Source of the DNA: Halospina denitrificans
GTDB lineage: Bacteria; Pseudomonadota; Gammaproteobacteria; Pseudomonadales; Oleiphilaceae
Length of the DNA stretch: 64,000 nucleotides
Assembly: GCF_004364635.1 (NCBI RefSeq)
Contig: NZ_SOAX01000002.1
Coordinates: 496,001 to 560,000, forward strand
Direction: 5' to 3'
The position numbers were made by a program, and so were the translations under genes. Below, piece after piece: positions 1 through 64,000 of this stretch (positions are counted from its first letter, which is position 1; the number at the start of each line of letters is the position of its first letter). The notes beneath the pieces were generated by a model. That model saw only the letters and a list, made by a program, of their open reading frames with translations. It did not search any database and had not been told where the DNA came from.

Positions 1-2261
1 CCAACCGCCGCCAGCGCCAGAACGAAGATCTCACCCAGGGTATCCAGCGCCCGGAAGTCCACCAGGATGACGTTGACGATATTACGACCATGGGCGTCCG
101 GCGCACTGCGAGCGACCTGCTCCGCGGAAATCGGATCAAAGAACTGAAGGTCAGTCGCCGCAAGGATAAGCAGTGTCATCAGCACACCGGCGAAGATCGC
201 CACCACAATGTCGCGGCCCCGCTCGAGCGGTGACGACAGCCGGATAAAACCCGGAAGCCGGAAAAGCACCAGTACCAGCAGGATCACGGTCAGGGTTTCC
301 ACCAGGATCTGGGTGATACCCAGGTCCGGCGCACTGAACAGAATGAAGATCAGGGCGACACTGAACCCCATGACCCCCATGGACGCCACGGCGCCCAGCC
401 GGGAGCGTGTGATGCTCGCAAAGAGCGCCGAAACAAGCATCAACAGCGCAATCGACCAGGCGAAACCGGAGTCCAGGGCCGGAACCGGCACCCGCAGCGT
501 GGAACCATGCTGGGACAGCAGCGTATAGCCCGTAATCAGGACCGTGGTCATCACCAGGGTGATCAGGTAGTTCCCCATGGTGCCGTTCTGCAGCACCCGT
601 GTCTGCCAGGACGCAATCCGGGTCAGCCACTCCATGATGCGGAAGTACCCGGCCTCGGGCCCAAAACGCCCGCCCGCCTCACGCAGGATGGCAAGGGAGG
701 GCTGAAGCCGCGACCAGAAGGCGAAGATCGCCAGGGCAATGACCAGACTCAGCCCGGACAGCATCAGCGGCACATTGATCCCGTGCCATAGCGACAGATG
801 CACCTTGTCCGCCGCGCCTCCCAATGACGTCACCACGGGGCCGACCAGTGCCTGCTCCGGGATGAACAGCGCCAGCCCGAACAGCAGCGACAGGGAGGCC
901 AGAACCACGGGGCCGGCCAGCATGGAAACGGGCGCCTCGTGGGGATGCTTCGGGGTCTCACGCCGCTCGCCAAAGAAGGGTTTTATCGCAATCACGCCGG
1001 CCGCCACCATCACGCCAACCCCGGCCCCGACGGCCAGCACGATCAGCAGCCCGCCAAGAACCGGGGCACCCAGAACCGCCTCGAACATCAGCTCCTTGCC
1101 CACAAAACCAAGCAGGGGCGGAACAGCAGCCAGTGACAGGGCCGCCACGACCGTGAAAATCGCTGTTATCGGCATCAGCCGAGCCAGCCCCCCCATTTCA
1201 GAAACGTCCTTGGTCCCCGTCTCATGATCAAGAATGCCCGCGATCATAAAGAGCGCGCCCTTGTAGAGGGAATGCGCGATCAGGAAAGTGGCAAAGGCCA
1301 CCATGGCGTAGTGGGTACCAATACCGATCAGCATGACCAGCGTCCCCAGCGCCATGATGGTGGAGTAGGCAAGCAGCTTCTTGGCCCCGGTATGGGTAAT
1401 CGCCATGAAAGCACCCAGGAACATGGTCATCCCGCCGAAGAGTGACAGCAACAGCGTCCAGAGCTCACTGTCTCCCATCGCCGGACTCAGCCGCGCCAGC
1501 AGGTAGACCCCCGCCTTGACCATGGTGGCCGAGTGGAGGAAGGCGGATACCGGTGTCGGCGCCGCCATGGCATTGGGCAACCAGAAATGGAAGGGCACCT
1601 GGGCGGACTTGGTAAAGCAGCCGGCCAGGACGCAGAGCAGTAACGGCGTGAACCAGGGATGCTCCGAGAGGACGGTTTCCGATGCCAGCACGTCACTCAG
1701 GGCATAACTACCCGTAATCGTCCCGAGCATGACCAGCCCGGCCATCAGCGCCAGCCCCCCTGCAGCGGTTACGAACAACCCCTGGAGGGCACTGCGGCGG
1801 GCATTCATATCCTCATGGTCAAAACCAATCAGCAGGTAGGACGTAATACTGGTCAGCTCCCAGAACACAAAAAGGCTGATCAGGTTGTCAGAGAGCACCA
1901 CCCCCAGCATGGACGCCATGAAGGCAAGCATCACCACGTAGAAACGCGCAATGTCGGGGTGCCCCTTCAGGTAGCCCCCGGCATAGATCAGGATGAAGGT
2001 GCCAATGCCGCTGATCAGCAGCGCAAACATCAGCGACAGGCCGTCGATGAGGAAGCTGAGCTGGATATCGAGCGCGGGGAACCAGGGATAGGTTATGACC
2101 TGGGCGCCATCCGCCATTACACCGGGAAGGTAGCTGGCAAACCAGGCAAAGAGCGCCGCAGGCAGCAGAGCCAGCGTCCACCCCGCCCACTCCCTGGATA
2201 CCGCGCAGACAGCGGGAGCGATCAGGGCCAGCAGGAATCCGGACAGTACGGCTATCAGCAT
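1..2261 (-). CDS. mrpA: Mrp-type Na+/H+ antiporter subunit A (5' part; runs off the left edge)
   Basis: This is the large membrane subunit of the multisubunit monovalent cation/proton antiporter (Mrp/Mnh), which expels Na+ in exchange for protons across the inner membrane. It is related to NuoL of complex I. About 753 codons are visible with no stop before the window edge. Near residues 131-146 I read FVFWELTSITSYLLIG, the conserved glutamate helix, and near 240-252 HSATMVKAGVYL, the conserved lysine helix. At the edge GRNIVNVILVDFRALDTLGE matches the MrpA C-terminal region. The chosen ATG has a GGAAGGAG ribosome site about 12 bases upstream. Subunits B-G would be expected beyond the window. 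An Mrp system fits a marine or haloalkaliphilic lifestyle (inference). Confidence 0.93.
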   Translation of the reverse strand, partial: MLIAVLSGFLLALIAPAVCAVSREWAGWTLALLPAALFAWFASYLPGVMADGAQVITYPWFPALDIQLSFLIDGLSLMFALLISGIGTFILIYAGGYLKGHPDIARFYVVMLAFMASMLGVVLSDNLISLFVFWELTSITSYLLIGFDHEDMNARRSALQGLFVTAAGGLALMAGLVMLGTITGSYALSDVLASETVLSEHPWFTPLLLCVLAGCFTKSAQVPFHFWLPNAMAAPTPVSAFLHSATMVKAGVYLLARLSPAMGDSELWTLLLSLFGGMTMFLGAFMAITHTGAKKLLAYSTIMALGTLVMLIGIGTHYAMVAFATFLIAHSLYKGALFMIAGILDHETGTKDVSEMGGLARLMPITAIFTVVAALSLAAVPPLLGFVGKELMFEAVLGAPVLGGLLIVLAVGAGVGVMVAAGVIAIKPFFGERRETPKHPHEAPVSMLAGPVVLASLSLLFGLALFIPEQALVGPVVTSLGGAADKVHLSLWHGINVPLMLSGLSLVIALAIFAFWSRLQPSLAILREAGGRFGPEAGYFRIMEWLTRIASWQTRVLQNGTMGNYLITLVMTTVLITGYTLLSQHGSTLRVPVPALDSGFAWSIALLMLVSALFASITRSRLGAVASMGVMGFSVALIFILFSAPDLGITQILVETLTVILLVLVLFRLPGFIRLSSPLERGRDIVVAIFAGVLMTLLILAATDLQFFDPISAEQVARSAPDAHGRNIVNVILVDFRALDTLGEIFVLALAAV

Positions 2262-2459
2262 GAGATCAGTAAACTCCTTCCCGTACCACTTTCCCGAGCA
2301 ACCGCCTCAGGGCCCTGAAAATCCAGACGAGGATACCGAAGCCCTTGATCGATGACAAGAAAGCCCGGGTCGGTACTGGATCACGCCAGGCGCGTACCCA
2401 TTTACTATAAAGTGAGTGCCTGAGTACGTCACCAAAACCAACGCTGGATCACCGCCCGA

Positions 2460-3125
2460 ATGAAAGCCGGAATGCGCTACTGCCGATTGCTGATGTCCAG
2501 CATACTGTTACTGGCTGCCACCCTGCCCCAGGCATTCGCCCAGACTAACCTTGAGCGCGGGAAGCTGGGCGCACTCATGGTGGAGGGTATGGAATCCGCT
2601 GAAACCTGGCGCTGGGGGTGGGCTGCCTTCTTCGCCGGATCGGCAACCTACAACCTGTATCTCGGCACCAGCGCCGACGACCCCGACGATCGCTACGACG
2701 GCCGTGTCGGCGCCGTCACCGCCGGCCTGGGCCTGATCGATACACTGATCACCACCCCGCCCCAGACCCAGGCCTACCGGGACTATCACGCACTTTCACA
2801 CGACGACCGGGACACATCGGACAAGGCCAGCGCCATCGCCCGGGAAGCCGCCGGTTCCGAAGCCCGGCTCCGTGGCTGGCGCGGGCGGATAGGTTCGCTG
2901 ATCGTGAACGCGGGCGCCTACGCAGCCATCGCCGAGGGTGATGATCGACCGGATGACGGCCTGCGCACAGCAGCCATAGGCCTACTGGTCAACGAATTCA
3001 AACTATGGACCGCCCCCACCACCTTCAGCGACGCATCGGAGATCACCATGGGGCGAACCACCATCCCCATCCAATCCAATATCTACGCAACGCGCCACGG
3101 CATCGGCCTGTCAGTGCGCTTCTAG
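2460..3125 (+). CDS. Exported protein of unknown function
   Basis: This 221-residue protein has a clear N-terminal signal peptide: basic residues, then LLMSSILLLAATLPQAFA with likely cleavage after AFA near residue 27. It is divergent from mrpA, with about 200 bp between them. The mature part has a Trp-rich amphipathic stretch (WRWGWAAFFAG near 50-60), several Gly/Ala-rich segments and an aromatic C-terminal end (SVRF), as often seen in small outer-membrane or periplasmic proteins. I do not recognise a family. An in-frame ATG at residue 5 could also be the start; neither has a strong ribosome site. The signal peptide and the absence of an overlapping gene support it as real. Confidence 0.7.
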   Translation: MKAGMRYCRLLMSSILLLAATLPQAFAQTNLERGKLGALMVEGMESAETWRWGWAAFFAGSATYNLYLGTSADDPDDRYDGRVGAVTAGLGLIDTLITTPPQTQAYRDYHALSHDDRDTSDKASAIAREAAGSEARLRGWRGRIGSLIVNAGAYAAIAEGDDRPDDGLRTAAIGLLVNEFKLWTAPTTFSDASEITMGRTTIPIQSNIYATRHGIGLSVRF

Positions 3126-3129
3126 GGCC

Positions 3130-3741
3130 TCAGCCCAGTTCCACCACTTCCAACTGGCGTGCCTGGCACATCGCCACCAGCGTCTCGCGGGCCGCCGAGG
3201 GAATCGTCATGATCACCTCAATCCCATCGCCGTAACGCACCTCATCCACCGAGCCACCAAGCTGGTCCGCCTCGTGGCGAAGAGGCTGTTCATCAGCAAA
3301 GCCACCGCTCAGACTCAGTGTCACAACCGGCTCCCGCTGCGTCACCGGCAGCTCCGAAAGCACCGCCTCAGCCGCCCCCGCGTAGGCCCGCACCAGCCCA
3401 CCGGCCCCCAGCTTCACACCCCCAAAATAACGACTGACCACAACAACAACGTCCCCGATCCCCTTGTGCTCAATCACACTCAGAATCGGCCGCCCCGCCG
3501 TCCCCGAAGGCTCCCCATCATCATTCATGGCCGCACTCGTCGCCGCTCCCGGCTCCCCCAACACATAAGCCCAGCAATGATGCCGCGCCTCCGGATGCGC
3601 CACCCGCGCCTCCTCAACAACGGCCAACGCCTCCTCCCGCGTCTCGGCACGCGCGGCCACCGCAATGAAACGACTCTTGCGAACCTCGGTCTCTGCCCGG
3701 CCTGTGCTGGCGGGCACCGGATAAAGTGCGGCGTCATTCAT
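3130..3741 (-). CDS. yigZ: YigZ/IMPACT family protein (UPF0029)
   Basis: This belongs to the YigZ/IMPACT family, which has an N-terminal UPF0029 fold and a C-terminal DUF1949-like domain. Family members bind nucleic acid or the translation apparatus; the bacterial role is poorly defined. Recognisable blocks are RKSRFIA near the start, HHCWAYVLG, NDDGEPSGTAGRPIL and VSRYFGGVKLGAGGLVRAY, all diagnostic of the N-terminal domain. I chose the ATG at 3741 (203 residues, close to the usual 204-205). A GTG at 3780 would add 13 residues without a visible ribosome site. The gene ends five bases after the exported protein and is divergent from the AI-2E-type permease, with a repeat element between. Confidence 0.9.
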   Translation of the reverse strand: MNDAALYPVPASTGRAETEVRKSRFIAVAARAETREEALAVVEEARVAHPEARHHCWAYVLGEPGAATSAAMNDDGEPSGTAGRPILSVIEHKGIGDVVVVVSRYFGGVKLGAGGLVRAYAGAAEAVLSELPVTQREPVVTLSLSGGFADEQPLRHEADQLGGSVDEVRYGDGIEVIMTIPSAARETLVAMCQARQLEVVELG

Positions 3742-3797
3742 TTGTGCATGTCCATCAGTCGCAGTATCCTCAGCCCTCACTTCATCAACAACCAGAA

Positions 3798-3925
3798 ACG
3801 GTGAAGGATGGAGGCCGGTGGTGCTTTCCGGGAAGCTCTGGAGCCATGGATGGCGGAAGCGCAGCGTACAGGGACGTATTTACAGCGATTCCCGGAAAGG
3901 ACCACCGGCCTCCATCCTTCACCGT
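3798..3925 (+). repeat. Palindromic GGA-hairpin element, type 1, copy 1
   Basis: The left arm 3798-3834 and right arm 3889-3925 are inverted repeats matching at 36 of 37 positions. They enclose a 54-nt core (3835-3888). The core holds two small hairpins: GCCA-TGGA-TGGC (GGA at 3848-3850) and TAC-AGGGAC-GTA (GGA at 3872-3874). The core is 52 of 54 identical to the copy at 45637, but the outer arms are unrelated in sequence. The element lies between divergent yigZ and the permease, 32 bp before the permease start and in its transcript sense. Confidence 0.9.
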
Positions 3926-3957
3926 GCACAATATCAACCACCGCACGGAGGCCCCGA

Positions 3958-5043
3958 ATGCAGGCTCGCCTGGAACAACGCAGTTTCCTCTTACTGCTGG
4001 CCATCGTCACCGCCCTGTTCTTCTACATCATGAAACCCTTCTTCGGCGCCATCTTCTGGGCCTGCGCCCTCGCCATCATCTTCTTCCCCATCCAGAAGTA
4101 TTTTACCCGCTTCTGGGGCGAACGCCCCAACCTGACCGCCCTCGCCACACTGGGCTTCTGCCTGTTCATCGTCATCATGCCCACGCTCTTCGTCACCGCC
4201 TCCTTTGTGTACGAAGGCGTCAAGTTCTACCAGCAGATGCAGGCCGGTGAAATCGACCCCGAACAGTTCATCAGACGGATCGGCGAAACCGTCCCCTTCA
4301 TCGGCTCCGCCATGGAAGCAGCCGGCATCAACCTGGACAACCTTCGGGAGCGCGCCATCAACACCCTGATGCAGGGCAGCCAGTTCTTCGCGCAGAGTGC
4401 CCTGAACATCGGCCAGAACACCGTCCGGTTCTTCATCCATTTCACCATCATGCTCTATCTCGCCTTTTTCCTGCTGCGCGACGGCGATTACCTCAAGAAC
4501 CTGCTGGCACAGGCCCTGCCACTGAGCCAGGAGCGGGGCGCACTGCTCCAGGGCAAGTTTGCCGAGGTTACCCGGGCCACCATCAAGGGCAACATACTGA
4601 TCGCCGCCATCCAGGGCGCACTGGGAGGATTCATTTTCTGGGCACTGTCACTGCCTGCGGCCATTCTGTGGGGGGTTGTCATGGGCGTGCTGTCACTGAT
4701 TCCCGCCGTGGGTGCGGGCCTGATCTGGGTGCCAGCGGCCATCTATCTCTTTGCCGTCGGCGCATGGATCGAATCCATCGTTCTGGTTCTGTTCGGGACC
4801 GTTGTCATCGGCCTCATCGACAACCTGCTTCGCCCGGTCTTCGTCGGCCGCGATACCAAGCTCCCGGACTACATTGTCCTGCTCTCGACCCTGGGCGGCC
4901 TGATGCTCTTCGGCATCAACGGCTTTGTGATCGGCCCCCTGATCGCCGCCCTTTTCACCGCTTTCTGGGGTATATTCATCCGGGACTTCAAACGCCCTGA
5001 GCCCTCAGAAAGCATGGTTAGCGACGCGGCGGATCAGGACTGA
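3958..5043 (+). CDS. AI-2E/PerM family inner-membrane permease
   Basis: This is a 361-residue polytopic protein of the AI-2E transporter superfamily (PerM, YdiK, TqsA and relatives). Members export small molecules or ions; the substrate here cannot be told. It starts with a basic cap (MQARLEQRSF) and two membrane segments (FLLLLAIVTALFFYI, IFWACALAIIFF), then the usual cytoplasmic helical region, then four or five further membrane segments. The conserved C-terminal block DNLLRPVFVGRDTKLPDYIV is diagnostic. The ATG at 3958 has GGAGG seven bases upstream. Upstream codons in frame would be translated repeat element and are excluded. The last 10 bases overlap the tail of the convergent diguanylate cyclase gene. 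Confidence 0.9.
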   Translation: MQARLEQRSFLLLLAIVTALFFYIMKPFFGAIFWACALAIIFFPIQKYFTRFWGERPNLTALATLGFCLFIVIMPTLFVTASFVYEGVKFYQQMQAGEIDPEQFIRRIGETVPFIGSAMEAAGINLDNLRERAINTLMQGSQFFAQSALNIGQNTVRFFIHFTIMLYLAFFLLRDGDYLKNLLAQALPLSQERGALLQGKFAEVTRATIKGNILIAAIQGALGGFIFWALSLPAAILWGVVMGVLSLIPAVGAGLIWVPAAIYLFAVGAWIESIVLVLFGTVVIGLIDNLLRPVFVGRDTKLPDYIVLLSTLGGLMLFGINGFVIGPLIAALFTAFWGIFIRDFKRPEPSESMVSDAADQD

Positions 5044-6857
5044 GCCTGATCCCCGTAGGCACAGACCCGGTTACGTCCGGTTTCCTTGGCACGGTAGAGC
5101 GCTTCGTCCGCCTCCACCAGAAATTGATCCGGGGTGACCGACTCATTCACCGGGTGAGCCGTAACCCCGGCGCTCAACGTTAATTCCAGAACCACCCCGT
5201 CAGACTCAACCCGGGTGGCATGGATCCGCGCACGCACGCGCTCGACCACCGCCAGTGCTTCTTCGCAATCCGTATCCGGTAATATCAGCGCAAACTCTTC
5301 ACCGCCGTACCGCGCCCCGGTATCCGAAGGCGAGCGCAGCGACCCACGCAGGATCTCGCCAACCATCCTGAGGCACGCATCCCCCACCTGATGACCATAG
5401 GTATCATTAACCGGCTTGAAATGATCAATATCCAGCATCGCAACCGCCAGGGAACTCCCTGAACGCCACGCGCGCCCGACCTCCTGTTCCAGTTGTTGAT
5501 CCAGAAAGCGCCGGTTACGCAGCCCCGTCAGCTCATCCGTAACACTGAGCTCATTCAGCTTCTCATTCAGTTTTTCCAGTTCCTGGGTGCGTTCCTGGAC
5601 ACGCTCTTCCAGCTCCCGGTTCAGACGCCGGGCGGTCTCAAGGGTTTCCGACTGAGCCTGGTAACGCAACTGGCGCTCCACGTTGATGCGCTGTGCCAGT
5701 GCAAACGACAGCAATACCACCTCAATCATGGAGCCAAGCTGGGCCGCATGATCCGTGAAGAAGTTCGACGGCAGAACGCCCCCCTTTGAAAGGGCCAGAA
5801 TCGACCCTCCGGCCAGGATAAAGGTCCAGGCCATCACGAAATACTTGGCCGTTGCCTGACCTTGCCCCCAGGCATAGATCCCGCCCAGGAACGCAAAAAT
5901 ACAGCCGGCAACCACCAGGGGAATCAGCACCGCAATCAGGGTGAAATAGCTCAGATAAAAGGCAAGGACGACACAGACAGCACTGACAACAACGAACGCC
6001 AGAGCCAGTCGATCCAGCATGACCGAGATTCTACTGAGCTCCAGGAAGCGGCGAATGAACAGCCCTGCAAACCCGAGAATACCGGAAATGAATACCAGTA
6101 TTGCCTGATCATTCCATACCGTTGCGCCGGGCCATAGATGGCGGAACCCATAGCCCGTGAGTGACGCCATGAGTAGCGCCATGCTCATCACAAAACCGAC
6201 GTAATAGAGGTAGTTACGCTCGCCCAGCGCGAAATACAGCAGGAGGTTGTAGACCGCAATAACCAGGAAGGCCCCGAAATAGATCCCCTGGAGGATGTTT
6301 GCAGTCATATCGTGGCTGCGGAACGTATCCCGCTCCCACAGGGTTGCCGGTACCTGTACCGACGTCTGGGATCTGACACGCATATAGACCGACAGCGTCT
6401 CACCCGGTTGCCACTCGAGGGGGATAACAAAGAAGCGGTGATCCACGGGGCGCTGATTATAGGGGTAGTTGTGACCAAGCTGGTGGAACTGGCGATCGTT
6501 GCGATCCGATACTACATGGACCTGCACATCACCCAGAACCGGGTATTCCAGGGAAAGGAGTCGCTCAATACCGGTATCCGCATCATTGGTCAGAGTAAAC
6601 CGGAGCCACCAGGCAGAATCCGAATACCCCTGGTTGAAGGCGCCCTCACCCTGCTGTTGCCAGTCATCCCGGTGTCTGACGGACGACAGATCCCGATTGG
6701 TGGACGGGTCTTCCAGGAATTCGATATGGCTGTTGAGCGGCATCTGATAGACGTTCTGAAGATCCGCCGCAGTGACAGACGAAGCAGTCAGTACCATTAC
6801 CAGCATGCAAATGATAATGGCACTGACGTTGGGACCAGACTGCCGCAATGGTTTCAT
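5034..6857 (-). CDS. 7TMR-DISM diguanylate cyclase (GGEEF)
   Basis: This inner-membrane enzyme is predicted to make cyclic di-GMP from GTP. Domain order: signal peptide (about 1-30), periplasmic 7TMR-DISM extracellular domain (about 35-175), a seven-helix membrane block (about 190-395), a coiled coil rich in E, R and L (about 395-445), and a GGDEF domain to the end. The active loop reads RYGGEEFALILP, a functional variant. DIDHFKPVNDTYGH and DEALYRAKETGRN are typical. The residue expected to be Arg in the RxxD inhibitory site is Ser (SPSD before the loop), so product inhibition may be absent. The periplasmic domain probably senses a carbohydrate-like ligand (family knowledge). The last bases overlap the convergent permease gene. 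Confidence 0.93.
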   Translation of the reverse strand: MKPLRQSGPNVSAIIICMLVMVLTASSVTAADLQNVYQMPLNSHIEFLEDPSTNRDLSSVRHRDDWQQQGEGAFNQGYSDSAWWLRFTLTNDADTGIERLLSLEYPVLGDVQVHVVSDRNDRQFHQLGHNYPYNQRPVDHRFFVIPLEWQPGETLSVYMRVRSQTSVQVPATLWERDTFRSHDMTANILQGIYFGAFLVIAVYNLLLYFALGERNYLYYVGFVMSMALLMASLTGYGFRHLWPGATVWNDQAILVFISGILGFAGLFIRRFLELSRISVMLDRLALAFVVVSAVCVVLAFYLSYFTLIAVLIPLVVAGCIFAFLGGIYAWGQGQATAKYFVMAWTFILAGGSILALSKGGVLPSNFFTDHAAQLGSMIEVVLLSFALAQRINVERQLRYQAQSETLETARRLNRELEERVQERTQELEKLNEKLNELSVTDELTGLRNRRFLDQQLEQEVGRAWRSGSSLAVAMLDIDHFKPVNDTYGHQVGDACLRMVGEILRGSLRSPSDTGARYGGEEFALILPDTDCEEALAVVERVRARIHATRVESDGVVLELTLSAGVTAHPVNESVTPDQFLVEADEALYRAKETGRNRVCAYGDQAQS

Positions 6858-6924
6858 GACAGCAGCCTAGCCCAGAACGTGAATCAGCTCACATTTTCTC
6901 GTGTAAAATTACGTTGACAACCGG

Positions 6925-7989
6925 TTAATTGACCTTCGGATCCAGCTCGCCGCTGTCATAGCGCGGGACCATGTCCTCCAGCTTGATGGGCTTGATCTTA
7001 CTGGCGTTACCGGCGGTGCCGAAGGCTTCATAACGCTTCACGCACACATCATACATGCCCGCCAGGGCTTCCTTGAGGAACTTGCGGGGGTCAAACTCCG
7101 CCGGGTTTTCGGCCAGGAAGCGGCGTACCGAACCGGTCGCGGCCAGGCGCAGATCCGTATCCACGTTCACCTTGCGCACACCATGGCGAATGCCTTCCGC
7201 GATCTCCTCAACGGGCACGCCATAGGTTTCCGGAATCTCGCCACCATACTGGTTGATGATGTCGAGCCACTCCTGGGGCACGGAGGAGGATCCATGCATG
7301 ACCAGGTGCGTATCGGGAATCCGCGCATGGATCTCCTTGATCCGGTCGATTGCCAGGATGTCGCCCGTGGGCGGCCGGGTAAACTTGTAGGCGCCGTGAC
7401 TGGTGCCGATGGCAATGGCCAGGGCGTCACAGTAGGTGTCCTTTACAAACTGGGCAGCTTCTTCCGGGTCCGTCAGCATCTGGTCATGGCTGAGCTTGCC
7501 GGCCGCACCCACGCCGTCTTCCTCCCCGGCTTCACCGGACTCCAGCGACCCCAGGCAGCCCAGCTCGCCCTCTACGGAAACGCCACAGGCATGGGCCATC
7601 TCGACGGTCTTGCGTGTCACGCCCATGTTGTAGTCGTAATCCATGGGCGTCTTGCCGTCTTCGCCCAGGGAACCGTCCATCATCACGGAGGTGAAACCAA
7701 GCTGGATGGAACGCTGGCAGACGGCCGGGCTGGTGCCGTGGTCCTGATGCACCGCGATCGGGATGTGCGGCCATTCCTCGGCCGCCCCTTCCATCAGGCG
7801 GCGCAGGAAAGGCGCGCCCGCGTACTTGCGCGCACCGGCTGAGGCCTGGACGATCACCGGGCTGTCCGTCTTGTTCGCGGCCATCATGATGGCGCGCATC
7901 TGTTCCAGATTGTTCACGTTGAACGCTGGAACGCCGTAGCCATGCTCAGCAGCATGGTCGAGCAACTGTCGCATGGAAATCAGAGCCAT
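6925..7989 (-). CDS. fba: Class II fructose-bisphosphate aldolase
   Basis: This cytoplasmic zinc aldolase cleaves fructose 1,6-bisphosphate to dihydroxyacetone phosphate and glyceraldehyde 3-phosphate, or runs in reverse in gluconeogenesis. At 354 residues it fits the longer class II subgroup that also includes Calvin-cycle (CbbA-type) aldolases. Visible metal and active-site blocks are [34 protein letters not shown] and VMHGSSSVP. An AAGGAG ribosome site precedes the ATG. It is the last gene of tkt-epd-pgk-fba, 32 bases after pgk. No strong terminator is obvious in the short gap before the diguanylate cyclase gene. Confidence 0.97.
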
Positions 7990-8021
7990 GGGGCATCTCC
8001 TTAATGGTAATTGAATGACGC

Positions 8022-9182
8022 TCAGGCGCCGCGTTCCTCGAGTACCGCAACCGCCGGCAGGGTATGCCCTTCCACGAATTCCAGGAAGGCGCCGCCACCG
8101 GTGGAAATGTAGGAAATCCGGTCGCTTACCCCGAACTGGTCAATCGCCGCTACGGTATCACCGCCACCGGCGAGAGAAAACGCATCACTGTCCGCAATCG
8201 CATTGGCAAGGCGCCGCGTGCCGCCAGAGAATGCATCGATCTCGAACACGCCAACCGGCCCGTTCCAGATAATGGTCTTGGCATCCACCAGCAGATCCGC
8301 AAAGGCCGAGGCGGTTTTGGGCCCGATATCGAGGATCATGTCGTCATCGGTCACCTCGTCCACCGACTTGGTGGTGGCCCTTGCAGTCTCGGACACCTCG
8401 GAGGCGACAACCACGTCCGTGGGCTGGGCAATGTCCACCTTCTCCATCAACGCGCGGGCTTCGTCCATCATATCGTGCTCACACAGGGACTTGCCCACCG
8501 GCTTACCACTGGCCGCCAGGAAGGTGTTGGTAATACCGCCACCCACGATCAGCTTGTCGACAACTTTCGAAAGCTGCTCCAGCACCGTGAGCTTGGTCGA
8601 AACCTTGGAGCCGCCCACAATGGCAACCACGGGCTTCTCCGGATGCTCCAGCGCCTTGGTCAGCGCATCCAGCTCCCCGGCCAGCAATGGCCCGGCGCAG
8701 GCTTCCGGCGCAAATCTGGCCACCCCGTGGGTGGACGCCTGGGCCCGATGGGCCGTCCCGAAGGCATCCATAACAAAAACATCGCAAAGCGCCGCGTAAC
8801 GCTTCGCCAGGGCTTCGTCGTCCTTCTTCTCGCCCTTGTTGAAACGGACGTTCTCACACAGGACAACCTCGCCCTCGTCCACCTCAACGCCATCCAGATA
8901 ATCCTGGATAACACGCACCTCCTGGCCAAGCAGCTCACCCAGCCGAGCGGCAACAGGCTTGAGAGAGTCCTCCTCGGAATAGACGCCTTCCTCGGGGCGG
9001 CCAAGATGGGACATCAGCATGACCCGGCCACCGGCGTCCGTTGCGGCACGGATGGTTTCCAGGGAGGCGCGCAGGCGTGCGTCGCTGGTGACTTTGCCGT
9101 CCTTGATGGGAACATTCAGGTCCTCGCGGATCAGTACCCGCTTGCCCCTCAGATCCAGATCGGTCATGCGTTTAATGGTCAT
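8022..9182 (-). CDS. pgk: Phosphoglycerate kinase
   Basis: This monomeric cytoplasmic kinase transfers phosphate between 1,3-bisphosphoglycerate and ADP in glycolysis and gluconeogenesis. At 386 residues it has the standard bacterial length. Landmarks are REDLNVP and SHLGRP at the N-terminal substrate site, VGGSKVSTK at the start of the nucleotide domain, NGPVGVFE, and [12 protein letters not shown] near the end. The ribosome site is GGAAGGA just before ATG. The gene is separated from upstream epd by 368 bases that hold two inverted palindromic elements, an unusual spacer inside a central-metabolism operon. That makes an internal promoter or post-transcriptional uncoupling of epd from pgk-fba plausible (inference). 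Confidence 0.98.
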
Positions 9183-9268
9183 GGTGTCCTTCCTTCAGTC
9201 TTTAAGGGTTTAAGTCTTTAAATCTGCCCAAAACTCTCAAACTACCGGCGACCTGCACATTGCCTGAA

Positions 9269-9379
9269 GCACCGGAGTGTGGTGGCCCTTTCAGGGAGGC
9301 TCGATGACAGGATGTCATCGCGCCAGCGCCCAGGGATGGGTTCACAGCGGTCCCTGAAAGGGCCACCACACTTCGGTGC
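9269..9379 (+). repeat. Palindromic GGA-hairpin element, type 2, copy A
   Basis: Arms 9269-9297 and 9351-9379 are inverted repeats pairing at 28 of 29 positions; the exception would be a G-T pair. The 53-nt core is identical to that at 32525-32577 although the outer arms differ. Hairpin 1 is GATGACA-GGA-TGTCATC (GGA at 9310-9312); hairpin 2 is CCCA-GGGA-TGGG (GGA at 9334-9336). The GGA strand is the plus strand, antisense to the epd-pgk transcript. Confidence 0.9.
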
Positions 9380-9412
9380 CCGCACCCAACAAGCCGTCCA
9401 ATTCCAGTGCCG

Positions 9413-9524
9413 GCATCGGAGCGGGGCAACGCTTTCAGGGACCGCTGCAAGTCCATCCATGGACGCTGGCGCTTCGTCATCCCTGACGAAGAGCCTCCCT
9501 GAAAGCGTTGCCCCGCTCCAATGC
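9413..9524 (-). repeat. Palindromic GGA-hairpin element, type 2, copy B
   Basis: Arms 9413-9441 and 9496-9524 pair at 28 of 29 positions. Read on the minus strand (the epd-pgk mRNA sense), the 54-nt core folds as TTCGTCA-GGGA-TGACGAA (GGA at 9480-9482) and TCCA-TGGA-TGGA (GGA at 9456-9458). Both stems differ in sequence from copy A yet remain complementary, while the joining segments GGCTC and GCGCCAGCG are unchanged. Confidence 0.9.
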
Positions 9525-9550
9525 TCCAAGCTCCGTGCAGGCTGCTATCT

Positions 9551-10585
9551 CTACTTCAATGCTGTCCAATAACCGGCAACATCCAGCATCCGATTCGCAA
9601 ACCCCCACTCGTTATCGAACCAGCACAGCACCTTGATCATCTGCCCCCCACTCACCCGAGTGTGCCCGCCGTCGACAATCGCGGACCGGGCATCGTGATT
9701 GAAATCCGTGCTGGCCAGGAGTTCGTCGCTGTACCCAATAATACCTTCAAGGGACGATGCCGCGGTATTGCGGAGCAGCTCGTTCACCGCCGCTGCATCT
9801 GTCGTCGAGCGCACAGTCACCGTCATGTCGATGGCCGAGACGTTGATCGTTGGCACACGCACGGCGACCGCACTGAAGCGGTCCTTCATGGCCGGCAGGA
9901 GGCGTTCAATGCCGCGTGCCAGGCCGGTCTGGACCGGCACCATGTTGTGGAAGGCGCTTCGGGTGCGGCGCAGGTCCTGGTGGTGGTAGGCATCGATGAC
10001 CGGCTGGTCGTTCATGGCCGAGTGGATGGTGGTGATGGAGCCGCATTCAATGCCGTAGGCTTCATCCAGGCGCTGGATGATGGGTACGATGCAGTTGGTG
10101 GTGCAGGAGGCGTTGGAGACGATGCGATCCTCGGGGCCCAGGGTGTCATGATTGACCCCGTACACCAACGTCCGGTCCACATCCGGCTCGGCCGGCTGTG
10201 AAAACATGACCCGTCGGGCGCCGCTGGCAATATGTTCTTCCGCAGAGGCCCTGCTGGTGAAGGCGCCGGTGCATTCCAGCACCAGGTCCACGTCCAGCTC
10301 CTTCCAGGGCAGCTTCGCCGGTGAGGGTTCGCGCGCGACGCGGATGGCATCGTCGTTGACGATCAGGTTCTCACCGTCCACCGCCACCCGGCCCGCAAAC
10401 CGGCCGTGAGTGGTGTCGAAGCTTGTCAGGTGCGCGATGGTATCCGGGTCGGACAGCTCATTGATGGCCACCACCTGCAAGCGGTCCCGGTAGCCGTTTT
10501 CGTAGAGCGCGCGCAGGACGCATTGCCCGATACGCCCATACCCGTTTATGGCGACCCGTGCCACCACGCTGCCCGCCTCGCTCAC
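9551..10585 (-). CDS. epd: Erythrose-4-phosphate dehydrogenase-like (GapA/Epd family)
   Basis: This NAD-dependent aldehyde dehydrogenase of the GAPDH superfamily has 344 residues. The Rossmann motif INGYGRIGQ is near residue 14 and the catalytic cysteine lies in SNASCTTNC. Several blocks resemble Epd more than Gap[41 protein letters not shown] and VDFNHD-like [14 protein letters not shown]. In gammaproteobacteria Epd oxidises erythrose 4-phosphate to 4-phosphoerythronate for pyridoxal phosphate synthesis, and epd-pgk-fba is a known gene order. A glyceraldehyde-3-phosphate role cannot be excluded from sequence alone. The GTG start overlaps the tkt stop (GTGA), so the two are translationally coupled. 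Confidence 0.85.
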
Positions 10586-12588
10586 TCGATGGATTCCAGG
10601 AGTTCTTCCGCCATGGAAAGAAGATTATCCGCCGTAAACCCGAAGGCCTCGAACAGCGGCCCTGCCGGCGCGGACTCCCCGAAGGTGGTCATGCCGAGCA
10701 CCCGGCCGTCGATGCCAACGTACTTGTACCAGTAATCGGTAATACCGGCTTCAACCGCAATGCGGCAGGTTACCTGGGCAGGCAGTACTTCCTGCTTGTA
10801 GGCCGCATCCTGGGCTTCGAATACATCGGTGGACGGCATGGACACCACGCGCACCTGGCGGCCCTGCTCGCGCAGCTGTGAGGCCGCTTCCTGTGCAAGT
10901 GCCACCTCGGAACCCGTGGCGATGAAGATCAGTTCCGGCTCTGCGTCCGAATCCGAGAGGATATAAGCCCCACGGGCGATATTGGCCAGCTGCTGTTCGT
11001 CACGATCCTGGTGGGCCAGTCCCTGACGGGTGAACACCAGAGCAGTTGGGCCGTCATTACGCTCCAGTGCCGCTTTCCAGGCAACCGCCGTCTCGACGGT
11101 GTCACAGGGGCGCCAGAGGCTCATGTTGGGAGTCTGGCGCAGGCTTGCCAGCTGCTCCACCGGCTGGTGGGTCGGGCCGTCCTCGCCGAGACCGATGGAG
11201 TCGTGGGTGTAGACCAGGATGTTGCGCTGTTTCATGAGCGCGGCCATGCGCGTGGCGTTGCGCGCGTATTCCATGAAGATCAGGAAGGTCGCGACGTAGG
11301 GCACGAAGCCACCGTGCAGCGCCATACCGCTGCCCATGGCGGTCATGGCGAACTCGCGCACGCCGTAATAGATGTAGTTACCACTGGCGTCTTCGGCCGT
11401 AATGGGTTTGCAGCCTTCCCAGATCGTGTTGTTGGAGCCGGCCAGGTCCGCGGACCCTCCCAGGAGCTCGGGAAGCACAGAGCCGTATGCATTGAGGGTA
11501 TTCTGCGAGGCCTTACGGGTCGCAATACTTTCCCCGGTTTCCTGGCACTGGCGGATGTAGGCGTCGGCTTTTTCAGCGAAGTCCGCTGGCAGGTCGCCCG
11601 CCAGGCGGCGCTTGAGTTCCGCTGCCAACTCCGGATAGGCCTTTTCGTAGTCATCAAAAAGTGCCTGCCACTGTTTCTCGGCACTGGCGCCCTGCTCGCG
11701 AGCATCCCAAGCACTTCGGATATCGTCCGGAACCTCGAAGGGCCCGTGGGTCCACCCCAGGTTCTGGCGGGTGGCCTCAATCTCATCATCCCCGAGAGGC
11801 GCACCATGGCTGCTCTCGGAACCGGCCTTACCGGGAGAGCCGAAACCAATCACCGTCTTGCAGCAGATCAGCGTGGGCTGGGCGGTGTTGGCTCGTGCCT
11901 TTTCAATGGCCGTCTTCACCGCCTTGGAATCGTGCCCGTCCACATCGGAAATCACCTGCCAGCCGTAGGCATCAAAGCGCTTGGGGGTATCCTCGGTAAA
12001 CCAGCCGCTGACATCGCCATCAATGGAAATACCATTGTCATCGTAGAACACCACCAGCTTGCCCAGTCCGAGGGTGCCGGCCAGCGACGAGGCTTCGTGG
12101 GAGATCCCCTCCATCAGGCAACCGTCCCCCACGAAGGCGTAGGTGTAATGGTCCACGACCGGGTAACCCTCGCGGTTGAACTGCGCCGCCAGCGTTTTCT
12201 CCGCCACCGCCATGCCAACCGCATTCGCCAGCCCCTGGCCGAGCGGGCCGGTTGTTGTTTCAACGCCGGGCGTATAGCCGTATTCCGGGTGCCCCGGTGT
12301 GCGCGAATGCAGTTGGCGGAACTGCTTGAGATCCTCGATACCCAGATCATAGCCCGTCAGATGAAGCAGGCTGTACTGCAGCATGGAACCATGGCCATTG
12401 GACATGACGAAACGGTCACGGTCCGGCCAGGACGGATTGGACGGGTTATGGTTCAGGTAGTCGTTCCAGAGCACCTCGGCAATGTCGGCCATTCCCATCG
12501 GGGCCCCTGGATGGCCCGACTTGGCCTTCTGAACCGCATCCATACTCAGGGCACGGATGGCATTGGCAAGGTCTTTACGCGAGGGCAT
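10582..12588 (-). CDS. tkt: Transketolase
   Basis: This thiamine diphosphate-dependent cytoplasmic enzyme moves two-carbon ketol units among pentose, erythrose, hexose and triose phosphates. At 668 residues it is full length. The thiamine-binding region reads [15 protein letters not shown] then [13 protein letters not shown]; the pyrimidine domain contains [20 protein letters not shown]; early landmarks are [10 protein letters not shown] and [23 protein letters not shown] precedes the ATG. It heads the tkt-epd-pgk-fba run, so the operon joins pentose phosphate, vitamin B6 precursor and triose steps. It is divergent from the ArsR-methyltransferase gene, with a palindromic operator-like site in the shared upstream region. 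Confidence 0.97.
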
Positions 12589-12699
12589 TAACGGAATCTC
12601 CCCATTAACTGGATTCGGGTGGTGCCCGGAGGTCGGGCCCCATTAAAGGCGCGTATTTTCACCGATCAGCACGCCATTGAGCAAATAATTAGCAACCAC

Positions 12700-12723
12700 C
12701 TATATCAATTTTTTTTGATATAG
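12700..12723. promoter_or_regulatory. Perfect palindrome, likely operator of the ArsR-type regulator
   Basis: CTATATCAA and TTGATATAG form a perfect 9-bp inverted repeat around six T residues. It sits 39 bases upstream of the regulator ATG and about 110 bases upstream of divergent tkt. AT-rich dyads of this size are typical ArsR-family operators. That it controls the metK-ahcY-metF cluster is inference. Confidence 0.65.
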
Positions 12724-12762
12724 CCGTTGACCCTCACCCGCTTCAGCCGTAGACTCTCGCCA

Positions 12763-13755
12763 ATGAATTCAACGGCACCCGTCAAATCCGCAAATACCGA
12801 GACAGCGCTCCAGTCCCTGGCGACGCTGTACAAAGCGGGCGGTGACCCGCTCAGGCTCGATATCCTGCGGGTTCTCCAGCGCGACACCTTCGGGGTCATG
12901 GAGTTGTGCCAGCTCTTTAACATGCGCCAGTCCGGTATGAGCCATCACCTTAAGGTGCTGACCCAGGCCGGGCTGCTTGAGCCGCAACGGGAAGGCAATG
13001 CGACCTTCTATCGTCGCCCCCTGCTCAGGATCGGCGACGAGCCCCGATACACGGCGGTCAAGGCAGTATTTGATGCTGTCGACCAGATTGCCCTTTCCGA
13101 CGCGGTGCTCGACCGAATCCGCAATATCCGGCGCCAGCGCTCGGAGCAGTCCCAGGTCTTTTTCGCCCGATACGCACGTCGGTTCCGCGAGCAGCAGGAG
13201 CTGATTGCGGGCCATGAACGCTACGCCCAGCCCGTGGCGGAGCTCATCCGCCGCCGCTTCCCCTGTGACGGAACCGGGAAGGCACTTGAGATCGGGCCGG
13301 GCGAGGGCCCTTTTCTGCCGATGCTCTCGGGCTGTTTTGAAGAGCTCGTAGCGGTGGACAACGTTCGCGCCATGCTTGATCGCGCCGAACAGTATTGTGA
13401 ACAGAAGGGACTCGGCAATGTACGGCTTGTACATGGCGAGTGTCCTGATGTGATTGAACAGCACGAAACGTTCAATCTGGTGGTGGCCAACATGGTGCTT
13501 CACCACGTGGCCAGCCCCGCGAACATCTTTCGCGACAGCGCCCAGCTGCTGGAATCCGGCGGCCGAATGATCATCAGTGAACTCTGCCGGCACGAACAGA
13601 GCTGGGTCAGGGACAACTGTGGCGACATCTGGCAGGGCTTCGAACCGGAAGAGCTTACGGGGTGGGCAACAGACGCGGGTCTGAAACAGGGCGAAACCCT
13701 GTTCATCGGACTGCGCAACGGTTTTCAGATCCAGGTCAGGGAATTCACGGCCTAG
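12763..13755 (+). CDS. ArsR-family regulator fused to SAM methyltransferase domain (SahR-like)
   Basis: This 330-residue protein has an N-terminal winged helix (about 15-95) with the ArsR pattern DPLRLDILRVL, a recognition helix around MRQSGMSHHLKVL and a wing EPQREGNATFYRR. The C-terminal half is a class I methyltransferase fold with motif I LEIGPGEGPFLPML and later VVANMVLHHVASP. Such fusions placed before methyl-cycle genes resemble SahR, reported as an S-adenosylhomocysteine-responsive repressor. By analogy the methyltransferase domain may be a ligand sensor rather than an enzyme. metK, ahcY and metF follow on the same strand. I chose the ATG; an upstream in-frame TTG at 12727 lies almost against the palindrome and is less likely. 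Confidence 0.85.
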   Translation: MNSTAPVKSANTETALQSLATLYKAGGDPLRLDILRVLQRDTFGVMELCQLFNMRQSGMSHHLKVLTQAGLLEPQREGNATFYRRPLLRIGDEPRYTAVKAVFDAVDQIALSDAVLDRIRNIRRQRSEQSQVFFARYARRFREQQELIAGHERYAQPVAELIRRRFPCDGTGKALEIGPGEGPFLPMLSGCFEELVAVDNVRAMLDRAEQYCEQKGLGNVRLVHGECPDVIEQHETFNLVVANMVLHHVASPANIFRDSAQLLESGGRMIISELCRHEQSWVRDNCGDIWQGFEPEELTGWATDAGLKQGETLFIGLRNGFQIQVREFTA

Positions 13756-13808
13756 AAACCGGCTTCCTTTAATGACCTTAAACGACCTTCAAAAGGAGGA
13801 AAGCAAGT

Positions 13809-14996
13809 ATGAGTGACTACAGTCTCTTCACATCCGAGTCGGTAACAGCCGGCCATCCGGACAAGCTGTCCGACGCCGTATCCGATGCCATTCTCGACCG
13901 CATCCTGCAGGACGACCCCTATGCACGTGTCGCCTGCGAAACCGTGGTCAAGACCGGCATGTGCCTGATCGCAGGCGAGATCACCACCAACACGAACGTC
14001 GAGTTCGAAGAAGTAGCGCGTAAGGCCATCACCGACATCGGCTACAACCACTCCGACGTTGGCTTTGACGGCAACACCTGTGCCTTCATCAACGTTGTCG
14101 GCAAGCAGTCCGTCGACATCGCTCAGGGCGTTGACCGCTCCAAGCCGGAAGATCAGGGCGCTGGCGACCAGGGCCTGATGTTCGGTTATGCCTGTAACGA
14201 GACCGACGTCCTGATGCCGGCTCCGATCTGCTACGCGCACCGTATGTGCGAAAAGCAGGCCGAACTGCTGCAGAGCAAGAAGCTTGACTGGCTGCGTCCC
14301 GACGCGAAGAGCCAGGTCAGCTGCCGTTATGAAGACGGCAAGGTAACCGGCATCGACGCCGTTGTCCTTTCCACACAGCACAGCCCGGACGTTTCCCTGG
14401 AGCAGCTGCGTGAAGCCGTCATGGAAGAGATCGTCAAGGACGTGATCCCGTCCAACCTGATCCACAACGACACCAAGTTCCACATCAACCCGACCGGCAA
14501 CTTCGAAATCGGTGGTCCGGTAGGTGATGCGGGTCTGACTGGTCGTAAGATCATCGTTGACACCTACGGCGGCATGGCACGCCACGGCGGCGGCGCATTC
14601 TCCGGCAAGGATCCGTCCAAGGTTGACCGGTCCGCTGCCTACGCTGGCCGTTATGTTGCCAAGAACGTCGTTGCTGCCGGCCTGGCCGACAAGTGCGAGA
14701 TCCAGATCTCCTACGCCATCGGCGTTGCCGAGCCGACGTCCATCTCCATCAACACCTTCGGTACCGGCAAGATGGATGACCGTCAGATCGAGCAGCTGGT
14801 TCGCAAGACCTTCGACCTGCGTCCCTATGCACTGACCAAGCAACTGGATCTGCTGCATCCGATGTACCGTGAAACAGCTGCCTACGGTCACTTCGGCCGC
14901 GAGCCGGTCCAGAAGACTGTTAACGGCCAGACCTTCACAACCTTCCCCTGGGAAAAGACAGACAAGGCGGACGAACTGAAGGCCGCAGCCAAGTAA
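13809..14996 (+). CDS. metK: S-adenosylmethionine synthetase
   Basis: This cytoplasmic tetramer makes S-adenosylmethionine from methionine and ATP. At 395 residues it has the usual length. Signatures are [20 protein letters not shown] at the N-terminus, [14 protein letters not shown] near 120 and [19 protein letters not shown] near 260. An AAGGAGGAAAG ribosome site is positioned ideally. It lies 53 bases after the ArsR-methyltransferase gene; no riboswitch fold is evident in that short gap. Codon usage is that of a highly expressed gene, with GAC/AAC/CGT preferred. It is the first enzyme of the methyl-cycle operon with ahcY and metF. Confidence 0.98.
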
Positions 14997-15011
14997 TCCA
15001 GCTCTACCCTG

Positions 15012-15036
15012 CAGGGACGGCCTCGGGCCGCCCCTG
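15012..15036 (+). other. Intercistronic hairpin between metK and ahcY
   Basis: CAGGGACGGCC and GGCCGCCCCTG pair at 10 of 11 positions around TCG. No T-run follows, so it is more likely an mRNA-stabilising or partial attenuating hairpin than a full terminator. The spacer does not match the S-adenosylhomocysteine riboswitch layout as far as I can judge. Confidence 0.55.
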
Positions 15037-15077
15037 TTGCGGCACAGATTTACCCAAACGAATCAGGAGTATTAACA

Positions 15078-16460
15078 ATGCCTTTGGACAGTAATTTTAC
15101 TGACTACAAAGTAGCTGACATCGACCTTGCCGGCTGGGGCCGCAAGGAAATCGCCATCGCCGAGAGCGAAATGCCGGCGCTGATCAAGCTGCGTGAAAAG
15201 TATCGCAAGGATCAGCCGCTGAAAGGCGCCAATGTTATGGGCTGCATTCACATGACCGTGCAGACGGCCGTGCTGATTGAGACCCTGACCGCACTGGGCG
15301 CCAACGTGCGCTGGTCTTCCTGCAACATCTTCTCCACCCAGGATCAGGCCGCTGCCGCCATCGCCGCGACTGGCGTTCCGGTATTCGCCTGGAAGGGTGA
15401 GACTGAAGAAGAGTACGAGTGGTGCATCGAGCGCACCATCGGCGCCGACGTTGACGGCTGGGAACCGAACCTGATCCTGGACGACGGCGGTGACCTGACC
15501 GAGATGCTGCACGAGAAGTATCCGGAAATCCTCAAGAACTGCCACGGCATTTCCGAGGAAACCACCACGGGCGTTCACCGTCTCGAGCACATGATCGAAG
15601 AAGGCAGCCTCAAGGTGCCGGCGATCAACGTGAACGACTCGGTCACCAAGTCCAAGAACGACAACAAGTACGGCTGCCGCCACAGCCTGAACGACGCACT
15701 CAAGCGTTCACTCGACCACCTGATGTCCGGCAAGAAAGCGCTGGTCATCGGCTATGGCGACGTTGGCAAGGGCTCCGCGCAGTCGCTGCGTCAGGAAGGC
15801 ATGATCGTTCGCATCTCCGAGATCGACCCGATCTGTGCCATGCAGGCGTGCATGGACGGCTACGAAGTTGTTTCTCCCTACATCAATGGCGAGAACAAGG
15901 GCAATGCCGATTCCATCAACAAGCAGCTGCTGCAGGACACTGACGTTCTGGTAACCACTACCGGTAACGTTGATGTGTGTGACAAGCACATGCTGGCCGC
16001 GGTCAAGTCCGGCGCCATCGTCTGCAACATCGGTCACTTCGACAACGAGATCGATACTGCGTACATGCGCGAGAACTGGGAATGGGACGAGATCAAGCCG
16101 CAGGTTCACAAGATCTATCGTGACAAGTCCAAGGACGACCATCTCTTCCTGCTGGCTGAAGGCCGCCTGGTTAACCTGGGCAACGCCACAGGCCATCCGT
16201 CACGGATCATGGACGGCTCCTTCGCGAACCAGGTTGCAGCACAGATGTACCTGTTCGAGCGCAAGTTCGCCGACCTGCCGGAAGACCAGAAGAAGGACAA
16301 CCTTTACGTTCGCGTCCTCCCGAAGGAACTGGACGAAGAAGTTGCCCAGTACATGGTCGAAGGCTTCGGTGGCGTGATCACCCGGATGACCAAGGAACAA
16401 TCCGACTACGTCGGCGTTCCGGTTACCGGTCCGTTCAAGGCGGAAGCCTACAAGTACTGA
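15078..16460 (+). CDS. ahcY: Adenosylhomocysteinase
   Basis: This NAD-containing tetramer hydrolyses S-adenosylhomocysteine to adenosine and homocysteine, removing the inhibitory product of methylation. It has 460 residues. Landmarks are [17 protein letters not shown], the NAD-binding [13 protein letters not shown] near 225, the substrate region [10 protein letters not shown], and the C-terminal end [10 protein letters not shown] with the conserved Lys and Tyr. The ribosome site CAGGAG sits ahead of the ATG. Placement between metK and metF closes the methyl cycle: SAM is used, SAH is cleaved, and MetF supplies methyl groups for homocysteine remethylation. The stop codon lies inside a short perfect palindrome. 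Confidence 0.98.
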
Positions 16461-16475
16461 TCCCCGGGATCAGTA
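16455..16475. repeat. Palindrome over the ahcY stop codon
   Basis: TACTGATCCC and GGGATCAGTA form a perfect 10-bp inverted repeat around a single C. The ahcY TGA lies in the left arm. With a one-base centre it resembles a dimeric-protein site more than an RNA loop, or it could be the foot of a larger termination structure. Confidence 0.6.
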
Positions 16476-16484
16476 TGGATGGCA

Positions 16485-16521
16485 GCAGCCGGGGCGCTAC
16501 GCGCTCCGGCTGCCCGGTTTT
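16485..16521 (+). terminator. Weak terminator or attenuator between ahcY and metF
   Basis: GCAGCCGGGGCGC and GCGCTCCGGCTGC pair at 12 of 13 positions plus one G-U, around a TAC loop. CCGG and a short TTTT follow. The T-run is short and offset, so partial termination that lowers metF relative to metK-ahcY is plausible. Confidence 0.55.
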
Positions 16522-16564
16522 GATTCAGTGAACATCGGGCCAGGAGCCCGGAAGGAACAGAACC

Positions 16565-17446
16565 ATGCAAAGCCAAAAGCAGTTCCAGAGACGCTTCAGC
16601 TTCGAGTTCTTCCCCCCGAAGACCGACAAGGGCGTGACACAACTGCAGACAACACGGGACAGGCTTGCTGAGCTGAACCCGGATTTTTTCTCGGTCACAT
16701 TTGGTGCCGGCGGTTCAACCCGTGAGGGTACCAAGAACACCGTGATCGACCTGAACAGTCAGGGCATCTCAACGGCACCGCACCTTTCGTGCGTGGGGTC
16801 GAATAAAGAGATCATTTCCGAACTGCTCGACACCTATAAAGACAACGGTGTTGATCGGATCGTTGCGCTGCGTGGCGATATCCCATCTGGTATGGGCAAT
16901 ACCGGTTACGGCGAAATGCGCTATGCCAACGAGCTGGTGGAATTCATCCGTGAACACAGCGGCGACCACTTCTCTCTGGAAGTCGGCGCCTATCCGGAGT
17001 TCCATCCCCAGGCGCCCAATGCCGAGGCAGACCTGCTGAACTTCAAGCGCAAGATCGACGCCGGTGCCAACAGTGCCATCACGCAGTACTTCTTCAACGC
17101 CGAAGCCTACTTCCATTTCATGGATCGGCTGGAGAAGATGGGCGTGAACATTCCCGTGGTACCGGGCATCATGCCCATCATCAACTTCCAGAAGATATCG
17201 CAGTTCAGCGAGATGTGCGGTGCTGACATCCCACGCTGGATCCGCAAGCAGATGGAAGCCTATGGGGATGACTCGGAGTCGATCAAGAAGTTCGGCGAAG
17301 AAGTGGTTACCCGTATGTGCGAGGAGCTCCTTGACGCCGGCGCTCCGGGCCTCCACTTCTATACCCTGAACCAGGCCGACGCCAGCCTCAATATCTGGCA
17401 TAACCTGGGTCTGGACAAGGAACGGGCCGAAAAAATCGCATTCTGA
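16565..17446 (+). CDS. metF: Methylenetetrahydrofolate reductase
   Basis: This FAD enzyme reduces 5,10-methylenetetrahydrofolate to 5-methyltetrahydrofolate, the methyl donor for methionine synthase. At 293 residues it is the normal bacterial single-domain length. It opens with RFSFEFFPPKT, and contains FFSVTFGAGGSTREGT, IVALRGDIP, EVGAYPEFHPQA, DAGANSAITQYFFNAE and VPGIMPI, all typical of the barrel and flavin site. An AGGAACAGAACC stretch near the ATG supplies a ribosome site. It is the last gene of the methyl-cycle block; a strong terminator follows 28 bases after the stop. Confidence 0.98.
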   Translation: MQSQKQFQRRFSFEFFPPKTDKGVTQLQTTRDRLAELNPDFFSVTFGAGGSTREGTKNTVIDLNSQGISTAPHLSCVGSNKEIISELLDTYKDNGVDRIVALRGDIPSGMGNTGYGEMRYANELVEFIREHSGDHFSLEVGAYPEFHPQAPNAEADLLNFKRKIDAGANSAITQYFFNAEAYFHFMDRLEKMGVNIPVVPGIMPIINFQKISQFSEMCGADIPRWIRKQMEAYGDDSESIKKFGEEVVTRMCEELLDAGAPGLHFYTLNQADASLNIWHNLGLDKERAEKIAF

Positions 17447-17473
17447 GTTGAAACCTCGGGTAATGACGATCCG

Positions 17474-17517
17474 AAAAAGCCCGCCGGAGACAGCGATGTC
17501 TCCGGCGGGCTTTTTTT
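17474..17517 (+). terminator. Strong intrinsic terminator after metF
   Basis: A long GC-rich hairpin (AAAAAGCCCGCCGGAGAC pairing with its complement around AGCGAT) is followed by a run of seven T. It cleanly ends the regulator-metK-ahcY-metF unit before bioA. Confidence 0.92.
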
Positions 17518-17646
17518 CATCTCCATTTCCGGTTCCCTGCCCGCCACGCGCGAGTTCCCGTCACTACAGCCCTTTCCCCTGACCACCTTTCCACCGTATC
17601 ATCAGCCCCCACCCGCATTACTGATTGCCAATCCAGGAGGTCTGGT

Positions 17647-18999
17647 GTGACATCCAACCGCGAGATGATTGAACGGGACCTGAAAGCCGTCTGGCACCCC
17701 TGCACCCAGATGAAGGACCATGAAACCCTGCCCCTTATTCCGTTCAAGAGCGGCAAGGGCGTCTGGCTCCATGATTTCGACGGTAACCGCTACATCGACG
17801 CGGTCAGCTCCTGGTGGGTCAACCTCTTCGGCCATGCCAACCCGCGCATCAACGAGGCCATCAACCAGCAGACGCAGCAGCTTGAGCACGCCATGCTTGC
17901 GGGTTTTACCCACGAGCCAGTAATTGACCTGTCCGAACGACTCATAGACGTCACACCAAAGGGGCTGAACCGGTGTTTCTATGCGGACAACGGGTCGTCC
18001 GCCATCGAGGTGGCGCTCAAGATGAGCTACCACTATTTCCGCAACACCGGCAAGCCCGAGAAAAAGAACTTCATCAACATCTCCAACAGCTACCACGGGG
18101 AAACCCTGGGCGCGCTGGCACTCAGCGACGTGGGCCTGTATCGCAAGACCTATGAACCGCTGCTGATGGAGATGCTGACGGCTCCGGCACCTGATGCCTT
18201 CCACCGGGAAAAGGGCGAAAGCTGGGAAGACTATGCCCTGCGCCAGTTCGAGCACATGGAAAAGCTGATGGCCGAGAATGCGGACAACGTCTGCGCCGTC
18301 ATCATTGAACCCCTGGTCCAGTGCGCCGGCCATATGCGCATGTACGATGCGGTCTACCTGAAAAAGCTGCGCGAAGCCTGTGACCGCTACAACATCCACC
18401 TGATCGCCGACGAAATCGCCGTGGGCTTCGGCCGTACCGGCACCCTCTTCGCGTGTGAGCAGGCCAACATCTCGCCGGATTTCATGTGCCTGTCCAAGGG
18501 CCTAACCGCCGGCTACCTGCCGCTGTCCATCACCATGACCACGGACGACGTCTTCAACGCCTTCTACGACGACTTCGACACCATGAAGGCCTTCCTGCAC
18601 TCCCACAGCTACACGGGCAACCCCATCGGCTGTGCCGTGGCCAGGGCCACCCTGGACATCTTCCGGGACGACAATGTCCTGGAAAGCAATCGGCGCAAGG
18701 CGCAGGTCATGGGGGAAAGCGTGGAGCACCTGCGTGACCATCCCCATGTGGGCGATATCCGCCAGCACGGCATGATCCTGGCCATGGAGCTGGTGAAGGA
18801 CAAGGCCACCATGGAGCCCTTCCCCTGGCAGGAACGCCGCGGGCTGCGCGTCTACCAGCACTCCATCACCCGCGAGGCACTGCTGCGCCCGCTGGGCAAC
18901 GTCACCTACTTCATGCCGCCCTACGTCATAAATGAGGACGAGATTCGCCATCTGGCACAGGTGGCAACCGAAGGCATTGATATCGCAACGCGGGACTGA
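17647..18999 (+). CDS. bioA: Adenosylmethionine-8-amino-7-oxononanoate aminotransferase
   Basis: This pyridoxal phosphate enzyme of biotin synthesis uses SAM as amino donor to convert KAPA to DAPA. At 450 residues it is slightly longer than E. coli BioA. It begins with the BioA hallmark VWHPCTQMKDHE, followed by DAVSSWWVNLFGHANPRIN, the cofactor-binding YADNGSSAIEVALKM, ADEIAVGFGRTGTLFACE and the Schiff-base lysine in SKGLTAGYLPLS. The GTG start follows a perfect AGGAGG. No other biotin genes are adjacent; rsmE follows after six bases. Its proximity to the SAM genes may be coincidental, although SAM is its substrate. Confidence 0.95.
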   Translation: MTSNREMIERDLKAVWHPCTQMKDHETLPLIPFKSGKGVWLHDFDGNRYIDAVSSWWVNLFGHANPRINEAINQQTQQLEHAMLAGFTHEPVIDLSERLIDVTPKGLNRCFYADNGSSAIEVALKMSYHYFRNTGKPEKKNFINISNSYHGETLGALALSDVGLYRKTYEPLLMEMLTAPAPDAFHREKGESWEDYALRQFEHMEKLMAENADNVCAVIIEPLVQCAGHMRMYDAVYLKKLREACDRYNIHLIADEIAVGFGRTGTLFACEQANISPDFMCLSKGLTAGYLPLSITMTTDDVFNAFYDDFDTMKAFLHSHSYTGNPIGCAVARATLDIFRDDNVLESNRRKAQVMGESVEHLRDHPHVGDIRQHGMILAMELVKDKATMEPFPWQERRGLRVYQHSITREALLRPLGNVTYFMPPYVINEDEIRHLAQVATEGIDIATRD

Positions 19000-19005
19000 G
19001 AGTGG

Positions 19006-19758
19006 ATGCGGATTCCCAGGATCTACACCGAGCAAACGCTGACCGCCAACACCGAGCAGATGCTGACCGGCAATGCCGCCCACCATGCCGGGCGCGTCCT
19101 GCGCATGGAAGCTGGGCAGTGGCTCACCCTGTTCAATGGCGACGGCCTGGATTACCACGCGGAAATCCTCGAAGCGGGACGCAAGTCTCTGCAGGTGCGG
19201 ATAACGGAATCCGAAGCTCCGGGCACGGAATCCCCTCTTATCATCACCCTGGGCCAGGTCATGTCGCGGGGTGACCGGATGGACTACGCCATCCAGAAAG
19301 CGACGGAACTCGGCGTTACCCATATCCAGCCACTGACCAGTGACCGCTGCGAAGTCAAGCTCAGCGGAGACAGGGAGCGCAAACGGGTCGCCAACTGGCA
19401 GCAGGTTGCCATCAGCGCCGCCGAACAGTGCGGCCGCGCCCGGATTCCGGACATCGCGCCTCCGATCAAGCTCGGAGACTGGTTAAGCGCCTGCAACCAG
19501 GACCTGCGCCTGGTGCTGCACGACCAGGGCCGCCCACTCGGCCGCGACATTGCCCGGCCCGACTCAATCGCCCTGCTTGTCGGGCCCGAGGGGGGTCTTG
19601 CATCCCCCGAAATCGAAGCCGCTCATAACGCGGGTTTCCTGCCACTGGCCCTTGGCCCCCGCGTGATGCGTACCGAAACGGCGCCTGTTGCCGCCCTCAG
19701 CCTCTGCCAATGGCTCTGGGGCGACTTCCACCAATCAAATAAGGCTGAAACTGCATGA
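19006..19758 (+). CDS. rsmE: 16S rRNA m3U1498 methyltransferase RsmE
   Basis: This SPOUT-class enzyme methylates N3 of U1498 in 16S rRNA using SAM. At 250 residues it is close to the family norm. The N-terminal PUA-like part contains NAAHHAGRVLRMEAGQ. The SPOUT knot is seen in ISAAEQCGRARIP, LLVGPEGGLASPEIEAA and LGPRVMRTETAPVAAL. It starts just after bioA (six bases) and its stop overlaps the next ATG by four bases (ATGA), so the three genes look like an operon. Confidence 0.95.
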   Translation: MRIPRIYTEQTLTANTEQMLTGNAAHHAGRVLRMEAGQWLTLFNGDGLDYHAEILEAGRKSLQVRITESEAPGTESPLIITLGQVMSRGDRMDYAIQKATELGVTHIQPLTSDRCEVKLSGDRERKRVANWQQVAISAAEQCGRARIPDIAPPIKLGDWLSACNQDLRLVLHDQGRPLGRDIARPDSIALLVGPEGGLASPEIEAAHNAGFLPLALGPRVMRTETAPVAALSLCQWLWGDFHQSNKAETA

Positions 19759-20984
19759 TGGACCTGCTTGCCAATCCGGAACTCTGGAAGTACCTCAGCA
19801 TCCCCGTCATCGCCGCCCTGATCGGCTGGGTCACCAACTGGATGGCCATCAAGCTGACCTTCTATCCGCTGGATTTCATCGGCATCCGCCCCTTCCTCGG
19901 CTGGCAGGGCATCATTCCCTCCAAGGCCGAGAAAATGGCCACCATTGCCGTGGACGCCACCATCGCCAAGATCGGTACCGTCCAGGAAATCTTCGAATAC
20001 ATCGACCCGCGTGTACTGACCCAGTACGTGGTCGACCACACCGTACCGCGCACCGAAGAGTACGTGGATGAGATCATGCTCGCGGAACACCCCACCTTCT
20101 GGGAAAACCTCCCCCAGCGGGCCCGCGAAATGGTCTATGAACGGGTTCGCAAGCGCTCACCGGAGCTGGTGGACAACCTGGTCGACGATTTCTCCGACAA
20201 TGCCGAAGACCTCCTGGACATCCAGTCGATGGTTGTAGAGCAACTGGGCGAGGACCGGACCCTGCTGAACCGAATCTTCCTGGAGTGCGGCGAAAAGGAA
20301 TTCCGCTTCATCATCAACTCCGGCCTCTATTTCGGCTTTGGCTTCGGCCTGATCCAGATGGCGACCTGGTATTTCTTTCCGGCCGGCTGGATCCTGCCCG
20401 CCTTCGGCCTCCTGGTCGGATGGGCCACCAACTGGATCGCCCTGAACTTCATCTTCCGGCCCCTCTACCCCGTGAAGATCGGCCCCTTCCGCCTGCAGGG
20501 CCAGTTCCTGAGGCGCCAGCCGGAAGTTGCCCAGTCCTTCTGCCACATTGTCACCCATGAAATCCTGACCGTGGGCAATCTCGTGGACGCTATCCTCAAC
20601 GGGTCCAAATCGCACCGTGCCCGCAATCTGGTGCGCAAGCACATGAAGAAGCTGGTGGATGAGACCGCCGGAATGGGCAAGGCTTTCACCCAGGTGGCCT
20701 TCGGCCCGACGTCATTCGCGAACCTCAAGCAGCGGGTCGGCGATCTCTCCATTGAAATCGCCGGGGAAACCTTCGACGACCCCATGTTCGCCAACGACCG
20801 GGCCCAGGCGGTTGAAGAGATCATGCGGCGCCGGATGGAAGAGCTCTCCCCCGAGGAATTCCAGGACCTGCTGCGCCCCTGCTTCCAGGAGGACGAGATC
20901 AAGCTCATCGCCGCCGGCGCCGCACTGGGTTTCCTGGCCGGTCTGGCGCAGCTGACCTTTATCTTCGGGGCGACGATGTTCTGA
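19755..20984 (+). CDS. DUF445 family membrane protein
   Basis: This 409-residue protein carries the repeated DUF445 motif: LIGWVTNWMAIKLTFYPLDFIG near the N-terminus and again LVGWATNWIALNFIFRPLYPVKIG in the middle, followed by pairs of soluble helical regions. Membrane segments are at the extreme N-terminus, around residues 190-230 and at the C-terminus (LGFLAGLAQLTFIFG). The family (YheB-like) has no settled function; inner-membrane placement is inferred from the helices. Translation is coupled to rsmE by an ATGA overlap. Confidence 0.85.
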   Translation: MMDLLANPELWKYLSIPVIAALIGWVTNWMAIKLTFYPLDFIGIRPFLGWQGIIPSKAEKMATIAVDATIAKIGTVQEIFEYIDPRVLTQYVVDHTVPRTEEYVDEIMLAEHPTFWENLPQRAREMVYERVRKRSPELVDNLVDDFSDNAEDLLDIQSMVVEQLGEDRTLLNRIFLECGEKEFRFIINSGLYFGFGFGLIQMATWYFFPAGWILPAFGLLVGWATNWIALNFIFRPLYPVKIGPFRLQGQFLRRQPEVAQSFCHIVTHEILTVGNLVDAILNGSKSHRARNLVRKHMKKLVDETAGMGKAFTQVAFGPTSFANLKQRVGDLSIEIAGETFDDPMFANDRAQAVEEIMRRRMEELSPEEFQDLLRPCFQEDEIKLIAAGAALGFLAGLAQLTFIFGATMF

Positions 20985-21123
20985 GCAGCCATGGGTTTGA
21001 TGGAGCGCACACGCCTACAAGCTGTTACCCATTCGGTGAAAGCGCTGGTGTATGATTCCGGTTACTAAACAGACGCAGCCCCAGGGGTGCGCATAACGAT
21101 ATCCGGGAATCCAGAAGGCCCAG

Positions 21124-21876
21124 ATGACGCGGTACAGCCTTTCCTTCCTGCTCATCGCAGTGTCCGCTATCGCGGGACTATCCGCCAATGTGCAGGCGGA
21201 ACCACTCGAGTTCGGCTACATCGAACTCCCCCCGTTTGGGTACACAAACAGCGAGGGCGAAGCCAGCGGCTATCTGGCCAAGCTGTCAAAACAGGTCTTC
21301 CAGGAAATGGGGCTGCCGGTGCACTATCAGCAGCATCCGGCTTCCCGGCTCTACCATCAGCTGAAAACCGGCGATACGGCCCTGACCATGGGGCCTGCGG
21401 GTCTGCACCAGCTGCGTCGGGCGGCCCTCGAGAGCCAGGAGCCGGCAATAACCCTCACCCTTGCCATCTACCACCGCCAGGATACTGACCCCGTCTTCAG
21501 CGTGGAGAACCTCAAGGGCAAGCGGGTTGTCCTCATGCAGGGCTATTCCTACGGGCGACTGCGTCGTTTCTTTGAGGAAGAAGCGGATAACATGCAGATC
21601 AACTATGCGCGCACCCATGTCTCGGCGCTGAAGATGCTTCTCTACGAACGCGCGGATTACCTGCTCAACTACCAGATCCCCGCGGAAACCGTCATTGCGC
21701 GGAATGGCCTCAGTGGCCTGAAAGGCCAGGTTATTGGAAAAACCCCCATACACCTGTTTGTCTCCCGGCAGACCGACGGTGCACAGCAAATCATTGAACA
21801 GTGGGACCATCACCTCAGGAAGCTGAAGCAGAACGATGGACTTCCAACCTTCCACTATTACAAGAAATTCGAGTAG
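21124..21876 (+). CDS. Periplasmic solute-binding protein (SBP_bac_3-like)
   Basis: This 250-residue protein has a signal peptide (LLIAVSAIAGLSANVQA, cleavage near residue 25) and the two-lobed amino-acid-binding fold of family 3: EFGYIELPPFGYTNSEGEASGYLAKL at the start of lobe 1 and VENLKGKRVVLMQGYSYG at the start of lobe 2. There is no ABC permease or ATPase beside it, so it may be a stand-alone sensor-type binder as often seen near signalling genes. A TATGAT -10-like hexamer lies near 21051. The upstream gap of 139 bp after DUF445 suggests its own promoter. Confidence 0.8.
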   Translation: MTRYSLSFLLIAVSAIAGLSANVQAEPLEFGYIELPPFGYTNSEGEASGYLAKLSKQVFQEMGLPVHYQQHPASRLYHQLKTGDTALTMGPAGLHQLRRAALESQEPAITLTLAIYHRQDTDPVFSVENLKGKRVVLMQGYSYGRLRRFFEEEADNMQINYARTHVSALKMLLYERADYLLNYQIPAETVIARNGLSGLKGQVIGKTPIHLFVSRQTDGAQQIIEQWDHHLRKLKQNDGLPTFHYYKKFE

Positions 21877-21892
21877 CACCCACCAGCTCGCA

Positions 21893-21918
21893 CCCATCTC
21901 CCCTGAATGGGGGATGGG
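21893..21918 (+). terminator. Hairpin after the solute-binding protein
   Basis: CCCATCTCCCC and GGGGGATGGG pair almost fully around TGAAT, 17 bases after the stop codon. There is no T-run, so it may act as a 3' stabiliser or a weak terminator between this gene and the lipase. Confidence 0.5.
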
Positions 21919-21981
21919 CGATCGTGGCCGTTAAGGGCAAGAATAGTTGCACCTGCTTAACAACAACAAAGAGGTTCAATA

Positions 21982-22905
21982 ATGCGACAATTCAAGCTTT
22001 CCCTGTTACTCCTGTGTGCCGTAATCATCGGCGCCCCATCCTCGGCCCTCGCGTCCTATACGGACACGAAGCACCCCATAGTTCTGGTTCACGGCCTTGC
22101 CGGTTTTGACACGGTTGGCGGCCTGGTCAACTATTTCCACTCGATTCCGTATCAACTGGAGCGCTCGGGCGCTACCGTACACACGGTCAGCGTCTCCTTC
22201 GTGAATGACAGCTGGACCCGCGGCGAGCAGCTGCGCGACCAGCTCTACGCCCTCCCCGGCCAGAAGTTCAACCTGATCGGCCACAGCCAGGGCTCTCCCA
22301 CCTCACGAGTCGCCGCCCACCTTGCTCCGGAGAAGGTGGCATCCGTTACCTCCGTAAACGGGGTAAACAAGGGCTCGAAGGTCGCCGACGTGCTCAGGGG
22401 TGTTCTCCCGCCGGACAGCTCCATTGAAGGGGGCGTCTCCGCCATCGCGGACGCGGCTGGCAGCCTGATCAATGAACTCACCGGCAGCGACAACCCGCAG
22501 GATGGTGTTGCGGCCCTCGAAACCCTGACCACCCCCGGGACCAACGCCATCAATGACGCAACCCAGTGGCGCGGGGTCAACCGCGGCAGCTGCGCCGGGA
22601 CCCAGGAAACCTATCACATCAACGGCCATCCGGTTCGTTACTTCTCCTGGGGTGGCGGTGGTCGCTGGACCAACGCCCTGGACGCAACCGATCCGTTCCT
22701 TGTGACCACGGGGCTGGTCTTCAATCAGAGGAACGACGGTCTGGTCAGCACCTGCTCCATGAAACTGGGCAACGTCATTGGCACCCACTACACCATGAAC
22801 CACATCGACGCGGTGAATCACCTGTTCGGGCTGCGCTCCATCTGGACCAACCCCGTCTCGCTGTACCGCAGTCACGCAAACCGCCTGAAGAATCGCGGTC
22901 TGTAA
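21982..22905 (+). CDS. lip: Secreted triacylglycerol lipase (family I)
   Basis: This extracellular alpha/beta-hydrolase hydrolyses triglyceride esters. The 307-residue precursor has a signal peptide ending ...PSSALA near residue 24, then HPIVLVHGLAGFD, the oxyanion region. The nucleophile is Ser102 in GHSQG; the likely acid and base are Asp252 (QRNDGLV) and His274 (TMNHIDAVNH). Cys204 and Cys258 probably form the stabilising disulfide of family I.1/I.2 lipases. Such enzymes fold in the periplasm with a dedicated foldase and leave by type II secretion; the foldase gene follows directly. The start has AAAGAGG upstream. Confidence 0.95.
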   Translation: MRQFKLSLLLLCAVIIGAPSSALASYTDTKHPIVLVHGLAGFDTVGGLVNYFHSIPYQLERSGATVHTVSVSFVNDSWTRGEQLRDQLYALPGQKFNLIGHSQGSPTSRVAAHLAPEKVASVTSVNGVNKGSKVADVLRGVLPPDSSIEGGVSAIADAAGSLINELTGSDNPQDGVAALETLTTPGTNAINDATQWRGVNRGSCAGTQETYHINGHPVRYFSWGGGGRWTNALDATDPFLVTTGLVFNQRNDGLVSTCSMKLGNVIGTHYTMNHIDAVNHLFGLRSIWTNPVSLYRSHANRLKNRGL

Positions 22906-22926
22906 AACGTCATCCTTAAGGCCTTG

Positions 22927-22969
22927 CCGGCCGGCACCGGATAAAGCAGTTCCGGTCCCGGCCGGTTTT
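22927..22969 (+). terminator. Intrinsic terminator between lipase and foldase
   Basis: CCGGCCGGCACCGGA pairs with TCCGGTCCCGGCCGG at 14 of 15 positions around a nine-base loop, followed by TTTT. It probably cuts most transcripts after the lipase so that less foldase than lipase is made, a ratio that makes sense for a chaperone. Confidence 0.75.
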
Positions 22970-23003
22970 CAGTTGTGCAGGACTGCTTCATGGGAGCCAC
23001 GTC

Positions 23004-24104
23004 GTGAGTCAGACAACAACCTTCAAACCCATACTGTTCGGAACCGCTGTTCTCGCCGCAACGCTGCTGATCGGAATCATTGCGCTGCTTGCGCAGTCCT
23101 CGGGATCCAGCGAGAGAGCGGAGTCTACAGAGCCAGCCGGGACCGGGCCTGAAACCGCTGCCGAAGACAGCACCTCCCCGGGGGAGGAGCCAGGCATCGT
23201 CAATGCCAACCGCAAGGATGTGAAAGCCGCCTACGCCACCCGTAAGGAGTGGGAGGGCGAGCCCTTTACTTCTTCGCTGCAGGGCACCGAGATTGATGGC
23301 AGCCTCAAGGCGGATGCCCAGGGCCGCCTGATCGTGGATCTGGAAACCCGCGATTTCTTTGACTACTTCCTCAACACCGTCGGTGAGGTCGAGGAAGGCG
23401 AGGCCGTGGACCAGATCCGGGCGCTTGCCGAGTCCCACCTGCCTGAATCCGCCGTCATGGAAGCGATGGATCTTCTCGAGCACTATATCGATTACAAGGA
23501 AGAGGCCATTGCCATCAACAGCCAGCCTGTGGACCGGGAAGCCGCGCAGAGCCCACAGGGGCAGATGCGGATTCTTGAGCAGGGACTGGCGGACATGAAG
23601 CGCGCGCGGCGAGACACCCTGCCACCGGAGGCCGTCGATGCCTTCTTCTCCCTGGAGGAAGCCTATGGCGAATTCACCCTCCAGCGCATGCAGATCCAGC
23701 GCAACAGCGAACTGTCCGCGCAGGAAAAACAGCAGCAGCTGCGCCTCGCCGAAGAGCAGCTTCCGGAGCCCATCCGGGAGACGGAGCGCCATATCCAGGA
23801 AACCAATGACTACCAGCAACAGGTGAAACAGACCATCGACCGGGCCTCGTCGCCGGATGACGCAGCCGATCAGCTCAAACGGCTGGGACTTTCCGACGAA
23901 CAGGTTGAAAGCATTGCCGAGCAGATGCACAGCGACGAACAGTTTGAGGATCGCTACGCCGACTATCGCCGCAAGCGTGAAGAGCTTCTGGAATCCGGCC
24001 TCAGCGAGCAGGACCGGGAGCAGACTCTGGAACGCCTGCGAAAGAAGCACTTTGAAAGCCGGCAGGCGCGAAGCAAGGCACAATTCCGGGATCTTGATGG
24101 CTGA
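23004..24104 (+). CDS. lifO: Lipase-specific foldase (lipase chaperone)
   Basis: This membrane-anchored steric chaperone folds the adjacent lipase in the periplasm. It has 366 residues: an N-terminal anchor helix (PILFGTAVLAATLLIGIIALLAQ), a variable Ser/Glu/Pro-rich linker (about 30-70), then the helical foldase domain. The family signature RxxFDYFLSxxGE is present as RDFFDYFLNTVGE. The rest is highly charged Gln/Glu/Arg helices, as in known Lif structures that wrap around the lipase. Start is GTG with GGGAG upstream. The linker and mini-domain sequence show it is matched to a family I.1/I.2 lipase. Confidence 0.93.
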   Translation: MSQTTTFKPILFGTAVLAATLLIGIIALLAQSSGSSERAESTEPAGTGPETAAEDSTSPGEEPGIVNANRKDVKAAYATRKEWEGEPFTSSLQGTEIDGSLKADAQGRLIVDLETRDFFDYFLNTVGEVEEGEAVDQIRALAESHLPESAVMEAMDLLEHYIDYKEEAIAINSQPVDREAAQSPQGQMRILEQGLADMKRARRDTLPPEAVDAFFSLEEAYGEFTLQRMQIQRNSELSAQEKQQQLRLAEEQLPEPIRETERHIQETNDYQQQVKQTIDRASSPDDAADQLKRLGLSDEQVESIAEQMHSDEQFEDRYADYRRKREELLESGLSEQDREQTLERLRKKHFESRQARSKAQFRDLDG

Positions 24105-24130
24105 TCCGCGCATCAGGGTGGTACGGGCGG

Positions 24131-24180
24131 TTCGGGAACTGCTTTAATAAAGCCTTTCCGGAGACAGGGCAGTTCCCGAA
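24131..24180 (+). promoter_or_regulatory. Hairpin sequestering the histidine kinase start
   Basis: TTCGGGAACTGC (24131-24142) is perfectly complementary to GCAGTTCCCGAA (24169-24180). The last paired base is the A of the kinase ATG, and the likely ribosome site CGGAG lies in the loop. The structure would either bring a distant ribosome site close to the start or restrain initiation. Confidence 0.6.
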
Positions 24181-25922
24181 TGACCTACGAACAGCTCCAG
24201 AAACAGAAGCAGCAGGGCTTTAAGGGGCTACGCTTCAGCGAACCCCTGGAGACCGCCTACCAGCAGCACCGGGCACAGAACATGCGCCTGCGTGCGCGCC
24301 CCGTGGCCGCCAGCGCCCTGGTCCTGTTCATCGTCTATGCGCTGCTGGACTTCCAGACCCTGCCCCTGGAACTGGCCGAACAGACGGTGGTGGTCCGCCT
24401 TTTCCTGATCTGCCCGCTGATCATTGCCATCCTGGCGCTGAGCTACTCGCAGCTCAACCCCATCCATTTCGCCCGGTGCTACACCCTGTCCTTCCTGATC
24501 GGCGGCCTCTTTATCGTGCTGATTCTCTATCTGGCACGGCGCCAGGGAGACCCGCTCCCCTATGACGGCCTCCACATCATGCTCATGTTCGGCTACCTGG
24601 TCATGGGTCTGCCATTCCGGGGGGCAGCCCTTATGGCGAGCGGAATCGTCGCGGCGTACATCGCCATGGAAACCTCCATGAAGGTGCCCGGGATCTCCGC
24701 CACCGCCAACGGCTATTTCCTGCTGACGACCCATGCCATCGGCATGGTGGGGGCCTGGCTCCAGGAACACGCGGGGCGCCACCACTACCTGGACAGCTCA
24801 ATGCTGGAACGCGCCCGCCAGCAGGCCCAGAGCGCCAGCCACCAGAAGACCCGCTTCATTGCCGCCGCCAGCCATGACCTGAGACAGCCGCTGAACGTGA
24901 TCAATCTGCTGGTCGACAACCTGCAGAAAGAAAGCGACGAGACCCGCAGAGAGGCCATCATTGAGCGCCTGGGCCACTCCACCACACAGCTGAACCGCCT
25001 GCTGCACACGCTTCTGGATATCTCACGCATCAAGGAGGGCATGGTCCAACCGGATATCCGCCCATTGCTGATTACCAATATCCTGGAGCAGGTCCGTTTA
25101 AGTGTTGAGGAACGGGCCCAGGCGGACGGCGTAGCCTTCACCATCGAGGACATGCCGAAGGCATCCGGCGTTGCCGCCGATCCCACCCTGCTGCACCGGG
25201 TACTGGTCAATCTGGTCTATAACGCCCTGAAACATGCCGGCGCGGACAACGTGCGCCTGTCCGCCGTCCAGTCCGGCGCCCGGATCCGGTTCCAGGTCTC
25301 GGACAATGGCTCGGGCATTCCGGAAGCCATCCAGTCCCGCCTTTTCGAGGCGTTCTACCGGCCCGAGGAAGGGCCCGTCGAAGACAAGGGGCTGGGACTG
25401 GGCCTGGCCATCGTCAAGGAACTGACCGAACTCATGGGCGGTCGATGTGGTGTCCAGTCAGCCCCCGGTAGCGGCAGTGATTTCTGGGTGGAGCTGCCCT
25501 CCCGGCCGCCACCCCCGGACGCCCTCCCGGAATCCGCCATCAAAGGCCGCACCGCCCTTGTGGAGGACGGCGTTCTGGTGGTGGAAGACCAGAGCGATAC
25601 GCGCCAGTGGCTCCAGTCAATGATCCGTAACTGGGGCTACACGGCCGTTGCCTGCCCCGACTGCCAGAGCGCCCGCGACGCCGTTGATGAAACCGGCCCC
25701 TTCGCGCTGGTGATGACGGACCTTAACCTTCCCGACGGCAGCGGCATGGAGCTGATTCAGGAGTTCCGGAGCCATTACCCGCAGCTGCCCGCCTTGGTCA
25801 TCACCGGCGATGCCGAGACCGTCGACGACGTTCCCACGGACCAGAGCCTGCGAATCCTGCACAAACCCCTTGCCCCGGCACGCCTGCACACCGCCATCAG
25901 GCAGATCATGGGCGTGGCCTGA
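24180..25922 (+). CDS. Membrane hybrid sensor histidine kinase with C-terminal receiver
   Basis: This 580-residue inner-membrane kinase has about six membrane helices in residues 40-195 (for example ASALVLFIVYALLDF and LFLICPLIIAILALSY). A dimerisation/phosphoacceptor helix follows with the H-box AAASHDLRQPLNVINLLVDNL, then an HATPase with N-box LVNLVYNALKHA, G1 VSDNGSGIP and G2 DKGLGLGLAIVKEL. A receiver domain runs from about residue 460 with VVEDQSD, the acceptor Asp in MTDLNLPDGSG and Lys in LHKPL. The stimulus is unknown. The LuxR-type regulator that follows convergently is its probable partner. Location beside the lipase suggests but does not prove control of lipase production. Confidence 0.93.
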   Translation: MTYEQLQKQKQQGFKGLRFSEPLETAYQQHRAQNMRLRARPVAASALVLFIVYALLDFQTLPLELAEQTVVVRLFLICPLIIAILALSYSQLNPIHFARCYTLSFLIGGLFIVLILYLARRQGDPLPYDGLHIMLMFGYLVMGLPFRGAALMASGIVAAYIAMETSMKVPGISATANGYFLLTTHAIGMVGAWLQEHAGRHHYLDSSMLERARQQAQSASHQKTRFIAAASHDLRQPLNVINLLVDNLQKESDETRREAIIERLGHSTTQLNRLLHTLLDISRIKEGMVQPDIRPLLITNILEQVRLSVEERAQADGVAFTIEDMPKASGVAADPTLLHRVLVNLVYNALKHAGADNVRLSAVQSGARIRFQVSDNGSGIPEAIQSRLFEAFYRPEEGPVEDKGLGLGLAIVKELTELMGGRCGVQSAPGSGSDFWVELPSRPPPPDALPESAIKGRTALVEDGVLVVEDQSDTRQWLQSMIRNWGYTAVACPDCQSARDAVDETGPFALVMTDLNLPDGSGMELIQEFRSHYPQLPALVITGDAETVDDVPTDQSLRILHKPLAPARLHTAIRQIMGVA

Positions 25923-25928
25923 GCGTGA

Positions 25929-26561
25929 CTAGTCCACGAGCCCCATGCTGCGGGCGAGGTTCGCGCATTCGGTGCGGTTGTGAACGCCCAGGGTGGAATA
26001 GAGCGACTTGAGATGGGTCTTGACCGTATGGTCAGTGAGGCTCAGCTTCTGGCAGATCCGTTTGTTCGGATAGCCTTCCGCCAGCAGAGCCAGCACGTCG
26101 CGCTGCCTTGGCGTCAGTGACATCGGGGTCTGGCTCGTAGTCACCATGGCATCCGGGAAGAACAGCCCCCCGCCCGCAATGGTGGACAGCATCCGGGCCA
26201 GCGACTGCTGATCACAGGACTTGGCCACGAAGCCCATCGCCCCCGCCGCGCGCGCCGCATTCACGGCTTCCTCATCATCGCGACTGGAAATCACCACCAC
26301 CGGGATCGGCAGCCCCATGGTTTCCAGGGTCCCGAACAGCCCCAACCCGCCCCGATCCGGCAGGCTCAGGTCCAGCAGGATCAGGTCCGGATGGGGACCC
26401 GACTGCAGCACCCGTGTTGCTTCGCCCAGGGAATCCGCCGTAGCCACCGCCTCAACACCGTGTGTCACCTGCAGCGCCTGGGCGAGTCCGGCCACAAAAA
26501 AGGGATGGTCATCCACGATCAGAACCCGGCGTATTATCGCCTGCTTCATCGGAGTACCCAT
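25929..26561 (-). CDS. NarL/FixJ-type response regulator
   Basis: This cytoplasmic transcription factor of 210 residues has an N-terminal receiver (RVLIVDDHPFFVAGLAQAL, acceptor Asp in LILLDLSLPDRGG, VVISSRDDEEAVNAA) and a C-terminal LuxR helix-turn-helix (LTPRQRDVLALLAEGYPNKRICQKLSLTDHTVKTH, split here only by my reading). It lies tail-to-tail with the hybrid kinase, six bases apart, an arrangement consistent with a cognate phosphorelay. The ATG at 26561 or an in-frame ATG four codons later could be the start; no clear ribosome site decides. Confidence 0.93.
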   Translation of the reverse strand: MGTPMKQAIIRRVLIVDDHPFFVAGLAQALQVTHGVEAVATADSLGEATRVLQSGPHPDLILLDLSLPDRGGLGLFGTLETMGLPIPVVVISSRDDEEAVNAARAAGAMGFVAKSCDQQSLARMLSTIAGGGLFFPDAMVTTSQTPMSLTPRQRDVLALLAEGYPNKRICQKLSLTDHTVKTHLKSLYSTLGVHNRTECANLARSMGLVD

Positions 26562-26630
26562 AAGCCCATTACACTATTGTTATTGGACTTACCAGTTTAC
26601 CCCCAAGCAAACGCCCTGTGCGGAAATGGA

Positions 26631-27953
26631 TCACGCTATCGAGTTACAGGCGCTTTCATCCCGGATCCACTGGGCCAGTGTACGCTGAAGCATTTCGCCG
26701 CCCATGGCGGTCCATTCGGGGCAATCCACCTCAGGGAGACGCTCAACCAGACCGTCCTCATCCGCACGAACCGCATCCAGGACATCAACAACCCGCATAC
26801 GGTCCAGCGAGCGCGCGGGGATCAGCTCCTCACCGTCGTCGCCTCCCGGGTGCAGAAGGCCTCCGCGAATGAGCTTGTCACTGACCTTCTGGGTAATATC
26901 GCCGGGCACTCCCAGGTCGAGGGACAGAAACTCCTGACGGGGCGGCTTATCCCCCCGATCAAAGGCCGTGGCCACCCAGCGCATGATCACCAGGGCCAGA
27001 CGCTCCTCCAGTTGCGGCGAGGAACGCACGTCACGGCGCGCGGAGATCGCCTGTTCGTGCTGGTGGTAGTAACTGATGCTGGCGCCGGTCAGCAGGATCA
27101 TCCAGTTGATGTAGAGCCAGATCAGCATCAGGATCCCGATGGCAAAACTGGAGTAGATAGCCTCGTAGCGGGTGGCATTCACCGCGAATGAGGCGAAGGC
27201 GATGCTTGCGGCCTGCCAGGCCACGCCCGCTACCAGGCCCCCGGCGAAGGCACTCTGGGGCCTTACCCGGGTATTGGGCACAAAGATGTAGACGAAGGTG
27301 AACGCAACGACCGTCAGCAGGAAAGGAGTGAGACGTCCAATGAGAGCAACCAGCGTTCCGAACGGTTCTATGGCCCGGATGTCCTGGACCACCTCGGACC
27401 CGAAGATGGTGGCCGAGACGCCGATACCCGCCACCATCAACAGTGGCCCAATGGTGATTACGCTGAGGTAGTTGGAGAAACGCTGGCCCAGGGGTCGCCC
27501 CTGGGGCGCCCGCCAGACCATGTTGAACGAGCCCTCGATCTTCTGCACCAGGGCAACCACGGTGTAAACCAGCAGCAGCAGGCCGACGGAACCCAGCACG
27601 CCAACCTCGATGTTATCCACGAACGCGATCACCTGTTCCGCCATTTCCTCGCCCTGGGCGCCCAGGGGCTGGAAGAACTGGTACAGGAAGGGCATCAGCT
27701 GGTTGTGAACGCCCATGGCCTTGAGCACGGAAAAGCTCAGCGCCAGCAGCGGCACAATGGACAGCAGGGTGGTGTAGACCAGGCTCATGGCATGCAGATT
27801 CAGGATGCCCGTGCTCAGGTCCCTGACAACGGCATAGGCAATACGGGCCTGCCGCCGCGCAATCGCGGCAGCGCGCGACATGGGTTGTTCCTGGCGCTGC
27901 AGGAGCCAGTATTTCCAGCCGTTCCATTGGTCGCGAAGGGATTCAGGGATCAC
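26631..27953 (-). CDS. YihY/BrkB family inner-membrane protein
   Basis: This 440-residue polytopic protein belongs to the YihY/UPF0761 family, once mislabelled ribonuclease BN. Typical blocks are LNLHAMSLVYTTLLSIVPLLALSFSVLK, LLLLVYTVVALVQKIEGSFNMVW, YIFVPNTRVRPQSAFAGGLVAG and LYINWMILLTGASISYYHQ. About six membrane helices span residues 40-300. The last 130 residues form a soluble winged-helix-like tail, longer than in E. coli YihY, also found in some marine relatives. Function is unsettled. It lies between the response regulator and the EAL gene on the same strand. Confidence 0.88.
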   Translation of the reverse strand: MIPESLRDQWNGWKYWLLQRQEQPMSRAAAIARRQARIAYAVVRDLSTGILNLHAMSLVYTTLLSIVPLLALSFSVLKAMGVHNQLMPFLYQFFQPLGAQGEEMAEQVIAFVDNIEVGVLGSVGLLLLVYTVVALVQKIEGSFNMVWRAPQGRPLGQRFSNYLSVITIGPLLMVAGIGVSATIFGSEVVQDIRAIEPFGTLVALIGRLTPFLLTVVAFTFVYIFVPNTRVRPQSAFAGGLVAGVAWQAASIAFASFAVNATRYEAIYSSFAIGILMLIWLYINWMILLTGASISYYHQHEQAISARRDVRSSPQLEERLALVIMRWVATAFDRGDKPPRQEFLSLDLGVPGDITQKVSDKLIRGGLLHPGGDDGEELIPARSLDRMRVVDVLDAVRADEDGLVERLPEVDCPEWTAMGGEMLQRTLAQWIRDESACNSIA

Positions 27954-28017
27954 GCAAAGCTCCTTTTTGATTCGCTGTATCCGACTTTACCCTACCGAAG
28001 GGGCTGGAAAACACAGA

Positions 28018-30630
28018 TTAATGAAGTTCTTCAACGGATAGCGGAACTCCCCAGTAGAATCCCTGCCCCTTCAAGCCGGGCAAACGCTTGAGCCAGTCCA
28101 CGACCATTTCGCTTTCCACGCCCTCAACAACCACTGTGAGACCCAACGAATCGGCAAGCTCAATGGCACTCAGGAAGACCCTCTGGCGGGATTCACTCTC
28201 CAGAATGTCCGCAAGGAAGCTGCGATCAATCTTGAGCTCATCCAGGTCCAACCCCGCGAGTGTCCCGAGCGAAGAATAACCCTTACCGAAATCATCCAAT
28301 GCAATATGAAACCCTTCCCTGCCCAGGGCCTTGATGACGGAACGGGCCGTCTCCTCATCGGACATAACAGCGGTTTCCGTAATTTCCAGAAGCATCCGTT
28401 CGGGTTCGACGCCGCGCGCACGTACCACAGACGCCGCTTTCTGCGTGAACCCCGGTTCAACCAGATCGCGCGCCGAGATGTTCACCGCAACCCGGATGCG
28501 ATTGCCGTACCGCTCACTCAGCACCGGAAGATCGGCTGCGGCGCGATCAAGCGCCCACATTGTGACCTGGTGAATCGCGCCCAACTGTTCCGCCGCCGGA
28601 ATCCAGTCATCCGGTGACACAGAACCAAACTCCGGGTGATTCCAGCGGGCCAGGCCCTCGAACCCCACCACCTCGCCGGTCGCCAGGCACACCTTATACT
28701 GGTAATGAAGCTGGACATCCCCACTGCCCAATCCCCTCTCCAGATCCAGCATCAGGAGCTGGCGATTATGGTGTTTCTCCGCTCGAGTGGGTTCATAGAA
28801 GGTCAGCTGGCTTTCCGGGTCATGGCTCGCAAAGCCCGCGCAGGAGAGCATGTCGGATGCCAGGCTGGCATGCTCGGGCGCGGATGCGACGCCCGCCGAG
28901 GCGCCCCAACTGAATACGAAATGCTCACTGATGAAATCCTGCTCAAACCAGGCTGATAATGCCACCCAGAAATCCTCCTGTCCGGCTCCGGCACTGGTCC
29001 GGAATGCGAACGCATGGCTGGCGAGATCAAAGGTAGCCAGGCATGCCCCCTCGATCCTTATAAGCGACTCACCCAGCCAGTCCTCCAGAAAGTATTCAAG
29101 CTGACCCAGGTAGGTCCGCAGGAGAGCCTCAGCGTGCTGATAGCCAACGGTGCGCTCAATCTCGTAGTAACGATCAAAGTAGAAACAGACCACCGTATAG
29201 GGCTCCCGATCGGGATCAAGCCCCGCCAGCGCTTCTTCAAAAACAGGCCTTGTGGGGTAGCCGGTAGCCCGGTGCGTTCGCAGCAGACGGTGGTAATCAC
29301 TCTGCAGCCGGCTGCGCAGTGACTGCTCCTGTCTCGCCTCGCGCTTGAGGCGCAGCTTTTCACGCTGCTCGCGAATGAAAAGGTGGGCCATGGATCCAGT
29401 CAGGGTCAGGGTGGCAAGGACCGCCCCGATCGAGAAACCCGCATTGGTAATGGTGTTGATGGGAAGCCAGCCCACGGTGCGCAGTGAAGCAACGGACACG
29501 CCCGCCCCCACCATCATCATGGCAAGTGCAAAATAGCGGGCATTAAGCGAATACTGTAGCCGGCGCAGGGAGAGGGCAAGAATGAGGAAAGATCCGCCGA
29601 TGCCCACAACCAGTAATGTGCCCTGCCCGGGAAAAGGCCACCCGAGGAGTTCCGCGCCAATGATGCCCACGCCGATAAATGACAGCAGCTGCATGCCGGC
29701 ATCTTCCCAGCCTCCCAGGCTGAGGTGGTGGCGCGCGAACTGGCTGATTGAAACCAGGCACACCGGCATGGTGACAATAGTCAGCGCATTGATCCACGGA
29801 AGGTTCGGCCAGAGGAGCCAGAGCCCAAACCCGCTCAGGACCAGCTCACTGTGCAGGATGCTGACAAGGAGAACGGTAAGCCAGGCAATACTTTTTTGCC
29901 GGAAAAACAGTATAACCGCCAGGTTGATGACCAGCCCGAAAAGCAACAGCCCAATCAGCAGGCTCTCCCAGGCCACCATCCGGGCAGCCACGCCGGCAAG
30001 TTCCCAGGTGCGCTGAACCGACACTGGCAACATGACAGGCCCATCATTGCTGACCTCAAAAAGCAGCAGGGTTTCCGAATCCGGCGGCACATTCACCGGC
30101 CAGGCCCAGAAAGGCAGATCCAGCAGACGCTGACTTCTGGGTTTCAGTGAACCCATGGTTGCCATCGGCAGCGCGCGCCCCGTTTTCGAGTCGATACGCA
30201 CCGGCCGGATCTGATCCAGGAAGGGTGCCGGCACCACCACCCAACGCTCAATCGGACTGGTCCCACTGTTTTTGATGCTCACCCGGAAGGTGGCAGGTTT
30301 TTCCAGATATCCCAGGCCGGACCAGTTCGACTGCAGCTCAGCCCACCCCTCATCCCGGGCCAGATCACCGGCGAGAATTTCCGACAGTGGTTGTTTACGG
30401 TATTCTGTAGGCTCGTACTGGATGGGCCACCCGCCCCGATCAACAACCGAGGCCGAGGCGGGACTGCCCGGTTCGCTCGCGGGCATAAGAAGCAGCGCGC
30501 CCGCCAGCAGGGTTGCGGCCATGAAAAGCAATGGCGTCCAGAGCCCTGTGCGGAATGCCCATAAAGCCGATCGGAGGCGCGAAACTCCCCTGCGGGAAAC
30601 GGAGTCCGACGAACTGGATTCCATGCTCAT
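28018..30630 (-). CDS. Membrane GGDEF(degenerate)-EAL protein, likely c-di-GMP phosphodiesterase
   Basis: This 870-residue inner-membrane protein has an N-terminal anchor (about 25-50), a periplasmic beta domain (about 60-210), seven or so membrane helices (about 210-425), a charged coiled coil, a GGDEF-like domain (about 450-600) and an EAL domain (about 605-865). The GGDEF site is lost: RIEGACLATF stands where R-GGDEF should be, so it is probably regulatory. The EAL domain keeps its catalytic set: FEGLARW, VAVNISARDL, EITETAV, LDDFGKGYSSL, LKIDRSF, VVEGVES and KGQGFYWGVPL. It would lower cyclic di-GMP, opposing the cyclase at 5034-6857. It is divergent from ilvD. Confidence 0.92.
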   Translation of the reverse strand: MSMESSSSDSVSRRGVSRLRSALWAFRTGLWTPLLFMAATLLAGALLLMPASEPGSPASASVVDRGGWPIQYEPTEYRKQPLSEILAGDLARDEGWAELQSNWSGLGYLEKPATFRVSIKNSGTSPIERWVVVPAPFLDQIRPVRIDSKTGRALPMATMGSLKPRSQRLLDLPFWAWPVNVPPDSETLLLFEVSNDGPVMLPVSVQRTWELAGVAARMVAWESLLIGLLLFGLVINLAVILFFRQKSIAWLTVLLVSILHSELVLSGFGLWLLWPNLPWINALTIVTMPVCLVSISQFARHHLSLGGWEDAGMQLLSFIGVGIIGAELLGWPFPGQGTLLVVGIGGSFLILALSLRRLQYSLNARYFALAMMMVGAGVSVASLRTVGWLPINTITNAGFSIGAVLATLTLTGSMAHLFIREQREKLRLKREARQEQSLRSRLQSDYHRLLRTHRATGYPTRPVFEEALAGLDPDREPYTVVCFYFDRYYEIERTVGYQHAEALLRTYLGQLEYFLEDWLGESLIRIEGACLATFDLASHAFAFRTSAGAGQEDFWVALSAWFEQDFISEHFVFSWGASAGVASAPEHASLASDMLSCAGFASHDPESQLTFYEPTRAEKHHNRQLLMLDLERGLGSGDVQLHYQYKVCLATGEVVGFEGLARWNHPEFGSVSPDDWIPAAEQLGAIHQVTMWALDRAAADLPVLSERYGNRIRVAVNISARDLVEPGFTQKAASVVRARGVEPERMLLEITETAVMSDEETARSVIKALGREGFHIALDDFGKGYSSLGTLAGLDLDELKIDRSFLADILESESRQRVFLSAIELADSLGLTVVVEGVESEMVVDWLKRLPGLKGQGFYWGVPLSVEELH

Positions 30631-30785
30631 TCCTTCGAATCAATAGCCGCATGTTACACTGTGATTACATGCGGAAATATTTATTAACATTTTGATTTTC
30701 AACTGATTTTACACCAACTTTGACTCGCTTTCATTGACCCTTTCAGTCGGGCAGCCAAACCCAAACATTGGAGGACCTCCCAGCG

Positions 30786-32465
30786 ATGGCCGAAAACAGT
30801 AACCGCCGCTACTCAAGCAAGATTGTCGACGGCGTTGGCAAATCCGCCAGCCGTGCCATGCTCCGCGCCGTTGGTTTCAACGACGAGGATTTCAAAAAGC
30901 CGCAGGTCGGCATTGCCTCCACCTGGAGCATGGTTACCCCCTGCAACATGCACATCAACAAGCTGGCGGAACATGCCGGCGAGGGAGCGGATGAGGCCGG
31001 TGGCAAGAGCGTGATCTTCAATACGATCACCATCTCCGACGGTATTGCCAACGGCTCAGAGGGCATGAAGTACTCGCTGGTCTCGCGGGAGATCATCGCC
31101 GACTCCGTCGAGGCCGTTACGGGCTGTGAAGGCTTTGATGGGCTTGTCACCATCGGTGGCTGCGACAAGAACATGCCGGGCCTGCTCATGGGCATGGCGC
31201 GCCTCGACCGTCCGTCCATCTTCGTCTATGGCGGCACCATCCAGCCCGGAGAAGGGCATACCGACATCGTGTCCGTGTTCGAGGCCATTGGCGCCCACGC
31301 CAAGGGCGACAAGTCGCTGATCGAGGTCAAGCAGATCGAGGAAACCGCCATTCCGGGGCCGGGTTCCTGTGGCGGCATGTACACGGCCAACACCATGGCA
31401 TCCGCCATTGAAGCGCTGGGCATGAGCCTGCCCAACAGCTCGGCGCAGAACGCGGTTTCCCAGACCAAGGCCAAGGACTGCCACGACGCGGGCGCTGCCG
31501 TTCTGAAACTGCTCGAACAGGACATCAAGCCCTCGGACATCATGACCCGCAAGGCCTTCGAAAACGCCATCACCCTGGTAATCGCCCTCGGCGGCTCCAC
31601 CAACGCCGTCCTCCACCTGCTGGCCATGGCCAACACCGTCGGCGTCGAACTGTCACTGGACGACTTCACCGAAATCGGCAAGCGCGTCCCGGTTCTCGCA
31701 GACCTGCGACCCAGCGGCCAGTACATGATGTCCGAACTCGTCGCCATCGGCGGCATCCAGCCCCTGATGAAGATGCTGCTGGAGCGCGGCCTGATGCACG
31801 GCGACTGCCTCACCGTCACCGGCCAGACCCTGGCCGAAAACCTGGCCGATGTTGAGCCCTACCCCGAAAGCCAGGACATCATCCACAGCTTCAACAACCC
31901 GATCAAAGCCGACAGCCACCTGCGGGTCCTCTACGGCAACCTCTCCCCCACCGGCTCAGTCGCCAAGATCACCGGCAAGGAAGGCACCAAATTCACCGGC
32001 ACCGCCCGCTGCTTCCAGTCCGAAGAAGAAGCCCAGGAAAAGATCACGGATGGCACCGTCACCGCCGGCGACGTCGTCGTCATCCGCTACGAAGGCCCCA
32101 AGGGCGGCCCCGGCATGCGCGAAATGCTCACCCCCACCTCCGCCATCATGGGCCGCGGCTTGGGCAACGACGTCGCCCTGATCACCGACGGCCGCTTCTC
32201 CGGCGGCAGCCACGGCTTCGTCGTCGGCCACGTCACCCCCGAAGCCGTCGACGGCGGCCCCATCGCCCTCCTCCAGGACGGCGACACCATCACCATCGAC
32301 GCGGAAACCAACCGCATCGACGTGGCCCTCAGCGACGAAGAACTGGAAAAACGCCGGGCACAGTGGCAGAAACCCGCCCCCAAATACCGGCGCGGCACCC
32401 TGGCAAAATACGCTAAAACCGTAAATTCTGCCTCCGAAGGCGCGGTAACGGATATGCCGGACTGA
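30786..32465 (+). CDS. ilvD: Dihydroxy-acid dehydratase
   Basis: This iron-sulfur enzyme makes the 2-keto acid precursors of valine, isoleucine and, via valine, leucine and pantothenate. With 559 residues it is the shorter IlvD form. The cluster cysteines are seen in [19 protein letters not shown] and [14 protein letters not shown]; later blocks [13 protein letters not shown] and [21 protein letters not shown] are conserved. I chose the ATG at 30786, 11 bases after GGAGG; the in-frame TTG at 30768 overlaps that ribosome site. The 3' half shows a stronger bias to C-ending codons than the 5' half. A repeat element and a C-rich tract follow. Confidence 0.96.
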
Positions 32466-32495
32466 AAGGCCAGACGGCAAACTCCCGAGGTTGAC

Positions 32496-32606
32496 GCTCC
32501 GGGGCCGGGTAACCCTTTCAGGGAGGCTCGATGACAGGATGTCATCGCGCCAGCGCCCAGGGATGGGTTCACAGCGGTCCCTGAAAGGGTTACCCGGCCC
32601 CGGAGC
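32496..32606 (+). repeat. Palindromic GGA-hairpin element, type 2, copy C
   Basis: Arms 32496-32524 and 32578-32606 are perfect 29-bp inverted repeats. The 53-nt core is identical to copy A (9298-9350), with GGAs at 32537-32539 and 32561-32563. Beyond the innermost CCCTTTCAGGGA the arms share no similarity with copy A. It begins 30 bases after the ilvD stop, in sense with ilvD. Confidence 0.92.
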
Positions 32607-32955
32607 TGCACGAAACCAACCAGCGCGCACCCAAGCACGATCAACCAGCCCTAAAAGCACCACCCGCCCCCGGAGCTGTACCCAACACACAGCACCCTCG
32701 AAACCCAGAGCTGAACAAAAAGACACCCACTATCCCCCTATTCAATCCCGCCCCCTTCTACTATTCTCAATAGAAGACCAACGGCTGCACCCAGTTCACA
32801 AAGCCCACAATCGGGCTCGTTATTGGTGCGCCACACTCTAGAATTGAAAAAAGAACCAGAATCCAGGAAGAGATCATGATGAACTGACACCATCAAGGGA
32901 GACGTGCGGCTGGAAAGCCCCGCTCCCACATGTGGTCACAGCAAGGGGGCCGAGC
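32607..32955 (+). promoter_or_regulatory. ilvD-prkA spacer with C-rich, G-poor tract (possible rut site)
   Basis: This stretch has no credible gene. Positions 32641-32760 contain, by hand count, about 54 C against 14 G, with A next most common. C-rich, G-poor transcripts are the classic signature of Rho loading, and no intrinsic terminator follows ilvD, so a Rho-dependent terminator is my inference. A small hairpin (AGCCC/GGGCT, 32802-32817) lies downstream. The prkA promoter must be in the rest, but no clear -24/-12 or -35/-10 pair stands out. AAGGGGGC before the ATG is the prkA ribosome site. Confidence 0.5.
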
Positions 32956-34878
32956 ATGACAATACTGCAGCGCTATCAGGATCGCTATAAGGCGACCCAG
33001 GAAGAAGAGATGAGCCTGGAAGAATACCTGGCCATCTGCAAGCAAGACCCGTCCGCCTACGCCACGGCGCCCGAGCGGATGCTCCTCGCCATCGGCGAAC
33101 CGGAACTGGTGGACACCTCACTCGATCCACGCCTCTCCCGGATCTTCCAGAACAAGGTCATCAAGCGCTACCCGGAGTTCTCCGAGTTCTACGGCATGGA
33201 AGAAGCCGTGGAGAACATCGTCTCCTACTTCCGCCACGCCGCCCAGGGCCTGGAGGAAAAGAAGCAGATCCTGTACCTGCTCGGCCCCGTCGGCGGCGGC
33301 AAATCCTCGCTCGCGGAAAAACTCAAGTCCCTGATGCAGAAAGTACCCTTCTACGCCATCAAGGGCTCGCCCGTGAACGAATCCCCCCTGGGCCTGTTCG
33401 ACCCGGAAGAAGACGGCCCCATCCTCGAAGAGGAGTACGGGATTCCCCACAGGTATCTCAAGAGCATCATGTCGCCCTGGGCGGTCAAGCGCCTGCACGA
33501 ATACGGCGGCGACATCAGCCAATTCCGGGTGGTCAAGAAATACCCCTCCATCCTGGACCAGACCGCCATTGCCAAGACCGAGCCCGGTGATGACAACAAC
33601 CAGGACATCTCGGCACTGGTCGGCAAGGTCAACATCCGGATGCTCGAGGACTACAGCCAGGACGACCCGGACGCCTACAGCTTCAGCGGCGGCCTGAACC
33701 GCGCCAACCAGGGCATCATGGAATTCGTGGAGATGTTCAAGGCGCCCATCAAGGTGCTGCACCCGCTGCTGACCGCCACCCAGGAAGGCAACTACAACAC
33801 CACCGAAGGCATGTCCTCGATTCCGTTCGACGGCATCATCATGGCCCACTCGAACGAGTCCGAGTGGCAGACCTTCCGCAACAACAAAAACAACGAGGCC
33901 TTCCTCGACCGCGTGAACATCGTCAAGGTGCCCTACTGCCTGCGCGTCACCGAGGAAACCAGAATCTACCAGAAACTGCTCCGGGAAAGCTCCCTGGCGG
34001 GCGCCCCCTGCGCACCGGACACCCTGAGCATGCTGGCGCAGTTCACGGTGCTGTCGCGGCTGGTGGAGCCGGAGAACTCCAGCATCTACTCCAAGATGAA
34101 GGTCTACGACGGCCAGAACATCAAGGATACGGACCCCAAGGCCAAGTCCATCCAGGAATACCGCGATGCAGCCGGGGTGAACGAGGGCATGGACGGGCTG
34201 TCCACGCGCTTCGCGTTCAAGATCCTGTCCAAGGTGTTCAACTTCGACACCACCGAGGTGGCGGCCAACCCGGTGCACCTGCTCTATGTGCTCGAGAAGC
34301 AGATCGAGCAGGAACAGTTCCCGCCGGAGACCCACGAACGCTACCTGCGCTTCATCAAGGAATTCCTGGCGCCGGAGTACGTGGAGTTCATCGGCAAGGA
34401 AATCCAGACGGCCTATCTCGAGTCCTACTCCGAGTACGGCCAGAACCTGTTCGACCGTTACGTCACCTATGCGGACTTCTGGATCCAGGACCAGGATTAC
34501 CGGGACCCGGAAACCGGGGAGATGTTCGACCGCGCCGCCATCAACGAGGAACTCGAAAAGATCGAGAAACCGGCGGGCATCAGCAACCCCAAGGATTTCC
34601 GCAACGAGGTGGTCAACTTCGTGCTGCGCGCAAGGGCCAGCAACAACGGCCAGAACCCGTCATGGCTCAGCTACGAGAAGCTGCGCAGCGTGATCGAACA
34701 GAAGATGTTCTCGAACACCGAGGAGCTGCTCCCGGTTATCTCGTTCAACCCCAAGGGCTCGGAAGAAGATCAGCGGAAGCACCAGCAGTTCGTGGACCGG
34801 ATGATCGAGCGCGGTTACACCGAGAAGCAGGTCAAGCTGCTTGCCGAGTGGTATCTGCGCGTCCGGAAATCCCAGTAA
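32956..34878 (+). CDS. prkA: PrkA (YeaG) family serine protein kinase / AAA ATPase
   Basis: This cytoplasmic protein of 640 residues matches E. coli YeaG (644). The AAA-like P-loop GPVGGGKSS lies at about 110-118 within LYLLGPVGGGKSSLAEKL; KGSPVNESPLGLF follows, and the C-terminal kinase-like region extends to the end. YeaG is made in stationary phase and nitrogen starvation and acts with YeaH; the phosphorylated targets are mostly unknown (family knowledge). The ATG is chosen over an upstream GTG because AAGGGGGC sits just ahead of it. It is first in prkA-yeaH-spoVR, the standard three-gene order. Confidence 0.95.
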   Translation: MTILQRYQDRYKATQEEEMSLEEYLAICKQDPSAYATAPERMLLAIGEPELVDTSLDPRLSRIFQNKVIKRYPEFSEFYGMEEAVENIVSYFRHAAQGLEEKKQILYLLGPVGGGKSSLAEKLKSLMQKVPFYAIKGSPVNESPLGLFDPEEDGPILEEEYGIPHRYLKSIMSPWAVKRLHEYGGDISQFRVVKKYPSILDQTAIAKTEPGDDNNQDISALVGKVNIRMLEDYSQDDPDAYSFSGGLNRANQGIMEFVEMFKAPIKVLHPLLTATQEGNYNTTEGMSSIPFDGIIMAHSNESEWQTFRNNKNNEAFLDRVNIVKVPYCLRVTEETRIYQKLLRESSLAGAPCAPDTLSMLAQFTVLSRLVEPENSSIYSKMKVYDGQNIKDTDPKAKSIQEYRDAAGVNEGMDGLSTRFAFKILSKVFNFDTTEVAANPVHLLYVLEKQIEQEQFPPETHERYLRFIKEFLAPEYVEFIGKEIQTAYLESYSEYGQNLFDRYVTYADFWIQDQDYRDPETGEMFDRAAINEELEKIEKPAGISNPKDFRNEVVNFVLRARASNNGQNPSWLSYEKLRSVIEQKMFSNTEELLPVISFNPKGSEEDQRKHQQFVDRMIERGYTEKQVKLLAEWYLRVRKSQ

Positions 34879-34893
34879 CCAGCAGGTGTCTTA

Positions 34894-36189
34894 ATGGGGA
34901 TCAGTCACGTTGTTGACCGTCGCCTGAACGGCAAGAACAAAAGCGCCGTGAACCGCAACCGGTTCCTGCGGCGCTACCGCAGGCACATCAAGAAAGCGGT
35001 GTCCGAAGCCGTTCACAACCGCTCCATTACCGACATGGAGCAGGGTGAGCAGGTCAGTATTCCGAACGAGGACATCCAGGAGCCGGTCTTCCACCACGGC
35101 GCTGGCGGCAACCGCGAGATGGTCCACCCGGGCAACAAGGAATTCGTGGCCGGGGACCGTCTCCCGAAGCCGCCCGGCGGCGGTGGTGGCGGCAGCGGCC
35201 AGGGCCAGGCCAGTGACCAGGGCGAGGGGATGGACGAGTTCGTCTTCCAGATCACCCAGGAGGAATTCCTCGACTTCCTCTTTGACGACCTGGCGCTGCC
35301 CTTTCTGGTGCGCAAGAAACTCAAGGACACCGACTCCTTCCAGTACGTGCATGCCGGCTTCACCACCGACGGCACCCCGGCCAAGCTCAACGTGGTCCGC
35401 TCCCTGCGCAAGGCCTATGCCCGGCGCATCAGCCTGGCCGGCAAACGCAAGCGCCGGATCAGGGAGCTGGAACAGCAGATTGCGGCCCTGGAAGCCGAGC
35501 CGGACGCGGAAGACCCCGCCTTCTCCAAGGAGCGCCCGCTCGAGACACTCCGGGAAGAGCGGGACGAGCTCAAGCGCCAGGTCAAGCGCATCCCCTGGAT
35601 CGACGAGATCGACCTGCGCTACCGCCAGCACCGCAAGGAGCCCAAGCCCTCCACCAGCGCCGTCATGTTCTGCCTGATGGACGTCTCCGGCTCCATGACC
35701 CAGGTGCACAAGGACATCGCCAAACGCTTCTTCATCCTGCTGTATCTCTTCCTGCAGAAGAACTACAAGCGCATCGAGGTGGTGTTCATCCGCCACCACA
35801 CCGCCGCCAAGGAAGTGGACGAGGAGGAATTCTTCTACTCCCGCGAAACCGGCGGCACCATCGTCTCCAGCGCCCTCAAGCTGATGCACCGCATCATCGA
35901 GGAGCGCTACCCCACCGAGGACTGGAACATCTACGCGGCCCAGGCCTCGGACGGCGACAACTGGAACGACGACTCCCCCATCTGCCGCCGGCTGCTCAAG
36001 GAGAAGATACTGCCGCTGGTGCAGTACTACGCCTATGTGGAGATCACGCCGCATGAGCACCAGGCGCTCTGGTACGAGTACGAGAGCGTGCAGGAGGAAT
36101 TTCCCGAAATTTTTGCCATGCAGCAGCTCACGGATGCCAGCGAGATCTACCCGATCTTCCGTGAGCTGTTCGAGCAGAAGACGACCTGA
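34894..36189 (+). CDS. yeaH: YeaH/UPF0229 family protein (VWA-like)
   Basis: This 431-residue cytoplasmic protein matches the E. coli YeaH family (427). An N-terminal basic region includes [15 protein letters not shown] Gly-rich linker [11 protein letters not shown] lies near 95-108, a charged coiled coil follows (about 175-235), then a von Willebrand A-like domain starting [17 protein letters not shown], where DxSxS is the metal-ion-dependent adhesion motif. It works with the PrkA kinase in stationary-phase stress survival (family knowledge). It begins 15 bases after prkA and is followed by spoVR after 10 bases. Confidence 0.95.
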
Positions 36190-36199
36190 GGAGGCCGCC

Positions 36200-37717
36200 A
36201 TGACGAAACCCATCTCCAGCGGCTCGGACTGGTCCTTTGATCTGATCGATGAATACGACCGGGAGATTGCCCGGATTGCGGCCGACTTCGGCCTGGACAC
36301 CTACCCCAACCAGATCGAGGTGATCAGCGCCGAACAGATGATGGACGCCTACAGCTCCGTGGGCATGCCCGTGGGCTACCACCACTGGTCCTTCGGCAAG
36401 CAGTTCGTGCAGACCCAGAAGGGTTACCGGCGGGGCCAGATGGGGCTGGCTTACGAAATTGTCATCAACTCCAACCCCTGCATCGCCTACCTCATGGAGG
36501 AAAACACCATGATGATGCAGGCGCTGGTCATCGCCCACGCCAGCTACGGCCACAATTCCTTCTTCAAGAACAACTACCTCTTTCGCACCTGGACCGATGC
36601 CAGCTCTATTGTCGACTACCTGATGTTCGCCCGGAACTACGTGGCCGAATGCGAAGAGCGCTACGGCGTGGACGAGGTGGAAGCCATCCTGGATTCCTGC
36701 CATGCGCTGATGAACCAGGGCGTGGACCGCTACAAGCGTCCGCCGCCCATCTCGGCGGAAGAAGAACGCCGGCGCCAGAAGGAACGCGAGGAATACCGCC
36801 AGCAACAGGTCAACGACCTCTGGCGCACCATCCCGGAGATGGGGGGTGACGACGACGGCGAAGGCCAGCAGCGGCGTTTCCCGGCCGAACCCCAGGAAAA
36901 CCTGCTCTACTTCATCGAGAAGAACGCGCCCCTGCTCGAGACCTGGCAGCGCGAGCTCGTGCGCATCGTGCGCAAGATTGCCCAGTACTTCTACCCGCAG
37001 CGCCAGACCCAGGTCATGAACGAAGGCTGGGCCAGCTTCTGGCACTACACCATCATTCACCAGATGTACGAGGAAGGCCTGGTGGACGACGGCTTCATGC
37101 TGGAGTTCTACCAGAACCACACCGCCGTGATCTACCAGCCATCGTTCGACAGCCCCTACTACTCCGGGCTCAACCCCTACACCCTCGGCTTTTCCATCTA
37201 CACGGATCTCAAGCGCATGTGCGAGAACCCCACCGACGAGGATCGCGAGTGGTTCCCGGACATCGCCGGCAGTGACTGGAAGCAGACCCTGGATTTCGCC
37301 ATGCGCAACTTCAAGGACGAGAGCTTCATCCTCCAGTACCTCTCGCCCAGGGTGATGCGGGACCTGAAGCTCTTCGCCATTGCCGACGAGGAAGACGACG
37401 ACGCCTACGAGATCAAGGCCATTCACGACAATCGCGGCTATCGGCGCGTGCGCGAGAAGCTCGCGCGCCAGTACAACCTGAGCTACAGGGACCCGAATAT
37501 CCAGGTCTGGAACGTGAACACCCGCGGCGACCGCTCACTGCTGCTGCGCCACACCCGGGTCAACGGCATCCCCATGGCCGAGGAAACCCAGGAAGTGCTC
37601 AAGCATGTGCACCGGCTCTGGGGCTTCGACGTGATACTGGAGAGCATGGACAACGGCGAAGTGGCGGAACGCTATCGGGTTCCGCCCGATTCCGACAGCC
37701 GGAACACCGCCGCCTGA
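36200..37717 (+). CDS. SpoVR family protein (YcgB)
   Basis: This 505-residue cytoplasmic protein is close in length to E. coli YcgB (510). Family blocks are DTYPNQIEVISAEQMMDAYSS, GMPVGYHHWSFGKQF, LMEENTMMMQALVIAHA with SYGHNSFFKNNYLF, and TQVMNEGWASFWHYTIIH. It is named for spore cortex formation in Bacillus, but in non-sporulating bacteria it travels with PrkA and YeaH; no activity is established. I chose the ATG with GAGGAGG upstream. It ends directly against the stop of the next convergent gene (TGATCA). Confidence 0.95.
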   Translation: MTKPISSGSDWSFDLIDEYDREIARIAADFGLDTYPNQIEVISAEQMMDAYSSVGMPVGYHHWSFGKQFVQTQKGYRRGQMGLAYEIVINSNPCIAYLMEENTMMMQALVIAHASYGHNSFFKNNYLFRTWTDASSIVDYLMFARNYVAECEERYGVDEVEAILDSCHALMNQGVDRYKRPPPISAEEERRRQKEREEYRQQQVNDLWRTIPEMGGDDDGEGQQRRFPAEPQENLLYFIEKNAPLLETWQRELVRIVRKIAQYFYPQRQTQVMNEGWASFWHYTIIHQMYEEGLVDDGFMLEFYQNHTAVIYQPSFDSPYYSGLNPYTLGFSIYTDLKRMCENPTDEDREWFPDIAGSDWKQTLDFAMRNFKDESFILQYLSPRVMRDLKLFAIADEEDDDAYEIKAIHDNRGYRRVREKLARQYNLSYRDPNIQVWNVNTRGDRSLLLRHTRVNGIPMAEETQEVLKHVHRLWGFDVILESMDNGEVAERYRVPPDSDSRNTAA

Positions 37718-38326
37718 TCAGAAGGGAACCGACAGGCCGCCAATCAGGCCGAAATTACCGTCGTAGAAATCCGCCTCGACCAGGACATGGATGTCCTGCT
37801 GCCAGCGATAGCGCCCGGTGGCTGTAAAACCCAGATAATCCATATCCCCGGTAATCAGCCGCGCCGAAGCGCCTATCTCGAAGTCCCGGTGCACCTGTCG
37901 GCGAATCCCGCCACGCAGCCCCGGAGCGACATCATCCGTGCTGACGTCGGAGCACACTGTCTGGTTCTGCAACGGATCCGTTTCGCAGCTTTCCACCTGA
38001 ATCTCCTGGTATTCCGCGGTGACACCCGCCCAGGCATCCGTGCGATGATCCAGCGGATGGCGGTAACCGGCCCCCGCATGCAGCGCGGTCACTTCCACAT
38101 CTCCGGCCAGGGCCTTTAAGCCGCCGAACGCAAAATAGTCCGTGCTCAGCGCCTTGCTCGCGCGAATATCCGCGCCGATGGCCGGTTCGCCCTCGAAGGT
38201 TGGGTAAAGCGCCAGCCCCGCCTCAGCAAGGGAGTAGGAAGGCCCCTGGGCAAGGGCGGCCGACGCGGACAAAACGAGCACCGGCGTAACGACCAGCCGG
38301 CCAATCAGTGTCTGTATCGCGCTCAC
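37718..38326 (-). CDS. Small outer-membrane beta-barrel protein, unknown role
   Basis: This 202-residue protein has a signal peptide (TPVLVLSASAALA, cleavage near 26) and then alternating hydrophobic strands such as ALHAGAGYRHPL, AWAGVTAEYQEIQV and FTATGRYRWQQ, ending in F (GLSVPF), the outer-membrane assembly signal. Two cysteines near 115-125 could form a loop disulfide. I do not recognise a named family; it resembles YfaZ-like barrels in size. It abuts the spoVR gene tail-to-tail with no gap and is divergent from another barrel gene. Confidence 0.75.
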   Translation of the reverse strand: MSAIQTLIGRLVVTPVLVLSASAALAQGPSYSLAEAGLALYPTFEGEPAIGADIRASKALSTDYFAFGGLKALAGDVEVTALHAGAGYRHPLDHRTDAWAGVTAEYQEIQVESCETDPLQNQTVCSDVSTDDVAPGLRGGIRRQVHRDFEIGASARLITGDMDYLGFTATGRYRWQQDIHVLVEADFYDGNFGLIGGLSVPF

Positions 38327-38527
38327 ATTACCTCCTCAGTCATGGAATCCACTCCGATAACCATACGGGTTCCATCACGGCCGTAAAGCGACCGCCTCAC
38401 ACTGCGTGGTTTATTTCGGGGCGTTAATTGCAGCAACCACAAAACCGGATTAACATTCGTTCTCGATTTAATGGGCGCATCCATTCAGCGCACTAAGGGA
38501 ACCAACCCCCAATAAAGGAGTATTTCC

Positions 38528-39289
38528 ATGCACAAGTCCATCCTTGCATCAGCCGTTATCACCACGGCAGCCGCCTCGCTGTTCGCGGGCAACGCCGTGG
38601 CGCAGCAGCAGAACTACAACGAGCCCACCCGCGGCTTCACACTGGAGCGTGGCAGCATTGCCGAAGAAGGCTCGGCGTCGGTCGACCTGGCCACGGGTAT
38701 TGGCGCCATGGGCAATGTCAACCAGCTTGGCGGGAGCGCCGGCGGCATCCGCCTCGGCACACCGAACTCCGAAGTCATCATCAACCAGAGCAACATGAGC
38801 GGCGCCAACGGCACCAATACGGACATGTTCCTGAAGCTTGGCATGAAGCCGCTGAACATGAACGGCAACAACATCGACTGGAACGTCTATGGGGGTCTGT
38901 CCTACATCGATATTGATCCAGCGGGACAGGGCCAGGGCATGGATTACCTCAACCTGGGTGCCGGCGCGGCATTTACCATGGATATCGACGCGCTGAAGCT
39001 CAACGTCAATCCACAACTGGTCCTGGACGACACCACACCGGACCGCGACACCCGGTTCGAATTTGGTTTTGGCGCCCACTATCAGCTGCCGGATACGGAC
39101 TTCGGGCGTTTCTCGCCGGGGATCGAATACACCGTAATCAGTGCTGATGTCCAGGACGACAACCTGCTGACAGCCGGGACCCGCTGGGCCTTCAATGACC
39201 GTATTTCCATGGATTTCATGGTTTACGCGGATGCCGGTGCCACCGCTTTCGGTATACCCGGCTTCGTTCGCCTCAACGCGGCGTTCTGA
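38528..39289 (+). CDS. Outer-membrane beta-barrel protein, unknown role
   Basis: This 253-residue protein has a signal peptide (ASAVITTAAASLFAGNAVA, cleavage near 25), a Gln/Asn-rich mature start, many Gly-rich amphipathic strands (IDWNVYGGLSYIDID, MDYLNLGAGAAFTMD, FEFGFGAHYQLP, FSPGIEYTVIS) and a terminal F. An AAAGGAG site precedes the ATG. I do not recognise the family. It stands alone with a terminator hairpin 15 bases past its stop. Confidence 0.78.
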   Translation: MHKSILASAVITTAAASLFAGNAVAQQQNYNEPTRGFTLERGSIAEEGSASVDLATGIGAMGNVNQLGGSAGGIRLGTPNSEVIINQSNMSGANGTNTDMFLKLGMKPLNMNGNNIDWNVYGGLSYIDIDPAGQGQGMDYLNLGAGAAFTMDIDALKLNVNPQLVLDDTTPDRDTRFEFGFGAHYQLPDTDFGRFSPGIEYTVISADVQDDNLLTAGTRWAFNDRISMDFMVYADAGATAFGIPGFVRLNAAF

Positions 39290-39303
39290 AACCAGCCTGC
39301 ATC

Positions 39304-39327
39304 AGGGCGGCGCTCCAGCGCCGCCCT
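39304..39327. terminator. Terminator hairpin between convergent genes
   Basis: AGGGCGGCGC and GCGCCGCCCT form a perfect 10-bp stem around TCCA, between the barrel gene and the convergent gene at 39335. It is symmetrical and could serve both strands. T-tracts on either side are weak. Confidence 0.65.
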
Positions 39328-39334
39328 TGCCCGA

Positions 39335-40369
39335 CTACCCTTTCCTGAGCAACTCCAGCGCCGCATCACTGGTATAGAACCGCTCCAGGCGACGTCTCAG
39401 CATGGCCTCAACAACCCCACTCGCATGGAGTGCTTCAAGCGCATCCGGTAATATCGCTTCCAGCTCCGTCATAACCGTGTCACGGTCAATATTGAACTCC
39501 TGGAGCAGGGTCGACAGGCGGTAATCGCCATACTGCTCAAACAACCGGTCCACAACCGTCCCGTAACAGTGACGGAAATACTCGGTCTGGCGGAACGACA
39601 GCCAGAAGTCGTACCCCATCACCACGAACTCGCTCCACTCGACTTCGCCGAGCCCGCTCTGCAGCGTGTCCAGGGACTTGCCGGAAAAGCTGTCCCAGGC
39701 ATCCATGATGCTGGTCTTGAGCTCGTCATCGGTCAGGTGTTCACTGAGGAAATCGGCGCTTTCCTTCACGAACTTCTCAACGTTGCGGGCAATATAGCTC
39801 TTGATGCTCTTCTCCCAGACCTCATCCAGTCCGGAAACCGCCTTGTTGAGCATGCGGGAGCTGAATTTCAGGGCTGAACTCACCCCGGGAACCCGCCGGC
39901 TGAACAGGTTTTCCTCGTAAACATACCGGACAATGGCATCGAAGGTGAGCTTTGCCACCAGGTCCTTGTAGACAGGCTGCTCCAGAAGCCGGTCAATCAA
40001 TTCCTCGCGCTGCTCTTTCAACAACAGCAGCTCATCCACAAAGCCCTCAATCCGGTCACGGCTGATAATATCCGCCGGCGTTGCCTGCTGGTGGAAGGGC
40101 TGACTGACCAGGTAGTTGGTGAACTCCGCCGCCATCTCAGGAACAATGGCCGGAATTTCGCGCTCCGCCGTGTGCCGGGAAATAATGGCCTTGATCGTCT
40201 CCGGCCCCACCAGTTGCCGAAGCGTCACCGCGTCCGCCGCCTCCAGCAGAAGATCCAGGTCCCGCCCCAGATCCTCGAGAACCCGGCTCCGTGAAAAATA
40301 CTCGAGCTCATGCTGAACATGCTGCTCCAGCAGCCTTTCCGCCAGCTGGCGTGCTTCATCCTTTGTCAT
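39335..40369 (-). CDS. Conserved-looking helical protein of unknown function
   Basis: This 344-residue protein has no signal peptide and no membrane helices. It is highly charged, rich in Glu, Leu and Arg, and probably all alpha-helical, with heptad-like stretches such as DELLLLKEQREELIDRLLEQPVY. I recognise no domain or motif. It begins MTKDEARQLAERLLEQH. Its 5' end faces the divergent gene at 40607 across about 240 bp, so it has its own promoter region. The long, well-formed frame on the less favoured strand, with normal codon use, supports a real gene. Confidence 0.75.
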   Translation of the reverse strand: MTKDEARQLAERLLEQHVQHELEYFSRSRVLEDLGRDLDLLLEAADAVTLRQLVGPETIKAIISRHTAEREIPAIVPEMAAEFTNYLVSQPFHQQATPADIISRDRIEGFVDELLLLKEQREELIDRLLEQPVYKDLVAKLTFDAIVRYVYEENLFSRRVPGVSSALKFSSRMLNKAVSGLDEVWEKSIKSYIARNVEKFVKESADFLSEHLTDDELKTSIMDAWDSFSGKSLDTLQSGLGEVEWSEFVVMGYDFWLSFRQTEYFRHCYGTVVDRLFEQYGDYRLSTLLQEFNIDRDTVMTELEAILPDALEALHASGVVEAMLRRRLERFYTSDAALELLRKG

Positions 40370-40606
40370 GCTGTCTCCTCCCGGAGGACTCGCTTGCGTA
40401 TTTGGGTATTGCGGGCCAGTTTACAGCTCAGGGCCGCCGTCCCGTCCATGCCGCGGTGCCCCGCAATAACGTCAGCGGGGCCGCAAACCGACGCAGGCAG
40501 CATACAGCACCCCCGCAATTGACAGATTCACCCGCAAAGACTATACATTCCGGCAGGTATTGGGGGTGGGTTCCCCAACGAATTTCCACGGACACGAGGC
40601 GTGACA

Positions 40607-41152
40607 ATGAACCGAATCCTGCCCGGACTGGCAATGGCGACAGCACTGTGTTCCTTCCAGGTGGCGGCTGCCGACAATTATGAATACCCCTATACGGGCA
40701 TTTCCGGTGGTTCCGCCGAGCTGACCGAGCTCTGTGACGGGGCCGGATCGGGCTCCGGATGCGATGACAGCGCCAACTTTTACCGCATCTACTCGGGTGC
40801 ACGCCTGCTTCCCGCCTTCGGATTCGAGGTCGGGTATACCCATACCGATAACATGGGCATCAGCACCGTCCCGGTCAGGCCCAGGGGCATTGACCTGACT
40901 ACGCTGTTCCACCTGCCCATGGGCAACCGCCTGGATGTCTTTGCCAAAGCAGGAGCCTTTTTCTGGGATATGGAAGTCGGAAACACCAACGACCAGGGAA
41001 GTGATGTTCAGGTGGGCGCTGGTATTCGCTTTGGTGTTACTGAGTCCATTTCTCTGCGCGCCGACTACGATTATATCCCGGAAATTGAAGTCCTCGGATT
41101 TGATGTTGGTGAGATGCAGAAGATATCGGGCGCCGTTGAGTTCCATTTCTGA
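40607..41152 (+). CDS. OmpA-like beta-barrel (porin family) protein
   Basis: This 181-residue barrel has a signal peptide (ILPGLAMATALCSFQVAAA, cleavage near 22). The mature part contains YPYTGISGGSAEL, a short Cys-flanked loop (CDGAGSGSGC) and typical eight-stranded barrel segments: GARLLPAFGFEVGYTHT, LDVFAKAGAFFWDMEV, DVQVGAGIRFGVTESISLRADYDYI, split here by strand. It ends VEFHF with terminal F. It resembles the OMP_b-brl family (OmpX/OmpW-size) with no known substrate. The ATG is preferred over an in-frame GTG two codons upstream. Confidence 0.8.
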   Translation: MNRILPGLAMATALCSFQVAAADNYEYPYTGISGGSAELTELCDGAGSGSGCDDSANFYRIYSGARLLPAFGFEVGYTHTDNMGISTVPVRPRGIDLTTLFHLPMGNRLDVFAKAGAFFWDMEVGNTNDQGSDVQVGAGIRFGVTESISLRADYDYIPEIEVLGFDVGEMQKISGAVEFHF

Positions 41153-41234
41153 TCCATCTCGGTTTCTCCCCATAGCAATCCGCCCAGCCCCTGAACGAGA
41201 CTGCCCCATCGTGGTGCATTAAAGGAGGCAGTCT

Positions 41235-42401
41235 GTGGCTCAAGGGGTAAAAAACCGCTTTCCGGATCTTGGCGTCCTTGCCCTGCTGTGGTTCGCGGGG
41301 CTTTACATGCGCCTGCCCATACTGGTGGCGCCGGCACTGTCTCCGGCCATTGCGGATGAACTGGCGCTGAGCCAGACGCACATCGGGGCACTCACCACCC
41401 TTCCGGTCTTCATGCTGGCGCTCGGGGCGCTGATGGGCTCGCTGCTTATCATGCGCCTCGGGGCGCGTAATGCGCTCATCCTTGCACTCGTCGTGGTCGC
41501 ACTTGGTTCCGCTGCGCGGGGACTTGCCCACACGCCCACAACACTACTGGTCTTCAGCGGCCTGATGGGGCTCGGCATTGCGGTCATGCAGCCGTCACTG
41601 CCAGCACTTCTGCCCCGCTGGCTGACACCAACACGAATCGCCCTGGGAACCGCCTGCTACATGAACGGCATGCTCATGGGCGAGTTCACGGGTGCCGGCC
41701 TGACCCTCCCGGTCATCATGCCCCTGACCGGTGACAGCTGGCGGGCCACGCTGGCCGTCTGGTCGCTCCCGGCACTGCTCGTCGCCCTGGCACTGACGCT
41801 TCCGCGCCGCGATTACGGAGAGAAAAGCACAAGCACCCAATGGCTCCCGGAACTGCGCGATCCGCTGATGTGGAAGCTGGGTTTCCTGCTCGGCGGAACC
41901 GCCTCCCTGTTCTTCGGCACCAATGCCTATATGGCCAGCGTCCTGGAACAACGAGGGGAAATTGAACGGCTGGATACCACCCTGTTCTTCTTCAACCTGG
42001 CCCAAGTAGGAGCCTCTCTGCTGATGCTGGTCATGGCCCATCGCTGGGTCGCCCGCCGCAGCCCCGTCATCGCAAGCGCGGGCATCAGTGTGGCCGCCAT
42101 GCTCGGCTTCCTGCTTCTCGAGGGCTGGCCCGGTGTGGCCTTTGCCGTCACCATGAGCTTCTTCGCCGGTGTACTGCTGATACTGATCGTCGCCCTGCCG
42201 CCACAGTTGGCGGACAGCGGCCACGCTGGCCGGCTGTCCGCGGGCAACTTCACCATCGGCTATACCCTGGCCTTCTTCGTGCCCCTGCTGGGGGGCGCGC
42301 TGGCCGACGTCACCGGCAACAGCCTGGCCGCCGTATGGCTGATTCTCGCTTTCGCGGCCATCACCGTACCCATTGCCCTGCGGCTCAAGCTTCCCGACTG
42401 A
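41235..42401 (+). CDS. MFS transporter, CynX/NimT-like
   Basis: This 388-residue inner-membrane carrier of the major facilitator superfamily has twelve predicted helices. The N-terminal pattern LALLWFAGLYMRLPILVAPALSP, SQTHIGALTTLPVFMLALGALMGS and the loop RLGARNAL fit the cyanate/nitroimidazole (CynX/NimT) group, which moves small anions or drugs. The substrate here is unknown and no cyanase gene is adjacent. It starts at GTG with GGAGG upstream. It ends nine bases before the convergent csaA gene. Confidence 0.88.
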   Translation: MAQGVKNRFPDLGVLALLWFAGLYMRLPILVAPALSPAIADELALSQTHIGALTTLPVFMLALGALMGSLLIMRLGARNALILALVVVALGSAARGLAHTPTTLLVFSGLMGLGIAVMQPSLPALLPRWLTPTRIALGTACYMNGMLMGEFTGAGLTLPVIMPLTGDSWRATLAVWSLPALLVALALTLPRRDYGEKSTSTQWLPELRDPLMWKLGFLLGGTASLFFGTNAYMASVLEQRGEIERLDTTLFFFNLAQVGASLLMLVMAHRWVARRSPVIASAGISVAAMLGFLLLEGWPGVAFAVTMSFFAGVLLILIVALPPQLADSGHAGRLSAGNFTIGYTLAFFVPLLGGALADVTGNSLAAVWLILAFAAITVPIALRLKLPD

Positions 42402-42409
42402 AGCCCGGA

Positions 42410-42748
42410 TCAGGCCAGTTTTGCGCCATTGGGCACCGGCTTATCGGGCACCGCCAGCGCCACGGCGCTGTCTTCATTGTGCAACCCTGTCACCAGGCAC
42501 TCGGACCGCATCGGGCCGATCTGCTTGGGCGGGAAATTCACCACCGCCAGCACCTGGCGCCCTTCCAGCGCTTCGCGCTCATAAAGATCCGTGATCTGGG
42601 CGCTGGATTTAAGCACCCCAAGCTCCGGACCAAAGTCCACCTGAAGCCTGTAGGCAGGGCGTCGCGCTTCGGGGAAGTCCTCGACACTGACAATGGTGCC
42701 CGCACGGATTTCCACGCGCGCAAAATCGTCCCAACTAATGGTTTCCAC
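42410..42748 (-). CDS. csaA: tRNA-binding domain protein CsaA
   Basis: This 112-residue cytoplasmic protein is a stand-alone OB-fold tRNA-binding domain, the same fold as the C-terminus of methionyl-tRNA synthetase. It matches CsaA: WDDFARVEIRAGTIVSVEDFPEARRPAY, SSAQITDLYE and the closing LVTGLHNEDSAVALAVPDKPVPNGAKLA, quoted in pieces. CsaA has been described as an export-related chaperone, but its role in gammaproteobacteria is uncertain. GTG start, with GGAAGAG upstream. Confidence 0.93.
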   Translation of the reverse strand: METISWDDFARVEIRAGTIVSVEDFPEARRPAYRLQVDFGPELGVLKSSAQITDLYEREALEGRQVLAVVNFPPKQIGPMRSECLVTGLHNEDSAVALAVPDKPVPNGAKLA

Positions 42749-42861
42749 GCTACTCTTCCGTCAACGTCGATGATTGGAAGGCCAATTATGCACATTCGGG
42801 GGGAAAGTCTGAAGGGAACAGGTGGCAGCCGGAGCTGCCACCCGAAAGGCTGGGCGCGGAT

Positions 42862-43209
42862 TTACCACTCGCTTCCACCATCGCCCTCTTTGTCATCATC
42901 GCCGTCTTTATCCCTGTCCTTTTCACTGCCGGCCGCGCCTGCGCTGCCGGCGCTACCGGAGGCTCCCGCGTCCCCGCTGCCCTCGGCCCCGTACGAGCCA
43001 CTGCCAGTCTGACCGCTACCACTCTGGCCAGCCCCCTGACCGGAACCACCTTCCTGGCCGGAGCCCCAGCTTTCCTGCTGACCCTGCCCCTCCTGTTGGC
43101 CCTGACCTTCCGCACTACCGGATGCCCCACCATCCTGGGCGAATGCCATAGGCGCCCCGGCGATCAGAGTGGCGGATGCAAGTGCAAGGAACTGCTGTTT
43201 CAGTGTCAT
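42862..43209 (-). CDS. Secreted low-complexity Gly/Ser/Gln-rich protein
   Basis: This 115-residue protein opens with a good signal peptide (FLALASATLIAGAPMAFA, cleavage near 24). The mature part is almost entirely Gly, Ser, Gln and Glu (for example EGQGQQEGQGQQESWGSG and SGSGQTGSGSYG), then Ala/Gly, ending in an acidic block KDRDKDGDDDKEGDGG. A perfect AGGAGG precedes the ATG, so translation is well supported despite the low complexity. I recognise no family. The disordered, acidic composition suggests a periplasmic or extracellular matrix role, or a metal-binding tail (inference only). Confidence 0.72.
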   Translation of the reverse strand: MTLKQQFLALASATLIAGAPMAFAQDGGASGSAEGQGQQEGQGQQESWGSGQEGGSGQGAGQSGSGQTGSGSYGAEGSGDAGASGSAGSAGAAGSEKDRDKDGDDDKEGDGGSEW

Positions 43210-43518
43210 GGGTTTTCCTCCTCTGGTCTATTGCTTTGTTCAACCCGGGAACAAATCTGGCAATTGACCACCGCCCCATCAACTTACCACCAGTTAACTG
43301 CTTAATTCCTTTTAATACATACGGTTAGATCATTACAGCCTTTAATCAACATGAACTATGCGTCGCCGGTATATGCGTGCTCACAGGATTCCTGCGAGCA
43401 GCGCTTTCAGTTCCAGGGCGGACAATAATAAACAATCGGTAAGCGGCTGCCCGCTTTGCGCCTGCCCCTGATATACGACAGAATCCCGGTACCTGAACCG
43501 ACTTCGGAGAATTTCCCA
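43210..43518. other. Divergent intergenic region
   Basis: This 309-base region lies between two divergent secreted-protein genes. It is more AT-rich than its surroundings (notably 43300-43350), fitting promoters on both strands. A hairpin TGCTCACAGGA/TCCTGCGAGCA lies at 43378-43400 without a T-run. I see no convincing small gene or RNA. Confidence 0.6.
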
Positions 43519-43974
43519 ATGCGCTTGCTGCCCATTCTGCTCCCCCTGGTGCTATTCCCCCTCCTGTTCAGCATCAGCACCCAGGCGAATGATGAGCCCG
43601 ACGGCCTCGCGGACAAAGAGGCCATTCGAGACAAGACCGCCAGCTTCATGGAACGGCTCGAAGAGGGTCATGTATTGGCCGCCTACAGGAATATGAAAGG
43701 CGTGCTGGGCGTGGATACCGACCCCTTTATGGAAGACGCGGAGAAGGCTCGGCAGTTTTTTGGCCAGGTCCGAGAGCGCGTGGGCAAGCCGCTGGGTGGC
43801 GAACTTGTCCGCCAGGAATCAATCGATGACCACTTCCACCGCCAGAGCTACCTGCAGAAGTTCGAATCCGCCGCCCTGCACTGGCAGTTCAGCTTCTACC
43901 GGCCAGCGGATGAATGGGTACTCGTGGGCGTGAGCTACTCCACCGACCTAGAGCCCCTCTATCAGCGCGATTAA
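43519..43974 (+). CDS. Small exported protein of unknown function
   Basis: This 151-residue protein has a signal peptide (LLPILLPLVLFPLLFSISTQA, quoted across its hydrophobic core, cleavage near 23). The compact mature domain is rich in charged residues and has a central pattern ERLEEGHVLAAYRNMKGVLG, then WQFSFYRPADEWVLVGVSYS near the end, reminiscent of DUF4019-like periplasmic proteins, but I cannot assign it firmly. CGGAG lies ahead of the ATG. It is followed by the suf promoter and may be an independent unit. Confidence 0.7.
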   Translation: MRLLPILLPLVLFPLLFSISTQANDEPDGLADKEAIRDKTASFMERLEEGHVLAAYRNMKGVLGVDTDPFMEDAEKARQFFGQVRERVGKPLGGELVRQESIDDHFHRQSYLQKFESAALHWQFSFYRPADEWVLVGVSYSTDLEPLYQRD

Positions 43975-44018
43975 GCGAGCCCATGCCGGATCAGGTATAA
44001 TAGGCGGCAAAACCATCA

Positions 44019-44051
44019 ATACCTGACAAAAACACTCAGGTATTGTACAAT
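44019..44051 (+). promoter_or_regulatory. suf promoter overlapped by an IscR-type 1-like box
   Basis: A 25-bp dyad (44019-44043) with arms ATACCTGAC and TCAGGTAT agrees by my count with 23 of 25 positions of the type 1 IscR consensus as I remember it. It overlaps a good promoter: CTGACA (44023-44028), a 17-bp spacer and TACAAT (44046-44051). Binding would block RNA polymerase, fitting repression by cluster-loaded IscR. A second TATAAT lies at 43996-44001. No iscR or sufR gene is in the window. Confidence 0.75.
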
Positions 44052-44090
44052 TTGAACCATTACAGACCCAACTCAGACGGAGTCACTCCC

Positions 44091-45602
<1,512 letters not shown>

Positions 45603-45636
45603 AAGCCTACCGGCGGCCCGCACAAAATTCGAACAA

Positions 45637-45744
45637 GGCGGGTGGGGTACTGCTCCCCGGGAAGCTCCGGAGCCATGGATGGCGGAGGCGCAGCGTACAG
45701 GGACGTATTTACAGCGATTCCCGGGGAGCAGTACCCCACCCGCC
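45637..45744 (+). repeat. Palindromic GGA-hairpin element, type 1, copy 2
   Basis: Arms 45637-45663 and 45718-45744 are perfect 27-bp inverted repeats. The 54-nt core differs from copy 1 at only two positions, T to C at 45668 and A to G at 45687; if those bases pair, the change keeps pairing (T-A to C-G). GGAs are at 45677-45679 and 45701-45703. It lies between sufB and sufC in mRNA sense. Confidence 0.92.
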
Positions 45745-45798
45745 GAAGGCACCGAATCCGAACAGCTTAAGATTATTGAACTTGAAGAGAGCACCCAA

Positions 45799-46560
45799 AT
45801 GCTGACGATCAAAAACCTCCATGCCACCGTCGAAGGCACCCCCATACTCAAGGGCATCGACCTCGAAATAAAACCCGGCGAAGTCCACGCCGTCATGGGC
45901 CCCAACGGCTCCGGCAAAAGCACACTGGCACAGGTCCTCGCCGGCCACGAAGCCTTCGAAGTCACCGAAGGCGAAGTCCTCTTCGACGGCCAGAACCTGC
46001 TCGACCTGGAAGTGGAAGAACGCGCCCTGGCCGGCCTCTTCCTCGCCTTCCAATACCCGGTCGAAATCCCCGGCGTCAGCAACCTCCAGTTCCTGCGCAC
46101 AGCACTGAACACCCGGCGCAAGGCAAACGGCCAGGACGAACTGGACTCCGTCTCCTTCATGAAGCTGGCGAAAGAGAAAGCCAAGCAGGTCGACATGAGC
46201 CCCGACTTCCTCAAGCGCGGCGTCAACGAAGGCTTCTCCGGCGGCGAGAAAAAGCGCAACGAAATCCTGCAGATGCTGATGCTCGAACCCCGCCTCGGCA
46301 TCCTCGATGAAACCGACTCCGGCCTCGACATCGACGCCCTCAAGGTCATCGCCAATGGCGTCAACAGCATGCGCTCCGACGACCGCTCCTTCATCGTGGT
46401 CACCCACTACCAGCGCCTGCTCGAACACATCGTCCCGGACGTCGTCCACGTCCTCGCCGGCGGCAAAATCATCAAGACCGGCGGCAAGGAGCTCGCGCTG
46501 GAACTCGAAGAACACGGCTACACCGGGCTCGGCATCGACGATGCCGAAGCCACCGGCTGA
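45799..46560 (+). CDS. sufC: Fe-S assembly ATPase SufC
   Basis: SufC is the ABC-type ATPase of the SufBC2D scaffold; ATP binding drives the conformational change needed for cluster assembly. It has 253 residues from the ATG. Walker A is [16 protein letters not shown] near 35, the ABC signature [13 protein letters not shown] near 143, and Walker [15 protein letters not shown] near 172, all canonical for SufC. Upstream in-frame codons would be translated repeat element and are excluded. Codon choice leans to GAA, GTC, CTC and GCC more than in sufD. It is followed by sufD after 11 bases with GGAGG. Confidence 0.97.
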
Positions 46561-46571
46561 AGGAGGATTCG

Positions 46572-47879
46572 ATGACACTGGCCCATAAAACACCCCAGGT
46601 CACCCTCGAGCCGGCCTTCACGCCCGAGGGTGGCAAACTACTGCCCCAGCCGCTGCGCCACCTGCGCGACATCCGCAGCAAGGCGCTCACGGAAATGGTG
46701 CTGCCCAACCGCCGCACCGAGAACTGGAAGTACTCCAGCAAGTACCTCAAGCTGGACGAAAGCCTGGCGCCGCTGACCCAGGGTTCCGGCATGGCCGTCG
46801 GCCGCGCCGTGGAAGGCGCCTACCGGGTGGTCATCCGCAACGGCGTTGTGGACCGCGAAAGCAGCGTCCTGCCCGACCAGAAAGGCGTCGAGATCCAGCG
46901 CTTCACGGACCTGGACGAAGTCACCGCCCAGAGCGTGGCACGCAAGCTCGACACCGTCATCGACAACTCGACCACCCAGATCGCGGCCCTGAACACGGCG
47001 CGCATTGAGGATGGCCTGCTGATTCGCGTGGCGCCGGACACCAGCGTCGACCACCCCATCTACGTCCAGTGCGTCACCGATGCCCAGCAGAGCGGCTCCA
47101 ATTACCCGCGCGTGCTGGTCGAGGCCGGCAACGGCAGTAAAATGACCCTGGTCGAGGAATACCTCTGTGAGGGTGACGAACCCGTGCTGGTGGATGCGGT
47201 CACCGAGATGACCCTGGACAGCAACGCCAACGTCACCTACATCCGCCTCTGCATGGAACCGGACAACGTCCGCCACGTGGGCGCGACGGGCGTGCGCATG
47301 GCCGACGGCGCCAACCTGGACAGCCACGCCATCGGCTTCGGCGGCGACCTGCGCCGCCACGACCTGCAGGTGCGACTGGAAGGTGAGAACGGTTTCGCCC
47401 GGCTCAACGGCATCGCCCTGACCCAGAACCGCCAGCACTTCGACAACCACACCGCCATCGAGCACGTGGTGCCGCACTGCGACAGCGAGGAAACCTACCG
47501 CTGCCTGGCTGGCGACAAGTCCCACGCGGTCTTCAACGGGCGCATCCATATCCACAAGGATGCCCAGCAGTCCCACGCGGACATGAACAACAAGAACCTG
47601 TTGCTGTCCACGAACGCGGAGATCGACACCAAGCCCGAGCTTGAAATCTACGCGGACGACGTCACCTGTACCCACGGAGCCACGGTCGGCCAGCTTGATG
47701 AAACCGCGCTGTTCTATCTGATGGCCCGTGGCGTGGATCGCCAGACCGCCGCCTCCATGCTCAGCATGGCCTTCGTGCACGAACTGGTCGGCCAGGTGCC
47801 GCTGGAGGACGTGCGTGAGGTGGTGGATGTGCGGCTGAACCAGTTTATCGAGGCAAGCTTCAAGGAAACCAACGCATGA
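46572..47879 (+). CDS. sufD: Fe-S cluster assembly protein SufD
   Basis: SufD is the SufB paralogue that pairs with SufB in the scaffold and is linked to iron entry. It has 435 residues. Typical features are the N-terminal helix region with RRTENWKYSS, a beta-helix core, and the C-terminal block NKNLLLSTNAEIDTKPELEIYADDVTCTHGATVGQLDE, read in pieces, which includes the conserved His near the SufB interface. AAGGAGG precedes the ATG. Its stop overlaps the sufS ATG by four bases (ATGA), so the two are translationally coupled. Confidence 0.97.
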   Translation: MTLAHKTPQVTLEPAFTPEGGKLLPQPLRHLRDIRSKALTEMVLPNRRTENWKYSSKYLKLDESLAPLTQGSGMAVGRAVEGAYRVVIRNGVVDRESSVLPDQKGVEIQRFTDLDEVTAQSVARKLDTVIDNSTTQIAALNTARIEDGLLIRVAPDTSVDHPIYVQCVTDAQQSGSNYPRVLVEAGNGSKMTLVEEYLCEGDEPVLVDAVTEMTLDSNANVTYIRLCMEPDNVRHVGATGVRMADGANLDSHAIGFGGDLRRHDLQVRLEGENGFARLNGIALTQNRQHFDNHTAIEHVVPHCDSEETYRCLAGDKSHAVFNGRIHIHKDAQQSHADMNNKNLLLSTNAEIDTKPELEIYADDVTCTHGATVGQLDETALFYLMARGVDRQTAASMLSMAFVHELVGQVPLEDVREVVDVRLNQFIEASFKETNA

Positions 47880-49123
47880 ACCAGGCCGCACCCCGGACAC
47901 CACAGGCGCTGGACATAGAGCAGGTCCGCCGGGACTTCCCGGCGCTGAACCAGTCCGTCAACGGCAAGCCGCTGGTGTACCTGGACAACGCCGCCTCGGC
48001 CCAGAAGCCCCAGGCGGTTCTGGACGCCATGGACCAGTATTACCGTGAGTCCCATTCCAACGTCCACCGCGGCGCCCACACCCTGGGCGACCGTGCCACC
48101 ATGGCCTTCGAGGGTGCACGGGACACGGTACGTGGCTTCCTGAATGCCAACAGCATCAGTGAAATCGTCTGGGTGCGCGGCGCCACCGAGGGCATCAACC
48201 TGATCGCCAACGGCTTCTATGACCGCCTCGGCCCCGAGGACGAGATCCTGATCTCGCACATGGAACACCACGCCAACATCGTGCCCTGGCAGATGCTGGC
48301 CCAGAAGACCGGCGCCACGCTCAAGGTCATTGCCGTAACCGACGAGGGTGAACTGGACCAGGACAGCTTCCGGGAACAGCTCTCCGAACGCACCGCCGTG
48401 TTCGCCATCACCCAGGTCTCCAATACTCTGGGCACCATCAATCCGGTCACGGAGATGGTGGCGGCAGCGAAGGAAGCCGGCGCGTTCACCGTGGTGGATG
48501 GCGCCCAGGCCGTGCCCCACATGAGCGTGGATGTTCAGGCGCTGGGATGCGACTTCCTGGTGTTCTCCTCCCACAAGGTATTCGGGCCCACCGGCATCGG
48601 CGTGGTCTATGGGCGGGAAGAACTGATGCACGAATGGCCGGTCTACCAGACCGGTGGCGAGATGATCCACCGGGTGAGCTTTGAGGGCACCAGCTTCCAG
48701 AACTCACCCTACCGCTTCGAGGCCGGCACGCCGGCCATCGCCGAAGCCGTTGGCCTGGGCGAAGCCATCCGGTACCTGGACGGACTGGGCCGCGATGCCA
48801 TTGAGGCGGCGGAGAAGACACTGCAGCAGCGCGTCAACGAATGGACCGCCGACTTCCCGGGCCTGCACCCCATCGGAACCAGCAGCAACAAGGTCCCGGT
48901 GCTGTCGTTTACCCTGGACGGCCTCCACCCCAGCGACGTGGGCACCCTGCTTGACCAGCAGGGGGTTGCCATCCGCACGGGTCACCACTGCACCATGCCG
49001 CTGATGGAGCGTTTCGGGGTTCCCGGTACTGCCAGGGCCTCCTTCGCGTTCTATAATACGGTGGAAGAGGTGGATACATTCTTCCAGGGACTGCAGAAAA
49101 TTCAGCGTCTGTTTGCAGAATAA
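47876..49123 (+). CDS. sufS: Cysteine desulfurase SufS
   Basis: SufS is a pyridoxal phosphate enzyme that takes sulfur from cysteine and hands it as persulfide to SufE. It has 415 residues. The N-terminus LVYLDNAASAQKP, the histidine block MEHHANIVPWQ, VDGAQAVPHM, the Schiff-base lysine in FSSHKVFGPTGIG and the active cysteine in RTGHHCTMPLMERFG are all present and typical of group II desulfurases. It overlaps sufD by four bases; sufA follows after 10 bases. Confidence 0.97.
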   Translation: MNQAAPRTPQALDIEQVRRDFPALNQSVNGKPLVYLDNAASAQKPQAVLDAMDQYYRESHSNVHRGAHTLGDRATMAFEGARDTVRGFLNANSISEIVWVRGATEGINLIANGFYDRLGPEDEILISHMEHHANIVPWQMLAQKTGATLKVIAVTDEGELDQDSFREQLSERTAVFAITQVSNTLGTINPVTEMVAAAKEAGAFTVVDGAQAVPHMSVDVQALGCDFLVFSSHKVFGPTGIGVVYGREELMHEWPVYQTGGEMIHRVSFEGTSFQNSPYRFEAGTPAIAEAVGLGEAIRYLDGLGRDAIEAAEKTLQQRVNEWTADFPGLHPIGTSSNKVPVLSFTLDGLHPSDVGTLLDQQGVAIRTGHHCTMPLMERFGVPGTARASFAFYNTVEEVDTFFQGLQKIQRLFAE

Positions 49124-49133
49124 GGGGGCAAGC

Positions 49134-49490
49134 ATGACCACGGAAACCGTAACACCCCAGACCGGCGTGAATATGACGCCGGCGGCCATCGAACACGCTC
49201 GCGGCCAGCTCCGCAAGCGCCCGGAAATGGCCGGCATCCGCCTGGGCACCAAGAAAAGCGGCTGCTCCGGCTTCAAGTACACGACCGACTTCGTGGCCGA
49301 ACCCGGCAGCGACGACACCGCCTTCCCGGTGGCGGACGATGTGACCGTTTACGTCAGCCATCAGGATCTACCCATGGTGAGCGGCACGGTGATCGACTTC
49401 GTTACCGAAGGCATCAACAGCGTCTTTGAATTCCGCAACCCCAACGCCACCGCCGAATGCGGCTGCGGCGAGAGCTTTGCGGTTTCCTGA
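49134..49490 (+). CDS. sufA: A-type Fe-S carrier (SufA/IscA family)
   Basis: This 118-residue protein of the HesB/IscA fold carries clusters from the scaffold to target apoproteins. The three ligand cysteines are present: one in KSGCSGFKY and two in AECGCGESF near the C-terminus. An AGGGGGC site precedes the ATG. Placement after sufS rather than at the operon head (as in E. coli sufABCDSE) is common outside enterobacteria. I cannot separate SufA from IscA or ErpA by sequence alone; the name rests on context. Confidence 0.92.
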   Translation: MTTETVTPQTGVNMTPAAIEHARGQLRKRPEMAGIRLGTKKSGCSGFKYTTDFVAEPGSDDTAFPVADDVTVYVSHQDLPMVSGTVIDFVTEGINSVFEFRNPNATAECGCGESFAVS

Positions 49491-49507
49491 ACCGAACAGG
49501 CCCGAAC

Positions 49508-50047
49508 ATGCACGATCGTGAAGTTGTCGTGACCCAGCGCGACGTGGAAGCCAAGCTGGTTCCCTCCGGAACATCCATCCAGATCCCGGAAGGCACCTTT
49601 GTCACCCTGACCCAGGCCCTGGGCGGGAGCTTCTCCGTGGCCGTCAACGGCAACCTGGCCCGCATCGACGGCAAGGATGCCGACGCCATCGGCAAGGAAG
49701 TTCCCGAAAGCCAGTTCGAGACGCCGAGCGACGGGTCCATCAGCGAGGACCAGGTCTGGGAAGCCATGCAGACCTGTTACGACCCGGAAATCCCGGTTAA
49801 TGTTGTGGACCTGGGGCTCATCTACGATTGCAAGGTCTGGAGCGACAGCGAAGGCAACCACGCCTATATCCTGATGACGCTCACGGCGCCGGGCTGCGGC
49901 ATGGGTCCGGTCATCGCCGACGACGTCAAGACCAAGGTGGAAGCCGTCCCCAACGTGGACGACGTGGAAGTGGAACTGACCTTCGATCCGCCCTGGAGCA
50001 GCGAGATGCTCACCGACGAAGCCAAGCTGGAACTCGGATTGCTATGA
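49508..50047 (+). CDS. sufT: SufT family Fe-S maturation protein (MIP18/DUF59)
   Basis: This 179-residue protein has an N-terminal extension (about 1-75, including VVTQRDVEAKLVPSGTSIQIPEG) and a C-terminal MIP18/DUF59 domain with DPEIPVNVVDLGLIYDCKV and the conserved cysteine loop TAPGCGMGPVIADDVK. SufT acts as an auxiliary factor in iron-sulfur protein maturation under high demand in other bacteria (family knowledge). Gene order sufS-A-T-E supports the role. It overlaps the sufE ATG by four bases. Confidence 0.95.
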   Translation: MHDREVVVTQRDVEAKLVPSGTSIQIPEGTFVTLTQALGGSFSVAVNGNLARIDGKDADAIGKEVPESQFETPSDGSISEDQVWEAMQTCYDPEIPVNVVDLGLIYDCKVWSDSEGNHAYILMTLTAPGCGMGPVIADDVKTKVEAVPNVDDVEVELTFDPPWSSEMLTDEAKLELGLL

Positions 50048-50502
50048 CCACATCCACAGACGCCTTCACCAACACCCAACTCGGCACCGAACTCACGATT
50101 GATGAGATCCGGGACGGCTTTGAGCTGCTCGACGACTGGGAAGAGCGCTACGCCTACATCATCGACCTGGGCAAGAAACTGCCGCCCTTCCCCGACGAAG
50201 AGCGCCGGGAAGAGAACTACGTGCATGGCTGCCAGAGCCAGGTCTGGCTGATCCACCACCTGGACCCGGACACCAGCCGCCTCTACCTGCTGATCGACAG
50301 CGACGCCATGATCGTGCGCGGCCTGGCCGCCATCATCATGACCGCCTTCAACGCCCGTACGCCGGATGAGCTGCTCAAGGTGGACATCGAGTCAATCTTC
50401 CAGGACCTGGACCTGATGCGCCACATCTCCCCAACCCGAGGCAACGGCCTGCGCGCCATGGTCGGCAGGATCCAGAACATCGCCCAGGCCGAGGCGGCCT
50501 GA
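50044..50502 (+). CDS. sufE: Sulfur acceptor SufE
   Basis: SufE accepts persulfide from SufS and delivers sulfur to SufB. It has 152 residues. The acceptor cysteine is in NYVHGCQSQVWL; FELLDDWEERYAYIIDLGKKLPPFP is the typical start (quoted as read), and SPTRGNGLRAMV the typical end. Its ATG overlaps the sufT stop, giving coupled translation. It is the last gene of the suf operon, with a terminator-like hairpin about 24 bases downstream. Confidence 0.96.
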   Translation: MTTSTDAFTNTQLGTELTIDEIRDGFELLDDWEERYAYIIDLGKKLPPFPDEERREENYVHGCQSQVWLIHHLDPDTSRLYLLIDSDAMIVRGLAAIIMTAFNARTPDELLKVDIESIFQDLDLMRHISPTRGNGLRAMVGRIQNIAQAEAA

Positions 50503-50525
50503 GGCACCCCTCACGCAATCCAGGT

Positions 50526-50547
50526 AAGGGCAGGGTAGCCCTTTGTA
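50526..50547 (+). terminator. Weak terminator after sufE
   Basis: AAGGGC and GCCCTT form a short stem around AGGGTA, followed by TGTAAAA rather than a clean T-run. It is the best candidate for ending the suf transcript before the TraF-like gene, but a weak one. Confidence 0.4.
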
Positions 50548-50655
50548 AAAAGTTGTTTCCACACCGTTTTCCAACTGGAATGATCCGGGGAAACCGCTAT
50601 TCTGAGTTCAAACTCACATCCGGTTTTCCCATCAAGCATAACGGTGACCATCATC

Positions 50656-52002
50656 ATGACCCTGCACCAGCATTCCACCCTGTTCCGTCAGTCCCGACTC
50701 ACACTGGCCGTTGCACTCGTAGCCGCTACGGCCACATCCGTCCATGCCGCACCACCGGCGTTCCAGGACGTCCGCGCTCTCGGCATGGGCGGCACGGGTG
50801 TGGCAGCGGCACGGCCCAGCGGCGCAGCCCTGTTCAACCCGGCCCTGCTCTCGGCCGATCATAGTGGCTGGAACGACGGCTTCGCCGCGACACTGCCGTC
50901 CGTGAACGCGCGCGTTGCCGAAAATGATGAAGTCACGGACGAGATAGACCAGATCCAGGATACCGTCGCGCAGCTTGAAACCTCGATCAGCACCGCGCTG
51001 AACACGACGAACCCGAGTGACCTTGAAACCGCCCAGAACGACGCGCAGACGCTCGCGGAGCAATTGCGCGGCATCAACCAGGAAAGCATGCGGGTTGACG
51101 CCGGGCTGGGCACCCTCTTTGCCGTCCCCTCGCCGAAGCTGGCCGTGGGCGTCCATGCCAATGCCCAGCTTCGGGCAACGGTTCAGGGCCGTATCTCCGA
51201 GAATGACACCGGAGCCCTTGAGGAGTTTGCGGGTCTGGACCCCAACACATCGACCCAGAACGACATAGAAACTGCGCTGGGCGACGTCTATGACCCGAAT
51301 ACCGGTCAGGTGGATGGACTGGAGTCCGATGGCCGCGTGCTGGCCAGCGCGGTTTCCGAGGTTGGCCTGAGCCTGGCACGGCGGTTCAGCATCCAGGGTC
51401 ATGACGTCAACATCGGCGTCACCCCCAAGATGGTGCAGATGCGGACCTTCGACTACGTCCAGGACGTCAACGAGTTTGATGAGAACGACTTTGACGCCTC
51501 CGACTTCGAAACCGACGACACCCATCTGAACCTGGATATTGGCGCCAGCACCCAGCTTGGCGCGGAAGACCAATGGCAGCTGGGCGCCTCCGTACGCAAC
51601 CTGATCCCACAGACCCTGAAGACCGTGGAGAACAACAACAGCCTCTTCTACGGCCAGGAAGAAATGAAACTGGATCCCCTTGTCACCGTGGGTGTCGCGC
51701 ACACCAGCAGCTGGCACACGCTGACGGCGGATCTCGACCTGACCAAGAACGAAGGCATCGGCCCAGCCGGCGACCAGCAGTTCCTCTCCGTAGGCGGTGA
51801 ATTCAACGTCTACAACTGGGTCAACGTCCGCGCCGGCGCGCGCCAGAACCTGGCCAGCGACACCGGCCAGGAGGGTATTGAAGAGGAAACCCAGTTCACC
51901 GCCGGCCTGGCGCTCTCGCCCTGGGCACTGCGAGTGGAACTGGGCGCGCTCGTCAGCAGCGAGGAAGTGGGTGCTGCGGCCGAGCTCGGAATGTCCTTCT
52001 GA
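50656..52002 (+). CDS. Exported TraF-like protein (TraF_2 family)
   Basis: This 448-residue protein has a signal peptide (LTLAVALVAATATSVHA, cleavage near 34). Its mature start, PAFQDVRALGMGGTGVAAARPSGAALFNPALL (read in two pieces), is the hallmark of the TraF_2 family, named after F-plasmid TraF but also found as lone chromosomal genes with FadL/PorV-like barrels. An insertion with coiled-coil character lies near 85-145. C-terminal strands (VGGEFNVYNWVNVRAGARQN, FTAGLALSPWALRVELGAL) and a terminal F suggest an outer-membrane barrel. No conjugation genes are nearby. It abuts the convergent SDR gene without a gap. Confidence 0.82.
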   Translation: MTLHQHSTLFRQSRLTLAVALVAATATSVHAAPPAFQDVRALGMGGTGVAAARPSGAALFNPALLSADHSGWNDGFAATLPSVNARVAENDEVTDEIDQIQDTVAQLETSISTALNTTNPSDLETAQNDAQTLAEQLRGINQESMRVDAGLGTLFAVPSPKLAVGVHANAQLRATVQGRISENDTGALEEFAGLDPNTSTQNDIETALGDVYDPNTGQVDGLESDGRVLASAVSEVGLSLARRFSIQGHDVNIGVTPKMVQMRTFDYVQDVNEFDENDFDASDFETDDTHLNLDIGASTQLGAEDQWQLGASVRNLIPQTLKTVENNNSLFYGQEEMKLDPLVTVGVAHTSSWHTLTADLDLTKNEGIGPAGDQQFLSVGGEFNVYNWVNVRAGARQNLASDTGQEGIEEETQFTAGLALSPWALRVELGALVSSEEVGAAAELGMSF

Positions 52003-52749
52003 CTACATGGAGATGCTGCGCCCGCCGTCAACGCTGATGATCTGGCCGTTGACGTAGGGCGCATCGCACACCAGCCATGTCACCGCGCCGGCAATATCCC
52101 CTGCCTCGCCGGTGCGGTGCATGGGTACTTTCTGCAGCAACGCCTTCTTTGATTCACTATCCGGCTCGGCATCATTCTCCGGCCAGAGTACTGCGCCCGG
52201 TGAGACGCCGTTGGTGCGGATTTCGGGTGCGAGATCGCGGGCCCAGGAACGGGTCAGCGATGCCAGGGCCGCCTTGGTGGCACTGTAGACCGGGTGATCC
52301 ACCAGAGGGCGTTCCGAATAGATATCGATCAGGTTCACGATACAGCCGCCCTGCAATTTCAGCTCTTCCACCAGGTGTTCGACCAGCAGTACGGGCGCCC
52401 GCAGATTGGTATTCACCAGGCGGTCCCAGTCATCCAGTCGTAGTTCACCCGTTGGTGTTGGAAAGAAGACCGAGGCGTTGTTCACCAGCACGTCAAGGCG
52501 CGACCAGTAATCCGTTGCCTGCCGTGCCAGCCGCTGGATTTCTTCCGGGTCCGCCAGGTCCGCCTGGAGCGAAACCGCCGAGCCAGGGCGCAGTTCATTA
52601 AGCTCCGCCACCAACGCGTCCGCATCATGCTGGCGACTCCGATAATGCACAACCACCCGGTAATCCCGCGCATGCAGGGCCCTGGCCGTTGCAGCGCCGA
52701 GTCTATGGGCAGCGCCGGTTACCAGTGCTACTCCCGTATTCTCAGACAT
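52003..52749 (-). CDS. Short-chain dehydrogenase, pteridine reductase-like
   Basis: This 248-residue NAD(P)-dependent Rossmann enzyme has the cofactor loop TGAAHRLGAATARALH, VNNASVFFPT and the catalytic Tyr-Lys in YSATKAALASL. HYRSR after the second strand suggests NADPH preference. The pattern LVTGAAHRLG plus NASVFFPTP resembles pteridine reductases such as FolM, which reduce dihydromonapterin or dihydrofolate-like pterins. The true substrate is uncertain. It follows cca on the same strand after 62 bases. Confidence 0.85.
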   Translation of the reverse strand: MSENTGVALVTGAAHRLGAATARALHARDYRVVVHYRSRQHDADALVAELNELRPGSAVSLQADLADPEEIQRLARQATDYWSRLDVLVNNASVFFPTPTGELRLDDWDRLVNTNLRAPVLLVEHLVEELKLQGGCIVNLIDIYSERPLVDHPVYSATKAALASLTRSWARDLAPEIRTNGVSPGAVLWPENDAEPDSESKKALLQKVPMHRTGEAGDIAGAVTWLVCDAPYVNGQIISVDGGRSISM

Positions 52750-52811
52750 GATCGCCCCCTATTCCATGTGGTACGTCGGATCCATTCTTTCATGCCATGG
52801 ACCTTGATTGA

Positions 52812-53921
52812 TCATTTAGATACTACAACATCATGGATGCACCTGAGCCGCTCACGCTGGATAGCCTGGCCCAATGCCTTGCCCTTATAACCCTCTGCCA
52901 TCAACGCCTTGGGATCGACCTGGCTGGCCTGATAACGGGCCTCAGCAAGCATCGTCGTCCAATCTGCTCCAATACCAACAGATTCCAGCACCAGCAGAAT
53001 CCGTTCAAATCGTTCGGGGCGCCGCCAGCCGTCGCCTTCATCGATCAACGCCTGAATCTGCTCTGCAGAGGGATTGTCATCAGCAGGAAACCGCTCCAGT
53101 AGCGATCCGGATGCCGCGGCAAGTTCCTTACAGTCATTGGGCACCTTCATCCGGCTGTTCAACGCTTCGCGTTCCCCGGAATCGAGACCGGAAACCAGGG
53201 CTGCAAAACGGACGTCGGTATCATCGCTGCGCTCCGTTGCCTTTTCCAGATGATCCAGGGGCTCGCGCCCTTCCCTGCCAAACAGCGCGCCAATCTCCGG
53301 CATCACAACGGCCAGTGCGCCACAGGCATCAAGGACCTCGAAATAAACGGCAGGCGCTTTCTCATGGAGGGCGCGACAGGTTTCCTGCCAGACCCGCTCG
53401 GCCACCAGGTGGTCGGCTTCCCCTTCAGCGACCATGCGCTTCATCAACGCCATGGTGTCCTCAGCCACCTGGAATCCCAAGGGTGCGAAACGGGCTGCAA
53501 AGCGGGCGGTACGCAGAATGCGCAAGGGATCTTCGGAGAAGGCACTTGAAACATGTCGAAGCAGGCGAGCTTCAAGGTCTTCCCTGCCTCCAAAAGGATC
53601 AACCACTGCCCCATCCACGGACTTGGCCATGGCATTGATGGTCAAATCCCGGCGCTGCAGGTCCTCTTCCAGGGTCACATCCGGGGAGGCATGCACCGTG
53701 AACCCATGGTAGCCATGCCCCTGCTTGCGCTCGGTGCGCGCCAGAGCATACTCCTCATTTGTCTCCGGATGCAGGAAAACCGGAAAGTCCGCCCCCACCT
53801 GCTTATAGCCGGCATCCAGCATCTCCTGCGGTGTGGCGCCCACCACTACCCAGTCCCGATCCTTTACCGGGATTCCCAGAAGTTCATCACGGACCGCACC
53901 GCCGACCAGATACTGCTTCAT
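52812..53921 (-). CDS. cca: CCA-adding tRNA nucleotidyltransferase
   Basis: This enzyme adds or repairs the 3' CCA of tRNAs using CTP and ATP without a template. It is a class II enzyme: [13 protein letters not shown], then the metal pair in [22 protein letters not shown] and [17 protein letters not shown]. At 369 residues it lacks the C-terminal HD phosphohydrolase domain present in the 412-residue E. coli enzyme. Its ATG overlaps the trmL stop by one base (TAATG), so translation is coupled. Confidence 0.95.
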
Positions 53922-54391
53922 TACTCCGCTCCCTCAAACCCCAGCTGCCGCCAGGCCTCGTACACCACAATGGACGCCGCGTTGGAGAGGTTCAGGCTGC
54001 GCCGTTCCGGCCGCATGGGAATGCGCAGGCAGTGACCTTTCGCAAGGGAATCGAGCACGGCATCGGGCAGGCCCCGGGTTTCGGGGCCGAACAGGAGGGT
54101 ATCGCCGGGCTGAAAGGTGGCCTGGTGGTAACCGGTGCTGCCCTTCGTGGAAACCCCGAACACACGCCCGGGATCCACGCCGGCCTCGGCCAGGAAGGTC
54201 TCATAGTCCGAGTGCACCCGCATACTGGCGAACTCGGAATAGTCCAACCCGGCCCGCCGCATCCGCCGGTCATCCAGGGTGAACCCCAGTGGCCGGATCA
54301 GGTGCAGGCTGAAGCCGGTGTTGGCCGCCAGGCGGATGATATTGCCGGTGTTCGGGGGAATTTCCGGCTCGAACAGCGCAATATGGAGCAT
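53921..54391 (-). CDS. trmL: tRNA 2'-O-methyltransferase TrmL
   Basis: This SPOUT-family enzyme methylates the 2'-OH of nucleotide 34 in certain leucine tRNAs. It has 156 residues, the usual length. Motifs are LHIALFEPEIPPNTGNIIRL at the start, FGPETRGLPDAVLD in the knot and IPMRPERRSLNLSNAASIVVYEAW at the end, read in pieces. It lies five bases after the thiolase gene and overlaps cca, joining two tRNA-modifying genes into the fatty acid operon transcript. Confidence 0.95.
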   Translation of the reverse strand: MLHIALFEPEIPPNTGNIIRLAANTGFSLHLIRPLGFTLDDRRMRRAGLDYSEFASMRVHSDYETFLAEAGVDPGRVFGVSTKGSTGYHQATFQPGDTLLFGPETRGLPDAVLDSLAKGHCLRIPMRPERRSLNLSNAASIVVYEAWRQLGFEGAE

Positions 54392-54396
54392 CGGGA

Positions 54397-55575
54397 TCAG
54401 CGCTCAAGCGCGAGCGCGACTCCCATGCCACCGCCAATACACAGTGTTGCCAGGCCCTTGTGGGCATCGCGCTTCTGCATCTCGTGCAGCAGCGTCACCA
54501 GGATCCGGCAGCCGGAGGCGCCGATCGGATGCCCCAGGGCAATGGCCCCGCCGTTCACGTTCACCCTGCTGGTGTCCCAACCGAGGTTCTTGTTGACCGC
54601 GATTGCCTGGGCGGCGAAGGCCTCGTTGGCTTCCACCAGGTCCAGGTCATTGACGGACCAGCCGGCACGCTCCAGGCAGCGCCGGGTGGCCGGAATCGGG
54701 CCCGTGCCCATGACTTCCGGCGCCACGCCCGCGTTGGCATAACCACTGATGGTCGCCAGCGGTTCCAGACCCAGCTCTTTGGCCTTCTCGGCGGAACAGA
54801 CCACCACGGCCGCGGCGCCATCGTTCAGCGCCGAGGCATTACCGGCAGTCACACCACCGTCTTTCTGGAAGGCCGGCTTGAGCCCGGAAAGCCCCTCGGC
54901 AGTCACGCCCGGGCGCGGGTTCTCGTCGTTCTCGACAACCTTGGGGTCGCCCTTGCGCTGGGGAATACTCACCGGAACAATCTCGTCCGCGAAGCGTCCG
55001 CTGTTAATCGCCGCTTCCGCCTTCTGCTGGGATGCGGCCGCGAACTCGTCCTGCTCCTGGCGGCCGATGCTGTATTCCCGCGCAATATTCTCGGCGGTCA
55101 CGCCCATGTGGTAATCGTTGAAGGCGTCCCAGAGCCCGTCCTGGATCATGCTGTCGATCAGCTGCCAGTGGCCCATCTTCTGTCCATTACGGCTGTTGGG
55201 CAGCACATGGGGCGCCTGGCTCATGCTTTCCTGGCCGCCGGCAATGATCAGCTCCGCATCGCCGCAGCGGATGGCCTGGGTCGCCAGGTGCAGGGCCTTG
55301 AGGCCGGAACCGCAGACCTTGTTGATGGTCATGGCCGGCACAGCTTCCGTCAGCCCGCCGCCGATGGACGCCTGGCGCGCCGGGTTCTGGCCAACGCCGG
55401 CCGTGAGCACCTGGCCGAGGATCACCTCGTCCACATGCTCGGAGGTAACCCCTGTGTCTGTCAGGAGCTGGCGGATCACCGTGGCGCCAAGCTGGGAGGC
55501 GCTCTGCCCCGCCAGCCCGCCGCCAAAGGTGCCGACCGCTGTGCGTTTTGCCGCCGCAATAACCACGTCACGCAT
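54397..55575 (-). CDS. Acetyl-CoA C-acetyltransferase (thiolase)
   Basis: This cytoplasmic thiolase condenses or cleaves acetoacetyl-CoA. It has 392 residues. The nucleophilic cysteine is in [11 protein letters not shown] (near 88), the catalytic His in [15 protein letters not shown] and the second cysteine in [12 protein letters not shown]. Length and motifs fit AtoB/PhaA types rather than FadA. The ATG at 55575 has GGAGG upstream; seven more codons to 55596 are possible but lack a ribosome site. It follows fadE by 51 bases, so it probably serves beta-oxidation or polyhydroxyalkanoate supply; without phaB or phaC nearby this is open. Confidence 0.92.
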
Positions 55576-55626
55576 GAGTGCAAATCCTCCAATCAATGTA
55601 TGCAGCCGAGTCTACCAGACCGGCCT

Positions 55627-58140
55627 TCAGTTCGTCGGCTCATCCTCGGCTTTGGGCCGCTCCACCAGCTTCAGGCGCCCTACAGCGTCCTTGCCCAGTT
55701 CCGCCACGCTCTCCTTGGAGAATGCATCCACGCGGATGGTGTCGTACATGGCCGCCATGGCCTCCGACACCGCCTTGCGCTCGCTGTCGTCAATCAGCTC
55801 ACGCTCCTGGGCCCAGTCCAGCAGTTCCTCGCGCTGGTGGCCGAGCAGCATCTCAATGTCCTGCAGCTCGTCCGGGTCCGCCTTGCGGATGGCCTCGTTG
55901 ATGCGATCCCGGGCCGGCTTGGTTTCACCCGCGAGCTTCTGGGCGTTGAGAATGCGCCCGACCGCGTCATTGGGGTTATCGTCCATGTAGACGCCCTTCA
56001 CGATCCGGTCTTTGACCGGCCCAGGCCGGGCAATACTCAGGGCCACACGCTTGCCCCGCTCGTCATCCGGCTTACGCAGGCGCACGCCCAGCGGCAGCGC
56101 CATAAACTTCAGCGGCCAGCGCAACGGCTTGACCGGGAAGTTGGTGGTGGCCTCGTAGAGGGCCGTCTGGATGTCGTGCAGCGAGGTCTCAAGACTCCAC
56201 TCCACCACATCGCGCATGTGCTCCGGGTAGCCCTCCTCGTGCCACTGCTTGATGGACGCGGAGGCGTAATAGAGCCCCACCAGGCAGTCCGTCATCCGGC
56301 CCGTGAAGCGCTGCCGGGCCTTGAGGCCGCCACCGAGGCTGATCAGGCTCACATCCGTCAGCACCGCAAAGGCCGCTGAGAAGCGCGAGAGCTGGCGATA
56401 GTAGCGGCGCAGGTTGCCCTGCCTGGGCGTGGGCTCGAGCCGGCCACCGGTCAGCCCCAGCAGCAGGGCCCTCAGTACGTTGCGGGTGGTATGGGCAATG
56501 TGGGCGAAGAAGACCCCGTCGAACTTGCTGACGGCCTTGCTCCTGTCCTCCATGCCCGCCGCCTCAATCTCCTGAACAATGTACGGATGGCAGCGGATGG
56601 CGCCCTGGCCGAAGACCATCAGGCTGCGGGTCAGGATATTCGCGCCCTCCACCGTAATGGCGATGGGAATGGCCTGGTAGATGCGCGCCAGGAAGTTGCG
56701 CGGGCCGCGGATAACACCACGACCGGCAACCACGTCCATGGCGTTGTTCACCACGGTGCGCATCAGGTCCGTGTTGCGGTATTTCAGCAGCGCGGAGGGA
56801 ACGGAGGGCTTCACGCCACGATCCAGCATGCCGGCCGTGAAGATCCGCGCGGAATCCATCATCCAGGTGTAGCCCGCCATCGGCTCCATGGCCTCCTGGA
56901 CGCCCTCGAAGTCACTGATGGAGCGCCCGAACTGCTCGCGCACGGCCGCGTAGGAGCCCGTGGTCAGGCAGGCCATCTTGCCCGCGCTGGTGCCCAGACC
57001 CGGCAGCGAGATGGAGCGGCCGATGGACAGGCATTCCAGAAGCATCCGCCAGCCCTGGCCGATCATGTCCCGGCCGCCGATCACCTGGTCCAGCGGGATG
57101 AACACATCCTCACCCCAGGTGGGCCCGTTCATGAAGGGCGTGTTCATGGGCAGATGGCGCGGGCCGTGGTTCACACCCTCGGTGTCGGCCGGCACCATCA
57201 CGGTGGTCACGCCCAGGTCGTGCTCATCCCCGAGCAGTCCCTCCGGGTCATACACCTTGATGGCCAGGCCAATGAGCGTGGCCACCGGCGCCAGGGTGAT
57301 GTAGCGCTTGTTCCAGGTCACCCGCATGCCCAGGGTTTCCTGGCCATTCCAGTAGCCCCGGCAGATGATGCCGCTGTCCGGAATGGCACCGGCGTCCGAG
57401 CCCGCCACCGGCGACGTCAGGGCAAAGCAGGGAATCTCGTCGCCCTTCGCCAGGCGCGGCAGGTAATAGTTCTTCTGGTCATCGGTGCCGTAATAGGTGA
57501 TCAGCTCACCCGGGCCCAGGGAGTTGGGCACCATCACGGTCACGGCGGCGGAGACGCCCCGCGAGGCAAGCTTCATCACGATCTCGGAATGGGCCATGTC
57601 CGAAAAGCCCAGACCGCCATAGTCCTTGCTGATCACCAGCCCGAAAAAGCCCTTCTCGCGGATCAGCTGCCAGGCCTCTTCCGGCAGGTCCAGGCGCTCG
57701 TTGGTAATGGACCAGTCATCGAGCATGCCGCAGAGCTCTTCCACGGGGCCATCCAGGAAGGCCTGCTCCTCATCGGTCAGCTTCGGGTGCTCATACCCCA
57801 GGAGCTCTTCCCAGTCCGGATTGCCGGAGAACAGCTCCCCGTCCCAGTCCACGCTGCCGGCGTTCAGGGCCTCCTGTTCGGTATCCGACAGCTTGGGCAG
57901 CATGCCCTTCACCATCCCCAGCAGGGGCGCACTCAAGAGGCTCCGGCGCACCGGCGAGGGAATCATCACCACCAGCGCCGCAATCAGAATCAGCCCGCCA
58001 AAGACCACGCTGGCCCAGTGAAAGGCATCCAGCCACATACCCGCCAGGGTGGCGACAGCCAGCCCAATGGCGCCAAGCCACCAGCTCACGCCCAGATACA
58101 GCAGAACCAGTGCCGCCAGAATCAGTAGTACGATGCTCAT
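55627..58140 (-). CDS. fadE: Acyl-CoA dehydrogenase FadE
   Basis: This FAD enzyme carries out the first step of beta-oxidation. At 837 residues it matches the large bacterial FadE (814 in E. coli), not the 380-residue enzymes. Two N-terminal membrane helices (VLLILAALVLLYLGVSWWLG and VFGGLILIAALVVMIP) indicate inner-membrane association. The dehydrogenase core contains GLVISKDYGGLGFSD, CFALTSPVAGSDAGAIPDSG and GWRMLLECLSIGRSISLPG, read in pieces; a C-terminal FadE-specific extension follows. It is the first gene of a minus-strand run fadE-thiolase-trmL-cca. Confidence 0.96.
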   Translation of the reverse strand: MSIVLLILAALVLLYLGVSWWLGAIGLAVATLAGMWLDAFHWASVVFGGLILIAALVVMIPSPVRRSLLSAPLLGMVKGMLPKLSDTEQEALNAGSVDWDGELFSGNPDWEELLGYEHPKLTDEEQAFLDGPVEELCGMLDDWSITNERLDLPEEAWQLIREKGFFGLVISKDYGGLGFSDMAHSEIVMKLASRGVSAAVTVMVPNSLGPGELITYYGTDDQKNYYLPRLAKGDEIPCFALTSPVAGSDAGAIPDSGIICRGYWNGQETLGMRVTWNKRYITLAPVATLIGLAIKVYDPEGLLGDEHDLGVTTVMVPADTEGVNHGPRHLPMNTPFMNGPTWGEDVFIPLDQVIGGRDMIGQGWRMLLECLSIGRSISLPGLGTSAGKMACLTTGSYAAVREQFGRSISDFEGVQEAMEPMAGYTWMMDSARIFTAGMLDRGVKPSVPSALLKYRNTDLMRTVVNNAMDVVAGRGVIRGPRNFLARIYQAIPIAITVEGANILTRSLMVFGQGAIRCHPYIVQEIEAAGMEDRSKAVSKFDGVFFAHIAHTTRNVLRALLLGLTGGRLEPTPRQGNLRRYYRQLSRFSAAFAVLTDVSLISLGGGLKARQRFTGRMTDCLVGLYYASASIKQWHEEGYPEHMRDVVEWSLETSLHDIQTALYEATTNFPVKPLRWPLKFMALPLGVRLRKPDDERGKRVALSIARPGPVKDRIVKGVYMDDNPNDAVGRILNAQKLAGETKPARDRINEAIRKADPDELQDIEMLLGHQREELLDWAQERELIDDSERKAVSEAMAAMYDTIRVDAFSKESVAELGKDAVGRLKLVERPKAEDEPTN

Positions 58141-58338
58141 GATGTGCTCCTTACGCGAGGATCGATGTCATTGTGTCCCTTCGTGTCCCTTCCGCCTCTC
58201 GGGAGACCGCTTAAATCCCGCCGCGTTCCCACTTACAATAAAGGGCAATTGCCCAGAAAGGAAAGGATTTGAACACGACAACCGAGAATACACCGCCCGC
58301 CTGAAGCCGTTGACACTTCTCAACCCTGCACCCTAGAG

Positions 58339-58363
58339 TGGGATATACTATAGGCATATCCCA
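58339..58363. promoter_or_regulatory. Palindromic operator upstream of vapBC
   Basis: TGGGATAT and ATATCCCA form a perfect 8-bp inverted repeat with a nine-base spacer, ending 13 bases before the vapB ATG. A TTGACA hexamer lies at 58310-58315. Toxin-antitoxin pairs usually bind such a dyad over their own promoter, so this is the likely autoregulatory site. Confidence 0.7.
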
Positions 58364-58376
58364 AAACGCAGAGAGA

Positions 58377-58616
58377 ATGGCAGAAGTGGAAAAAACAACC
58401 CTCTTTACCAGCAACAGAAGCCAGGCGGTTCGCCTGCCCAAAGCCGTAGCTTACCCGGATTCCGTAAAACAGGTGGACATAGTGGTAATCGGCAAGGCCC
58501 GCATTATAACCCCTGCAGGAGAGTCCTGGGATTCATGGTTTGAAGGTGAGGGTGTATCCGAGGATTTCATGGCTACCCGCGATGAACCCAGCGCCCAGGA
58601 TCGCGAGTCGCTCTGA
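58377..58616 (+). CDS. vapB: VapB-type antitoxin
   Basis: This 79-residue protein has an N-terminal AbrB/MazE-like swapped-hairpin DNA-binding domain with KTTLFTSNRSQAVRLPKAVAYPD, the classic VapB pattern. An acidic, disordered C-terminal tail (EDFMATRDEPSAQDRESL) would wrap and inhibit the toxin. GAGAGA lies ahead of the chosen ATG; a longer version starting at 58338 would begin inside the operator and is unlikely. Its stop overlaps the vapC ATG by one base. Confidence 0.92.
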   Translation: MAEVEKTTLFTSNRSQAVRLPKAVAYPDSVKQVDIVVIGKARIITPAGESWDSWFEGEGVSEDFMATRDEPSAQDRESL

Positions 58617-59017
58617 TGCTGAAGTATATGCTGGACACCAACATCGCCATCTACACGATCAAGAGTCGCCCCGCGGAAGTGCGGGAAGCCTTTAAGGCCC
58701 ATGATGGCCAGATGTGCATTTCCACCGTCACACTCATGGAACTGCTCCACGGCGCGGAGGCGTCCGCCGCCGTTGACCGTAATTTAAGGGATGTTGAAGC
58801 GTTTGCGGCGAGGCTGGACGTGCTGGCCTATGACAGCCAGGCGGCGGCACACACGGGTCAGTTGCGAGCGGAACTGAAAAATGCAGGCCGCCCCATCGGC
58901 CCCTATGACGAGATGATTGCCGGCCATGCCCGCTCCAGAGGGCTGGTGGTGGTAACCAACAACGTCAGACAGTTCGAAGACGCACCGGGCATTCGCGTGA
59001 CAAACTGGGTGAATTGA
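58616..59017 (+). CDS. vapC: VapC-type PIN-domain toxin
   Basis: This 133-residue PIN-domain ribonuclease is held inactive by VapB; family members cut initiator tRNA or rRNA. The acidic metal-binding residues are present: Asp7 in MLDTNIAIY, Glu42 in LMELLHGAE and Asp98 in GPYDEMIAGHA, with TNNVRQFE near the end, typical of the tRNA-fMet-cutting VapC group. All sites are intact, so the toxin should be functional. Gene order antitoxin-toxin with one-base overlap is standard. Confidence 0.93.
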   Translation: MLKYMLDTNIAIYTIKSRPAEVREAFKAHDGQMCISTVTLMELLHGAEASAAVDRNLRDVEAFAARLDVLAYDSQAAAHTGQLRAELKNAGRPIGPYDEMIAGHARSRGLVVVTNNVRQFEDAPGIRVTNWVN

Positions 59018-59058
59018 ACTGACGCCCAGCAACCAAGACCGGAAAGGACCTCACACTT

Positions 59059-59541
59059 ATGGCATGGTACGCCGTCCAACATAAACCAGCTCAGCCCAAG
59101 CGAGCCCTGGCCAACCTGGAATACCAGGGCATCGAGTGCTTCTATCCGGAAATCGATGTGGAGACCATCCGCCAGGGCAAGCGCACCATCAAGCGCGAGC
59201 CGCTGTTCCGGGGTTACCTCTTCATCAACCTGGAACTGACCGACCCCATCTGGCACAAGCTGCGCTCCACCCGGGGGGTGGCTAAAGTGGTGAGCTTCGC
59301 GAACAAGCCGGCCGTGATCGAAGACGCGATCATCAACCAGATCCGGGAAGGGCTGAACCAGGCCGAAGAAGTGGGAGGCATCAAGGCCGGTGACCGCATG
59401 GAGATCCTGGAAGGCCCCTTCCGCGGCCTGAACGCCATCTTCCAGGAATACGATGGCGAAGCCCGCGCCATGGTGCTGATCGACTTCCTGCAGAAGCAGC
59501 ACCGGGTGAGTATGGATCTGCAGAGCGTGCGGCCCGGTTAG
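59059..59541 (+). CDS. rfaH: RfaH-type transcription antiterminator
   Basis: This 160-residue NusG paralogue has an N-terminal NGN domain: WYAVQHKPAQPKRALANLEYQGIECFYPEI (as read), then EPLFRGYLFINL, and a C-terminal KOW part with GDRMEILEGPFRGLNAIFQ. RfaH loads on RNA polymerase at ops sites in the leaders of long surface-polysaccharide or secretion operons and blocks Rho-dependent termination. Short length, sequence and closeness to wzz, waaA and wzi support RfaH rather than NusG. I found no ops element within the window. Confidence 0.92.
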   Translation: MAWYAVQHKPAQPKRALANLEYQGIECFYPEIDVETIRQGKRTIKREPLFRGYLFINLELTDPIWHKLRSTRGVAKVVSFANKPAVIEDAIINQIREGLNQAEEVGGIKAGDRMEILEGPFRGLNAIFQEYDGEARAMVLIDFLQKQHRVSMDLQSVRPG

Positions 59542-59585
59542 CGATCCCGCGAGCATTCTCCGGCGGTTGCAATCCTTCTAAAACC

Positions 59586-59619
59586 GTTATACGTTACATT
59601 AAATGAAATAACGTATAAC
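59586..59619. promoter_or_regulatory. 11-bp inverted repeat before the nucleotidyltransferase gene
   Basis: GTTATACGTTA (59586-59596) and TAACGTATAAC (59609-59619) form a perfect inverted repeat with a 12-base AT-rich spacer, ending seven bases before the ATG. It covers the only plausible promoter, and no ribosome site lies between it and the start. It is a probable operator. Confidence 0.65.
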
Positions 59620-59626
59620 CGCCGCA

Positions 59627-60676
59627 ATGCCTGAATCACTCCCCCTCACAACCAAGACACTGCTTGCCGAGCTCCGGGAACTGGCGCTTGCCCAGGCAGT
59701 CTCGGAAGAGCAGCCGCTCCCGAAAGGGAGCATCGTGGAAAAGACGATCAAAGGCTGCCGCTACGCCTACTACCAGTTCAGGGACATTGCCTCACAACGC
59801 TACCGTCAATACTACCTCGGCCCCGCCGAGTCCGAAGAGGTCGAAACCATACGGAGCAGACTCAACGCCACGGAAGAGCTGACAACAACGGATATAGCCC
59901 GGATTGCGGCAGCATGTCGCAGCGCGGGCGCGCTGACCGTGGAAAGCAGTGTCTTTCGGGTGATTGAGGCGTTTGCCCAGGCCGGCGTATTCCAGCAGCG
60001 GCGCGCGATCCTGATTGGAACACACGCCTTCAATGCCCTGGGCAACCTTCTAGGCGTGCGGTGGGACACCGGCATGCAGACCATGGATATCGACCTCGCA
60101 AGCCCTTCGAACATCGCCCTGGCTGCGGGGCCATCAGAGCCGCCCGACTCCATCCTGGAAAACCTAAGGATGGGTTTTATCCCGGTTCCCCAGCTTGATC
60201 CCCGCACCCCTTCAACCTCTTTCCAGGTGCGTGGTCGCCAGTTGCGAGTGGATCTTCTCACGCCGATGACCGGAAAACCCCAAAGTCCCGTGTTCGTGCC
60301 TGCACTCAACGCCAGCGCCGAAGCCGTCCGCTTTCTGGATTACCTGATCGAATCACCAGTCATAGTGCCGCTCCTCGGGCCAAGCCGTATGGCGCTTGTC
60401 AGCGTTCCCAGTCCGGAGCGGTTGGCCATTCACAAACTGCTGGTTTCCCAATCCCGCCCATCAGCCATGGCCGCCAAGGCAGAAAAGGACCGCAGACAAG
60501 CGGCGCAGTTGATCCAGGTACTGGCCGAAGAAGCACCGGATGCGCTAACAGAGGCACTCGGAGCCGCGCTGGAGCAGGGTCCAAAATGGCGGAAGCGGCT
60601 GCATAATGCGCACGCAAAACTGGAAACTGAGCACAGCGACGCCGCCCTTAAGCTCCAAGAGCTCTGGGACGAATGA
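59627..60676 (+). CDS. Nucleotidyltransferase-fold protein (GSU2403/NTP_transf_8-like)
   Basis: This 349-residue cytoplasmic protein has an N-terminal region with IVEKTIKGCRYAYYQFRD and QYYLGPAE, as in GSU2403-type proteins. A nucleotidyltransferase fold follows: AILIGTHAFNALGNLLG with the acidic pair in TMDIDLASPSN, then RQLRVDLLTPM. The C-terminal half is helical (HKLLVSQSRPSAMAAKAEKDRRQAAQLI), a layout shared with AbiEii-like and other substrate-modifying transferases. No function is established for the family that I know of. It stands alone after rfaH, with an operator-like palindrome over its start. Confidence 0.78.
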   Translation: MPESLPLTTKTLLAELRELALAQAVSEEQPLPKGSIVEKTIKGCRYAYYQFRDIASQRYRQYYLGPAESEEVETIRSRLNATEELTTTDIARIAAACRSAGALTVESSVFRVIEAFAQAGVFQQRRAILIGTHAFNALGNLLGVRWDTGMQTMDIDLASPSNIALAAGPSEPPDSILENLRMGFIPVPQLDPRTPSTSFQVRGRQLRVDLLTPMTGKPQSPVFVPALNASAEAVRFLDYLIESPVIVPLLGPSRMALVSVPSPERLAIHKLLVSQSRPSAMAAKAEKDRRQAAQLIQVLAEEAPDALTEALGAALEQGPKWRKRLHNAHAKLETEHSDAALKLQELWDE

Positions 60677-60681
60677 GGTAA

Positions 60682-61572
60682 TTACTCAGACTCCCGCACC
60701 TTAGCCACAAACTCCACCATAAAGGCCATAAAGAGCCCCAGCATGCCGCCAAGAATGGCGCCCAGCACGGCAATCAGGGCACGGCTGGTGCCGACCGGGC
60801 TCAGGGAGGCCACGGCAACGTCCTCGGCGCGGGTGGGCTTGATCCAGGAGCGCTTGGTTTCCTCGTCGCGGATTTCACCCTGAAGCTCGTTCATCGCCTG
60901 CTCCCGCTCCGAAATGCGCTCACTCAGCTGGAGCTGGCTCAACAGCATGGTCAGCGCAGCATCCGTACTGGCAAGCTCCGCCTGCATGTTTTCTTCACCG
61001 GAACGGGCTTCCGCTCGCACATTCCCCTCATCACCAGACCCCTTATTACGGATCACACTGAGTTCCTCAAGCATGGAAAGCCGCTTTTCCTGGGTTTCAA
61101 GCGCACTGCGCAGATTCTTGAGCTTAGCGTCGCTCTGATTCTCCATGATGGAAAGCCGGGACTGATGCTCATCCCGCAGCCGCTCAAATACCCGCTTATG
61201 GAACTCCGCCACCAGCGACTGGTCCTCCAGCGGCGCCTCCGAAACCAGGTTCACAAAGCTGCTTTCCTCGGGCGTGTTCACAGACACATCAAACGGCATG
61301 GACTCAAGATCCCGCTCCTGAAGGAAAGCACGCTTGGTACTGAGCAGAATACGATCACTGATCGTGCTGGCCGTACTGGCCGCACCCGCCACAAACTCTT
61401 CCGGGCCGAACTCACCGAGCTCAATACTGGTGGTGTAGGCGTAGACCCGCTGCTGCTGAAGGCCATAAGCCAGCGCACCCAGGGTAACGACCAGAAAGGT
61501 TCCAATGATCCACCATTTACGGCGCAACAGCACGCGCGCTATATCAACCAGATCGATCTCGTCATCGTGCAT
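60682..61572 (-). CDS. wzz: Wzz-type polysaccharide chain-length determinant
   Basis: This inner-membrane protein sets O-antigen or capsule chain length with the Wzy polymerase. A 296-residue form begins MHDDEIDLVDIARVLLRRKWWIIG with the first membrane helix (WWIIGTFLVVTLGALAYG). A periplasmic domain rich in coiled coil follows (about 120-230), and a second helix (ALIAVLGAILGGMLGLFMAFMVEF, as read) ends the protein, preceded by the Pro-containing ASLSPVGTSRA. The ATG at 61572 has no clear ribosome site, so translation could begin upstream in frame (for example at a GTG about 30 codons earlier). It follows waaA on the same strand. Confidence 0.87.
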   Translation of the reverse strand: MHDDEIDLVDIARVLLRRKWWIIGTFLVVTLGALAYGLQQQRVYAYTTSIELGEFGPEEFVAGAASTASTISDRILLSTKRAFLQERDLESMPFDVSVNTPEESSFVNLVSEAPLEDQSLVAEFHKRVFERLRDEHQSRLSIMENQSDAKLKNLRSALETQEKRLSMLEELSVIRNKGSGDEGNVRAEARSGEENMQAELASTDAALTMLLSQLQLSERISEREQAMNELQGEIRDEETKRSWIKPTRAEDVAVASLSPVGTSRALIAVLGAILGGMLGLFMAFMVEFVAKVRESE

Positions 61573-61675
61573 TTGGGGGGAATCGTGATCAGAAATAAGA
61601 GCGCCCTCTACCACTTCAGGTTTACAGGATAATGAAACAGGTTTCGCATTATAGGCAAAGGTGAAAGCGTTTGCA

Positions 61676-62947
61676 TTACACGAACGACCCGGCCAGGCGC
61701 CAGCAAACGCCCTCATAGAGTTGATCCAGGGCGCCCTGGTTGGCATCCATCACGGCCCCGGCGCGCGTGCCCGCAACCCGGCGCACCTGCGGATGACCGA
61801 AAAAATACCCGAGCTCCCGTGCCAGATCGTCCCTCCCAATGACGAAGGACATCCCCCCCTCCGTGCTGAGCTGCTGGTACACACTGGAAAAGTTGAATAC
61901 GTGTGGCCCCGAGAGCACCGGTAGCGACCAGGCCGCCGCCTCCAGGGGGTTATGCCCGCCGCGCGCAATGAGTGAGCCGCCCATGAAAGCCGCCTGCGCG
62001 CAGCCGAACAGCATCGGGAGTTCGCCCATGGTGTCCGCCAGATAAACCTGGGCACCAGCCGGATCATCCCCGCTTGCGCGACGTGCCGTTACCAACCCCC
62101 GGTCAGCTACCAGACGGGCCACCGCATCAAACCGCTCGGGATGGCGAGGCACCAGAACCAGAAGCGCCTCCGGGTACTGCTCCAGCAACCGGCAGTGGGC
62201 ATCCAGTACCAGCCCTTCCTCGCCGTCATGGGTGCTGGCCGCAATCCACACCGGCCGCTCACCCCCAATCAGTTCACGCAGCCCTGCTGCTGCCGCACGC
62301 GCCTGGTTACCAATCCTCACGTCATACTTGATCGACCCTGTCACGGTTACACGCTCCGGCCTTGCCCCCAGGCTCACGAATCGCTCGGCATCCGCCTCCG
62401 CCTGGGCCGCAATCCAGTCCAGCTTCTGGAACGGCGGCAGAGCCAGGGGCGCAAACCGGGAATAGCCGGTAGCGGATTTTTCCGAGAGCCGGGCGTTAGC
62501 AAGAATTACAGGAATCCCCCGGTCATCGCAGGCATGCACCAGATTGGGCCAGACCTCGGTCTCCATGATGACCAGGATGCTCGGCTGCACCCGCGAGAGG
62601 AACCGGTTCACCATGTGTGGCAGATCGTAGGGCACGTAACGGTGAGCGACCTCCTCACCAAACAGATCCCGCACCCGGTCTGCACCAGTGGGCGTCACGG
62701 TCGTGATCAGAACCGGGCGTTCGGGGAACCGGGCCATCAGGCGCCGGACCATGGGCGCCGCTGCCAGCACCTCACCCACGGAGACCGCATGCACCCAGAT
62801 GGGCTCTTCCCCATCCGGCTTTACATGCCCGAAGCGCTGGCGCAGGTTGGAGCGATACCCCGGCTCGCGCAGACTCCGATACCCCAGAAACGCCAAGGCG
62901 CAGGGCAATGCCAGGTACAGGCACAGTGAATACAGCCATCGCCCCAT
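61676..62947 (-). CDS. waaA: 3-deoxy-D-manno-octulosonic acid (Kdo) transferase
   Basis: This inner-membrane-anchored glycosyltransferase adds Kdo residues from CMP-Kdo to lipid IVA, an essential step in lipopolysaccharide core synthesis. It has 423 residues. The N-terminal anchor is LYSLCLYLALPCALAFLG; the catalytic glutamate lies in WVHAVSVGEVLAAAP; METEVWPNLVHAC, VTGSIKYDV, AASTHDGEE and GGSLIARGGHNPLEAA are conserved family blocks. It is divergent from the wzi-like gene across 81 bp. Confidence 0.96.
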   Translation of the reverse strand: MGRWLYSLCLYLALPCALAFLGYRSLREPGYRSNLRQRFGHVKPDGEEPIWVHAVSVGEVLAAAPMVRRLMARFPERPVLITTVTPTGADRVRDLFGEEVAHRYVPYDLPHMVNRFLSRVQPSILVIMETEVWPNLVHACDDRGIPVILANARLSEKSATGYSRFAPLALPPFQKLDWIAAQAEADAERFVSLGARPERVTVTGSIKYDVRIGNQARAAAAGLRELIGGERPVWIAASTHDGEEGLVLDAHCRLLEQYPEALLVLVPRHPERFDAVARLVADRGLVTARRASGDDPAGAQVYLADTMGELPMLFGCAQAAFMGGSLIARGGHNPLEAAAWSLPVLSGPHVFNFSSVYQQLSTEGGMSFVIGRDDLARELGYFFGHPQVRRVAGTRAGAVMDANQGALDQLYEGVCWRLAGSFV

Positions 62948-63028
62948 GCTTGTCTAGCTCCTCCTCTCACACTGTACTGCCAACATGCTATTATCCGGCC
63001 TTTTCGTCAGCACCAAGGATGACGCCGT

Positions 63029-64000
63029 ATGCGCACCGCCCCGCTTCTGCTTGTGGCCACCGCCATCAGCCTGCCCGCGCCAACCCTGGCCGCACCCTGG
63101 CTGGCCCCCGGCGATGCCCGGGCGCGTTACGCCGCCCAGGCGCTGGCGGACAGCGGGAGCCTCAACCGCACCACCTCCACCTGGCCACTCATGTGGGACA
63201 ACCTTGAGGAGCGGCGCGAAGCCCCGGAAGACGCCACGGGCACCGCCCACGCCTATCTCGCCTTTGAGCGGCGGGAACAGGCCCAGCAGGGCCTGCGCGG
63301 CACCGTCTCACTAAGTGGCGCCACGGAGCGGCGTGTGGTGCGTGGCTTCAGCGCCAGTCCGGATGAAAGCGGCCAGCTCGGCGTGACGCTGCAATGGCAA
63401 GGAGAACACTGGGCCGCCGGCCTCTCGCCCTCACACACCCAGAACCCACAGGATAACAAAGACTGGCGCCTGGACGGCTCCTATCTTGCCGCCACCGCCG
63501 GAAACTGGGTGATCGGCGCCGGCAACCTGGACCGCTGGTGGGGCCCCGGCTGGCAGTCCAGCCTGATCCTCTCCAACAACGCCCGGCCCCTGCCCGCTGT
63601 CTGGCTCAACCGCCGCAACGCCCACGCGCCCCAAAACGAGTGGCTCAGCTGGATCGGCCCCTGGGACTTCACCCTCTTCGCCGGAGAAATGGAAAGCAGC
63701 CGCACGGTACGCGAGGCACGGCTCATTGGCATGCGCTTCACACTGCGCCCCATTCAGGGCCTGGATATTGGTTTATCGCGCATCATGCAGCTGGACGGCG
63801 AAGGCCGCCCCGACGGCGCAAGCACCTACTGGGATGCGCTGGTGGGCAAAGACAATCGGCAGGAAGGCAAAGCGAACGACCCCGGCAACCAGCTCGGCGC
63901 CATCGACATCCGCTACGGGTTCCAGGCGGGAGAAACCACCACCCTCGGGCTCTATACTCAGATGGTGGGCGAAGACGAAGCCGGGCGCCTGCCGGCCAAG
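63029..64000 (+). CDS. Wzi-like capsule assembly outer-membrane protein (5' part; runs off the right edge)
   Basis: There are 324 codons visible with no stop. A signal peptide (LLLVATAISLPAPTLA, cleavage near 21) is followed by DSGSLNRTTSTWPLMWDNL, typical of Wzi mature starts. Beta-barrel strands follow, with the conserved region NWVIGAGNLDRWWGPGWQSSLILSNNARPLP (read in pieces) and WLSWIGPWDFTLFAGEME. Wzi is an outer-membrane lectin-like barrel that attaches capsule to the surface; relatives act in exopolysaccharide export. Context with wzz, waaA and rfaH fits. AAGGA lies before the ATG. Confidence 0.9.
   Translation, partial: MRTAPLLLVATAISLPAPTLAAPWLAPGDARARYAAQALADSGSLNRTTSTWPLMWDNLEERREAPEDATGTAHAYLAFERREQAQQGLRGTVSLSGATERRVVRGFSASPDESGQLGVTLQWQGEHWAAGLSPSHTQNPQDNKDWRLDGSYLAATAGNWVIGAGNLDRWWGPGWQSSLILSNNARPLPAVWLNRRNAHAPQNEWLSWIGPWDFTLFAGEMESSRTVREARLIGMRFTLRPIQGLDIGLSRIMQLDGEGRPDGASTYWDALVGKDNRQEGKANDPGNQLGAIDIRYGFQAGETTTLGLYTQMVGEDEAGRLPAK

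Follow-up and report, generated by a model that had tools for sequence, protein, structure and literature searches.

Copies of a dispersed palindrome with paired GGA-loop hairpins in an epd-pgk spacer: a candidate CsrA-docking element

Two bodies of earlier work bear on the sequences described here. The first concerns the REP and BIME elements of bacterial genomes, which are palindromes tagged by the motifs GTAG and CGTC (PMC3733652). The second concerns the RNA-binding protein CsrA, for which in vitro selection (SELEX) has given the consensus RUACARGGAUGU, with a six-nucleotide loop, AC/GU pairing, and invariant ACA and GGA, and of which a single dimer spans pairs of sites separated by 10-63 nt, with an optimum at approximately 18 nt or more (PMC7652899). 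In the following, we describe a family of intergenic palindromes that carry two GGA-loop hairpins each, starting from two copies that occupy the spacer between epd and pgk in a tkt-epd-pgk-fba operon, all genes of which are on the minus strand. The stretch of DNA analyzed, here called the window, is 64,000 nucleotides long and contains five copies of the family, denoted A to E (Table 1).

Table 1. Positions of the operon genes, the spacer and the five palindrome copies in the window
Feature	Positions	Strand	Details
epd, erythrose-4-phosphate dehydrogenase type gene	9551-10585	minus	upstream in operon
pgk, phosphoglycerate kinase gene	8022-9182	minus	downstream in operon
epd-pgk spacer	9183-9550		368 nt; occupied by copies A and B
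Copy A, full palindrome	9269-9379	plus	GGA-bearing strand is plus, antisense to operon
Copy A, arms	9269-9297 and 9351-9379		29 nt each
Copy A, core	9298-9350		53 nt
Copy A, hairpin 1	9303-9319	plus	GATGACAGGATGTCATC, loop CAGGATG
Copy A, hairpin 2	9329-9340	plus	CCCAGGGATGGG, hexaloop AGGGAT
Copy B, full palindrome	9413-9524	minus	GGA-bearing strand is minus, sense in operon mRNA
Copy B, arms	9496-9524 and 9413-9441		29 nt each
Copy B, core	9442-9495		54 nt
Copy B, hairpin 1	9473-9490	minus	TTCGTCAGGGATGACGAA, hexaloop AGGGAT
Copy B, hairpin 2	9452-9463	minus	TCCATGGATGGA, hexaloop ATGGAT
Copy C	32496-32606	plus	core identical to copy A, arms differ
Copy D	3798-3925	plus	37-bp stem, upstream of plus-strand gene
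Copy E	45637-45744	plus	27-bp stem; same intergenic region occupied in a congener

A sequence-only reading of this DNA had placed two opposed elements between epd and pgk, 33 nt apart, with only the GGA loops of copy B on the operon strand, and the coordinates and strands confirm each of these points. Namely, copies A and B are oriented in opposite directions on either side of a 33-nt gap (9380-9412), and each of them has two GGA-loop hairpins, both on one and the same strand. The spacer folds far more stably than dinucleotide shuffles of itself, with z values of -14.4 and -15.0 on the two strands and with none of 100 shuffles as stable. The flanks outside the arms of A and B, at 9252-9311 and 9482-9541, also show inverted similarity to each other (72% over 60 nt) and end in CCTGCAC and GTGCAGG, which enclose A and B together in a single larger structure; this was not seen in congeners.

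The pair is not particular to this operon, and the same reading left out the three further full copies in the window, the genomic total and the recurrence of opposed couples. With a covariance model trained on 41 copies, we find 107 copies in the 3.3 Mb genome, all with E<=1.5e-8, and a pattern for the core alone hits 84 genomic places, as opposed to 0 for the reversed control. When read along the GGA strand, each element starts with one arm of a 26-48 bp stem, continues through hairpin 1 (loop C-A(N)GGAN-G), an AGCG linker, hairpin 2 (CANGGAYG) and TTYACAGCG, and ends with the other arm, for a total length of about 110-150 nt, of which the nearly invariant core takes up 53-54 nt. The consensus structure from RNAalifold is a three-way junction, with two-sided change at 19 of its 25 pairs. 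Over 81 copies, arm positions 1-28 are Watson-Crick paired in 89-100% of cases, most of them in at least 95%, compared with the fraction of approximately 0.3 expected at free positions, while the identity of the pair is nearly free at arm positions 12-15, 19-22 and 25-29. In other words, the stem sequence differs from copy to copy and its pairing is kept.

The copies are intergenic: in three genomes, with genes called by a simple coding model, 0 of 146 lie inside genes. A long open reading frame at 3808-5043 does begin within copy D; the coding model sets its start at 3958, beyond the element. Twelve couples of copies lie within 700 nt of each other, and all 12 are inverted, with no direct ones; ten of them point outward, the epd-pgk pair being one of the two that point inward. 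Matches are found in 57 of 81 genomes of the same taxonomic family. In one genus of this family (g227), which is probably Marinobacter, going by named relatives of epd, most genomes have at least dozens of copies, often close to the maximum of 57 candidates scored, and two (G727 and G741) have none detectable, and several other genera of the family have no copies. In a sample of the class, 24 of 276 genomes match, some with 15 to 62 copies, so that the distribution in Gammaproteobacteria is patchy; in a phylum sample, searched with a stricter pattern, no genome outside the class matches. One distant gammaproteobacterium (G269, loci L231-L260) has about 85 copies, which have a common arm sequence (CAAAGTAATCGGGTATTTC), in contrast to the window genome, where the arms are free. 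As for possible carriers, four viral contigs match a short version of the pattern and the full element was seen in none of them, and among plasmids there is one weak partial match only, on a Halomonas replicon; neither phage nor plasmid carriage was retained. At gathering threshold, Rfam has no match in the window; relaxed matches to the microRNA precursors MIR1437 and MIR1858 score far below it, and we take them to be artefacts of the palindromes. Our literature search found no description of the family, and neither Marinobacter nor Alcanivorax nor Halomonas appears in the REP surveys that we consulted.

A closed C-A(N)GGAN-G loop is present in hairpin 1 in 168 of 177 copies, compared with 0.7% in shuffles. 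The pattern used to find the copies covered hairpin 2 and not hairpin 1, and hairpin 1 was scored on its loop plus closing pairs, since in one subtype its stem is split by a 3-nt bulge. In 167 of 168 copies the gap between the two GGA motifs is 20-21 nt. Thus two marks of CsrA/RsmA binding RNAs are found in the element, namely short hairpins whose ANGGAN loop sits on a closing C-G pair, and a distance suited to bridging. In many copies, GUACAGGGAUGU is a full match to the SELEX consensus; that said, the selected ligands typically have stems of at most four base pairs, and some hairpin 1 stems are longer. What is more, the loop positions that vary are those left free by the consensus and the ones that stay fixed are those that the motif needs; none of the fixed positions of either loop changes across 15 orthologous elements whose flanks are 90% identical. 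The window genome encodes one CsrA, which we take to be nearly identical to that of E. coli. On these grounds, the part of the sequence-only reading that saw a CsrA-type element here holds well as regards loops, spacing and the presence of the protein, and binding of CsrA to the elements is a prediction from the motif.

Which of the two strands is meant to fold can be judged from the imperfections of the arms. Counted on the GGA strand over four sets of copies, the residual non-Watson-Crick arm pairs comprise 90 G-U and 12 A-C (p about 6e-16); with orthologues among them, these sets are not wholly independent, and the distant genome G269 alone gives 37:8. Under neutral mutation the two kinds should be about equally frequent, and on the opposite strand the ratio would be reversed; the mismatches therefore indicate that the ability of the GGA strand to fold on its own, single-stranded, is maintained. 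This also applies to copies that are antisense to both neighboring genes, where the ratio is 23:3. The folded single strand is likely RNA rather than single-stranded DNA. However, the arms accept G-G and G-A mismatches about as readily as G-U ones, a tolerance that would be open to a single strand of DNA too, and for this reason RNA is the likely, and not the sole, candidate.

Putting these observations together, our preferred explanation, to which we would give about even credence, is that the family is a REP/MITE-like dispersed intergenic palindrome with a CsrA dimer-docking module on one strand. The sequences themselves also show that the arms change in a concerted way, and that some positions of the family are stable and others were gained or lost. 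The GGA strand, when single-stranded and most likely as RNA, would fold into a three-way junction of one long stem and two short hairpins, the ANGGAN loops of which would be spaced for bridging by one CsrA dimer. Wherever this strand is transcribed, the element could dock CsrA and its long duplex could serve as a barrier or as an RNase III site, and the copies taken together might add up to a pool of CsrA sites spread over the genome. In the epd-pgk spacer, copy A would be the older resident, with its loops antisense, and copy B a lineage-specific second copy, in the sense orientation by chance. A bolder version, which we put forward only tentatively, is that a mobile palindrome has seeded approximately 100 CsrA-dimer modules into the intergenic regions of Marinobacter and its relatives, which would act as a sponge or as a repeat-borne regulon, with the arms as duplex ends for processing.

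Could the arms be perfect for a reason that has nothing to do with function? DNA template switching, i.e. the correction of quasipalindromes, is known to homogenize the arms of inverted repeats (PMC8604942, PMC7202029), and if it alone kept the arms perfect, their pairing would say little about function. Between the genomes G276 and G278, 15 orthologous elements provide 405 arm pairs, with 31 two-sided Watson-Crick changes, 4 two-sided changes involving a non-Watson-Crick pair and 20 one-sided changes (5 to G-U and 15 others). The two-sided changes accumulate at a rate of 7.7%, close to the 9.6% divergence of the flanks, and 17 of the 31 are unreachable via G-U. Such fast paired change suggests that template switching between the arms contributes to their perfection, besides selection on the fold. 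As the whole story, however, we deem it improbable, because it does not predict the strand asymmetry of the mismatches (90:12) or explain why loops, linkers and spacing are conserved; it may act jointly with the docking of CsrA that we prefer. The main rival is, in our ranking, a different one, namely a mobile or selfish palindrome unconnected with CsrA, which would spread as a folded single DNA strand with the help of a putative transposase or recombinase, its loops and linkers being conserved for the mobilizing enzyme and the neighboring genes being bystanders. High copy number, patchy spread, couples that are inverted only, G-containing mismatches tolerated alike and a folding constraint that is independent of gene direction all agree with it, and so do the gain or loss of copy B in one lineage and the species-specific core variants at shared sites. 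At the equivalent positions of one orthologous couple (L226 and L263), different species have different core subtypes, which suggests replacement or conversion between copies. Against it, a PF01797 search found no Y1_Tnp/RAYT gene in the genome, with control genomes positive, no target duplication was identified, and the variation in the loops tracks the CsrA motif, a likeness that would have to be coincidental if the loops served a transposase. We regard this rival as possible and somewhat doubtful.

The remaining alternative is the one from which the analysis started, that the A/B pair separates the levels of tkt-epd from those of pgk-fba by mRNA processing, partial termination or CsrA-dependent stability. 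Its intercistronic location and the loops of copy B on the operon mRNA speak for such a switch, as does the computed energy of mutual pairing between A and B on the operon strand (-177.1 kcal/mol, versus -164.7 kcal/mol for separate hairpins), which would, if such pairing forms in cells, mask the hairpin 2 loop of copy B. Yet the relatives do not keep the pair. In the three congeners G276, G278 and G279, copy A is the only one of the two in the spacer; its orientation is unchanged, so that its loops are antisense to the operon, and its arms and hairpin 1 show compensated changes. Copy B was encountered in no species other than that of the window, and the flanks of its site are too diverged between congeners to define an empty site. 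Most other Marinobacter have neither copy, the spacer being short or otherwise filled, and the element that Marinobacter sp. SS21 has there is related to, yet distinct from, these copies and is also antisense. Elsewhere in Marinobacter, the same spacer holds unrelated palindromic repeats, of the GTAGGTCGGATTAGGCGAAGCC type at L008, L009, L014 and L018; unrelated palindromic repeats of the GGGGTCTGACCCC type occupy it at L001 and L021. Since unrelated repeats are found in it in other species, the spacer seems to be a permissive site for repeats. The retained copy, on this comparison of sequences, is thus one that exposes no GGA loop on the operon mRNA, and the direct link to the operon that had been proposed is not supported. 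Partial termination fares no better, given that a T-run follows the stem in only 2 of 81 copies, which makes intrinsic termination by the elements unlikely. With the same element beside about 100 other loci, an operon-specific switch at epd-pgk is unlikely, and we give it little credit. More generally, single copies between codirectional genes are in sense and antisense orientation in ratios of 24:6 in the window genome, 7:7 in G276 and 3:9 in G269. The sense bias is significant in the first and not in the two others, and was not retained as evidence; being inconsistent between genomes, it fits poorly with a role in neighboring mRNAs, and we claim no such general role. It should be added that copies from related genomes are not independent.

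If CsrA does bind, this repeat family would connect about 100 sites of a widespread marine genus with a global regulator that acts on RNA, and would illustrate clearly how repeats can provide the binding sites for post-transcriptional control. Even without CsrA, it is an unusually clean case in which long arms evolve jointly and the fold of one strand is preserved, so that template switching can be told apart from strand-specific selection. The family also cautions against taking such a hairpin pair for an operon-specific switch. The copy-free genomes G727 and G741, within a genus otherwise rich in copies, offer natural comparisons for a study of csrA.

How, finally, does the family relate to known systems? 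With REP and BIME elements it shares its high copy number, extragenic location, palindromic nature, frequent position near gene 3' ends and inverted couples. However, a REP unit measures 20-40 bp, well below the length of the present elements, which differ as well in their free but paired stem sequence and in their two internal GGA hairpins. Neither REP tag is consistent among 81 copies, of which 10 have GTAG close to their 5' end and 7 have CGTC close to their 3' end, and RAYT, the partner transposase of GTAG REPs, is the gene for which PF01797 had given no match. Like MITEs and other non-autonomous repeats, such as the Coxiella MITEs (PMC5896051) and the enterobacterial RU elements (PMC2759123), the elements are short, non-coding, dispersed, structured and variably present between relatives; they differ in having no conserved terminal inverted repeat sequence, and of further MITE traits, no target duplication was seen and no partner transposase was found with Y1_Tnp as the query. 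A search with the RsmZ model (RF00166) had no match in the genome, control genomes also all being below the cut-off. With the sponge RNAs CsrB, CsrC and RsmX-Y-Z, the elements share the repeated GGA-loop hairpins and their loop type, C-A-(N)-GGA-N-G. Those RNAs are single small-RNA genes with many sites each, whereas here the hairpins come as two-site modules, in some 107 intergenic copies.
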